A stretch of 39,971 nucleotides of DNA from Leptolyngbya sp. 'hensonii' (GTDB taxonomy: Bacteria; Cyanobacteriota; Cyanobacteriia; GCF-001939115), in contig NZ_MQTZ01000029.1 of the NCBI RefSeq assembly GCF_001939115.1, positions 41,559-81,529 of the forward strand. The letters are read 5' to 3'. Below are positions 1-39,971 of this stretch, piece after piece (the first letter of the stretch is position 1; the number at the start of each line of letters is the position of its first letter). The notes under the pieces were generated by a model, which was given only the letters and a program-made list of their open reading frames with translations, did not search any database and was not told where the DNA came from. The position numbers and the translations under genes were made by a program.

Positions 1-410
1 GTCAAGACTGGTTGGGCTATCTGCTGAGAGACCCCCTCACTCCGTTTCGCATCCGCATTCGGGAAAATCACAACCTCAGACAGGGAAATCGCATCCTCAA
101 AGTCAGTGTTGTCTTTCAGGACTTGAAGCCAGGGGAGCACCGAGTGTTACGCGATAAACGCCAACTTTGGGGCCAGTGGGTTTATATTGTTGCTTTGCGA
201 CTCGAAGACCAGTCCTTGCTCGTCGTTGCGACTCAAAAAGCGCCTCAATCTGCTATTACAGATTACGCCAAGCGGTGGTCGATTGAAACCTTGTTTGGCA
301 TTTTCAAGACTCGTGGCTTATCTCCGCAATATCATGCTCAATTTGGAGCAGAAAATGCCTCAATTTCTCGATGTCCTACAATTTTTGTCCTGTACTTAGG
401 TGAACATTAG
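1..410 (+). pseudogene. IS4-family transposase, C-terminal fragment
   Basis: The frame is open from the left window edge (an in-frame ...QDWLGYLL precedes the first possible start, a TTG at 12) to a stop at 408-410. The segment YAKRWSIETLFGIFK carries the YREK signature of IS4-type DDE transposases (Y-x2-R-x3-E-x6-K), which includes the last catalytic acidic residue. After KTRG the sequence stops looking like the family, and the usual 40-60 residue C-terminal tail is missing. The gene is therefore probably truncated or frameshifted near 310. A second frame (187-399) overlaps this end and may hold displaced coding sequence. The N-terminal part lies outside the window, so a complete element cannot be excluded on that side. 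It is a remnant of an insertion sequence beside an accessory region. Confidence 0.7.
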
Positions 411-554
411 TGAGCCAATGATACAGAAGCAATTCACATTTGCAACGAGGGGAATCACAAAACCCAGAATTGCAGAAAACCAACGATGAGAGTCCATTTT
501 ACCCTTGGTTAATGCTGCACCATGATTCATAGTGAACATTAGTGAGCCAATGAT
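400..554. repeat. 23-bp perfect direct repeat pair (400-422 and 532-554)
   Basis: The same 23 bases, beginning GTGAACATTAG and ending AGCCAATGAT, occur at 400-422 and 532-554, separated by 109 bp. The first copy starts at the end of the transposase remnant. They may be end sequences of an insertion sequence or the trace of a duplication. No terminal inverted partner was found nearby. Confidence 0.75.
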
Positions 555-828
555 TATTACTTTCCAAAGCAGTGTATGGGCTGACCTTGAATGTGCATTA
601 ATCTCCGTTGGCGAGAGAGCTTTAGACTTTGAGTGCTGTAACGTAGTGGTCATAAGCCTGCTCCAAAAAATGAATTGATTTGGATAAACGAGTTGATTGA
701 GTTCCTATGCAAAAGCAGAGGAATGGGTTGACGATGATTGACTTTGGCGGATCAAAGATGATTGCTCTAGAAGCATCAGGTGCTCCTGTGCTAAAGCAAA
801 GCATAGGAGTGTCAAATATCGGAGCAGC
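411..828. other. Non-coding stretch between IS remnant and sigZ
   Basis: This holds the second copy of the 23-bp direct repeat and otherwise nothing I can support. A minus-strand reading frame (396-653) is mostly generated by the repeat, since both copies encode the same IIGSLMFT octapeptide, and it has no recognisable domain. Confidence 0.5.
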
Positions 829-1413
829 TTACTCTGCCAAACCGCAAGAGCGGCACATCGGCATATCTTTCATCTCGTATTCGATCACATTACCCACAGC
901 ATCCAGTTCAATTTGGCAGCAGGTTTGCAGCAATGCTCTGAGCTTTTCTCGCCCGCGCTGCACTCGTGATTTTATCCCAGACACTGACATACCTAATTTT
1001 TGAGCGATCGCGCGTTGAGTCAGACCATCTAACTCCGCAAGTTGTACAGCTTCTCGATAGGGTGCTGGGAGATGTTGGAGCAACGGACGCAAACACCCTG
1101 CCATCTCTTGATTAAAAACCACTGGCTCGCCTTCCATCGCTAAAGTCTCTAGGACATTTTCGGACGTAAATTCAGGTTGGCGACCTGCTTTGCGATAATA
1201 GTCAATGATGGCATTACGAGTGATCTGAAAAACCCAGCTTTGCAGGCGATCAGTATCCCGCATCGTCGCTAAGTGCTGATGGATGCGGATCAGTACCTCT
1301 TGCAAAATATCATCAGCATCCGCAGGATGCTTCACCCGTTGCTGGATGAAGCCCCGTAATCGTCGATGAAACTCTTGCCAAATCGGTTTCAAATCACTCG
1401 TTGGGGTTGCCAT
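829..1413 (-). CDS. sigZ: ECF RNA polymerase sigma factor, SigZ-like, with cysteine tail
   Basis: 194-residue ECF sigma-70 factor. Region 2 spans about residues 8-75 (DADDILQEV, then the LQSWVFQITRNAIIDYYR segment typical of region 2.4). Region 4 spans about 105-162 (LPAPYREAVQLAELDGLTQ, then the helix-turn-helix AIAQKLGMSVSGIKSRVQRG). Beyond region 4 is a tail with C165, C166, C187 and C190, the last two as a CRSC motif close to the C terminus. Such tails are known in SigZ-type and some metal-responsive ECF factors, and metal or redox sensing is inferred from this. The ATG at 1411-1413 is chosen because GGAG lies 8 nt upstream; a longer frame to 1488 overlaps the upstream gene. It is second in an operon, 29 bp after the DUF2703 gene. 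Confidence 0.85.
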   Translation of the reverse strand: MATPTSDLKPIWQEFHRRLRGFIQQRVKHPADADDILQEVLIRIHQHLATMRDTDRLQSWVFQITRNAIIDYYRKAGRQPEFTSENVLETLAMEGEPVVFNQEMAGCLRPLLQHLPAPYREAVQLAELDGLTQRAIAQKLGMSVSGIKSRVQRGREKLRALLQTCCQIELDAVGNVIEYEMKDMPMCRSCGLAE

Positions 1414-1442
1414 CTTTGGTTCTCCGCTCCTATCGATTGCTT

Positions 1443-1991
1443 CTATGAACAGCCACAGCCAGTGGAGGCTGTTGGTGTTGTGCCACAAGATGAGGTCTTT
1501 TTCGCCTTATCCTGAAAGAACTGTTGCAGGTTTTGAGGCACCGCGATCGGGCTAGAAACAACCGGAACCGGAGCTTCGTTCTGATAAGTTTCGCGGAGAA
1601 TTGCATCCACAATCAGTCCGACAGGCGCTTCAGTGTAGCTGTTGCCCTGATAGAGCCAGGTACGACACGCCGTTCCTGCCTGGGAACCAGAAATCTCCGA
1701 ACAGTCACCACAGCGACTCTCGGTTGTTTCTAAAATGATATCTCGACCATTGACCCGAATGGTTGGAGAACTAACAAATTGAAGCTGTTTGGCTTGTGCT
1801 TCTGACTCCACCAGAATTTTCTGAAATTGAATAACAGTACCCGTGCTGACGAGAACTTGCTGGACGGTGGCGATCGCTTGCTCAAGATTAGAGAGCGAAC
1901 CAGTACACCGAGAACAAGTGGAGAGATCAAGTGCCAATAATTCGATATTGAGTGTGCGAGAGGATGAGTTCAATGTCATTGTAGGGTTCAT
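1443..1991 (-). CDS. DUF2703-type cysteine-rich protein
   Basis: 182-residue protein resembling the DUF2703 family, thioredoxin-fold-like proteins often found near metal or arsenic functions. What is visible: NIELLALDLSTCSRCTG with a CxxC (C26, C29) after a first beta strand, as in thiol-disulfide folds; SSPTIRVNGRDI, the cis-Pro-like strand region; CGDC at 94-97; C109; and a cysteine-rich end with C169, C179 and C181. No signal peptide is seen, so a cytoplasmic site is likely. The ATG at 1989-1991 is preferred over the GTG immediately before it because AGGAGG lies 6 nt upstream. It is first in a two-gene operon with sigZ. A role as metal or redox partner of the sigma factor is inferred from neighbourhood and shared cysteines; its substrate is unknown. 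Confidence 0.75.
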   Translation of the reverse strand: MNPTMTLNSSSRTLNIELLALDLSTCSRCTGSLSNLEQAIATVQQVLVSTGTVIQFQKILVESEAQAKQLQFVSSPTIRVNGRDIILETTESRCGDCSEISGSQAGTACRTWLYQGNSYTEAPVGLIVDAILRETYQNEAPVPVVSSPIAVPQNLQQFFQDKAKKTSSCGTTPTASTGCGCS

Positions 1992-2096
1992 CACAGTCCT
2001 CCTGTGTTGATGTTCACCCAGATAGACGACGGAGTTTCAGAAAGGACGCAAAGTGGGCAGACATTTTTATGGAGGGGCGAAGGAATATCTGAGGGA

Positions 2097-2187
2097 GCCT
2101 AACACCAAAGCTAAGCGGCGCGCCGGCAACGTGCCTGCGGAGCAGAACGACGCTGATCGGCGCGTCCGCTTGAGCGCCGGGTTGGGC
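2097..2187 (-). other. Integron attC recombination site
   Basis: On the plus strand the site begins GCCTAAC (RYYYAAC, 2097-2103) and ends GTTGGGC (GTTRRRY, 2181-2187). The left inner arm GCTAAGCGG plus CGCGCCG (2110-2125) pairs with the right arm at 2158-2175. That pairing leaves T2165 and G2172 unpaired, the extrahelical bases that orient attC recombination. Spacers of 6 and 5 nt separate the outer and inner boxes, as in known sites. In cassette orientation (minus strand) the crossover box is GTTAGGC. The site starts 26 bp after the stop of the small ORF upstream of it, the normal arrangement of an integron cassette. No integrase gene lies in this window. Confidence 0.88.
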
Positions 2188-2213
2188 AGCCGCTCGCCAC
2201 GACCGATGTGCCT

Positions 2214-2603
2214 CTAGTCTGCATTGGTTGCCCGATACACGATCCATTCCTTGAGGAAGCGTCCGATAAACTCCCTTTGACGATCCAAACCCCACTCCGG
2301 TACTCCAGTCCCCTTGGCGTGGCGTCCACCGTCAGTCGGAGCCAGGTTGTTTGCGGACTTTCTCAATCGCGTGATGTCGTTGTCGCTCACGCCGAGCGCC
2401 TTGACTATCGCGTTACGACCACCGAGGTCGTCCTCCGCGTACTCGTAGATCATGTAGAAATCGGCTGCATTTCGATCTCTCCGCCCGTTCAGCCACAGCG
2501 CATTCGCCAGTTGAATGGAGCGCGCTATAGCGAGCTTTGCCAAGGCGGCGTACGTTTCGACTTCAGATCCGAAAGTGGTGTAGGCGATTGCTGACTCAAC
2601 CAT
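2214..2603 (-). CDS. Integron cassette-encoded protein of unknown function
   Basis: 129-residue protein that I do not recognise. It looks soluble and is predicted mostly helical, rich in Ala and Asp/Glu/Arg, with no signal peptide, no transmembrane stretch and no cysteines. Its C-terminal part contains GVPEWGLDRQREFIGRFLKE. The identification as a cassette gene rests on position: its stop is 26 bp before a complete attC site on the same strand. The ATG at 2601-2603 is followed directly by GTTGAGT, which fits the GTTRRRY cassette-boundary motif; if that is the true left boundary, the start codon would be supplied by flanking DNA or the true start is internal. A second motif match lies at 2739-2745. 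The region 2030-2880 lacks GCGATCGC, unlike its surroundings, which suits an acquired segment. Confidence 0.65.
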   Translation of the reverse strand: MVESAIAYTTFGSEVETYAALAKLAIARSIQLANALWLNGRRDRNAADFYMIYEYAEDDLGGRNAIVKALGVSDNDITRLRKSANNLAPTDGGRHAKGTGVPEWGLDRQREFIGRFLKEWIVYRATNAD

Positions 2604-3283
2604 GATGACACAGTAGAGTCGCTGTGTATCTGCCCTGATTGGGGTGGATCTACAGCAAAGCTCCGCGTATTTTTATATTTCTATACTAGGGAAATAATTT
2701 CAAGTTATTGCTGAGCTTGAGCACCCTGGGACTCAAAGACTCAACGGCACGGACCAGGAAGGCTCGATCGTACCCCTTACAGCACTCATGGGACCATACG
2801 CTGCTCGCTGAACAATGCCGATCGACTTCAACATCGATCGCATGGCTTGCTGCAACGGCACGACTGCATCGGGTGCAGGCAAATGGAGATGCGATCGCAC
2901 GGGTCTCCACCGTCGATCGAGAGACAACGGTTCGCCCTGCATTCAACCTGTCAGGCCCTACATTCGAATGGGGAGATATTGCATTCGAATGCGCTCTATG
3001 GACCACGCTTCAAGCATAAGGAACATTTCAATGTGCAGCCCCTGCATTCGAACTGTCAGGTGCTGCATTTGAATGCGTTCTATAGACCATGCTTCAAGCA
3101 TAGAAAACATTCGAATGTGCGGCTGATGCTGCCCATCTGAGACGGTTTGGCGATCTCTCGGAACCCCAACCTTATTTCGACGTTTAGTTTTGACTATGTT
3201 TGGCAGCCCCATGAAGGCGAAGGTTATAAGCCACTGATGATATCGCCTGAACTTAGTCGTTATCATCGGCATCTTTCAACGGA
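2604..3283. other. Gene-poor accessory stretch
   Basis: Several overlapping frames are open on both strands, but none has a ribosome-binding site, a domain or convincing protein-like composition, and most are produced by the repeat tract at 2935-3120. I support no gene here. It separates the attC cassette from the convergent end of the CBS/kinase/acetyltransferase gene. Confidence 0.5.
2935..3120. repeat. Imperfect tandem repeat tract with ATTCGAAT palindromes
   Basis: Two 56-bp units without indels lie at 2981-3036 and 3065-3120; both carry a TATxGACCAYGCTTCAAGCAT core. They are preceded by related segments at 2936-2970 and 3041-3075 that share CCTGCATTC and CTGTCAGG. The period is 84 bp, or 105 bp where a 21-bp segment containing CATTCGAATG is duplicated. 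The palindromic octamer ATTCGAAT occurs repeatedly and could form small hairpins. Confidence 0.75.
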
Positions 3284-5485
3284 TCAGGGATGGCGCTTTT
3301 TGACAAATTTCATCTCTCCCCTGAAATCCCCATCAGATTCAATCCCAACAGGGATCCAGCCAAGATGCAGATAGAAACCATAGGCTCTCAAACGAGGATC
3401 GTTGCCCGTGACTAACCAAATCTCTTCAATGCCCTTTGACCATAACCAGTTTTCAGCGACCTGCATTAAGGCACGCCCAGCGCCCTGACCTTCAAAATTA
3501 GGCAGGATGAATATGCCAAATATTGTTTTTTCTGTAGCATTCGCAATTGAAAACCCCATCGCTCGATCGCCAATCTCAGCCACCCATGCACAACAATCTG
3601 TTTCCAGCATTTTGGCAACTGATGCTGGAGTAATGCCAAGTTCAGCAATCTCTTCGCGGGATTGAAAGTTTTCGACGACGCTGGTTCTAATGTCAAACAG
3701 GGTCTCGATATCCTCCCGTTGAGCAGTTCTGATCTTGATGTCAGCCTTACTGGAAGAAGGGCTCAGGCTGATGACTAATGGCAGCATAATCGTGAAGACC
3801 GTGCCTGAGTTTACCTGACTGGTTAATTGGATTACTCCCTGATAAGCATCTACACAGCGTTTCACAATAGCAAGCCCTAAGCCTGTGCCCTCAAAACTCC
3901 GGACATTGCTAGCGCGATAAAATGGCTCAAACAATCGAGCTTGTTCCTTTTCTGGAATGCCAATCCCCTGGTCCTGAATCCGAAAAATGACCTGTTCTGC
4001 TTCAGCCAACAATTGAAATACAACTGTCGTACCAGCTAACGAGTACTTGACAGCATTGGAGAGCAGATTGATTAAAATTTGTCGAAGTACTTTTTCATCA
4101 ACATTGGCAACGCCTTGTGTAATTGCGCTTTTGAATTGAATCACGCACTTAGATTGCGTTGCCAGACAAATCTCTTCAACCAGAGTGTGACAAAATTGCA
4201 CCAATTCTAGGGGTTCTTTTTTTAGAGCAATTTTCCCAGTTTCGATTTCACTAATGGTTACAATATCATTTAACAGATGATCCATCTGCTTAATAGCTAA
4301 GCGGATGCGATCGAGATACTGCTCCTTTTTTGCTTCGGGAATAGCACTACTTTTCTGCTGTAATAGTTGCGCCGACAGTGAAATATTAGTCAGTGGTAAT
4401 CGTAGATCATGTGATGCCATAGCAGTGACATAACGTCTGAACTGGTTTAACTCTTGTTCTTTAATTAGTGTTTCTCTGAGCTGAGCTTCGACCAGTTGTC
4501 GTTCTAAAATTTCTGTCTGAAGTTGTTGATTGATCTCACTGAGTTCGCTGGTTCGCTGTTCCACTGTCTGATGTAAAAGTTCTAACAATTCATACATCTC
4601 TAGTGGGTCAAATACCCGCAGCAAGCTTCCTTGGGTCACAATACCCTTCAGTTCTCCCTGCTCTCCTGTCACCACTAATCGTCTCACTCGATGCTGCTGC
4701 ATCAACTGTTGAGCTTTTAGCAAGGGGTCTGAGGGGTGAAGTTGAAATAGGGGAGTACTCATTACCACTTCTGCTGGCAGTTCGGATAAATCAAGTTCTA
4801 ATGCCTGATATTGCACGATGTCTCGCTCAGTAATCACACCGACGGCATAAAGCAATTGAGAATCTGATCGGTCACTCCATTGAGTCAGGACGATCGAACT
4901 AACCCGATGCTGAATCATCTGTTGGGTCAAGGCTAAAACGGTTGTTGAAGCGGGGGCAGAAATGACCTCATAGGTCATGACATCTCTCACCTGTTTCCAC
5001 TTCAGCATATTCAGCGGTTGCAGGGCTCTACGAATACTTCCAGAGCTGATTAAGCCTAAAATTTTCCCTTGCTCGTCTAAAACCGGAAGGTGTCGAATTT
5101 TATGTTCTCGAAAGATTGACAGGGCAGTCAGTAAACTTTGAGCAGGAGCTTTAGTCAGCGTGACAACAGGTTGGCTCATGACTTCCTCAATCTTGAGATC
5201 GCGCCACTGCATTTGTAAAGCAGTTAACTTGACAAGATCATGCTCAGTAAAAATGCCAATCAGTCGAGATCGCTCTACTACCAACACAGCACTACTACTC
5301 TGCAATAGCTTAGGATCAAAGGATGTACTGGATGAAGCTATTGGTAAAGCACACTGCTGATGGGCAACCTGACTCATCAGCGTAATCACCTGGACGAGGG
5401 GAGTGCCAGGGGCAACCAGGGCTGGCTGAGGATCAATTGTTGCTTCTAGTAAAGGTAAATAGGCAGATAAACTTTCAAGTTGCAT
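3284..5485 (-). CDS. CBS-domain sensor histidine kinase fused to a GNAT acetyltransferase
   Basis: 733 residues in three parts. Residues about 20-295 hold four CBS motifs in two pairs, with IFTEHDLV, LGLISSGSIRRAL, VGVITERDIVQ and GIVTQGSLLR as the typical strand ends. A coiled-coil linker (about 296-350) leads to a histidine kinase core: ASHDLRLPL with phospho-acceptor H359, N-box LLSNAVKYS (N477), G1 box DQGIGIP (505-511) and G2 box GTGLGL (533-538). Residues about 580-733 form a GNAT domain with the acetyl-CoA loop FEGQGAGRALM (664-674) and a final AYGFYLHLGW strand-helix. CBS pairs commonly bind adenine nucleotides, so energy or nucleotide sensing is a reasonable guess. No receiver domain or response regulator is adjacent. 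The ATG at 5483-5485 has no clear Shine-Dalgarno sequence. The reading frame is continuous through the fusion. Confidence 0.88.
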   Translation of the reverse strand: MQLESLSAYLPLLEATIDPQPALVAPGTPLVQVITLMSQVAHQQCALPIASSSTSFDPKLLQSSSAVLVVERSRLIGIFTEHDLVKLTALQMQWRDLKIEEVMSQPVVTLTKAPAQSLLTALSIFREHKIRHLPVLDEQGKILGLISSGSIRRALQPLNMLKWKQVRDVMTYEVISAPASTTVLALTQQMIQHRVSSIVLTQWSDRSDSQLLYAVGVITERDIVQYQALELDLSELPAEVVMSTPLFQLHPSDPLLKAQQLMQQHRVRRLVVTGEQGELKGIVTQGSLLRVFDPLEMYELLELLHQTVEQRTSELSEINQQLQTEILERQLVEAQLRETLIKEQELNQFRRYVTAMASHDLRLPLTNISLSAQLLQQKSSAIPEAKKEQYLDRIRLAIKQMDHLLNDIVTISEIETGKIALKKEPLELVQFCHTLVEEICLATQSKCVIQFKSAITQGVANVDEKVLRQILINLLSNAVKYSLAGTTVVFQLLAEAEQVIFRIQDQGIGIPEKEQARLFEPFYRASNVRSFEGTGLGLAIVKRCVDAYQGVIQLTSQVNSGTVFTIMLPLVISLSPSSSKADIKIRTAQREDIETLFDIRTSVVENFQSREEIAELGITPASVAKMLETDCCAWVAEIGDRAMGFSIANATEKTIFGIFILPNFEGQGAGRALMQVAENWLWSKGIEEIWLVTGNDPRLRAYGFYLHLGWIPVGIESDGDFRGEMKFVKKRHP

Positions 5486-5515
5486 GGTGCGAAGGGAGAT
5501 AAGGAAACGGGTGGC

Positions 5516-5545
5516 TTTTCACTTTAGGCATTTTCACTTTAGGCA
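5516..5545 (-). promoter_or_regulatory. Perfect 15-bp tandem repeat upstream of the CBS kinase gene
   Basis: The 15-mer TTTTCACTTTAGGCA (plus strand) occurs twice back to back, at 5516-5530 and 5531-5545. It lies 31-60 bp upstream of the start of the minus-strand kinase gene. An AT-rich segment (TATTAAATAAT, minus strand) lies just upstream of the pair. This fits a tandem operator for a regulator, possibly the kinase's own circuit. The function is inferred. Confidence 0.4.
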
Positions 5546-5615
5546 TTATTTAATAGGATGCCCTAACTTTCCGATAAGAGGATTTCTGAAAGTGCGTCAA
5601 ACAGGATGAGGGTTC

Positions 5616-5790
5616 TCAGGAGTTTGTCACCTTATTGAATTCTCAGTCCTAAGGATCGTGGATTTAATAACTCCGAGATTTTCAGCCCTCACCCCCAACC
5701 CCCAACCCCTCCCCCTCTCCCGCCGGGAGAGGGGGCAGGGGGGTGAGGGCAATCAGGAGTTTGTCACCTTATTGAATTCTCAGTCTTAAG
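5616..5790. repeat. MITE-like palindromic element, copy A, with a duplicated end
   Basis: The core (about 5648-5764) is almost identical to the reverse complement of the element at 23.7 kb. It starts with the terminal sequence GATTTAATAACTCCGA (5661-5676). Its centre is a perfect hairpin: CCCCCTCTCCC (5711-5721), loop GCC, GGGAGAGGGGG (5725-5735), enlarged by outer CCCTCACC/GGTGAGGG arms. A 38-bp end segment beginning TCAGGAGTTTG is present on both sides (5616-5653 and 5753-5790, one mismatch). The right copy contains the TAA stop of the STAND/WD40 gene, so the element may act as its transcription terminator. Confidence 0.75.
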
Positions 5791-8700
5791 CATGGCGTTG
5801 ATAATCCTGCAACCAATCCCGGCTGCGTTGCAGAAGATCTTCCAGATTCAGGTTCCAGAGAATAACCGATCGATCGGTGCTGGCGGAAGCCAGTTCCTGG
5901 CCATCGGGACTGAAGGCCACGCTCCAGACTCCGGCTGTATGCCCCGTGAAGGTCTGTAATTCTGTTCCATCCAGTCCCCAGAGACGTACCGTGCGATCAG
6001 CACTGGCGGAAGCCAGCACCTGTCCGTCTGGGCTGAAGGCCACAGCCCAGACGGAACCAGCATGGCCCTGCAGGGTCCGCAACGGCGTTCCATCCGCCTG
6101 CCAGAGATGGATGGTGCGATCGTCTCCGGCGGCTGCAATCATCTGGCTATCAGGGCTGAAACAAACCCCCCAGACAATACTGCTGTGGCCCTGCAAAGTC
6201 TGGAGTTCCTCTCCCTCTGAACTCCACAGCTTCACCGTGCGATCGTCACTGGCGGAGGCAATCAACCGGCCATCGGAACTAAAATCCACATCCCAGACAG
6301 ACCCCTGGTGGCCTTCTAGAGTCCGCAGCAAAAGCCCCTCCAGAGTCCAGAGTTTGACCGTGCCATCGGCACTCGCAGAGGCCAGCAACTGCCCATCCGG
6401 ACTGAAACTGACCCCCCGGACAGACCCCTGATGGCCCTGGAGAGTCCGTACCTCCTGGCCCTCCAGGGTCCAGAGCCTCACTGTACTATCGGCACTGGCG
6501 GAGGCAATCAACCGGCCATCGGGGCTGAAGCGGCCCATCCAGACTCCAGCCCTATGCCCCAGCAGGGTGCGGAGTTCCTGGCCTGCGACAGACCAGAGTT
6601 TCAGCGTGCCATCTGCACTGGTGGTGGCGATCGTCCGCCCATCGGGACTGTAGGAAACCCCCCAGACCAGATTGCTATGGCCCAGCAATCGGGATAGGGA
6701 GAGCCCAAACAAAGACCACAGTTTGATCACACTATCGGCCCCAGATGAAGCCAGGGTTTGCCCATCCGGACTCAGGCTCACCGCCCAGACTGCTGCATGA
6801 TGGCGTCGAAACGTCTGCAACTCCGTACCGAATTGTTCTGGTGGAGTACTGCGGGAGAGATTCCAGAGTTTCAGGGTGCGATCGCTCCCCGCCGACACCA
6901 GCATATGGCCATCATGACTGAACTCCAGATCCCAGACAGGTCCCTGGTGCCCTTCCAAAGCATAGAATTCTCGCCCATTTAGAGTCCAGAGCCAGACCAG
7001 GCCATCTTCCCCGGCAGAGGCAATCAACCGGCCATCCGGACTGAAGCGAACTCGGCTAACTGCATTTTCGTGCCCTTTCCAAGAATGCACGATTGTTCCA
7101 TCGACTTGCCAGAGATTGATCAGGCCATCGGCAGCACCAGAAACAATCAACTGGCCATCAGGACTGAACGCTGCACTACTCACTGGACCGTTGTGCCCCT
7201 TCAAAGCCCGCCCATCTCCCCCAGCCAATGGCCACAACCGCACTACCCCATCCGCCCCTGCCGATACCCACTGCAACCCATCGGGACTGAAGCTGATGCT
7301 GTTGACGGCTTCCCCTAGGCGCTGCAGCACCCGATTTGTTCCCGATTCCAGATGCCAGAGTCGGATGGTACCATCCTCACCCGCAGAGACCAGTCCAGTG
7401 CCATCCGGAGTGAACCTGAGGTCATTGACCGAGCTATCGTGACCTTCCAGCACCCGGATAGCTCTCCCATTGGCCTTCCAGAGACGGATTGTGCCATCGT
7501 TTCCGGCGGAGGCCAACCCTTTCCCCTGGGGATGGTAGCGTAAGGCCCAAACCGTGCCGCTGTGGCCAGAGAGCCGATTGCGCTCTCGCAGGGCGTACAG
7601 CACTTGGTGCAACCGAGCGATCGTTTGCATCCGTTTGGACGGTGGAACGTCTGTCTGCAGCAGACGCTCGCAGGCTTTCACACTGGCAACCAATGCCCCT
7701 AGCTGATCGTAAGAGAGCAACAGAGCCTGGGAAGAGACACTCAGGGCATCAATTTCAGCTATTTCTGCCCGATACCGTTCCTGTTGTTCCTGCTCCAGAA
7801 CAGTGCCCAACTGTTGCAGAGCCTGTCGCAACTCTTCTTGGGTGAGACTGCGTAGCTGACGCTCAACCTCCAGTTCTGAAACTAATCGGCTCATCTCTGG
7901 TGTTTGTTGCTGTCGAATGAAGTCTATCAGGTAGTCATGCATGAGCTGGTAGCGATCGACCGGCACTTCCGGGATCTGAAACACCAGCCCAGAACCCACT
8001 AGCACTTCCAGGACCAGATCCAGCTTTTCCAGGTCTGCCGACAACCCCAGGGTTTCCAGATCGCTGATCAGCTCATGACGGGTTTTCAGCGGGCGATTAT
8101 TGCTATCTTCCGTGAGTAGATACAGCACGATGCGGGCCAGGGGCTCATTTTCCGGACCACAGTCCTGAACCACCGTCTCCAGGGAACGAGCCACCAGATG
8201 CTCCTTCGGGCCACGCTGATGATAGGCAGCCAGGGTCGTGATCTTCTCGGCTTGCAACTGGGCTCCCACAATCTGGAGCTCGATCGGGCGCACATCCCCG
8301 GTGTTGGCCGCCAGATCCCGCACCAGCTCGTCAATCAGGCTCAATTCCAGATAAAACTGGGATCGTTCTGTCAGACTATAGATCACCGATCTGGCCTCTG
8401 CTGGGGAAAAGTTGCCCAGATAATACCGAATATTCTTATCCAGAATATTGTGATTGAGGATATCCAGACCCTGCAGACGATCGGCAGAGTCTGGTTCCAG
8501 TCGCTCCAGTTCCAGCAGCCGATGAAGGGCATCTTCCCGAATCGGCAAAATCACCTTGACAAAGGGAATATTCAAACAGGCCAGCAAAAACTGGTAAAAG
8601 GGTCGCCGTTCTGTCAAACCAGGGTAGGTCGTAAAAAATTCCTCAAACTGATCAAAAATCAGCACCGTCAGCAGATTGAGATCCCCATTCTCCCGCAATT

Positions 8701-10543
8701 GTTCTAACAGATCAGGCGTCAGATCAGGAGCCAGGGGCAACCGCAGCCCTCGAAGGATTTCCAGTTCTGTGGTTAGAGCCCAGCCCAGGGTCCGCACCCA
8801 GTCGGTGTAGACCTTCAGCACGATCGGTAGGGCATCCCGTTCGCCCAGGCCCCGTTGCCGCAGCAACGGGAGTAGCCCTGCCATCAGGATTGAACTCTTG
8901 CCCACCCCAGATTGCCCATGGAGCACGATCAGTTTGCAATCGGCTCGGTTGAGACGGGCCATCAGACGTTCCAGATCCTGCTGCCGACCGGAGGCCGCAA
9001 TCTCCTGAGCTACGATCGTGGGCTGATCTTTGGGCAACCCCGGATTCAGCAGCGGGCGCTTGGGCTCCAGATGGGCTGCGCCTGCGAAAGCCCGCAGATT
9101 GTACTGAAACTCTATCAGAGCCTGTTCCTGCTTCAACTGAAAGGCATCCCGGTAACGGCCCTGCCCAAAGTAGAGCGATCGTAACCCCTCCAAAATCCGC
9201 AGGTAAAGTCGTGGATCATACTCTGGGGAACTACGTGCCCGTGCCTGGGCCAGATGCCAGATTGCCTCAGCTACCTGTCCCATCTGCTCCTGAGCCTGAG
9301 CCAGTAGCAGCAAATACCAGCTCTGGTGGTGGCGATCAGCCCAGTCCAGAGTCTGTTCCTGACTTGCTCCCGCCGCCCGAGTCTGCGTCAGAGTCTGCAG
9401 GGCTGCCTCCGCCAGGGCCTTAACCTGGGGCCAGTCCGATCGGGCCAGGGCTACTTCTGCGAGCAACCCCAGATCATAGGCCCGGCGCACCCCATCGGGA
9501 TACTGCTCATGGAGCAACTGGGCTTTGTGAGCCACCACTGCTAATTCATCCCAGGCTTGCAACCGGGCCAACACCTCCCCCAAACCGTTGATAAACTTTG
9601 CGGCCAGGTCTGGGCGCTGCCCCTGCTCAAAGACCGCCAGACTCTGACGAAAGTAATCCCCAGCTTTTTGATAGAACTCCGTTGCCCTGACCCGATCCAG
9701 GATCGCCTGCTGCCGCCACCACAGCCCCAGATAGAAGAGAACACAACCCTGTTTACTCCTATCCCCACGGTGCTGCCAGTAGGTCAGACTGGCCTCGTAC
9801 CGGCGTTGGGCCTCCAGTCGATCGCCCCGGATCTCAGCATCGCGCCCCAGCAGGAACTGCAATCCGGCTTCCACCTCTGGTTCTGGGAGATGCTCCCGAT
9901 GCTGCAGATCCCGCTGGGCCAGTTCCAGCTCCGATCGCCAGCGTCCCCCCAGGGCCTGATCCAGGGCACCATCCTCCAGAAACAAACCAGCTCCGGTCTC
10001 TAACAGCATGGTGAACACTGAGTCAATTCGCTGGCGCAGAAATGGGACCAGTTCTCCTGTGCTGATATCAAACTTAATTGGTGTGGCTGCCCAGTTCTTA
10101 AAATCTGGGGCCAGACGGGTCAATTTTTGCAGCACCAGATCATTGACCCAGAGCACCAGAGACAACGGGAGTTGTTTGCGAAATTCTTCTCGCACCTGGT
10201 TGGTCGAGGTCAGGAGTGCCTCAATATCAATTACAGCTTCTAGGCCCAGAACAACCAGGGCGGCAGGCAATGGTTGGGTCAACCCTGTCTGAATGGTAGT
10301 GTAGAGGGTGCGAGCTGTTTCTGGGATGGTCAACTCCTGAAAGGGCAGAGAACATTCTGCCCGCAAGCGAGCCAGGACTCGCTCCCGCACCACTGCATAA
10401 TTGCAACGGACCAGAATCAGCACAAAGTCCCGTTCTACAGCCTCTCCAACCACAGGATTTCCCCCTGCGATGGCTCGCATCAGGGTGTGTAAGGCTCGAT
10501 CGTTATACGCTTCTACGTCTGTCGATCGCTGCCAATTCACCAT
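5786..10543 (-). CDS. STAND NTPase with TPR-like region and 14 WD40 repeats
   Basis: 1585 residues. Residues 1-200 are an unrecognised alpha/beta region. Residues about 225-480 are helical with TPR-like repeats (for example GDRLEAQRRYEASLTYW and YQKAGDYFRQSLAVFEQ). The NTPase has Walker A GQSGVGKSS (543-551) and Walker B VLIFDQFEEF (627-636), the pattern of the novel STAND family. A winged-helix-like stretch (LMHDYLIDFIRQQQ) and a coiled coil follow. The last about 600 residues contain 14 WD40 blades, recognisable by GH...V...FSPDG...SAS.D.T..LW, enough for two seven-bladed propellers. STAND proteins are ligand-triggered switches; the propellers are presumably the sensor or scaffold. The first residues lack any recognised effector domain. 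The ATG at 10541-10543 has only a weak AAGG upstream. It is monocistronic as far as can be seen. Confidence 0.88.
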   Translation of the reverse strand: MVNWQRSTDVEAYNDRALHTLMRAIAGGNPVVGEAVERDFVLILVRCNYAVVRERVLARLRAECSLPFQELTIPETARTLYTTIQTGLTQPLPAALVVLGLEAVIDIEALLTSTNQVREEFRKQLPLSLVLWVNDLVLQKLTRLAPDFKNWAATPIKFDISTGELVPFLRQRIDSVFTMLLETGAGLFLEDGALDQALGGRWRSELELAQRDLQHREHLPEPEVEAGLQFLLGRDAEIRGDRLEAQRRYEASLTYWQHRGDRSKQGCVLFYLGLWWRQQAILDRVRATEFYQKAGDYFRQSLAVFEQGQRPDLAAKFINGLGEVLARLQAWDELAVVAHKAQLLHEQYPDGVRRAYDLGLLAEVALARSDWPQVKALAEAALQTLTQTRAAGASQEQTLDWADRHHQSWYLLLLAQAQEQMGQVAEAIWHLAQARARSSPEYDPRLYLRILEGLRSLYFGQGRYRDAFQLKQEQALIEFQYNLRAFAGAAHLEPKRPLLNPGLPKDQPTIVAQEIAASGRQQDLERLMARLNRADCKLIVLHGQSGVGKSSILMAGLLPLLRQRGLGERDALPIVLKVYTDWVRTLGWALTTELEILRGLRLPLAPDLTPDLLEQLRENGDLNLLTVLIFDQFEEFFTTYPGLTERRPFYQFLLACLNIPFVKVILPIREDALHRLLELERLEPDSADRLQGLDILNHNILDKNIRYYLGNFSPAEARSVIYSLTERSQFYLELSLIDELVRDLAANTGDVRPIELQIVGAQLQAEKITTLAAYHQRGPKEHLVARSLETVVQDCGPENEPLARIVLYLLTEDSNNRPLKTRHELISDLETLGLSADLEKLDLVLEVLVGSGLVFQIPEVPVDRYQLMHDYLIDFIRQQQTPEMSRLVSELEVERQLRSLTQEELRQALQQLGTVLEQEQQERYRAEIAEIDALSVSSQALLLSYDQLGALVASVKACERLLQTDVPPSKRMQTIARLHQVLYALRERNRLSGHSGTVWALRYHPQGKGLASAGNDGTIRLWKANGRAIRVLEGHDSSVNDLRFTPDGTGLVSAGEDGTIRLWHLESGTNRVLQRLGEAVNSISFSPDGLQWVSAGADGVVRLWPLAGGDGRALKGHNGPVSSAAFSPDGQLIVSGAADGLINLWQVDGTIVHSWKGHENAVSRVRFSPDGRLIASAGEDGLVWLWTLNGREFYALEGHQGPVWDLEFSHDGHMLVSAGSDRTLKLWNLSRSTPPEQFGTELQTFRRHHAAVWAVSLSPDGQTLASSGADSVIKLWSLFGLSLSRLLGHSNLVWGVSYSPDGRTIATTSADGTLKLWSVAGQELRTLLGHRAGVWMGRFSPDGRLIASASADSTVRLWTLEGQEVRTLQGHQGSVRGVSFSPDGQLLASASADGTVKLWTLEGLLLRTLEGHQGSVWDVDFSSDGRLIASASDDRTVKLWSSEGEELQTLQGHSSIVWGVCFSPDSQMIAAAGDDRTIHLWQADGTPLRTLQGHAGSVWAVAFSPDGQVLASASADRTVRLWGLDGTELQTFTGHTAGVWSVAFSPDGQELASASTDRSVILWNLNLEDLLQRSRDWLQDYQRHA

Positions 10544-10911
10544 GGGCTAAACCTTTGAGAACATCATAATTATGCTCCATCTAAGCCTCCGAGATACTCC
10601 CGCCAATGTCAGTCCTGAGAAGCAGGAAACTCTGGCCGCGAGGCTGGAAGCTCCCGCTACACCGTTTTGCGGTTAGCGGTGAGAGTGGGTCAATCAAGAT
10701 CGACAAATTCTTGAAAACCCAAAGCAACTCAATGGAGAGAATGTTATACCAGGTTTTGTATTTGACCTCTCCTTTTTGTGGGGTTGAGACGTGAGTTGTT
10801 ACAGCCAGCTCATTGGGTCGGCGGAGGGTTTTCCCCTTCATCTGAACAGGTGTTAACGGCTGATCAGTAACAAGGCCATGATTGGGAGCATTGCTGCGAT
10901 CGAACAGCAGA
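10544..10911. other. Intergenic region with one small hairpin
   Basis: No gene is supported here. One stem-loop is visible at 10654-10679: CCGCTA and ACCG pair with CGGT and TAGCGG around a TTTTG loop, with one bulged C. It lies about 110 bp upstream of the STAND/WD40 start and could be part of that gene's leader or a terminator of unknown direction. Confidence 0.45.
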
Positions 10912-12378
10912 TTACCGAATCCAACCCTGCAACATGGCCTTGTAGAGAGCCTGGTAACGGGTGCGAGCGTTCAATTTGGCCAGCACATTGTTCAAATGAA
11001 ACTTGACAGTGCTTTCGCTGATGATCAATTCGCGGGCCACGTCCCGATCTCGCCATCCCTGGGCCAGCAAGGTGAGAATTTCGCATTCCCGTTCTGATAG
11101 GCTAGGCGCATCTGTTGCCGCAGGGGTCGCCTCACTCCAGGTCTGTCCTTCGATCGCGGCAGTGACCGCCTGCCGTAAACAATCGGGGGTGATCGACAGA
11201 TTCAGCCTACCCAGGCTATGTTTGGGCATGGCTTGGGCATCGTGGGAAAACCACAGCACCCGATCGCTGCCTGCGGCTTGATTCAGGTCGTCTGTCAGTA
11301 GCGGAATTGTAGGGTCCGACACTGTGCAAACCTTCAGTCCGGCCAGATAGGCCAGACGGGTCAAACTCAGTTGTAAGAAAGGCAGAGTCAGGTAAATTCG
11401 GACAGGGGGACCAACAGTGCAGACCGGATAGGGCACACGTACCACCATCTGCACCCGCTGCTGCTGGGCATCGGAGAAGGTCTGCAGCATACCCCCCAGC
11501 AGGGCAGCAGCAAAATTCACCTCTCCAAAGGTTGAGATGGTCCAGTCCCAGAGGTTCTGCAGGACAGTTGGGGGTGGGATGACCAGGGCTTCCAGGGAAA
11601 TTTCGGTTGTGGTATAGCTGAGCCGACAAGAGGCACAACCTACCCCTCGCAGCACTTCTGCCGTATGCAAAAACAAAATGCTGAGGGCCGGAGAGAGCGA
11701 TCGTTCGGTACCCACTAGGCTCAGTCGGGCAGCAGGCAGGAGTTGGGCTAACTGTTCTGACAGGGGATCCGCGATCGTTGCTGGTCCTTGCAGTAGGGCA
11801 CTCTGCTGCTGGCGATGGCTATGGTCCAGGGTCAGGGCCAGGGTAGTGCAAAGTCCCTGCAACACCTCCAGAAATTCTGCGGACAGGGGATGGTGACTGA
11901 AAACGGCCAGAACCCCCACCACCCGATCGCCGATCGCCAGAGGATACCCGGCAAATCCCGTGATCCGGTGGGCGATCGCCCAATCCCGATCCCTCACCCA
12001 CGCTTCATCCGGTAGATGGTTGCTCAAGAAGGGAATGCGATTCTGGGCAATCTTGCCAACCTTGAAGGCTCCCACTGGCACCTTGGCAAAAAAGCCATCG
12101 GTACGGGTATACATGCCAGAGGAAGCCACCAGCCGCAACATCGGCTCTCCCGGCTCCATCAACCAGATGCGGGCGAAGGCGAGATGAAATTTCTCTATCA
12201 GGCCATCGGTCGTGCATTTGGCGATCGCCTCTGCCTCCCGATGCTGGCCGAGACTTTGCACGATCGCATTGACTTGCTGTAAGTCGAACAGCAAGCGGGT
12301 TGAATCCACAAAACTAGCGATCGTTTCCGACACCGAATGTTTATCAATGACAATATCTTCATTGACAGGCCAGGGCAA
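10912..12378 (-). CDS. GAF-domain LuxR-family transcriptional regulator
   Basis: 488 residues. A GAF-type sensory domain spans about residues 30-190 (ITGFAGYPLAIGDRVVGVLAVFS is the characteristic late strand pair). A middle region of about 200 residues is not recognised. The C-terminal LuxR/FixJ-type helix-turn-helix runs from about 420 to 485, with SLSERECEILTLLAQGW, ISESTVKFHLNNVLAKL and ARTRYQALYKAM. No receiver domain is present, so control is probably through the GAF ligand or a partner. The frame opens with TTG at 12376-12378; no in-frame ATG is near, and an in-frame GTG at codon 16 is an alternative. It follows the MSMEG_0570-type gene by 31 bp, so it is likely co-transcribed with it and the glycosyltransferase and may control them or the divergent glnN (inference). 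Confidence 0.85.
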   Translation of the reverse strand: MPWPVNEDIVIDKHSVSETIASFVDSTRLLFDLQQVNAIVQSLGQHREAEAIAKCTTDGLIEKFHLAFARIWLMEPGEPMLRLVASSGMYTRTDGFFAKVPVGAFKVGKIAQNRIPFLSNHLPDEAWVRDRDWAIAHRITGFAGYPLAIGDRVVGVLAVFSHHPLSAEFLEVLQGLCTTLALTLDHSHRQQQSALLQGPATIADPLSEQLAQLLPAARLSLVGTERSLSPALSILFLHTAEVLRGVGCASCRLSYTTTEISLEALVIPPPTVLQNLWDWTISTFGEVNFAAALLGGMLQTFSDAQQQRVQMVVRVPYPVCTVGPPVRIYLTLPFLQLSLTRLAYLAGLKVCTVSDPTIPLLTDDLNQAAGSDRVLWFSHDAQAMPKHSLGRLNLSITPDCLRQAVTAAIEGQTWSEATPAATDAPSLSERECEILTLLAQGWRDRDVARELIISESTVKFHLNNVLAKLNARTRYQALYKAMLQGWIR

Positions 12379-12409
12379 AGTTTTCTCTGTATTCCCGGTT
12401 ACAGACTCT

Positions 12410-12703
12410 CTAAGGTTCCCTGAATTGTAGTATGCGAACCTGGGCTTGAGGTAGCTGACGATACTGGGATGCTCTGGCCTCGATCTCCTGAAGCTGTCCT
12501 AAAGCCAGACCACAGGGGCGACCATATTTGGCCTTTACCCGATCACTGGCAATGGTGAGAGCTTCCCGCGATCGGGCGAGAAAATCCTCCAGATCATAGC
12601 TTTGGTCTGGGGTGAAGTACTCCTTCACCACCAGAGAGGGGGAATAGCAGAGATCCTGGGACCCATCAGGCCATTCAATTTGAAACCGAATTTCCGGCAT
12701 CAT
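12410..12703 (-). CDS. MSMEG_0570-family nitrogen starvation response protein
   Basis: 97-residue protein recognised from its whole-length pattern: MMPEIRFQIEWPDGS, CYSPSLVVKEYF, a central LARSREALTIASDRVKAKYG and an ending RILQF. This is the small MSMEG_0570 family, whose genes travel with a nitrile hydrolase, a radical SAM protein, an acetyltransferase, a flavoprotein and a glycosyltransferase in a cluster known from Mycobacterium and, as sll0783-sll0787, from Synechocystis. The biochemical role of the small protein is not known to me. Here only the glycosyltransferase partner is adjacent, 24 bp upstream in the same operon; the enzymatic core of the cluster is not in the window. Confidence 0.85.
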   Translation of the reverse strand: MMPEIRFQIEWPDGSQDLCYSPSLVVKEYFTPDQSYDLEDFLARSREALTIASDRVKAKYGRPCGLALGQLQEIEARASQYRQLPQAQVRILQFREP

Positions 12704-12727
12704 TCAACCTCCCGACGCAGGGATTGC

Positions 12728-13978
12728 TCAAATGTCCACCCTACCATCTGCCAGTTGCCGATATTGTTGCAGGTGCATCCGTGCAGAGTTGTCCCAGGTG
12801 TAGTGCTCGCAAATGGGCTGGCTCTGGTGAACTAGGGACCGGGCAACGTTAGGTGCGGCAATCGTCACCATGGCCTGGGCGATCGCGGGGATATCCGTGG
12901 GGTCCACCAGAAGTGCCTGTTGGGGGGTGAGAAACTCGGTGAAGGGGGGCTGGTTGGCGGTGAGCACGGGCAACCCGGAGGCGATCGCCTCCAGGAGCAC
13001 TAATCCCCAGCCCTCTTTGATCGAGGGGAAGACAAAGGCGGTGGCGGTGCGATAGAGGGCAGGTAGCGCATCATCGGGAATCACACCGGGAAGGAGCAGA
13101 GAGGTGCCCAGGGGAATTTCCAGTTGTTGAGCCAAGGCAAAAAACTCATCCCGATAGGGTTGATAGTCAAACAGGGTGGCTCCCCCAGCAATGATCAGTT
13201 GTGCCTGTGGCAATTGGGTAAGGACGATCGCAAAAGCCTGCAGAAGTCGAATGGAATTCTTGCGCGGTTCAATGCCACCGATAGTCAGATAAATGGGCGA
13301 TCCGGTGATACCCCATTGTTGCCGCAGGAGAGGTTCTTTCCCATCTGGATTCCCAGAAAAGCGATCGGGATTGATTCCATTGATGACTCTGGGGGCATTA
13401 ATTTGATATTTTTGATACAATTCCTGTTGCCAGTATTCACTGACACAGAGGCACAGATCCGGTTCACGAATGGAGCGATCCTGGCACTGTTGCAGGTAGG
13501 GGCTATTGTAGTCTTCGATGTGATGTACGGTGCGGATGAAGTGAGGGATTTGACCGGCAGATTTCAGAGCCGACAGTGCATTGGCGCTGATGCAGTCCTG
13601 AGCATGGAACACTTCATAGGGATAGTCAGCCAAATGACCCTGGCCCAGATAGACCACAAATTCCTGAATGCGTTGCTGAATCAGCTGATCAATCTCATCT
13701 GGAGCAGGTTGAGCCGGAACAGGATAGTAGGGAAAAGAGATCGATCTGCCAAACCCATTCCCCTCCTTATCCAGAGCATAGACCCCCACCCGATGACCCA
13801 GGTTTTCCAGAGCCGCAGCCAGTTCGATCGTGTGAATGACGCTCCCCCTCAGTTTGGTGGAGTAGGTGAAGAGGGCAATCGGGAGGGGCCGATCGAACTC
13901 AGGGACTGCTCTCGGATGGAGCTTTTCTCTACAATTGCCCTGCTGCCAGATTTTGGTATCCTTGCGGGGTGGAATCAC
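12728..13978 (-). CDS. Glycosyltransferase, MSMEG_0565 family (GT4-like)
   Basis: 416-residue GT-B fold glycosyltransferase. The N-terminal domain has LPIALFTYSTKLRGSVIHT, the nucleotide-independent loop region, and VFHAQDCISA. The C-terminal donor-binding domain has YLTIGGIEPRKNSIRLLQAF, then AFVFPSIKEGWGLVLLEAIA, the E-x7-E motif that binds the sugar nucleotide, and GLPVLTANQPPFTEFL. The family is the glycosyltransferase of the MSMEG_0565-0574 / sll0783-type cluster, consistent with the next gene. The acceptor is unknown. It is first in a three-gene operon that ends with the LuxR regulator. The first about 30 residues (KDTKIWQQGNCREKL...) are unlike the family and the true start may be further in; no clear ribosome-binding site decides this. 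Confidence 0.85.
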   Translation of the reverse strand: MIPPRKDTKIWQQGNCREKLHPRAVPEFDRPLPIALFTYSTKLRGSVIHTIELAAALENLGHRVGVYALDKEGNGFGRSISFPYYPVPAQPAPDEIDQLIQQRIQEFVVYLGQGHLADYPYEVFHAQDCISANALSALKSAGQIPHFIRTVHHIEDYNSPYLQQCQDRSIREPDLCLCVSEYWQQELYQKYQINAPRVINGINPDRFSGNPDGKEPLLRQQWGITGSPIYLTIGGIEPRKNSIRLLQAFAIVLTQLPQAQLIIAGGATLFDYQPYRDEFFALAQQLEIPLGTSLLLPGVIPDDALPALYRTATAFVFPSIKEGWGLVLLEAIASGLPVLTANQPPFTEFLTPQQALLVDPTDIPAIAQAMVTIAAPNVARSLVHQSQPICEHYTWDNSARMHLQQYRQLADGRVDI

Positions 13979-14467
13979 GGCTTTGGCTCCTTTGGCTTCA
14001 ATCTCGTCGTAGCAATGGCGATGGTCGTGCCCATTCTGTAGCTTTCAGTACAACATAAAATAAGTATTCATGGGAGAAATGCGCTTAATCAAGTTCAAGA
14101 CTTGGATTACTTCTTTAGGCGAGGCGTTACTGATTCGTAGGTTCAAATGCAATGCCTGACAGGCCGAAGGTTATATCCATTGGGGCCTTTGAGCTTTGGA
14201 AGCAATGGCAAGGGTTTTCGATTCCAGTGACGCCAATTTCTTGTCCCCAAGGTCTCTTGCGTCATTTCTGAAACAACTCAGTTGTGAAAGGCTTCTATCG
14301 ACAGTAAAGTCCCTTCGCAACTTGTCTGCAATGGTCATAGAAGTTACATTCAGTTCTGAGAAATATACTCAGAACTGAACTCAAATAGTTAGGTTTTGGT
14401 ATAGATGCTATCTATTTCAAGGATCTGCTTTGAGTACCATCAAACAGTCAGAACCTGAGGAAAAACC
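13979..14467. other. Divergent promoter region between glycosyltransferase and glnN
   Basis: 489 bp that must carry promoters for the minus-strand operon and for glnN. A 60-codon plus-strand frame at 14196-14378 has no domain or ribosome-binding site and is not supported. I looked for the NtcA site GTA-N8-TAC and found only an imperfect match (GTATAGATGCTATC, about 14399-14412). The strongest structure is the inverted repeat at 14349-14379. Confidence 0.5.
14349..14379. promoter_or_regulatory. 12-bp perfect inverted repeat upstream of glnN
   Basis: TTCAGTTCTGAG (14349-14360) and its exact reverse complement CTCAGAACTGAA (14368-14379) are separated by seven AT bases (AAATATA). The centre lies about 104 bp before the glnN start. 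It could be an operator for a dimeric regulator or a leader hairpin. No U-run follows, so a simple terminator is unlikely. Confidence 0.45.
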
Positions 14468-16642
14468 ATGAGTGGAAATGAAGCCCGCCTTCAAGCAGTT
14501 CATCAGATTACGAATCGAGAGCTGATGCCTGTCAAAGCCCCAGAGCGCCTGGAAAAAATATGGGCAGAGAACGTTTTTAACCTCAGTAAGATGCAGGCAA
14601 GCCTCCCTAAAAGCGTTTTCAAATCAATCAAAAACACAATTCTCACGGGCGAAAAGCTGGATCCCTCGATTGCTGATGCCGTTGCAACCGCAATGAGAGA
14701 CTGGGCAACAGCAAAAGGGGCTCTCTACTACGCCCATGTGTTTTACCCAATGACCAACTTGTCTGCTGAAAAGCATGATGGCTTCATCTCAGTTCAAAGC
14801 GATGGCAACGTCATTTCAGAATTTTCTGGCAAAGTACTGGTCCAGGGCGAACCGGATGGATCTTCGTTCCCCAATGGTGGTATTCGGGACACCTTCGAAG
14901 CACGGGGATACACGGGCTGGGATGTGACCAGTCCCGCCTACATCATGGAAACAGACAATGGTTCGACCCTGTGCATCCCCACTGTTTTTGTATCCTGGAC
15001 GGGGGAAGCCCTGGACAAAAAGGTGCCGCTTCTCCGATCGATCGCGGCTATGGACAAAGCCGCCAATAAGGTTCTGAAGCTCCTGGGACACAGTAATATC
15101 GCCCATGTGAACTCTAGCTGTGGGGCTGAGCAAGAATATTTCCTGATTGATGCCAACTTCGCCAGCCAGCGCCCCGATCTCCTCCTGGCCGGACGCACCC
15201 TGTTTGGCAAAGCCCCCGCCAAAGGGCAAGAATTTGACGATCATTATTTTGGGGCCATTCCAGAGCGGGTTCAAGTTTTCATGCAGGATGTGGAAGAAAC
15301 TCTCTATAAACTGGGAATCCCTGCAAAAACCCGACATAACGAAGTGGCCCCCGGTCAATTTGAAATCGCCCCCTTTTTTGAAGCAGCAAACGTAGCAAGT
15401 GACCACCAGCAGTTGATCATGACGGTTCTGCGCCATACTGCCAAGAAACATGGGTTTACCTGCTTACTGCATGAGAAGCCCTTTGCAGGCATTAATGGGT
15501 CTGGAAAGCATGTCAACTGGTCGGTGGGAAATGCGACTCAAGGCAACTTGCTTGATCCAGGCGATTCCCCCCATGACAATGCCCAGTTTCTGGTCTTCTG
15601 TGGTGCCGTGATTCGAGGGGTCCACAAGTACGGTTCCCTCATGCGGGCAGCCATTGCTACAGCCAGCAATGATCACAGACTTGGAGCCAATGAAGCCCCA
15701 CCTGCCATCATGTCTGTTTACTTGGGGACGCAATTAGAAGAAGTCTTTGAACAGATCAAAACTGGATCCATCACGGAGTCGAAACAGAAAGGGATCATGG
15801 ATTTGGGGGTGGATGTGTTGCCCCATCTCACCAAAGATGCGGGCGATCGCAACCGCACATCCCCCTTCGCATTTACAGGCAACCGCTTTGAGTTTCGAGC
15901 CGTTGGATCGAGCCAATCAGTATCAGGTCCGCTGATTGTTCTAAACACGATGCTGGCTGATTCTCTTGATTGGATCGGCAATCGCCTGGAAAGTGAGTTA
16001 TCTAAGGGATTAGAACTCAATACTGCGATCATCACGGTGCTCAAAGAAGTGATGGAGCAGCATGGTGCCGTTGTCTTTGGGGGAAATGGCTACTCCGAAG
16101 AATGGCACAAAATGGCAGTTGAGGAGCGTGGCTTAGCCAACCTGCCCACCACCGCAGATGCCTTGCCGACCCTTAAGGAAGAATACATCGAAGATTTATT
16201 CAAGAAAACAGGGGTTCTGACGCCAGTTGAACTGGAAAGCCGCTTTGAGGTTTATGCAGAGCAATACATTCTCTCCATTGAGGTGGAGGCCAAGCTGGTG
16301 GTCAGTATGGCAAAAACGATCATCTATCCGGCAGCAGTAGAGTACTTATCCAAACTGTCATCCACCATTTCGAGCTTGGCTGGTCTGGGTATCGATCTTG
16401 AGAAGGAAAGTGCCAAGAAAGTTGCAGATCTGACCAATGCCCTGGTTACGGCAACGGGTCAGCTCAGTGCAGTGCTCGGCAAGCATGATTTCTCAACCAC
16501 AGAAGAAAAGATGCAGTATTGCGCCAAAACAATCCGTCCCTTGATGGAAGAGGTTCGCAGCTATGCGGATGGGCTGGAAGGCGAGATCGCAGACAGCTTC
16601 TGGCCATTGCCTACTTACCAGGAAATGTTGTTTATTAAGTAG
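14468..16642 (+). CDS. glnN: Glutamine synthetase type III
   Basis: 724 residues, the usual size for GSIII and far larger than GlnA (about 470). It condenses ammonium and glutamate to glutamine with ATP. GSIII signatures visible are [13 protein letters not shown] (about 345-357), which contains the nucleotide/glutamate-binding motif, [20 protein letters not shown] (456-475), and [19 protein letters not shown] in the N-terminal beta-grasp region. The AEQEYFLID segment supplies metal-binding glutamates. In cyanobacteria that carry it, glnN is the glutamine synthetase induced by nitrogen starvation, usually through NtcA. The ATG at 14468 has GAGG seven bases upstream. It is divergent from an operon with a nitrogen-starvation protein family, which suggests a common stress response. 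Confidence 0.95.
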
Positions 16643-16738
16643 CTCTCGTCAAGGGGGGCAGAAAAGGGGATGACCCTCTCTCTTTGGCTCCCGTTATCCT
16701 GTTCTGGGATGGATGGGGTAGTCGCAACTTTTTCCTGG

Positions 16739-16780
16739 CTGAGCAGAGTCCTAGGCTGGCTTTGACTCTGCTCAGTTTGT
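16739..16780 (+). terminator. Probable rho-independent terminator after glnN
   Basis: A perfect 12-bp stem, CTGAGCAGAGTC (16739-16750) with GACTCTGCTCAG (16764-16775), has a 13-nt loop and is followed by TTTGTATT. It lies 97 bp past the glnN stop and just before the stop of the convergent DUF1772 gene. The U-rich side favours plus-strand termination. Confidence 0.6.
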
Positions 16781-16781
16781 A

Positions 16782-17285
16782 TTACGATCGCGCTGATTGG
16801 GCACAGAGGGCAAAGGTGAATGCTGTTGCTGCTACCAGGGCTGCTGCTGTTCTCACATGGTTCCAGAGGGTCCAGTTTGCCAGGTAGCCAGACCATAGAC
16901 TTGCACCTTCAGGGCTATCTGGCTTGACGATCGCCAGCGCATCGTTCAGCGGTACGTTGAAGACGATCGTCACCAGCACCGTGCCCATGAGATAAAGCAG
17001 GCTACCCAAGAGCAGGTAGGCCGTACCAGGTTGATTTCCCTGCCACAGAGAGGAGATCGCCAGCAAAACGCAAGTCGCAGCCGTTCCCAGGAAAGCGATC
17101 ATGAACCATGGATTAATCACCGTCATGTTAATGGTTTGCATAGCGATGATGCCCTGTGTGGGCTGGAGTCGAGCCAGGGCGTTCATCACAAAAGTGGAAA
17201 AGGCAAAGAAAACTCCAGCGATTAACCCACTACCCAGGGCTGAGAAAAGTTTCAAGGCGAAAAGCAAGTGGTCAATCGTGGTCAT
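16782..17285 (-). CDS. DUF1772 integral membrane protein
   Basis: 167-residue membrane protein with about four transmembrane helices: near 14-36 (LGSGLIAGVFFAFSTFVMNA), 58-78, 86-108 and 142-160. The first helix followed by AFSTFVMNAL, and the WNHVRT segment before the last helix, are typical of the DUF1772 / anthrone-oxygenase-like family. Some fungal members oxidise polycyclic aromatics; for bacterial members the activity is not established. The ATG at 17283-17285 is chosen because AGGAGG precedes it by 4 nt; a longer frame to 17384 has no such signal. It is one of four same-strand small genes with an azoreductase, suggesting handling of reactive or aromatic compounds. Confidence 0.8.
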   Translation of the reverse strand: MTTIDHLLFALKLFSALGSGLIAGVFFAFSTFVMNALARLQPTQGIIAMQTINMTVINPWFMIAFLGTAATCVLLAISSLWQGNQPGTAYLLLGSLLYLMGTVLVTIVFNVPLNDALAIVKPDSPEGASLWSGYLANWTLWNHVRTAAALVAATAFTFALCAQSARS

Positions 17286-17328
17286 AAAACCTCCTGCGGA
17301 TGACTGGTTAGAGACGGGTCGCAACTGG

Positions 17329-17736
17329 TTAACTCTGGTCGATCGCACTAGGTTCCATGTACATTGTTTCCCAAATGTGGCCATCTAGATCCTGAAACCC
17401 ATGCCCATACATAAAACCGTAATCTTGCGGTTCATTGTAGGTGGTTCCACCTGCAGCAACGGCCTTGCGCACCATATCATCAACTGCTGCTCGACTTTCG
17501 GAAGATAAACACACCAGCACTTCAGTGCTTTTTGTGGCATCACAAATGGCTTTAGGCGTAAACGTCTGGAACTTTTCTTCCGTCAAAAGCATGACGAAAA
17601 TATGCTCACTCACAATCATGCAAGTGGCAGTTTCATCCGTGAATTGGGGATTAAATTTGAAGCCAAGACTGGTGAAGAATTCTATAGACTTATTGAGATT
17701 TTTGACCGGCAGATTGACGAAAATCTGAGTCGCCAT
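17329..17736 (-). CDS. VOC-superfamily (glyoxalase/bleomycin-resistance-like) protein
   Basis: 135-residue protein with the two beta-alpha-beta-beta-beta modules of the vicinal-oxygen-chelate fold. The first is QIFVNLPVKNLNKSIEFFTS, and the second module starts at TEVLVCLSSESRAAVDDMV and ends in GHGFQDLDGHIWETMYM, where the glutamate of WETMYM is the usual metal ligand position. The first-module histidine ligand is not obvious, so an enzymatic versus binding role is unclear. The ribosome-binding site is strong, with AAGGAG 5 nt before the ATG. It lies 43 bp upstream of the DUF1772 gene and 28 bp downstream of the MAPEG gene, so all three are probably one transcript. Confidence 0.85.
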   Translation of the reverse strand: MATQIFVNLPVKNLNKSIEFFTSLGFKFNPQFTDETATCMIVSEHIFVMLLTEEKFQTFTPKAICDATKSTEVLVCLSSESRAAVDDMVRKAVAAGGTTYNEPQDYGFMYGHGFQDLDGHIWETMYMEPSAIDQS

Positions 17737-17764
17737 GGTTTCTCCTTTAGAAGATTCTGATCAA

Positions 17765-18154
17765 CTAGAAAATGGCCAGGCCAGTTAAAGCAACCAGACA
17801 GACTAACTGAATGGCCAGACTGGAGAGTCGAAACACGGGATTCATCCCCGCGATGTGAATCATGGAATGGGTCAGTCGAGCAGCCATGTACAGAACCACC
17901 AGAGCATCTACTACGGTTCCAGAGACACCTCGAACGGTGAGAAGGAACACCACTCCAAGATATAAAGGCAGGTTTTCAACCAGATTGGATTGCACCCGAA
18001 AAAGTCGCCAAAGCAGACTTTCCTCATTGGGCGTCCCGAAGTCTTTGGGAGACCCCCCAGCGGATAGGTGTCGAACTCTGACCGTGAGCAACAACACAAC
18101 CACCCCGATCGTCCACCCAATGAAAATAACCAGACCCCAGAGAGGAGTGGTCAT
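17765..18154 (-). CDS. MAPEG-family membrane protein
   Basis: 129 residues with four predicted transmembrane helices (about 7-26, 58-77, 80-98 and 107-127). The segment RVQSNLVENLPLYLGVVFL matches the family signature (R-x-x-N-x-x-E-N-x-P), which binds glutathione in eukaryotic MAPEG enzymes. Bacterial members are often annotated as glutathione-transferase-like, but activity cannot be read from the sequence. GGAGG lies 8 nt before the ATG. First of three closely spaced genes (MAPEG, VOC, DUF1772); 229 bp separate it from azoR upstream, so it may have its own promoter. Confidence 0.85.
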   Translation of the reverse strand: MTTPLWGLVIFIGWTIGVVVLLLTVRVRHLSAGGSPKDFGTPNEESLLWRLFRVQSNLVENLPLYLGVVFLLTVRGVSGTVVDALVVLYMAARLTHSMIHIAGMNPVFRLSSLAIQLVCLVALTGLAIF

Positions 18155-18383
18155 AACTTAAACCTCCGACAGGATTAAAATACTCAACTTGAAGTCACAG
18201 GAAACGCGCAAACCACCGCCATAGACCATGATGTCATAGGTTTTGCTATGTCCTATCCTCCCACCCGTTGAGCAACTTTGAGAGAAAGCCTGCCTTAAGG
18301 TAGAGATCCCAAACGTCTTTCTGAGTCACTAATTTTTGCAAGGTTCCTGCCAGGATTGCGTAATCCAATGTTGTTGCATCACG

Positions 18384-19016
18384 CTATATGGCAACCAGTT
18401 CCATGATTTTGGCCTGAGCATTTGCGATCGATTGCGCCAAACTAATACCACCCAGTTCACCATTCTCGACATGCACAAAAGTAAGGTCAGTAATGCCGAT
18501 GAACCCAAAGATCGTCCTCAAGTAGGGATCTTGATGATTCAGCTTTTCGTTGCGCTCACCCGGCCCAAAGCCAGAATCCCCCCGGGCTGTGATGATGAAC
18601 ATTTTCTTATCCAGAACAAGGGGCTGGTAGGGGTTGGTAGGATTTTCTGGTTCAAAGGCAAAGGTGCGGCCCGGACGCACAATCTGGTCAATGTATGCCT
18701 TGAATGTGCTGGGAACACTGAAGTTGTACATGGGAACACCAATAACATAGATATCTGCAGCAATGAACTCGTCCACCAGTTGATCACTGAGGTGAATGGC
18801 GTTCTGCAGTTGTGGTGTCTGTTGCTCTAACGGTGTATAGGCTGCAGCAATCCACGCTTCATCCACATGGGGCACAGGATGGCGACCAATATCCCGGTAG
18901 GTAACAATGTCACCTGGATGGGTCTGTTTCCAGGACTCAACGAATTCTCGGGTGAGTCTGCGAGAGTGCGATCGTTCCCCACGCGGACTGGCATCAATGT
19001 GTAATAAATGGGCCAT
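18384..19016 (-). CDS. azoR: FMN-dependent NADH-azoreductase
   Basis: 210 residues, standard length for AzoR. This flavodoxin-fold dimer reduces azo dyes and quinones with NAD(P)H. Visible features: the N-terminal strand LLHIDASPRGERSHSRRL, whose SPRG.RSHS loop holds the FMN phosphate; the PMYNFSVPSTFKAYIDQIVR segment that lines the isoalloxazine ring; and the late ITARGDSGFGPG loop. GGAGG precedes the ATG closely. It is divergent from an AraC-type regulator whose start is within about 160 bp, a layout typical of a regulator and its target. Physiologically a quinone or electrophile detoxification role is more likely than dye reduction (inference). Confidence 0.93.
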   Translation of the reverse strand: MAHLLHIDASPRGERSHSRRLTREFVESWKQTHPGDIVTYRDIGRHPVPHVDEAWIAAAYTPLEQQTPQLQNAIHLSDQLVDEFIAADIYVIGVPMYNFSVPSTFKAYIDQIVRPGRTFAFEPENPTNPYQPLVLDKKMFIITARGDSGFGPGERNEKLNHQDPYLRTIFGFIGITDLTFVHVENGELGGISLAQSIANAQAKIMELVAI

Positions 19017-19178
19017 AGGTCCTCCTGATTCATTACCCTTTCAGCTTAGGAAAACGGCCTGTGTCCAGCTATCTAATTCCTGTGCCCCTGTCAAAATCTT
19101 GCGATGAATTTTGCAATCTTGCAGCAGCAGCCAGCCAAAGGTAGATACAATCGGAGCCAGACGAATTGGGTTCCCAGG

Positions 19179-20057
19179 ATGAAACCATCTATCCCCCATC
19201 CCCCTCAATCGACTCCCATTCCTGTCCTGTCCAGCCAGAACCAGGGCTGGGAAAACATTCTAGTAGAGCAATTTCAACACGCTCCTGGAGAGGGCATCTG
19301 CCATTACAAAGATGACCATGCGATTTGTCTGTCCCTGGCCCCTCGCCCAGTCCGATTGATGCAAATGAAAGCAGGCAGGACTTATACGGGACTCTATGGG
19401 AAAGGAGACATTTCTGTAACACCTGCGGAGACACCATTTTTTGCCCGGTGGGACAGTGAGGACCACTACTTGCAGATTCGAGTTGCATCCCAGTTTATTC
19501 AAAATGTGGCGCAAGCAACCCTTGACATGAATTCGGATCGGCTGGAATTACGGCCTGAATTTCGCACTCGCGATGCCAAAATTGAAGCGATCGGCCTGAT
19601 GTTGTTTGCGGAGCTGCAACAGGAAAACTTAGGGGGCAGGCTCTATATCGACTCATTGACCAATGTCTTGGCCGTGCATTTGCTGAGGCAATATGCAACA
19701 GCCAACCCTCCCCTACCCACCTATGCGGGAGGGTTATCTGAGCGTCAACTGATGCAGGTGCTGGAGTATATCAACGATCATCTGGGTCAGGAGATTAAGC
19801 TGGCGGATTTAGCCCAACTCCTGGATATGAGTCCATTTCATTTCAGTCGTTTGTTCAAGCAATCGCTCGGAACCACACCCTATCAATATCTGCTCCAACA
19901 ACGAATAGAGCGGGCCAAACAGTTCTTGAAACAACCAGATCGATCGATTACAGAGATTGCTTTCCTGTGTGGGTTTAATAGCCACAGTCATTTGAGTAAA
20001 CAATTTCGACAGGTTACAGGGATGACCCCCACTGCTTTCAGAGTCCTATGCTTATGA
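19179..20057 (+). CDS. AraC-family transcriptional regulator
   Basis: 292 residues from the ATG at 19179. A frame-opening ATG at 19104 would add 25 residues that look unrelated, and neither start has a clear Shine-Dalgarno sequence. The N-terminal about 170 residues are a ligand-binding/dimerisation region without a close match to a named domain. The C-terminal 100 residues are a double helix-turn-helix: LADLAQLLDMSPFHFSRLFK, then ITEIAFLCGFNSHSHLSKQF, ending QVTGMTPTAFR, the AraC/XylS signature. It is divergent from azoR and adjacent to a detoxification gene set, so it is the probable local activator. The palindromic element at 20082-20230 follows 25 bp after its stop. Confidence 0.88.
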   Translation: MKPSIPHPPQSTPIPVLSSQNQGWENILVEQFQHAPGEGICHYKDDHAICLSLAPRPVRLMQMKAGRTYTGLYGKGDISVTPAETPFFARWDSEDHYLQIRVASQFIQNVAQATLDMNSDRLELRPEFRTRDAKIEAIGLMLFAELQQENLGGRLYIDSLTNVLAVHLLRQYATANPPLPTYAGGLSERQLMQVLEYINDHLGQEIKLADLAQLLDMSPFHFSRLFKQSLGTTPYQYLLQQRIERAKQFLKQPDRSITEIAFLCGFNSHSHLSKQFRQVTGMTPTAFRVLCL

Positions 20058-20378
20058 GGTGATCCCCAAAAATTGGCGGCGTTGCTGAATAGAAGTATGA
20101 TTTTCGTGCTTGAGCCTTATGCAGCCCTCACCCTAGCCCTCTCCCAAAGGAGAGGGAACAAGAGTTTTAGCTCCCTTCTCCTGCGGGAGAAGGGTTGGGG
20201 ATGAGGGTAATTCATATTTGCATTCAGCAAAGCCAAATTGGCCAGGGGTTAAGCGCTGAAGGATATCCAAGATGATAGGAGTAGTACATAAGTAACAAAC
20301 CCAAGGCTTTCTCCCTCTCTGGGACAGGGATTTAGGGTGTAGCGCGCTTTCCGCAGTGTGGGCTCGATCGCTACTGCT
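20058..20378. other. Intergenic region after the AraC gene
   Basis: Apart from the MITE-like element at 20082-20230, the remaining 148 bp contain nothing I can identify. A minus-strand frame running in from the LCP gene is a shadow. Confidence 0.5.
20082..20230. repeat. MITE-like palindromic element, second family
   Basis: The ends are inverted repeats. TTGCTGAATAGAAGTATGA (20082-20100) matches the reverse complement of 20212-20230 at 16 of 19 positions, and similarity continues outward as ATTGGCGGCG versus ATTTGGCTT. Inside are nested hairpins: CCCTCTCC/GGAGAGGG (20137-20156), CCCTTCTCC/GGAGAAGGG around TGC, and outer CCCTCA/TGAGGG arms. There is no ORF. It sits 25 bp after the AraC gene stop. 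Confidence 0.7.
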
Positions 20379-21722
20379 TTACGGGGCATTGGCCCAATCC
20401 TGGCCGATGCGAATGGTGATGTCCGATTCCAGGTCGCCGGTGGAATCGGCTTCGACCACCCCCAGGCTAAGATACCGTTGCAGGGCGGTGGCTCCATCCA
20501 GGTCCCCCTGCTGGGGAATCACCAGGGTCTGGCGCAGTCGATCGGGCCAATCCTGAATCACATACACATTGGTAAACCCCTTACTCTGCAAATAGTCGGC
20601 GACTTGACTACTCATCTTCGGTTTGCCAGAGGCATTTTGGATGGCAATCCGCAGATTGCGTAGGGTCTCATCGGCCAGAAGTTGGTTTTGGCTGGAGGCT
20701 TTGAAGTATTTCTCCAGTACCCGATCGCGTCCCTTCTCATTCAAAATCCAGTAGCTGGCAACAAATTCTCCCGGTGCGCTGAAACGACCTGGCAGCAACA
20801 CCATCTTCAAATCTCCCTGCTCCAGTTTGAGGCCAAAGTTAGCCAGGGCCAATAGTTCTTCCAGGGTCAAGTTGGTATCGATATAGCGCGACAGGAGGCG
20901 AATCATTTCCGGAATCTTAGGCACCACGCCGGGACTCAACAACCGCTCTCGCAGGGCTTTGATCAGGACCTGCTGCCGTTGAATCCGTCCGATATCCCCC
21001 AACTCATCCTGACGAAAGCGGGCAAATTGCTCTGCCTGACTGCCATTCAGGGTTTGCCAGCCCTGGGCTAGGTCAATCTTCAACTTCTGGGTATTGTCCA
21101 CATAGGACATAGGCCGGGGCACATACACATCCACGCCTCCCAGCAGATCCACCAGTTCCCGAAACGCTTCGGTGCTGACTCGAACATAGCGATCGATCGG
21201 CAAATTATTCAGGGTGCGGCTCACGACTCGCGCTGCTAGAGGAGCTCCCCCAGCAGCGTTGGCGGAATTGATTTTATCCACCCCCAGACCGGGAATCTCA
21301 ACTTGAGTATCGCGGGGAATCGACAGAATGCTGACGGTGCCCTCTTTGGGTTCCAGATGCAACAATAGCATGGTGTCACTGCGACCGGAGAAAATCAGGG
21401 CTGGATCGTTGGCTGCTTCCGGTACCCGATCGACCCCCATCACCAGCACATTAATTGGACGGGCCACCCGATACTGAAAACCAGTTCGCCAGACATCGGG
21501 CATGGTGCGTTGTTTCTCCCAGGGGATTAACTTGGGAGAGAGGGGGGTCAGGAGGGCGATCGTGGCCCCAATTGTGACTGAGAGGGTTGTTGTCAATGCA
21601 AATGCAAAGCCCCAGAAAAGCCAGCGGGCCCATATCAGCCCTTTAGAGGGAAGGGGATTGCCGCCGGGAGCAGGGATGTAGGGTTTGAAATCGCTACCGG
21701 ACTGATCCACTCCTTCTACCAC
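20379..21722 (-). CDS. LytR-CpsA-Psr (LCP) family cell-envelope ligase
   Basis: 447 residues with an N-terminal membrane anchor (about 33-58, WARWLFWGFAFALTTTLSV) and an extracytoplasmic LCP domain (about 88-260). Family marks are PINVLVMGVDR, SGRSDTMLLLHL with a conserved arginine, ILSIPRDTQVEIPG, DKINSANAAGG and the QAEQFARFRQDELGDIGRIQRQQ segment. A LytR_C-like domain occupies about 350-445. LCP enzymes transfer lipid-linked glycans onto peptidoglycan or other envelope acceptors; in cyanobacteria the acceptor is uncertain. It is divergent from manC, which supplies GDP-mannose, with 87 bp between the starts. Both could serve surface-polysaccharide assembly. Confidence 0.92.
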   Translation of the reverse strand: MVEGVDQSGSDFKPYIPAPGGNPLPSKGLIWARWLFWGFAFALTTTLSVTIGATIALLTPLSPKLIPWEKQRTMPDVWRTGFQYRVARPINVLVMGVDRVPEAANDPALIFSGRSDTMLLLHLEPKEGTVSILSIPRDTQVEIPGLGVDKINSANAAGGAPLAARVVSRTLNNLPIDRYVRVSTEAFRELVDLLGGVDVYVPRPMSYVDNTQKLKIDLAQGWQTLNGSQAEQFARFRQDELGDIGRIQRQQVLIKALRERLLSPGVVPKIPEMIRLLSRYIDTNLTLEELLALANFGLKLEQGDLKMVLLPGRFSAPGEFVASYWILNEKGRDRVLEKYFKASSQNQLLADETLRNLRIAIQNASGKPKMSSQVADYLQSKGFTNVYVIQDWPDRLRQTLVIPQQGDLDGATALQRYLSLGVVEADSTGDLESDITIRIGQDWANAP

Positions 21723-21809
21723 CTTCTCGTGCTAACCATTGCAATTGTAGCCTCAGGGTGGAGAGAGGGAAAAGGGAAGATATGATGTAGTCGCAGCGTT
21801 AATCAGTCT

Positions 21810-22871
21810 ATGGATAGAACGTTAGTCAGTGTCATCCTGGCCGGAGGGAAGGGAGAACGCTTCTGGCCCCTCAGCCGGAAAAGTCGTCCCAAGCAGTTTT
21901 TGAGCCTAGATGGGAGCGGGAGAACCCTGTTACAATCCACTGCCGATCGGTTGTTACCTCTGTCAGGGAATTGGGATGGACTCTGGGTGATCACAGCGGC
22001 TCCCATTGCCGATCAGGTGCGGGAACAACTGCCGGAATTGCCAGAGGAAAATCTGCTGGTGGAACCGGAAGGGCGGGATACGGCTCCTGCAGTGGCCTGG
22101 ACAGCGATCGAAGTAGCGAAACGCCATGGGGAAGAGGCGGTGCTGGGACTATTTCCGGCAGACCACTGGATTGGTGAGCCCGAGACCTATCAGAAGACGC
22201 TGCAGGCTGCGGCAACCCTGGCCCGGCAGCAGGAAGTTCTGGTGACCCTGGGAATTGCCCCCACCTATGCCTCGACCGGCTACGGTTACATTGAACAGGG
22301 GGAACCCATCGGGACCTTTGCCGATCTTCCGGCCTATCGGGTCAATCGCTTTACGGAAAAGCCCGATCGGGCCACAGCGGAAGAGTTCCTGGCCAGTGGT
22401 CGGTTTAGCTGGAACAGTGGTATGTTCCTGTTCCGGGCTGGTGTAGTTCTGGCAGAACTGGCCACCCATGCGCCAGAGATTCTGCAACCGTTGCAAACCC
22501 AGGGGGTAGGGGCCTATCCATCCCTGACTAAGAAAAGTATTGACTATGCCCTGATGGAGAAGACGCAGAAAGCCTGTGTTTTTCCGGTGGCCTTCAGTTG
22601 GGATGATCTGGGGGATTGGAATGCGATCGAGCGGCTGCTCAAAGGGGACCATCCCAATGTGGAACTGGCCACCCATGTGGGGCTGGATACCCAGGGCACC
22701 ATCCTCTATGCCTCCGATCCGGAGGAGGTGATTGTGACGATCGGGCTGGAGGATGTGGTGGTGGTCCGGGATGGCAAGGCCACCTTGATTGTGAAGAAAG
22801 ATCGCACCCAGGAGATCAAGAAAGCGCTGGAACTGCTCAAGCGGGATCCCCAATTTCAGTCGCTGTTATAA
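21810..22871 (+). CDS. manC: Mannose-1-phosphate guanylyltransferase
   Basis: 353 residues. It makes GDP-mannose from GTP and mannose-1-phosphate. The nucleotidyltransferase signature LAGGKGERFWPLSRKSRPKQ lies at the N terminus. Further family motifs are VEPEGRDTAPAVAW, LFPADHWI, FTEKPDRATAEEFL, FSWNSGMFLFR and FSWDDLGDWNA. The length fits the single-domain enzyme without the C-terminal phosphomannose isomerase module of bifunctional ManC/AlgA. It is divergent from an LCP-family protein, so a link to envelope glycans is likely. Confidence 0.93.
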   Translation: MDRTLVSVILAGGKGERFWPLSRKSRPKQFLSLDGSGRTLLQSTADRLLPLSGNWDGLWVITAAPIADQVREQLPELPEENLLVEPEGRDTAPAVAWTAIEVAKRHGEEAVLGLFPADHWIGEPETYQKTLQAAATLARQQEVLVTLGIAPTYASTGYGYIEQGEPIGTFADLPAYRVNRFTEKPDRATAEEFLASGRFSWNSGMFLFRAGVVLAELATHAPEILQPLQTQGVGAYPSLTKKSIDYALMEKTQKACVFPVAFSWDDLGDWNAIERLLKGDHPNVELATHVGLDTQGTILYASDPEEVIVTIGLEDVVVVRDGKATLIVKKDRTQEIKKALELLKRDPQFQSLL

Positions 22872-22954
22872 GACAACGGTCTTCAGGTTGCTGAACCCAC
22901 CCCACTCCCTACTCCTCATCCAAATGGCTAGGGCTATCGCCCCGATCTCTGGCA

Positions 22955-23533
22955 TCAACCAAACAAACTCGACAATCCAATGACCACTTCTGGGAACGCA
23001 ATCGGGGCGATCGTATCGTTCACCCCCAGCACCTGTTCTACCTGATAGACATCTCCCTGAGGGACACGGAAGACAAGCAATTGTTGTTGATTGACATCAA
23101 CAATCCAATATTCCGGAATATTGGCCTCAGCATAAACTTTGGCCTTTCGCTTGCGATCGTAATTCAGGGTTGTATCTGCAACTTCGATGACCAGGTAAAT
23201 ATCCTCTGGTATAGGATGACGATTCCGGTATCGTCTGGAGTCAATCTTCACGACTGCGATATCTGGCTCAGGCTCTGAGTTAGGAGCGATCGTAATCGGT
23301 AACTGCTGACGCACCCAGGCTTTATCTGCAAACAGTATGACTAAATCATTGCCAAAACTGGAGGTGGTTGCAGCATGAGGAGGGTCTTGCGGTACCATTT
23401 CAATGATCTGTCCGTCTAATAGCTCAACCCGATCGTCAGAGGTCAAAATACCCGTAACGAGCATCCGATGATACTCCTCTACAGTCCACCGTCGCTGGGG
23501 CAGATCGTCTAATTGAAGGTTGGCCTGTACCAT
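22955..23533 (-). CDS. Uma2-family (DUF820) putative endonuclease
   Basis: 192 residues of the Uma2 family, restriction-endonuclease-fold proteins abundant in cyanobacteria. The N-terminal RRWTVEEYHRMLVTGIL and VELLDGQIIEMVPQ are family hallmarks. The PD-(D/E)xK core is visible as EPDIAVVK, then YLVIEVADTTLNYDRKRKAKVY, then IPEYWIVDVNQQQLLVFR. Biological role unknown; members are typically scattered singly, as here. The ATG at 23531-23533 has GGAGG 8 nt upstream; a TTG five codons earlier overlaps that ribosome-binding site and is unlikely. Confidence 0.9.
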   Translation of the reverse strand: MVQANLQLDDLPQRRWTVEEYHRMLVTGILTSDDRVELLDGQIIEMVPQDPPHAATTSSFGNDLVILFADKAWVRQQLPITIAPNSEPEPDIAVVKIDSRRYRNRHPIPEDIYLVIEVADTTLNYDRKRKAKVYAEANIPEYWIVDVNQQQLLVFRVPQGDVYQVEQVLGVNDTIAPIAFPEVVIGLSSLFG

Positions 23534-23548
23534 ATCCCTGACCTCCAA

Positions 23549-23834
23549 AACGCCACATCTGGCTTACCTTCCATACTAATACCAATTCAAAAATTAACGG
23601 CTGTCGGGCAGTTGGATTCAAAATTGTCTCCCCCAGAGCAGTCAGGCAGATCTAATCCTCTTCCTACGAATCCACTCCTCCTGGAGGCAGGGGATTTTAA
23701 GGAATGAGAATTAAATAACACCGATAAACTCCTGATTGCCCTCACCCCCCTGCCCCCTCTCCCAGCGGGAGAGGGGGAGGGGTTGGGGGTTGGGGGTGAG
23801 GGCTGAAAATTTCGGAGTTATTAAATCCACGATC
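23549..23834. other. Intergenic region holding MITE copy B
   Basis: Upstream region of the Uma2 gene (minus strand) plus the palindromic element at 23709-23827. Nothing else is recognised. Confidence 0.5.
23709..23827. repeat. MITE-like palindromic element, copy B
   Basis: Terminal inverted repeats AATTAAATAACACCGA (23709-23724) and TCGGAGTTATTAAATC (23812-23827) match at 13 of 16 positions. The central hairpin is CCCCCTCTCCC (23753-23763), loop AGC, GGGAGAGGGGG (23767-23777), with outer GCCCTCACC arms. The inside is nearly identical, inverted, to copy A at 5.7 kb. The similarity continues through CCACGATCC to the stop codon of the cyclase gene (23835-23837), so it may serve as that gene's terminator. 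Confidence 0.8.
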
Positions 23835-25274
23835 CTAAGGAGTTTTACCAGTGAGCCAATAGGTGTTCACCAGCCCTTTTCCTTTGATCGAGATCGAACC
23901 TCTGGACGCAAACTGATACTGGGCTTTTAAGCGCTCATAGGTGGCTGCAGTTACCTGAATCTTACCGGGTTGCCCCTGGGATTCCATGCGGCTGGCCAGG
24001 TTCACCGTATCGCCCCAGAGGTCATAACTGAACTTCTTGGTGCCGATCACCCCGGCCACCACGGGACCACTGTTGATGCCCACCCGGATCGCAAAGGGTT
24101 GCCCATGGCTGGCACTGAACTGGGCAATCTTGTGTTGCATGGCCAGGGCCATATCTGCGATCGCCTCTGCATGGTCCCGGCGGGAATCGGGCAGTCCCCC
24201 CACCACCATGTATGCATCCCCAATGGTTTTGATCTTCTCCAGGCCGTACTGTTCCGTGAGGTCATCAAACACAGAAAAGATCTGGTTCAACAATCCGACC
24301 AGCTTTTTGGGAGAAATGTTGCTGGCCAGCTCCGTGAACCCGACCAGATCGGCAAAGAGGACGGTGACATCTTCAAAACCATCGGCAATGAAGGCTTCTC
24401 CATTGTGTTTGGTCGTGGCTCCAATTTGATATTGCTTCAATCTTTCCGCGATCGAGCGGGGCAAAATATTCAGCAACAGTTGCTCTGATTTTTCCTTTTC
24501 AAATTGCAGGGCATTTTCAGCCCGTTTGCGATCGCTGATATCCGTCTGTACCCCAACAAAATGGGTCAGTTTCCCGCTATTGTCATAAATGGGCGAAATA
24601 TGGAGTTCATTCCAGAACAGGGTACCGTCTTTGCGATAGTTGCGTAAAACAACGGTGCAATCTTCTCCACCTTTGATGGCAAAACGCAGTCGGTCGATTT
24701 CAGGCTGCTCCCGGTCTTGGCCCTGCAGAAACCGACAGTTGGTGCCCAGCACCTCTGAGATGGCATAGCCCGTCATGCGCTCAAACGCTGGATTGACATA
24801 GATCAGGGGCATATCGGGGAGTCGGGCATCCGCGATCACAATCCCGGCGTTACTGGCGGCAATGGCCTGATCCCGTAACTTGAGGGCCTCTTCAATCCCG
24901 GCCCGATAGGCTTGGCTGCCACTCCAGCTTTTTTCGCTGACATCCTGGGCGATGCCATAGCTGAGGCCATTCTGGTAAGGGGACAACCGCCAGGATAACC
25001 AGCGGTAGCTCCCATCTTTGCAGCGATACCGATTTTTATATTGCACCATCGACTGTAGGGACGGTTCTGCCTGACAGAGGACCTCCATCTCATCGGTTTC
25101 TGCCCGATCATTGGTGTGGACGAACTCCATCCAGGGGGTCGATCTCAACTCCTCCACAGACCAGCCCAAGACCCTCACCCAGGACTGATTTAAGTCCTGG
25201 AAGTAACCGTCCTGATTGCGGATACAGAGCAAATCAGGGGAAAGGTCAAAGAATGTCTTGAGCGGGGCTTCCAC
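23835..25274 (-). CDS. PAS-LOV class III adenylate cyclase (probably blue-light activated)
   Basis: 479 residues. PAS 1 spans about 5-115. A second PAS domain, about 135-250, has the LOV core GTNCRFLQG with the photo-adduct cysteine at C180, the flavin-contacting NYRKDGTLFWNELHISP segment, and a glutamine at 243 in FVGVQTDIS. A short coiled coil leads to a class III cyclase domain (about 295-475). Metal aspartates are D309 (FADLVGFT) and D353 (KTIGDAYM). Transition-state residues are N425 and R429 (TVNLASRM). The base-selecting residues are K349 and D418 (YDLWGD), the ATP pair, not the Glu/Cys of guanylate cyclases. So it should make cAMP in response to blue light; LOV-cyclases are known in cyanobacteria (Microcoleus mPAC). 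It is divergent from the UbiB-like gene, 149 bp apart. Confidence 0.9.
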   Translation of the reverse strand: MEAPLKTFFDLSPDLLCIRNQDGYFQDLNQSWVRVLGWSVEELRSTPWMEFVHTNDRAETDEMEVLCQAEPSLQSMVQYKNRYRCKDGSYRWLSWRLSPYQNGLSYGIAQDVSEKSWSGSQAYRAGIEEALKLRDQAIAASNAGIVIADARLPDMPLIYVNPAFERMTGYAISEVLGTNCRFLQGQDREQPEIDRLRFAIKGGEDCTVVLRNYRKDGTLFWNELHISPIYDNSGKLTHFVGVQTDISDRKRAENALQFEKEKSEQLLLNILPRSIAERLKQYQIGATTKHNGEAFIADGFEDVTVLFADLVGFTELASNISPKKLVGLLNQIFSVFDDLTEQYGLEKIKTIGDAYMVVGGLPDSRRDHAEAIADMALAMQHKIAQFSASHGQPFAIRVGINSGPVVAGVIGTKKFSYDLWGDTVNLASRMESQGQPGKIQVTAATYERLKAQYQFASRGSISIKGKGLVNTYWLTGKTP

Positions 25275-25423
25275 AGGGATGATGCTTCCTTACAACTGGC
25301 CTACAATCAGTCGTTGATTACTCATTCTCTGCGAGAAAGGGCTCTCAGGAAATCTTCTGGCCCATCCGGCTACCCTGGCAATACGTTAGGCTGTCCCTAT
25401 GCGTCTCAGCCTTTGCAGCATCC

Positions 25424-27091
25424 ATGAACTCCAATGTTATCCTCTCGGCGATCTTCCAAACCAACTCCCGACGGCGAGATATTCTCGAAATCCTCTTCCG
25501 CAATGGTTGGGACTACATGCGGCGGTTGCTCACCGGCAGAAAGGTGAATGAGCCAGAACTGCCTCCTCCGACCATCCTGCGGAATGTGCTGGTGGAATTG
25601 GGGCCGGTGTATGTCAAGCTGGGCCAGTTGTTGAGTACCCGCCCTGATCTGTTGCCCTCCTCCTATATCGAAGCCCTCACCAGTCTGCAGGCTGAGGTGC
25701 CGCCGGTGCCCTGGCCAGAGGTGGAAGGGGTAATCCGGCAGCAGTTGCAGCGGCCTCTGGAGGAAGTCTTTGCTAGTATTGAGCCAGAGCCAGTGGCTGC
25801 CGGGTCGATCGCCCAGACCCATCGGGCCATCTTGCGGGACGATTGTCCTGTGGCGGTCAAAGTGCAGCGTCCCGGCCTGGAGGAACTGGTTCGGCAGGAT
25901 ATCCTGCTCCTCCAGGGATTGGCGGTGCTGGTCTCCCAGACAGAATTTGGCCAGTCCTACAATGTCATTGCCCTGGCGGAAGAGTTTGCTGTCGCCCTGC
26001 GAGCCGAACTGGACTTTACCCAGGAAGCCACGTTCACGACTCAACTGAAGCAAAATCTGGCCACCAGTCGTCTTTTTGAGCCGGAGCAAATTCTGGTACC
26101 AGAGATTTACTGGGATCTGACCAGCGATCGGCTGCTGGTGATGGAATGGCTGGAGGGAGGGCCGCTACTGCAGGCAACGTTTAATAATCCGCTCTATGCC
26201 GGTAATAGCGACACTGAGCGCCGAGCGATCGCCACCCTGTTGCTGCGGGCTTTCTTTCAGCAAATCTGCATCGATGGCTTTTTCCACGCGGACCCCCATC
26301 CCGGCAACCTGTTTTACCTGGCGGATCATCGGCTGGCCCTGCTGGATTGCGGCATGGTGGGCCGCCTCGACCCCCGTACCCGCGAGTTGCTGGTGGAGTT
26401 GCTGCTAGCGATCGCCAGTCTAGACCCCCAGCGTTGCAGTCGTCTGGCCCTGCAACTGGCTCCAACTCCCCGTTCCGTCAACCTAGCTCAGCTCCAGGCT
26501 GATTTTGAGCGACTCCTGCGCCAGTACTACAGCCTCACCCTGTCGGAGATCAACTTCAGCCATCTGTTCTACGAAGTTTTGCAGGCGTCTCGCAAGAACA
26601 AAATCCAGATTCCCGGCAACCTGGGACTCTGTGCCAAGGCAATCGCAAACCTGGAGGGGGTGGGCCGTCAGCTCGACCCCCAATTCAATTTCATTGAAGA
26701 GATCCGGCCTTTGATGACGGATATTTTTCGGCGTCAGTTGCTGGGGGAAGCGCCCTTACCTACCATGTTGCGATCGTTGTTAGATCTGAAAAACCTCTCG
26801 CTGCAGGCTCCCCAGCAGGTGGAACAGCTCCTCGATCGGGTTACCTCCGAAACCTTACAATGGAACCTGACATTGCGGGAACTGGACTCCCTCCGTCGCA
26901 GCCTAGACGATTCCGCCAATCGCCTTTCCTTCAGCATTGTGGTCGGTTCCCTCATCATCGGGGCTGCCACCGTATTTTCCAATAGCCAGAGCAGTCAGCT
27001 CTTCTGGGTCAGTAGTGGCCTTTTTGTTGCGGCCAGCTTGATTGGCCTCTGGTTAATGGTGAGCATTCTGCGATCGGGTCGCTTGCGTTAA
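25424..27091 (+). CDS. ABC1/UbiB-family atypical kinase
   Basis: 555 residues. Family motifs in order: [14 protein letters not shown] (65-78, the KxGQ extension), AAGS in the A-rich nucleotide loop (125-128), VAVKVQRPG with the beta-3 lysine K146, an ExD-type segment [18 protein letters not shown] as the catalytic loop, and [10 protein letters not shown] in place of DFG. Two hydrophobic helices at the C terminus (about 508-550) anchor it in a membrane. ABC1/UbiB proteins act as ATPases or kinases supporting isoprenoid-quinone or lipid metabolism; cyanobacteria have several paralogues and the one here cannot be assigned. The start at 25424 (ATGAACTCC) is the first in-frame ATG; no strong ribosome-binding site. 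Confidence 0.93.
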
Positions 27092-27445
27092 TGCCTTGCT
27101 CTGAGATTGTGTACTGTTAAGTTCCAATAGTTTTTGGAATGCCAATAGGTTTTTGAAATGGTTTTTGGGTTGAACTGTCTCATCATGAGACAGCTTTCAG
27201 GAGCTTTTGGATGGCAGACTAGTGAAACTGCTGATATGTATAGGTTAGAGATATTTATAGGCATCAAAAACAAACTCAAGTTCTGTAAAACCTATGGAGG
27301 ATTTCCATTTTACGGGCATCAGAGTACTGAGTCGCCAGCGCTTGGCAAAACAAGGTTTATTCTCGTTTTGTCCGTTGGGGGTACGGGTGAGCTAAGCGGC
27401 ATCCCGTCAAGAGATAACCGGATAAGCGGTGTCGTAAGGTTGGGC
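27092..27445. other. Intergenic/degenerate region between UbiB-like gene and IS630 fragment
   Basis: It holds a near-perfect 18-bp-period duplication at about 27124-27160 (CCAATAG...TTTTTG units), a palindrome at 27175-27193, and no supportable gene. It may include decayed insertion-sequence DNA linked to the IS630 fragment, but no DDE-domain coding remains are readable. Confidence 0.45.
27175..27198 (+). terminator. Possible terminator after the UbiB-like gene
   Basis: CTGTCTCAT and ATGAGACAG flank a single C (27175-27193), followed by CTTTC. The stem is good but the U-run is poor, so this is a weak call. It begins 84 bp after the stop. Confidence 0.35.
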
Positions 27446-27715
27446 TTACAACCAGAGAATCTGTTCCATCTGAGCGCTAAAGCGCTCATAGCGGTCGCGC
27501 CACGTCCGCACCGTCGCCTCGGAAACACTTAAGGTCGTCGCCACGGCACCGATCGATTTGCCCCGGTGAAGTTCCAAAAGCCCGGTCGCCCGCTTAAATT
27601 GCCTGGCTCCCAGTTGGCCTTTACGCAACAGATTTTCTAGATATTCACGGTCGGTTGGACGCAGTTCAACCTGACACTTCTTTATGTCTACTCGGGTCAC
27701 AATAGGACTGAGCAC
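27446..27715 (-). pseudogene. IS630-type transposase, N-terminal fragment
   Basis: 89 residues resembling the helix-turn-helix N terminus of IS630-family transposases: VELRPTDREYLENLLRKG, a helical ARQFKRATGLLEL segment, then GAVATTLSVSEATVRTWRDRY. After RDRYE the expected DDE nuclease part is missing and the frame ends within 12 codons, just past a palindrome (GAGCGCTAAAGCGCTC). It is therefore a truncated insertion-sequence gene or a relic. A stand-alone HTH protein is possible but less likely. Confidence 0.65.
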
Positions 27716-27763
27716 AGCCTACTACTAGCTCACTTGAGTCCAAAAACTTAATTTACAGAGTAC

Positions 27764-28078
27764 TTACTCATCATTATCGAGTTGGGCCACCACGATCGCA
27801 GAGAAGGCAAAGGCAGAAACCAGGGGCATGGGAGACTGAAATACCCAAGTCAGAATCAGGGATGTCAGGGAGATGGCGATAGCAGCGGCACTCCAGCTCT
27901 TCTCAGTCAGACTCAAACCGTTGCGAGCCTTAATCCTTTCCAGAGCCTCCGAAGGGATGGGCAGGGGCATCACAGCCCCTGGTGGAAAGGCCCAGTACAT
28001 TCGCCGTTCCAGGAACAGGTCTGTCCAACCATTTTCCTGACACCATTGTTCGATCCAACGATAAGAGTACCGACTCAT
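27764..28078 (-). CDS. Conserved-looking small membrane protein, function unknown
   Basis: 104 residues from the ATG at 28076-28078; a longer frame to 28129 adds 17 residues that look random. The N-terminal half is soluble and aromatic-rich (WIEQWCQENGWTDLFLERR, then YWAFPPGAVMPLPIP). The C-terminal half has one long hydrophobic segment, or two short ones (about 60-98). It gives the impression of a small cyanobacterial conserved protein, but I cannot name a family. A weak AAGG precedes the start. Its reading frame and composition are protein-like, unlike the neighbouring shadows. Confidence 0.65.
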   Translation of the reverse strand: MSRYSYRWIEQWCQENGWTDLFLERRMYWAFPPGAVMPLPIPSEALERIKARNGLSLTEKSWSAAAIAISLTSLILTWVFQSPMPLVSAFAFSAIVVAQLDNDE

Positions 28079-28313
28079 TGCCTTTTTGAATAATAATAAT
28101 TGGTGATAAATGGTGCTTTCCAATAGCACTACCTTTTATGAGGCTAGCAAGACCTCTGGAAAAATCAATCATCAAGACATCAAATTTTACTTCAAGCAGG
28201 AGAAGCCCACGCTCTGGCGAAGCTGTTTTAGAGGGTTTTCGGAAAGTTAAGACTCAATTTCTTGACAATTATTGATGAAGTTTTGAAAATTATTTCACTG
28301 CCATAACTTACAG

Positions 28314-28808
28314 ATGTTTCCTCTCCCGTTCCTATTAATTGGGCTTAGTTTCTTGCTTGTGGGAACCACTTTTGTAGCGTATGCCGTTCCCCAATCGAAG
28401 GTGTTAACCTGCGATCGCAGGACCCTGAATCTAGTCTACTGCCAACAGGAAGACAAGGTTCTGGGTTTGACGCTAAAGCAAACGAAACTTCAGCCCCTGG
28501 ATCGGGCAGAAGCAAAGGTAATTGGAACAGATGAGGATGGGCGGCCTTTTTATCAAGTTATTCTTCGCAGTCAGGCGATGAAAGTCCCTTTCGCTATCGA
28601 TCCAACACCGGATCAGCAAGCCGCTCAAACTGTGGCCAATCAAATTAATCAATTCATTCAAACGGCTTCCAGGCCGAGGCTCACGATCGGGAACCAGAGA
28701 ACAGAGATGATGCACCTTCTGGCTGGGATTGGGGCGATCGGGCTGGGCGGTTTCATGGTGTACGGAGCCTGTAAACCAGGGCGATATCATCGCAAACAAA
28801 CCATGTAG
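28314..28808 (+). CDS. Membrane protein of unknown function
   Basis: 164 residues with an N-terminal transmembrane helix (about 4-24, LPFLLIGLSFLLVGTTFVAY), a central 110-residue domain containing two cysteines (C33, C43) near the membrane, and a second helix near the C terminus (about 133-151, HLLAGIGAIGLGGFMVYGA). No family recognised. No clear Shine-Dalgarno sequence; a TTGACA at 28262-28267 upstream could be a -35 box but no convincing -10 is spaced with it. It lies 107 bp before exbD on the same strand. Confidence 0.65.
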   Translation: MFPLPFLLIGLSFLLVGTTFVAYAVPQSKVLTCDRRTLNLVYCQQEDKVLGLTLKQTKLQPLDRAEAKVIGTDEDGRPFYQVILRSQAMKVPFAIDPTPDQQAAQTVANQINQFIQTASRPRLTIGNQRTEMMHLLAGIGAIGLGGFMVYGACKPGRYHRKQTM

Positions 28809-28915
28809 CCATTGACTGGGTGAGCTTGATGACCCGGTCATACCCTCCACCATCGGCATTCGTCCGACATGATGCTAAGGTTGTTAAGAGATTTTGCCCA
28901 TGATTGCTCCGACCT

Positions 28916-29542
28916 ATGAAGATCAACCTGGATACCCCCGGCGAAGAAGTACAGATTCAAATTGTGCCGCTGATTGATGTCATCTTCTGCATCCTGACCT
29001 TCTTTATCCTGGCTTCCCTGCAGTTAACCCGCGAACAGGCTGCAATTCGGGTCAATGTGCCCACAGCCGGGACTGGCGATCGGCAGGAACTGGATCGGCG
29101 ACTGGTGACGATCGATCCTGCAGGCCAAATTTACCTGGATGGCAGTCCCCTCAATCAAGAGCAATTAAAACAGCAATTGGTGGGGTATTACCAGCTCAAT
29201 CCCAATGGCATGGTCGTCGTTAATGCCGATAAAGACGTGCGCTATGATAGCGTGCTGCAGATCTTTGACCTGATTCGGGCCATTGGGGGTGGCGATCGGG
29301 TGGCTCTGGGTGTAGTTCCCGGTGCTCCCAATCAGACGGTCCCAATTAGTCCCAGTGTTGTGCCTAATCCCTATGGCACCCCTACCAGCCCCTACAATCC
29401 CTACACTCCGCCAGCAACCAGTAGCCCACTGGTGCCCCTGCCGGGCAGCTCCCCCACCCCGGGGAGTCTGTTTAACCCCTCTCCCACTGCTGCGCCAATT
29501 CCGGGCGGCGCAACAGTGCCCAGCCCCCGATCGGCATTCTGA
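28916..29542 (+). CDS. exbD: ExbD/TolR-type biopolymer transport protein
   Basis: 208 residues from the ATG at 28916; a TTG four codons upstream is the alternative. There is a short cytoplasmic N terminus (MKINLDTPGEEVQIQIV), one transmembrane helix with the family's essential aspartate (D21 in VPLIDVIFCILTFFI), then the periplasmic domain (about 45-135) with VVVNADKDVRYDSVLQIFDLIR. After it comes a 70-residue low-complexity tail rich in Pro, Ser, Thr, Tyr and Asn (NPYGTPTSPYNPYTPP and similar). ExbD works with ExbB and TonB to energise outer-membrane transport, but no exbB neighbour is present. The gene ends one base before the convergent lysC stop. Confidence 0.88.
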   Translation: MKINLDTPGEEVQIQIVPLIDVIFCILTFFILASLQLTREQAAIRVNVPTAGTGDRQELDRRLVTIDPAGQIYLDGSPLNQEQLKQQLVGYYQLNPNGMVVVNADKDVRYDSVLQIFDLIRAIGGGDRVALGVVPGAPNQTVPISPSVVPNPYGTPTSPYNPYTPPATSSPLVPLPGSSPTPGSLFNPSPTAAPIPGGATVPSPRSAF

Positions 29543-29543
29543 T

Positions 29544-31385
29544 TCAAGCAGGAACCTGAATTCTCTCCTGACCCGCGAGATTAAATGCGGCATGGATCGT
29601 CCGCAGAGCCGTAACCCCCTCATCCTGGCTGACCACACAACTAATTTTGATTTCTGAGGTGGCAATCATCTGAATGTTGATCTGCTGTAGGGACAGCGCT
29701 TCAAACATGCGGGCTGCTATCCCCGGATTCTCAATCATCCCCATGCCAACGATGCTGACCTTGGCAATCTCTGGATCAACCTCAACCTGCCCATAACCCA
29801 GCTCTGGAGCGGCTTTTTCCAGGGCCTTGCGGGCTGCATCTGCATCCGCCTGAGCCACGGTAAATGCAATATCCCGAGTCGTTGCCCCCTGGATGACCCG
29901 ACAACGTTGCGACTGAATAATCATATCCACACTGATGTTTTCGCGGGCTAGCAATTGGAAGATCCGGGCTGCCATGCCGGGACGATCGGGAATCTCCCGA
30001 ATAGCTAGCTTCGCCTGGTTGAGATCGAGGGCAACGCCACGCACGGGAGGCAGGGGAGCGGACGGGGGAGAACCGGTAGCTTGATCTCCAGGGTCCATCG
30101 TTCCCGGTTCATTGCGGGGGGAACTCGTGACTTCAAAGGTCTCGCAGAGGGTTGCGATCGCCCGATCGTAGTCGGTAGCTGCCACCACACAACTGACTTT
30201 GACCTCAGAGGTGGAAATCATCTGGATGTTGATGCCAGCAGCGGCTAAGGTGGTGAACATTTGAGCGGCCACCCCAGGTCGGCCAATCATTCCAGCTCCG
30301 GCGATCGTCACCTTGGCAATCTCCCGATCTACCAGGGTTTCTGCTGGATTGAGATTGCTTTCCAGACCAGCACTCAAGGCAGGCAGAATGGCTGCAGCCA
30401 CCGCCTCAGCTTGGTTCAGGGTATTTTTTGTCACCGTAAAGGCAATGTCGTTTGTATTGCCTTCATGGATAGATTGGATAATCAAATCCACATCCAGTTG
30501 TTGCTGGGCCAGTTCACCGAAGAGGCGAGCGGCCACACCTGGACGATCGGGCACTCGCAATAGGGCCACCTTGGCCTGGTCTGTATCGAATTCCACCGCA
30601 TCAACTGGGCGGGCAATCTCCAGACCTTCCAGCGGGCGCGGTTGCGGGGTGGAAGAAAGGACGCGGGTGCCCGGATCGTCAGCCCAACTGGAGCGCACCA
30701 CCAGTGTAATGCCATAGTTGCGGGCAATTTCTACCGCCCGTGGATGCAACACCTTAGCTCCCAGGCTGGCCAGTTCAAGCATTTCATCGGAGGTGATCTC
30801 GCTCATGAGCTGGGCATCTTCCACAATCCGGGGATCGGCGGTCAGAATCCCCGGTACATCTGTATAGATCTCACAAAGATCGGCTTGAAGCGCAGCAGCC
30901 AGAGCAACCGCAGAGGTATCGGATCCTCCCCGTCCCAGGGTAGTGATTTCCAGATCGTCGGTACTGGCAATGCCCTGAAAGCCAGCCACGACGACCACCT
31001 GACCAGCATTTAAATGGCGCTGGATCCGATCGGGATCAATCTTGAGGATGCGAGCCCGGGTATGTTCGGTTTCGGTGACAATTCCCACCTGGGCTCCTGT
31101 CAGGGAGATGGCAGGCTGGCCCAGTTCCTGCAACGCCATGCTGAGCAGGGCGATCGAGACCTGCTCTCCCGTTGAGAGCAACATATCCATCTCTCGCCGG
31201 TTGGGATTTGTGGAAATGGCATTTGCCAGCTTGACCAACCCATCCGTCGTTTTACCCATAGCGGAGACCACCACAACCAGATCATTGCCCGCCTTGACGG
31301 TCTGCAGAACTCTTGCAGCTACCGCTTGAATGCGCTCCACCGATCCGACAGATGTGCCCCCATATTTCTGGACAATCAGTGCCAT
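29544..31385 (-). CDS. lysC: Aspartate kinase with four ACT domains
   Basis: 613 residues; phosphorylates aspartate, the first step to lysine, threonine and methionine. The kinase domain (1 to about 240) starts with [12 protein letters not shown], then [29 protein letters not shown] and [15 protein letters not shown]. Four ACT domains follow in two tandem pairs. The first of each pair contains a [12 protein letters not shown] or [12 protein letters not shown] motif; the second contains [12 protein letters not shown] or [12 protein letters not shown] and ends in EVKVSCVV or EIKISCVV. The four-ACT form is characteristic of cyanobacteria and is feedback-controlled by lysine and threonine in known examples. 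A proline-rich linker separates the two pairs. It is divergent from the GAF/PAS kinase gene. Confidence 0.96.
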
Positions 31386-31534
31386 ATCCCTACAATTGCT
31401 TCCAGTATTGAATATTCCAAGACCCTCATTTTATAACTCCTGTCCTCCTGTGTAAGCAATCATGACGAAACAGAGGCCTGCGATATCCTATGATGTCCTC
31501 TGGGCACCTTAAGGCTAAATGCTTATAGGAAGCT

Positions 31535-34500
31535 ATGCTGTCCAGCAGTGAAGCAGTGAAACTTGTTGACCCTCAGCTGATCAGATCTGATGACACAGTC
31601 TTTCAAGCTGCTCTTGATGACATAAGCCAGCTGGCGGCTTCTCTTTGCCAAACTCCCATCGCCGTGATTCATCTGCAAGAGGAGGGGCATCAACCCGTTA
31701 CAGCCAGTTTTGGTCCCATCCCCTTCTATGCCAGTTGTGTCATTCCTTTCTGGGACTTTAGCCTGGCTGCACCAGATGTGTTGGTGATTGACGATATCTG
31801 CCAAGATGGACGGTTTGTAGCCGACACCCTGGTTGCTGGGGATGCAATCGTTCGTTTTTGCGCGGCCATTCCCCTGTGCAATGCTGCTGGCCTCACCATA
31901 GGGGTCTTGTCTGTGTTAGATCATATCCCGCGTCAGCTCACGGCAGACCAGCAACGATCGCTGCAAGCTCTGAGTCGTCAGGTTATGGCACAGTTAGAAT
32001 TAAGCCACAGTCGGCGGATGTTGCCCCCAAACCCAGACCAGAATCGGCCAACAGAAAGCGCTCTCCCACTGGAGCAGGACTTTGCGGCGACCCTGCTGAG
32101 GACCTCTGAGCCCCTGTCCCGTAGCTTTGTGGCCACTGTCCTGGAAAGCCCGAATGCACTGGTGGCTGTGCTGTCTCCAGAAGGTCGGATTCTCTATCTG
32201 AATCAACTCTGTCAGACTACGATTAACTGTTCCATTGAGGCTGTTAGAAATCGATACTTTTGGGAGGTTCTGATTGCTCCGGAACATCAAGAACTGGCCC
32301 AGAACAGAATTGCCCACCTGAAAGCTGGGAGGGGTGGTACTGAGTATGAGAGCTATTGCCTCAACCGTAGTGGCTTGCCCCGACAAATTACCTGGTTTCA
32401 TGCCCTATTACCCCATACAGGTGAGCCGATCGACTATATTCTCTGTAACGGTTTCGACATTACAGACCGCCGCCGGGCAGAACTGGCCGTACAGGAAAGT
32501 GAACGCCAGTATCGGTCCATTGTCGATAGCATTCAAGAGGTCATTTTCCAGATTGGTCATACTGGAACCTGGACCCTGCTCAACCATGCCTGGACCCGGA
32601 TTACTGGCTTTACTCTGGGAGAAAGTATTGGCACCGAATTTCTGGATTACCTCCATCCAGAAGACCAGGAACAACAGGCTACCCTTTTCCAGTCCCTGAT
32701 CCAAAAACAGCAGGAATTTTATCGGCAGGAGATTCGTTGTCGGACAAAGACGGGAGATTGGCGGTGGTTACAGATCCACGCCTATAGCCTATCTGATGCC
32801 CAGGGAGGCATTGTCAGTATTTCTGGCACGCTCAATGATATTACCGATCTCAAGCGGGCAGAAACGCTGATTGCTAAACCAGGTCGCCTGTCTACTCTGG
32901 TTGCAGAGATTGGCAACATCCTGGTGCAGGGCAACAACCTCTCAGAACTCTTAGAAAACTGTTCCATCACCATGGTTCAGTATCTGCAGGCTGCTTCCAT
33001 TCGGATTTGGACCCTGGATCAGGATTCTGGTCTCCTGGAATTGCAAGCCACTGCCGGACAACATTTTCAGACCGAAGATTTTCCGAATCGGATTCCAGTT
33101 GGGATTTCCCTCCTTGGCTTCATTGCCCAAACCAGGCAACCCTACTTCAGTCGTAATGTTGCTCAGGAAGTCTGCCTGGTTTCCCGCTCCTGGCTAGAGC
33201 AAGAGAACATTGTCAGTTTTCTCGGCTATCCTCTCATAGTCGAGAATCATCTGGTTGGGATGATGGTGATCTTCAGTTATCACGAACTGGACCAGACCAC
33301 TCAAGACTTTTTGAGCTGGATTGGCAGCAGTCTGGCGATCGCGATCGATCGGTCCTGGGCCAGACAGGCCCTGCTCAGTCGGCGTGAATCCCTACTCCTG
33401 CGGCTGGGGAACCAGATTCGCAAATCTCTGGATCTGGATACCATCTTGCAAACAATAGTCTCCGAGATTCGCAACCTGCTGCATGTCGATCGGTGTTATT
33501 TTCTCTGGTGCTGGCCCCAGGCCGAGGGCTTGATGATGGCGGTGACCCATGAGGCTCCTAATTCTGAACTGCCCAGTCTGCTGGGTGAGTTGCCCACAGC
33601 CCAGGCAATGTCTCTTTCTGAAAAAATTCTGAACCTGGAAGTGCTGTGGATTGACCGCATCGATCACGAATCGGCCCTCGACCCAGTTCTGACTCAGCAC
33701 TTCCAGAGTTTAGGCATTGTGTCCCAGTTGCTAATCCCACTGGAGACCCGTTCCGGTCAGTTTGGGGCTCTGATTTGCAGCCATTGTCTTCCCAGAACCT
33801 GGCATCATAGCGAAGTTGATCTGCTGCGGGCCGTCACCGATCAACTGGCGATCGCTATGGATCAGGCTGAACTGTACGCTCAGACAAGGGCTGCTGCCCT
33901 GGCTGCCCAGACTCAAGCTCAACAACTGAGTGAAACCCTGCACAAGCTACAGGAAACCCAATCTCAACTGGTGCAACACGAGAAAATGTCTAGCCTGGGG
34001 CAGATGGTAGCCGGGGTGGCCCATGAGATCAACAACCCGGTTAATTTCATTGGCGGTAATATTGTCTACGCCCGTGACTATATCCAGGAATTGCTGGGTC
34101 TCCTGGAACTCTACCAGCAGCACTATCCCGACCCCCATCCTGACATCCAGGAGCAAACTAGAGAAATAGATTTGAATTTCCTGGTGGAAGATCTGCTTAA
34201 GGTGTTGTCTTCTATGCAAATTGGGGCCGATCGGATCCGTCAGATTGTCCTGTCTCTCCGCAATTTCTCTCGGTTGGATGAGGCGGAGATGAAACCTGTC
34301 GATATCCATGATGGATTGGACAGTACGCTGCTGATTCTGCAAAATCGCCTGAAATCTCGTGAGGACCGTCCTGGGATTGAAGTGCTCAAAGATTATGGGA
34401 ACCTGCCCCTGGTGGAATGCTATGCAGGTCAGTTAAACCAGGTGTTCATGAATATTCTGGCAAATGCGATCGACGCCCTGGAAGAGTCACTGGTCAGTAG

Positions 34501-34828
34501 TGATCCTTCATCTCTCCTCTATAAAGGCCAGAGAAGCAGTGACTCCACCCCAGTCACGATCCCAACCATTACCATCCGAACCGAGATGCTGGATCAGCGT
34601 GTCCTGATCCGGATTGCAGATAATGGACCAGGTATGCCAGAAACCGTTCGCCAGAAGCTGTTTGATCCCTTTTTTACCACCAAAGAAGTGGGTCGAGGTA
34701 CGGGTTTGGGTCTGTCCATCAGTTATCAAATTGTGGTTGAGAAGCACAAGGGAAAACTGGAATGCAAGTCCGAACCCGGTCAAGGGTCAGAGTTTTGCAT
34801 CGAGATTCCGATCCCAAACTTGGTGTAA
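31535..34828 (+). CDS. Multi-sensor histidine kinase (GAF-PAS-PAS-GAF-GAF-HK)
   Basis: 1097 residues, no transmembrane helices. Order: GAF 1 (about 20-150), PAS 1 (about 195-315, [20 protein letters not shown]), PAS 2 with PAC (about 325-445, [18 protein letters not shown], ending [15 protein letters not shown]), GAF 2 (about 450-600), GAF 3 (about 630-785), a coiled-coil stretch, then the kinase core. H830 is the phospho-acceptor in [14 protein letters not shown]. The ATPase domain has [22 protein letters not shown] and [12 protein letters not shown] 3 resembles phytochrome-type domains at its end ([10 protein letters not shown]) but I see no clear bilin cysteine motif. No response regulator is adjacent. 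AGGA lies 4 nt before the ATG. Confidence 0.92.
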
Positions 34829-34835
34829 GTGCCCT

Positions 34836-35522
34836 TTAAACTGAAGCTGTGGCTTCTTCTAAAGCTGGTGGGATGGTAGCCGAGGGACACAGGTCATTCA
34901 GGAGACAGCGATCGCAGGCAGGATGGCGGGCATTGCAAACAGCCCGACCATGGTAGATCAGCCGGATCGACCAGTTTTCCCAATCAGGTCGGGGAATCAG
35001 CTCGATCAAATCTCGCTCAATTCGAATCGGGTCCTGGTGTTCGGTCATCCCGAGGCGATGGCTCAGGCGCTTGACATGGGTATCCACGGTTACCCCGGCA
35101 TTAATCCCATAGGCATGGGCCAGTACCACATTGGCCGTCTTGCGGGCCACTCCTGGCAACTTCAGCAGGCGTTCCATCGAATCAGGCACCTGGCCCTCGA
35201 AGTCTGTCACGATCATTTGACAGGCAGCCCGAATATTCTTCGCTTTGTTCCGATAAAAACCGGTGGAGCGGATCAGGGTCTCCAATTCGGAAAGCTCTGC
35301 CCCCGCGATCGCAGGGGCATCTGGAAATCGCCCAAACAGTTCCGGCGTCACCAGATTGACCCGCTCATCCGTGCATTGGGCCGAAAGAATCGTTGCCACC
35401 AATAATTGCACAGGGGTTTCATAGTTGAGCGTGCAGGTAGCATCCGGATAGCACCGCTTCAGGCGTGCCAGAATTTCCAAAGCCCGATGCTTGCGGGCCG
35501 CTAACTTACGACTGATACTCAT
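34836..35522 (-). CDS. nth: Endonuclease III (DNA glycosylase/AP lyase)
   Basis: 228 residues; removes oxidised pyrimidines and nicks the abasic site. The helix-hairpin-helix is LPGVARKTANVV with catalytic lysine K128, and the catalytic aspartate is D147 in VTVDTHVKRL. A [4Fe-4S] cluster is held by C196, C203, C206 and C212 (C-x6-C-x2-C-x5-C). The start is fixed at 35520-35522 by context: ATGA there overlaps the TGA stop of rseP, the usual sign of translational coupling. An in-frame ATG three codons earlier is less likely. It is convergent with the histidine kinase gene, seven bases between stops. Confidence 0.96.
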   Translation of the reverse strand: MSISRKLAARKHRALEILARLKRCYPDATCTLNYETPVQLLVATILSAQCTDERVNLVTPELFGRFPDAPAIAGAELSELETLIRSTGFYRNKAKNIRAACQMIVTDFEGQVPDSMERLLKLPGVARKTANVVLAHAYGINAGVTVDTHVKRLSHRLGMTEHQDPIRIERDLIELIPRPDWENWSIRLIYHGRAVCNARHPACDRCLLNDLCPSATIPPALEEATASV

Positions 35523-36595
35523 CGGATCCACAGATTGGCTGTATCCCGAATGATCAAAAAGATACCCAATCCCAGCAGCAACATCAGCCCCGTTTGCATC
35601 ACGCCATCCTGAATCCGAGTTGGCAGCGGTTGGCCACGCAGCCCCTCAATCAAGAGGAAGGTCAATTGCCCGCCATCCAGAGCGGGTAGGGGCAGAATGT
35701 TGATAATGGCCAGGTTAATGCTGATCAGGGCTGCGAAGTGAAACAAAGCCGTGGCATCTTTGTGAGCAATGTCTGCTCCAAGGGCCACGATCGCCACAGG
35801 CCCGGCCACCTGACTAGCGGTACGTTGGAAATTACTGACCAATTGCCCAAAACCTTGGAGGGTCAGGGAAACAATTTTCTGAAATTCCTCTGCCCCCAGG
35901 GTAAACGCCCCGAAGAAATTATCCGGTCGCTTGTAGAGAGCCTTGCCCAATGGTTGCAACTGAACTCCGATCTGCCCCTTGCCCTTGTCCCCTTGTTCAG
36001 GAGTGACTGTGAGGGCAAGCTCACGATCTCCCCTCTGAACCGTGAAAGTGATTTTTTGATTGGGTTTCGACTGAATGGTTTGGGTTAGGAGAGTTGTTGC
36101 TTCTTTCGAGGCGGCCAGTTTCTGGCCGTCTACGCTCAGAATCACATCTCCGGGCCGAATGCCCCCGATCGCGGCTGGGGAACTGTCAGAAGTCAAGCGG
36201 GGCACCAAAACACCAGGTTGATAATCAAAGCCATTAAACGCGCCGACGGTCCCGAACTGCACCACCAGGAGCAGATAGGCGAAGACCAGATTGGCAATGA
36301 CACCGGCACTGATCACGATCGCCCGATCCAGGAGAGGCCGGTTCCGCAAAAGATCAGGATCATCTGCAGGAATATTGCTATCCGGATCGTCGTCCGGAAA
36401 CCCCACGAATCCTCCCAGAGGAAATCCCCGAATGGCGTACTCTGTCTGCGATCCCTGATATTTCCAGAGAATCGGCCCGAAACCGATCGAAAAGCGGTTG
36501 ACATGAATCCCCTGTAACCGAGCCGCAGCAAAGTGCCCCAACTCATGCACCACAATTAAAAGGGCGAGAACACCGATCGCAGCCAGAACGGACAT
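35519..36595 (-). CDS. rseP: RseP-type site-2 metalloprotease (M50B)
   Basis: 358-residue intramembrane zinc protease. HELGH at 17-21 (H17, E18, H21) lies in the first helix, and the third zinc ligand is in NILPLPALDGGQ (about 303-314) in a late helix. A single PDZ domain occupies about 120-205 (SPAAIGGIRPGDVILSVDGQKL). The length (358) is shorter than E. coli RseP (about 450) because there is only one PDZ, as is common in cyanobacteria. Members cleave membrane-bound anti-sigma factors or other single-span proteins. It is first in a two-gene operon with nth. No obvious anti-sigma partner is in the window apart from the distant SigZ-like factor. Confidence 0.94.
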   Translation of the reverse strand: MSVLAAIGVLALLIVVHELGHFAAARLQGIHVNRFSIGFGPILWKYQGSQTEYAIRGFPLGGFVGFPDDDPDSNIPADDPDLLRNRPLLDRAIVISAGVIANLVFAYLLLVVQFGTVGAFNGFDYQPGVLVPRLTSDSSPAAIGGIRPGDVILSVDGQKLAASKEATTLLTQTIQSKPNQKITFTVQRGDRELALTVTPEQGDKGKGQIGVQLQPLGKALYKRPDNFFGAFTLGAEEFQKIVSLTLQGFGQLVSNFQRTASQVAGPVAIVALGADIAHKDATALFHFAALISINLAIINILPLPALDGGQLTFLLIEGLRGQPLPTRIQDGVMQTGLMLLLGLGIFLIIRDTANLWIR

Positions 36596-36759
36596 AACTC
36601 AAACACAGTAAACAGAACCTCTCTATTTTATGCTCTGCCACGGTGGAATGTTGTTTCTACCGAGATCCCCCTGGACTCTTTGTCTTTCCTCATCCCGATT
36701 TAATTTTTACAATGTATTAAGGAAATAGACATCATTTATGAAAGGTTGGAGCAAAGCCC

Positions 36760-37419
36760 ATGGGACTGTTTGGATTTAGCAAAAAGACTGCCCTGCCGAC
36801 TGCAGCAGAGGCTCTACCCGGACGATCGGAGGTCATGGTGATCACCAATCGGCATTTCGTCAATGGCCATCCGCTCCAACCGCCCTTCCCGGAAGGGATG
36901 GAAACGGCCCTGTTTGGGATGGGCTGCTTCTGGGGGGCGGAGCGGAAGTTCTGGCAACAATCGGGAGTCTACTCCACCGCAGTTGGTTATGCTGCCGGAA
37001 CCACACCCAATCCATCCTATCGGGAAGTCTGCACGGGCATGACTGGTCACAACGAGGTAGTGCTGGTGATATTCGACCCCACGGTGATCACCTACAGCGA
37101 GATCCTGAAGGTGTTCTGGGAAAGCCACAATCCGACTCAGGGCATGCGCCAGGGGAATGACGTTGGTACCCAGTATCGATCGGGGATCTACACCTACTCG
37201 ACAGAGCAGCAGCAACTGGCCGAAGCCTCACGGGAGATGTACCAGACATCCCTCAGTGCCGCCGGGTATGGCCCCATCACCACGGAAATTCTGGATGCCC
37301 CAGCCTTCTATTATGCGGAGGACTACCACCAGCAGTATCTGGCTAAGAATCCGGGCGGTTACTGTGGCCTGGGGGGAACGAACGTGTCCTGTCCCCTGCC
37401 CACAGGCGTTTCGGCGTAG
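36760..37419 (+). CDS. msrA: Peptide-methionine (S)-S-oxide reductase
   Basis: 219 residues. It reduces methionine-S-sulfoxide in proteins using thioredoxin. The catalytic cysteine is C56 in [13 protein letters not shown]. Other family motifs are [30 protein letters not shown], the [20 protein letters not shown] stretch and AEDYHQQYL. Recycling cysteines are likely those of [14 protein letters not shown] at the C-terminal end. An N-terminal extension of about 30 residues ([19 protein letters not shown]) precedes the core, as in other cyanobacterial MsrA proteins. GGAG lies 9 nt before the ATG. It is divergent from rseP. Confidence 0.96.
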
Positions 37420-37451
37420 ATGAGGGGGATAGTTCTGGGCAAATCCATTCA

Positions 37452-37483
37452 CGCCTATATGAACAAAGTCCGCCTATGTGAAC
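37452..37483. repeat. Short tandem near-repeat
   Basis: CGCCTATATGAAC (37452-37464) and CGCCTATGTGAAC (37471-37483) differ at one base, with a period of 19 bp. It lies just downstream of msrA. Confidence 0.6.
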
Positions 37484-37620
37484 TTACCTGAGAGTGGTCG
37501 GTTTTGTTCGTATAGCCGCTGCTTGGGTCGTTGAAGCAGCAAGGATTTCACCTTGATTGACTGTCTCCCCTTCCCCGAAATTCCTAGTAGTGCAACAAGC
37601 TTAAAAAGTTGGTTTCGTTT

Positions 37621-37673
37621 TGCAGGGGGCCAGCCCCCTGCACCCCCGTTGGAGGACACCGCGCGTCCTCCAA
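37621..37673. repeat. Double-hairpin interspersed repeat
   Basis: Hairpin 1 is TGCAGGGGGC and GCCCCCTGCA around CA (37621-37642). Hairpin 2 is TTGGAGGAC (37649-37657) and GTCCTCCAA (37665-37673). The arrangement, in an otherwise non-coding stretch with a following CCTCCGCAAAAAAGG, looks like a multi-copy mosaic repeat, but no second copy is in the window. Confidence 0.65.
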
Positions 37674-37830
37674 ACCTCCTCCGCAAAAAAGGTTGAAGCT
37701 GAACAGCTCGTCGGGGTGTCTACGCACCCGGCGCGGATAGTCTAATGATTTCCGGGCTAGTACCCAAGCCTGTTATAGCGATTTTTCTTGATCGATCGGT
37801 TTTGCAAGGTATGACTCCTCAGCATTAACC

Positions 37831-39126
37831 TCAACCTGGCCAGCGCAAAACGACAACCTCTTCTCTCATTTGCTGTTTGGTCGCTGTAGCCAGGCGAGTC
37901 CGAAATAGGTCAATATTGACCACTTCATACCCCAGAGGTTGGGCAATTTCGGCCAGAAGCTGACCTGTGCGAATCATCACTTGCAAGTAGGAAGCCTGAT
38001 CACCGACAACATACCCCAGCATGGCCCCTGGTTTCAGATAGGGGCGTAAAGAGGCAAAATGTCGCGCCATCCCTCCAAAGTAGAGCTTGACCGCTCGATG
38101 ATACATGCGTTCAAACCCGCTGGTTTTACCTAACTCGATTCTGCGGTTTTCAATTTCCTGGGCAATGCGTTGAATCTCTGCGTGTCCTGCAACCCACTGA
38201 TCATCATCATCACCTTTGTATACGCCCCTGGTGTTAGAGCGGAGCAAGCCCTTTTTCAGGTGGCGAAGCTCTTCCTTGGTTTGGGCAAACCCCAGCAACA
38301 CAGTCTCAAGACGGGTGGTCCGAGTGTAATCCTTTTCATTCGGGTACGGTGGTGACGTGAAAACCCCGTCGAGGGAACAGGGGCTTAACAACTGGCCCAC
38401 TTCCCGCGAGTCTGCATGGTGGATGGTGGCGATCGCATCTACCCTGGGAGCCTGACTGATATCTTCAGCCATTGCCTCAACCTCTTGTAGCCAGCTTTCC
38501 AGCACAGGGGGATCTTTCTCTGGCTTCTGGCGCACCCCAACCTCTGGGGCGAAGTGAAGGTTACTACAGTACTTCACGATCGCAGTGGCAAAAGCAAGCC
38601 GCTCATGCCTCCAGTAAGGATTATTTGGGCCAACTTTAATGGTCTCTAGCAGGATCAGGGCTTTGTGGAGGGGGATTGGGTAGATAGAGTTGCCTAACAG
38701 TAATTTATACGCAGCTTCCGGAAGTGTTTTCAGGGCTTCTAGCTGATAAAAATCCCTTTGACTCTCAACCTGATTCGCAACGTTTCTGGCATGGTTGATC
38801 AGGTTTTCGGGGTCAACATCCCAATCGACCTTGACAGAACTGGCAAAGTGGGCCATTGGATTGGCCTCAATGCCTGTCCCATCAATGTTATTGAGTTTGG
38901 CCTCAATCACGGTTGTCCCCGTTCCACAGAAAGGGTCAAGGAGCGTCTGCCCAGACTGAAGATTGAATTTTTGAATGTAGCTACGCACCAGGTGCGGCGG
39001 GAAAGACAGGACGAATCGATACCAATTATGAAAGGGTTGATCTTCCTCAGTCACCTTATTGGCAGTACTATTCCTGACCCGATCTGCATCTGCGGGGGTA
39101 GATGCCAAAGATTCAATGAACGTCAT
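37831..39126 (-). CDS. DNA methyltransferase (N4-cytosine or N6-adenine type)
   Basis: 431 residues. The SAM-binding motif DPFCGTGTTVIEAK lies at 64-77, and the catalytic motif TSPPYPNEKDY at 257-267. S-P-P-Y is more common in N4-cytosine enzymes but also occurs in N6-adenine enzymes. Motif order is I then IV with nearly 190 residues between, so the target-recognition part probably sits between or after them. No restriction nuclease is recognised next to it. It lies 278 bp downstream of the DUF499-like gene on the same strand, so both may belong to one defence locus that continues outside the window. The ATG at 39124-39126 has no strong ribosome-binding site; it may be read from the upstream transcript. 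Confidence 0.88.
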   Translation of the reverse strand: MTFIESLASTPADADRVRNSTANKVTEEDQPFHNWYRFVLSFPPHLVRSYIQKFNLQSGQTLLDPFCGTGTTVIEAKLNNIDGTGIEANPMAHFASSVKVDWDVDPENLINHARNVANQVESQRDFYQLEALKTLPEAAYKLLLGNSIYPIPLHKALILLETIKVGPNNPYWRHERLAFATAIVKYCSNLHFAPEVGVRQKPEKDPPVLESWLQEVEAMAEDISQAPRVDAIATIHHADSREVGQLLSPCSLDGVFTSPPYPNEKDYTRTTRLETVLLGFAQTKEELRHLKKGLLRSNTRGVYKGDDDDQWVAGHAEIQRIAQEIENRRIELGKTSGFERMYHRAVKLYFGGMARHFASLRPYLKPGAMLGYVVGDQASYLQVMIRTGQLLAEIAQPLGYEVVNIDLFRTRLATATKQQMREEVVVLRWPG

Positions 39127-39404
39127 GGGAAAGTTTTAGGACTGTGGGTTGATGGTATTCAAAAATAGGCAACTTTGTAATGTGTTTGTACCACTTGCTC
39201 TGATGGAGGGTCCTGTCATGACCCTATGTAGAGGATGACTACCAGTAGTATATGGCCAAGAATCTCAATAGTACTTGTGGGAAGGCAGGCGAAGCGATCG
39301 ATCGCTTCGATTAAGGAAGGAGGATTAAATAACACCGCCAAACTTCTGCTAGTTATTAAATCCAGGATCCTTAGTCTTCTCCGTCCATACTCAGCTTCCT
39401 CAGC
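39127..39404. other. Intergenic region with MITE remnant
   Basis: 278 bp between the DUF499-like gene and the methyltransferase. It holds the hairpin-less element at 39323-39374 and GCGATCGATCGC near 39295; no gene is supported. Confidence 0.5.
39323..39374. repeat. MITE-like element, copy C, lacking the central hairpin
   Basis: The left end GATTAAATAACACCGC (39323-39338) and the right end AGTTATTAAATCC plus AGGATCCTTAG (39351-39374) match the two ends of copy B at 23.7 kb, in the same orientation. The roughly 85 bp of G/C-rich hairpin between them is absent. It lies 30 bp after the stop of the DUF499-like gene. Confidence 0.7.
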
Positions 39405-39971
39405 TTAATCCTGTTCAAATGATTGACTATTGAACTTGAGTGTCCGGCAATTCTCCATAACAGTACGTGCTACGTCATCCGGTACTCCCTCAGGAATTTC
39501 AGCTTCAATCTCCAGAGTAATTTTGACCGTTGCGCCATTCAAAGCGGCTAGATGTTGAATGACCTCGTTCGCGATCGCCGGAGCATCTCGGTTAATCCGC
39601 ATCGCATCAATATCCACATTTCCATAAAATCTACGGAGGATAGGTACTTGAGTTCCTCCTGCCCCGTCTTGCTCGCCATCCTTTGTAGCATTGTCACCAG
39701 AACCATGCGACAAGTCGCCGCTGGTGCGAACAGATGGTGTACTGCCGCCAGTTGTCCCTCCGACGGGAACGGTTGTAGTACTGCCCGTGGTAATTGTGAT
39801 TGCCTGAGCTGCTTCAGTATCAAATTGCTGCTGAGCAACATCTGGCTTAACCAGAAGGCTTTGAGGGCTAATGCTGGGACTGATGCCCGTTGCAGCACGC
39901 AGACCCAGGTACTTTCCTTTTACGTCATCAAAGCCTTCTGCATAGGCGAAGTTATCGGCCCACACCGTTGA
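39405..39971 (-). CDS. C-terminal part of a DUF499-type protein (partial)
   Basis: 189 readable codons; the frame is open to the window edge, so the N-terminal part lies outside. Residues just inside the edge (NFAYAEGFDDVKGKYLGLRA) lead into a low-complexity Thr/Gly/Ser linker. A conserved-looking end follows: RRFYGNVDIDAMRINRDAPA, EVIQHLAALNGATVKITLEI, AEIPEGVPDDVARTVMENC, RTLKF. I recognise this ending from DUF499-containing proteins, large P-loop ATPase-like proteins often found beside DNA methyltransferases in defence islands. The ATPase core is not visible here, so the assignment rests on the C terminus alone. Confidence 0.65.
   Translation of the reverse strand, partial: STVWADNFAYAEGFDDVKGKYLGLRAATGISPSISPQSLLVKPDVAQQQFDTEAAQAITITTGSTTTVPVGGTTGGSTPSVRTSGDLSHGSGDNATKDGEQDGAGGTQVPILRRFYGNVDIDAMRINRDAPAIANEVIQHLAALNGATVKITLEIEAEIPEGVPDDVARTVMENCRTLKFNSQSFEQD

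Follow-up and report, generated by a model that had tools for sequence, protein, structure and literature searches.

A gene cassette behind an attI-like leader in a probable decayed chromosomal integron of Leptolyngbya sp. 'hensonii'

An intI-less locus with a genuine attC

We analyzed a window of 39,971 nucleotides from the cyanobacterium Leptolyngbya sp. 'hensonii', i.e., the whole stretch of DNA. It carries a genuine attC site of an integron gene cassette, a 129-aa ORF in the same orientation, an attI-like leader upstream of this ORF, and no integron integrase gene (intI) alongside; complete intI copies stand on other contigs, and nearby there is a second cassette. Most likely, this locus is a real gene cassette (the 129-aa ORF and its attC) within a decayed chromosomal integron in which the attI sequence and cassettes were kept and intI was lost. 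Its features are as follows, in order from the attC through the ORF to the upstream repeats, and then downstream of the attC:

2097–2187, minus strand: attC recombination site, with R'' at 2181–2187, R' at 2097–2103 and extrahelical bases at plus-strand positions 2165 and 2172
2214–2603, minus strand: cassette ORF of 129 aa, no known relatives, stop 26 bp before the attC
2594–2600, minus strand: GTTGAGT, with crossover G|TT, directly after the ATG of the ORF; candidate, unproven 5' edge of the cassette
2610–2760, minus strand: truncated attI-like leader, ~150 bp, without the last ~90 bp, which end CTCTGTACAATAAATTG|TT in other copies
2761–2950, minus strand: segment common to three other intI-less platforms, with 78–80% identity to those on contigs C27, C23, and C60
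2952–3119, no strand assigned: CATTCGAATG / CTTCAAGCATAG repeat of 84 bp, in two copies, from a family otherwise found beside intI 3' ends
1443–1994, minus strand: DUF2703 protein gene (Pfam PF10865, 2.2e-26), first gene of the segment starting G|TTAGGC at the attC
829–1488, minus strand: SigZ-type ECF sigma factor gene (TIGR02959, 4e-64), on the same strand as the cassette
1–403, plus strand: right part of an IS4-family element (NF033591), which breaks up the stretch from the window cassette to a toxin–antitoxin cassette outside the window

The attC site and its ORF

Read on the minus strand, the 5' part of the attC consists of R'' (GCCCAAC), a 5-nt spacer (CCGGC) and the arm GCT-[C]-AAGCGG-[A]-CGCGCCG, and its 3' part of the arm CGGCGCG-CCGCTT-AGC, a 6-nt spacer (TTTGGT) and R' (GTTAGGC). 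The outer boxes fit the consensus RYYYAAC / GTTRRRY and the inner arms are complementary. On the folded bottom strand, the extrahelical bases G2172 and T2165 both lie on the L'' arm with six bp between them, as in canonical attC sites. A preliminary description of this DNA, made from its letters, had reported a complete attC here, and its coordinates, boxes, spacers of 6 and 5 nt, and two extrahelical bases were all correct.

In a strict attC template scan, the site scored 21.7, a value found at one site per 57.2 Mb of first-order Markov sequence of window composition and one site per 36.4 Mb of sequence of cassette composition. We also evaluated it with an attC covariance model (CM) built from an alignment of 32 other attC sites, taken from the neighbourhood of integron integrases or from cassette loci, in this genome and in others, with the window's attC left out; this alignment displayed strong covariation on the modelled structure (0/500 shuffles reach it). 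The site scored 38.4 bits (E = 1.8e-7) over model positions 1–86 of 86, and was the only match in the 40-kb window even at E ≤ 10. With filters off, the minus orientation scored 38.4 bits versus 9.2 bits for the plus orientation, indicating that attC and ORF share a cassette-like orientation. Less weight attaches to fold energy by itself (z = −2.2 for the window's minus strand, −2.65 for the plus strand).

The ORF ends 26 bp from the attC on the same strand, as in ordinary cassettes and as described previously. Its product had been called unrecognised, which held throughout: no match was obtained in Pfam, NCBIfam, PHROGs, PADLOC, or PDB sequences, in plasmids (PLSDB), phages (INPHARED), or IMG/VR, nor in a GTDB pattern scan and 58 related genomes. 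A single-sequence AlphaFold model of the protein was all-helical, with five helices, and unreliable (mean pLDDT of 45), of too low quality for fold comparison. The candidate 5' boundary fits GTTRRRY and is followed by CAGC, as at other cassette starts in the genome; the attI-like leader ends about 10 bp earlier. Separately, a foreign origin was considered from ORF composition and rejected, as the GC content of the ORF (56%) is <1 sd from that of genome ORFs (mean 54%, sd 4).

An ORF without relatives and with ordinary GC, next to a palindrome whose fold energy is only modestly special, might also be an ordinary gene beside a chance or unrelated hairpin. We consider this extremely improbable: the template and CM scores are both high, both bulged bases are on the correct arm, the orientation and spacing of the ORF are correct, and an attI leader lies upstream.

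The attC is out of line for this genome in its GC content (0.69 vs 0.53, sd 0.04, for the other attC sites), so that it may have been brought in with foreign DNA. Its nearest neighbours by arm sequence are a mix of cyanobacterial and other attC sites. No second copy was found elsewhere in the genome, and a distant blastn search against plasmids returned chance matches only.

A truncated attI-like leader upstream of the ORF

The block at 2610–3123 has further copies on contigs C27, C23, and C60 of the same genome, and the window leader matches the C60 copy, a full-length type-2 attI, at 84% identity over 168 bp. Overall, four copies of this intI-less block of ~500 bp, composed of CATTCGAATG repeats and attI, were observed (C27:1403–1960, C23:21231–21733, C60:2478–3043, C29:44158–44698). 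An alignment of the outer ends of the blocks revealed no terminal motif that would explain their spread. Searches for intI by tblastn with IntI were negative for the window, for the 14 kb around it, and for the C27, C23, and C60 loci; no intI remnant was detectable in the segment at 2761–2950.

The inner part of the block, on the side of the ORF, is a leader that also occurs in two other genera, in genomes G036 and G050 (two loci in the latter). Leader homology in C23, C60, and the three foreign copies stops exactly at ...AATTG|TT or ...AGTTG|TT, and the end of the C27 leader follows the same pattern except that its G reads T. The gene after G|TT differs in each leader copy. On contigs C145 of G036 and C102 of G050, the leader abuts a truncated intI, a position that marks it as attI, and from these sequence comparisons we take the leader to be an attI site, of which the window has a truncated, attI-like copy. 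The complete intI copies of the genome are associated with another type of attI, whose end follows the same plan, ...CTACTAATAG|TT.

The window leader diverges from the other copies after CTACTGT, about 90 bp before their crossover. The joint after this motif reads GTCATCATGG|TTGAGTCAGC, and the ATG of the ORF falls within it. There are two options: use of the crossover G|TT at 2600, with divergence or deletion of the attI end, or a deletion that took both the attI end and the cassette start. Under both, the normal crossover of attI has been lost, and the cassette would probably be immobile. No sigma-70 consensus pair fitting the cassette rose above chance within 1995–3283; cyanobacterial promoters may differ from that consensus.

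A junction away from the normal attI crossover, in a genome with intact IntI copies, could alternatively reflect an off-target event, in which one of these integrases inserted a free circular cassette at a non-attI (attG-type) position within or next to an old attI block. Such insertion is recognised as one way in which attC sites without intI arise (PMC8618304), and attG sites are cited in PMC12901181. This is the main rival to capture at attI, but we deem it unlikely. Had the cassette gone into attI itself, the distal ~90 bp of this site would be expected beyond the cassette, where they are absent, and the flank past the attC begins TTAGGC, like a following cassette in an array.

Cassettes and insertion sequences downstream

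Downstream of R', the sequence runs on as TTAGGC, which resembles the start of a next cassette. The DUF2703 gene of this segment is absent from the 58 relatives, and the segment may represent a further cassette that has lost its attC. It is followed by the SigZ gene, the IS4-family element, and, outside the window, a ParE-like toxin–antitoxin pair. The full IS4-family element spans L242 6989–7962; its inverted ends, identified by eye, are CCTAAGTAC...GTACTTAGG. The ParE-type toxin–antitoxin cassette lies ~4 kb from the window attC on the same contig (C29) and strand, and another IS has split its attC. Given the TTAGGC start and this toxin–antitoxin cassette, the locus is a small damaged array and not one stray cassette. 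The earlier label of "lone" therefore fits only in part: the attC and its ORF stand at the truncated end of an attI-like leader, and a second cassette, with a split attC, is found 4 kb away.

Some side observations concern these elements. One IS end (...TTTTTACACAGTCTCTCG) was found at the same 5'-arm position of two different attCs, at L242 5708–6440 (C29) and L241 ~1515 (C37); judging by these two insertion points, the IS behaves as if attC-targeting. The attC-targeting IS known so far are those of the IS1111 group. In addition, related ParE-like toxin and antitoxin pairs are present in two different cassettes, at L043 1826–2316 (C60) and L242 6463–6980 (C29).

Since IS4-family and other IS copies flank or interrupt the region, and the leader block is present four times in the genome, one may ask if part of a larger array was moved here by IS activity or by homologous recombination between repeated blocks, with attI and cassette never joined by an integrase at this position. 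This appears quite improbable, as the attC of the cassette has no other copy in the genome and the leader/ORF junction is without any IS end.

Integrases, attC sites, and cassette genes elsewhere

Genome-wide, we identified three complete integron integrases, on contigs C35, C36, and C61, along with several intI fragments in the same TIGR02249 search. The scores of the complete integrases, in descending order, are 459.7, 453.2, and 438.9 bits for a TIGR02249 cutoff of 265. The C35 and C61 integrases are about 93% identical to that of C36, and all IntI copies sit on contigs other than that of the window. The attC CM yielded 58 matches across the genome at E ≤ 0.003; many of these are at contig ends, indicating that arrays were broken by assembly. 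The preliminary description had presented an orphan cassette with no integrase in view, in a lineage that does not as a rule carry integrons. These integrases and attC matches contradict it, as do published cyanobacterial integrons (PMC8618304, PMC8352920), though intI was present in only 23 of the 386 cyanobacterial genomes sampled here.

Remnants of intI or intI-less attI copies were also found on C4, C70, C41, C30, and C28, so that such decay is common in this genome, and attI copies without adjoining intI number at least five. Two type-1 attI copies lack a working intI: one on C28 (L223 11285–11420), with an acetyltransferase gene in the place of intI and several attCs behind, and one on C70 (L228 3140–3400), where only 34 intI residues are kept. 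On C35, the attI of an intact intI is separated from the first cassette, which carries an AIPR-type gene, by a group II intron (L020 10880–11617; domain V RF00029, 63.5 bits). Beyond this genome, attC matches are single or paired and placed all round the chromosome in the single-contig cyanobacterial genomes G023 and G021, the latter having no IntI at E ≤ 1e-60. The scatter of cyanobacterial attCs is thus not merely an assembly artefact.

PADLOC families were matched at E ≤ 1e-7 by 13 of the 39 other attC-adjacent ORFs scanned in the genome, as a raw count. These included pAgo, a SAVED-HNH CBASS effector, AbiU, SduA, PtuB, and others; of these matches, that of a response regulator is probably spurious, and a further one or two are weak. 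At least nine others among the attC-adjacent ORFs are toxin or PIN-domain genes. Individual cassette ORFs adjoining an attC match pAgo (1122 aa, 2073 bits; C40, L225 5176–8544), the SAVED-HNH CBASS effector (C10, L232 1237–2376), SduA (C28, L223 10144–11262), PtuB (C58, L229 3160–3819), and SoFic (C49, L237 523–1737). As a lead only, defence genes seem abundant among the cassettes of this cyanobacterium. A defence or toxin–antitoxin role for the 129-aa protein is a guess from this company, and since many cassettes match anti-phage or toxin–antitoxin families, unknown cassette proteins are reasonable candidates for defence screens.

Proposed history and relation to known integrons

An integron integrase folds the bottom strand of an attC and joins the attC to attI, by which the cassette is set behind the leader. 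At this locus, we propose that an integron integrase would have recombined the folded bottom-strand attC with attI, so that the cassette came to follow the attI leader, oriented for read-through, and may have been expressed from that leader. Intact IntI copies that could act in trans are those of C35, C36, and C61. The integrase gene of the locus would then have been lost. As the intI-free block is common to four loci, a single intI loss before copying is probably the simplest order. Insertion sequences would later have broken up the cassettes behind the leader, and deletion of the attI crossover would probably have frozen the cassette in place. Evidence against this history comes from the 5' edge of the cassette, which is not clean (GTCATCATGG stands before the candidate TT), from the GC of the attC, atypical for the genome, and from the lack of a consensus promoter suited to the cassette within 1995–3283.

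CALINs, an IntegronFinder class, are attC sites lacking a neighbouring integrase; intI loss is one published route to their formation, and the default threshold of IntegronFinder 2 for a CALIN is two attC sites (PMC9024848, PMC8618304). The locus resembles CALINs and degraded chromosomal integrons in having attC and cassettes with no intI alongside. It differs in that only one attC is intact, the second, 4 kb off, being split by an IS, in that a recognisable attI-like leader is kept, and in that complete intI copies are present elsewhere in the genome. Cyanobacteria are one of 11 taxa with attC models (PMC8352920), and the locus shares with cyanobacterial chromosomal integrons the IntI family (TIGR02249), attC geometry, and G|TT junction rule. 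However, the window attC is GC-richer and more fully paired than the other attCs of the genome, and resembles attCs of other phyla as much as cyanobacterial ones. The aadA-type 60-bp attC of class 1 integrons comprises a 5-nt spacer, 3 bp, an extrahelical base, 6 bp, an extrahelical base, and an inner helix. The spacing of the window attC is identical, but its centre is longer (91 vs 60 nt) and its gene unrelated.

By itself, the cassette adds one more attC and one unknown protein to a known class. The setting matters more, with three integrases, 58 attC matches, and at least five intI-less attI copies. We tentatively raise the possibility, doubtful as it is at present, that the integron of some cyanobacteria is a distributed one: attI platforms would have multiplied once they had lost intI, and several of them, scattered over the chromosome, would each serve as a landing and expression site for defence and toxin–antitoxin cassettes moved in trans by the IntI of a few complete copies, and the window locus would be one such platform, jammed by its crossover deletion. 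Overall, the locus is best placed among decayed chromosomal integrons, a known class, and the many intI-less attI platforms in one genome are the part worth following, as this genome offers a natural case for asking whether integrase-less attI platforms can be served in trans.

Follow-up and report, generated by a model that had tools for sequence, protein, structure and literature searches.

A probable LOV-type photoactivated adenylate cyclase encoded in the genome of Leptolyngbya sp. 'hensonii'

The cyanobacterium Leptolyngbya sp. 'hensonii' carries a gene for a 479-amino-acid protein that is most probably a soluble, homodimeric adenylate cyclase activated by blue light, of the same type as mPAC; we put the probability of this reading at roughly 0.86. 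An earlier note on this DNA had proposed a photo-activated adenylate cyclase, and at the level of sequence the proposal is supported by the residues, the domain architecture and the protein family. The protein consists of an N-terminal PAS domain (N-PAS), a LOV domain, a coupling segment and a class III cyclase homology domain (CHD). Through this gene, blue light might act directly on cAMP in a cyanobacterium whose genome has no BLUF match. All coordinates refer to the window, which is the whole stretch of 39,971 nucleotides that was analysed.

Gene, reading frame and predicted structure

23835..25274, minus strand: PAS-LOV-adenylate cyclase gene, 479 aa, GTG start (open reading frame list, residue check, Pfam)

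The same frame, uninterrupted over 484 codons, was recovered in the genome search. Inspection of the open reading frame found no ATG available at its start; GTG is the plausible start codon, and its position is matched in the nearest relative, L109. In a comparison of the gene with seven relatives, differences amount to 18–33% at codon positions 1 and 2 and to 57–63% at position 3. The first two positions are thus conserved far beyond the third, which is the pattern expected of a protein under selection. Pfam finds Guanylate_cyc at residues 299-475 (4e-68) and two PAS stretches. The gene is not a chance match, since its LOV part matches solved proteins at E ~1e-39 and its cyclase part at E ~2e-78, the latter to solved adenylate cyclases that include mammalian AC5, AC8 and AC9 and bacterial enzymes.

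One neighbouring gene, about 290 bases off on the same strand, encodes a Uma2-family protein, and the other, divergently oriented, an ABC1/UbiB-like kinase; neither is tied to light or cAMP, and an operon is therefore not claimed. A promoter scan at the gene gave 0 sites, where 1.4 would be expected by chance. Directly downstream of the gene, at 23738-23803, lies a palindromic repeat, the core of which (CCCTCTCCC-N-GGGAGAGGG) has 94 copies genome-wide, with 0 for the reversed-pattern control.

An AlphaFold2 model of a single chain (m87cd36b1edaa), built from a 44-row alignment, has a pLDDT of 88.6 and a pTM of 0.60, with low confidence at residues 115-120 and 286-291. It places, in order, a PAS domain (~12-111), a helix (121-140), the LOV domain (144-245), two further helices (247-270 and 273-285) and the cyclase (296-477). 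The modelled catalytic domain matches 5o5l with a Z score of 29.6 and an rmsd of 2.4 over 220 residues. The VIA and Foldseek lists say little about the N-terminal half because they are filled by catalytic-domain matches, and this half was identified from sequence matches and not from fold matches.

The sensor half

24927..25250, minus strand: N-terminal PAS, residues 9-116 (Pfam PAS_3/PAS_4, PDB sequence match 8px4, model pLDDT mostly ~90, family alignment)
24855..24914, minus strand: linker helix before the LOV core, residues 121-140 (AlphaFold2 model)
24525..24854, minus strand: LOV core, residues 141-250 (PDB LOV matches 7r5n, 7yx0 and 6hmj; residue conservation)
24735..24737, minus strand: codon of the photoactive Cys180 (residue check; Cys in 29/29 relatives reaching the column)

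Judged by its residues and its closest matches, the second PAS stretch is a LOV domain. In a PDB sequence search, residues 126-261 match the solved proteins 7r5n (E 1.4e-39) and 7yx0 (E 1.6e-38), which are listed as sensory box/regulatory proteins and which we take to be LOV photoreceptors; phototropin, blue-light photoreceptor and aureochrome chains stand in the same match list. The LOV signature GTNCRFLQG, which the earlier note had described as intact, is found exactly at residues 177-185 and is the canonical motif, with C180 as the adduct-type cysteine. The set of residues for LOV photochemistry is complete (N179-C180-R181, Q184, N212, N222 and Q243), and N212, N222 and Q243 align with the flavin-contact Asn, Asn and Gln of LOV structures. 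N179, C180, R181 and Q184 are kept in all 29 relatives that reach the motif (one further row ends before it), N212 and Q243 in 30 of 30, and N222 in 29 of 30. The one exception is N222H in L165, where the Asn of FWN is replaced by His and the photocycle may be altered. L165 and L149 are two PAS-LOV cyclases within one genome, G552.

The N-PAS has no Cys in the motif equivalent to that of LOV. Its best PDB sequence match is 8px4, the PAS of a diguanylate cyclase (1.8e-12), and three others are weak. The earlier note had described an extra N-terminal PAS domain: the domain is indeed there, but it is not extra, being standard across the aligned PAS-LOV cyclases. It is found in these, at 49-66% identity in the full-length ones, and is thus not peculiar to the present protein. 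A putative second input through it could therefore concern the whole family of PAS-LOV cyclases and not this member alone. Among 23 PAS-LOV cyclases, invariant positions number 43/110 in LOV, 57/183 in the CHD, 9/35 in the transducing element, 19/108 in the N-PAS and 0/10 in an insert described below, so that the N-PAS appears as a regular but less constrained part than LOV. These numbers bear on whether the N-PAS could be the main input, receiving a metabolite, oxygen or redox signal, with LOV acting as a redox sensor or modulator. The N-PAS is retained in every aligned PAS-LOV cyclase whose N-terminal end is complete, it has invariant positions of its own, and the genome contains several LOV-free PAS cyclases; against this, LOV is the most conserved part, its photoactive Cys is kept in every relative that reaches it, and the receiver-LOV cyclases do entirely without an N-PAS. 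We consider such a division of roles quite improbable, and blue light sensed by LOV is the preferred input.

The catalytic half

23841..24389, minus strand: class III cyclase homology domain, residues 296-478 (Pfam PF00211; PDB sequence and fold matches)
24228..24230, minus strand: codon of the substrate-selecting Lys349 (aligned to AC5: Lys of EKIKTIG, second catalytic domain; Lys in 30/30 relatives)
24021..24023, minus strand: codon of the substrate-selecting Asp418 (aligned to AC5: Asp of YDIWG; Asp in 30/30 relatives)

The catalytic motifs are FADLVG (307-312), GDAY (352-355) and YDLWGDTVNLASRM (417-430). The class III set is complete: the metal residues D309 and D353 and the transition-state residues N425 and R429, both kinds being mentioned in the earlier note, are present and are kept in 30 of 30 relatives. 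The ATP-selecting pair was likewise correctly placed at K349 and D418; aligned with mammalian AC5, it is the pair of an adenylate cyclase, and it is invariant in the same 30 relatives. Every key residue being intact, a dead cyclase or a pseudo-LOV protein was ruled out. K349 and D418 also argue against a guanylate cyclase. That the product should be cGMP instead of cAMP is in our estimate highly improbable: guanylate cyclases do occur among the fold matches, as they would for any class III cyclase, but the invariant Lys and Asp match the adenylate pair, and in a rhodopsin guanylate cyclase, going by the titles of structure entries, it was Glu and Cys that were mutated to alter specificity.

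Family and distribution

Of the genome scan, the best 80 loci were retained. Among the best 90 open reading frames from 127 loci, the LOV Cys motif is present in seven (the window gene twice, L109, and L009 to L012) and absent from the remaining 83, one of which (L018) ends before the motif. At E <= 1e-105, the PAS-LOV-cyclase layout was found in 4 genomes of a 388-genome sample of the class, the own genome counted. A second sample of 388 genomes, from the order of G313, gave 24 matching proteins in 21 genomes; the two samples overlap, sharing G313 and G318. The order of the host and that of G008 are represented in the sample by one genome each. Full-length relatives of identical architecture are 57-66% identical to the 479-aa protein; for a set of seven relatives compared directly with it the values are 59-66%. 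Most relatives have 478-488 aa, and the protein shows the order PAS-LOV-CHD within ~480 aa. A plasmid search gave partial matches only, with a full-length relative in 0 of 19 records at 80% coverage.

Other arrangements were seen as well. In L164 (1498-3321, minus strand) two LOV domains follow one another, giving a PAS-LOV-LOV-cyclase in which both LOV cysteine motifs are intact; no report of a tandem-LOV adenylate cyclase was found in a literature search that lay mostly outside subscription journals. Receiver-LOV-adenylate cyclases are encoded by L012, L166 (1489-2976, minus strand) and L167, in Coleofasciculus sp. S288, G493 and G425, genomes that also have a PAS-LOV cyclase. No such fusion was evident from titles in the same literature.

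Coupling region and origin of the catalytic domain

24420..24536, minus strand: J-alpha helix and cyclase-transducing element, residues 247-285, LLLNILPRSIAERLK (model helices 247-270 and 273-285; invariant residues)
24396..24425, minus strand: 10-residue insert between transducing element and catalytic domain, residues 284-293 (alignments; pLDDT <50 at 286-291)

The segment that couples sensor and cyclase is called the cyclase-transducing element. Within residues 247-285, which comprise this element and the J-alpha helix, L266, L267, N269, L271, P272, I275, L279 and K280 are unchanged in 23 of 23 PAS-LOV cyclases, and linker and transducing element together are 61-73% identical to those of most PAS-LOV cyclases. 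The insert that follows is predicted to be disordered. Among the LOV and PAS cyclases listed, only L109 has a counterpart to it, of 9 residues; the inserts of some other PAS cyclases differ from it in sequence.

Sensor and catalytic domain appear to differ in their relationships. Residues 5-250 resemble PAS-LOV cyclases (56-70% mean identity), whereas residues 296-478 are slightly nearer to PAS cyclases (mean 66%, vs 61% to PAS-LOV cyclases). The LOV tree unites 23 of 23 PAS-LOV cyclases, including the 479-aa protein and L109 (99/96). The CHD tree sets 21 PAS-LOV cyclases apart from everything else, the 479-aa protein and L109 included (99/96), and the CHD of the 479-aa protein groups with PAS cyclases without the LOV cysteine. 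With FastTree, all LOV cyclases form one group when LOV and CHD are combined (0.949) but not with the CHD alone. Three AU tests were made on the CHD, with uncorrected p values, the last being picked after the tree was seen: a single PAS-LOV cyclase clade gave p 0.138, so that a common origin is not rejected, all LOV cyclases as one clade gave p 0.010, and the receiver-LOV cyclases together with the 21 PAS-LOV cyclases gave p 0.028. A separate origin of the catalytic domain appears better supported for the receiver-LOV cyclases than for the 479-aa protein, whose likeness to PAS cyclases over residues 296-478 may be explained as well by retained ancestral residues as by a domain swap. It may be suggested, tentatively and with more doubt than confidence, that a PAS-LOV sensor module was joined to different cyclase lineages, and that the 479-aa protein and L109 combine it with a general PAS-cyclase CHD and a new flexible coupling insert. 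If true, this would make them a separate variant of LOV cyclase in which dark activity, sign or response speed may differ from mPAC.

Because the insert lies in the signal path and the CHD falls outside the main clade of PAS-LOV cyclases in the tree, the coupling may be of another strength or sign. In the extreme case LOV would work and the coupling would not, leaving a cyclase that is constitutive or inhibited by light. The confinement of the apparently disordered insert to two proteins and the grouping of the CHD with cyclases lacking the LOV cysteine speak for this, but the pattern of the family persists in linker and transducing element, and the LOV residues are constrained here just as they are in other members. 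We hold it to be improbable, and activation by blue light stays the preferred reading.

Proposed function

The mechanism proposed here takes flavin binding, the dimer, the direction and magnitude of the response to light and the preference for ATP from what is known of LOV domains and class III cyclases; the sequence, its intact residues, their conservation and the domain folds were read directly. The FMN of the LOV domain would absorb blue light and form a reversible adduct with Cys180, upon which Gln243 would reorient. The signal would pass to the J-alpha helix and transducing element (247-285), presumably a coiled coil between two subunits, and the catalytic domains would shift so that ATP is enclosed in the composite active sites formed where they meet. 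D309 and D353 would hold the metals, K349 and D418 read the adenine, and N425 and R429 hold the transition state. The level of cAMP would climb for as long as the adduct lasts, its decay in the dark ending the rise.

In the cell, cAMP would probably act on regulators of the CRP family. Apart from NtcA (L137), at least three candidates are encoded in the genome, namely L132, L133 and L136, CRP-like proteins in which an HTH is also matched, for L136 below the Pfam cut-off. In all, the genome has 18 cNMP-binding domains, 24 PF00211 matches, with several LOV-free PAS cyclases among the cyclases, and four LOV motifs. The three other LOV proteins are a CHASE/PAS histidine kinase (L095), a receiver-PAS-HisKA_2 kinase (L096) and a GAF/PAS GGDEF-EAL protein (L097), the last of which is encoded on contig C58, close to genes for another cyclase and a cNMP-binding protein. 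In Synechocystis, according to a review, cAMP and motility both increase under blue light, and this depends on Cya1 (PMC4284465); by analogy, the gene described here might conceivably take part in motility control.

Comparison with known systems

Several kinds of cyclase share parts with the 479-aa protein. BLUF-type cyclases such as bPAC and OaPAC respond to blue light, use a flavin sensor and have a class III adenylate cyclase, as in the LOV type, but BLUF and LOV have unrelated folds and different photochemistry. A BLUF-type cyclase was ruled out, as Pfam finds no BLUF in the protein and the host genome has no match to it. The PAS-type class III cyclases of cyanobacteria have the same transducing element and CHD and are up to 72% identical over residues 252-478 (insert excluded), but their sensor is an ordinary PAS without NCRFLQ, unlike the LOV domain here. 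In the receiver-LOV-cyclases the LOV domain is 67-73% identical to that of the 479-aa protein and the output domain is the same, but a receiver replaces the N-PAS and the catalytic domain comes from another branch.

The closest comparison is with mPAC of Microcoleus (now Coleofasciculus) chthonoplastes PCC 7420, which, as reportedly described by Raffelberg et al. in 2013, is the characterised prototype of a LOV-type photoactivated adenylate cyclase. We take its length to be 483 aa and, judging from this length, its domain order to be PAS-LOV-CHD; the length would fit that of most relatives of the 479-aa protein. The following sources state that the LOV cyclase of M. chthonoplastes forms more cAMP under blue light in vitro (PMC4284465), that mPAC is LOV-type with a light activation of ~30-fold (table in PMC9614035), that in oocyte extract it reaches 1.55 per min in the dark and 43.3 per min in the light (PMC8522238), that its lifetime is of the order of 10-14 s (PMC4569695), and that it has been used and works in Dictyostelium (PMC11829771) and works in oocytes (PMC8522238), with a high dark activity (PMC11829771, PMC8522238). 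The remark in the earlier note that few LOV-type cyclases have been characterised holds in so far as mPAC was the only characterised natural one found in the literature searched, but the kind as such is already known. About 25 further LOV cyclase sequences offer natural variants for optogenetics, the 479-aa protein being one from an isolated lineage and with a changed linker, and the set allows a test of how the LOV signal passes through the transducing element into the cyclase. The Coleofasciculus relative L009 is 64% identical to the 479-aa protein and has no 10-residue insert. As described in the literature, mPAC resembles the 479-aa protein in that both join LOV with an adenylate cyclase and come from filamentous cyanobacteria, and by its sequence the 479-aa protein adds a member to the known mPAC-like LOV cyclases, from a genome that stands alone in its order.
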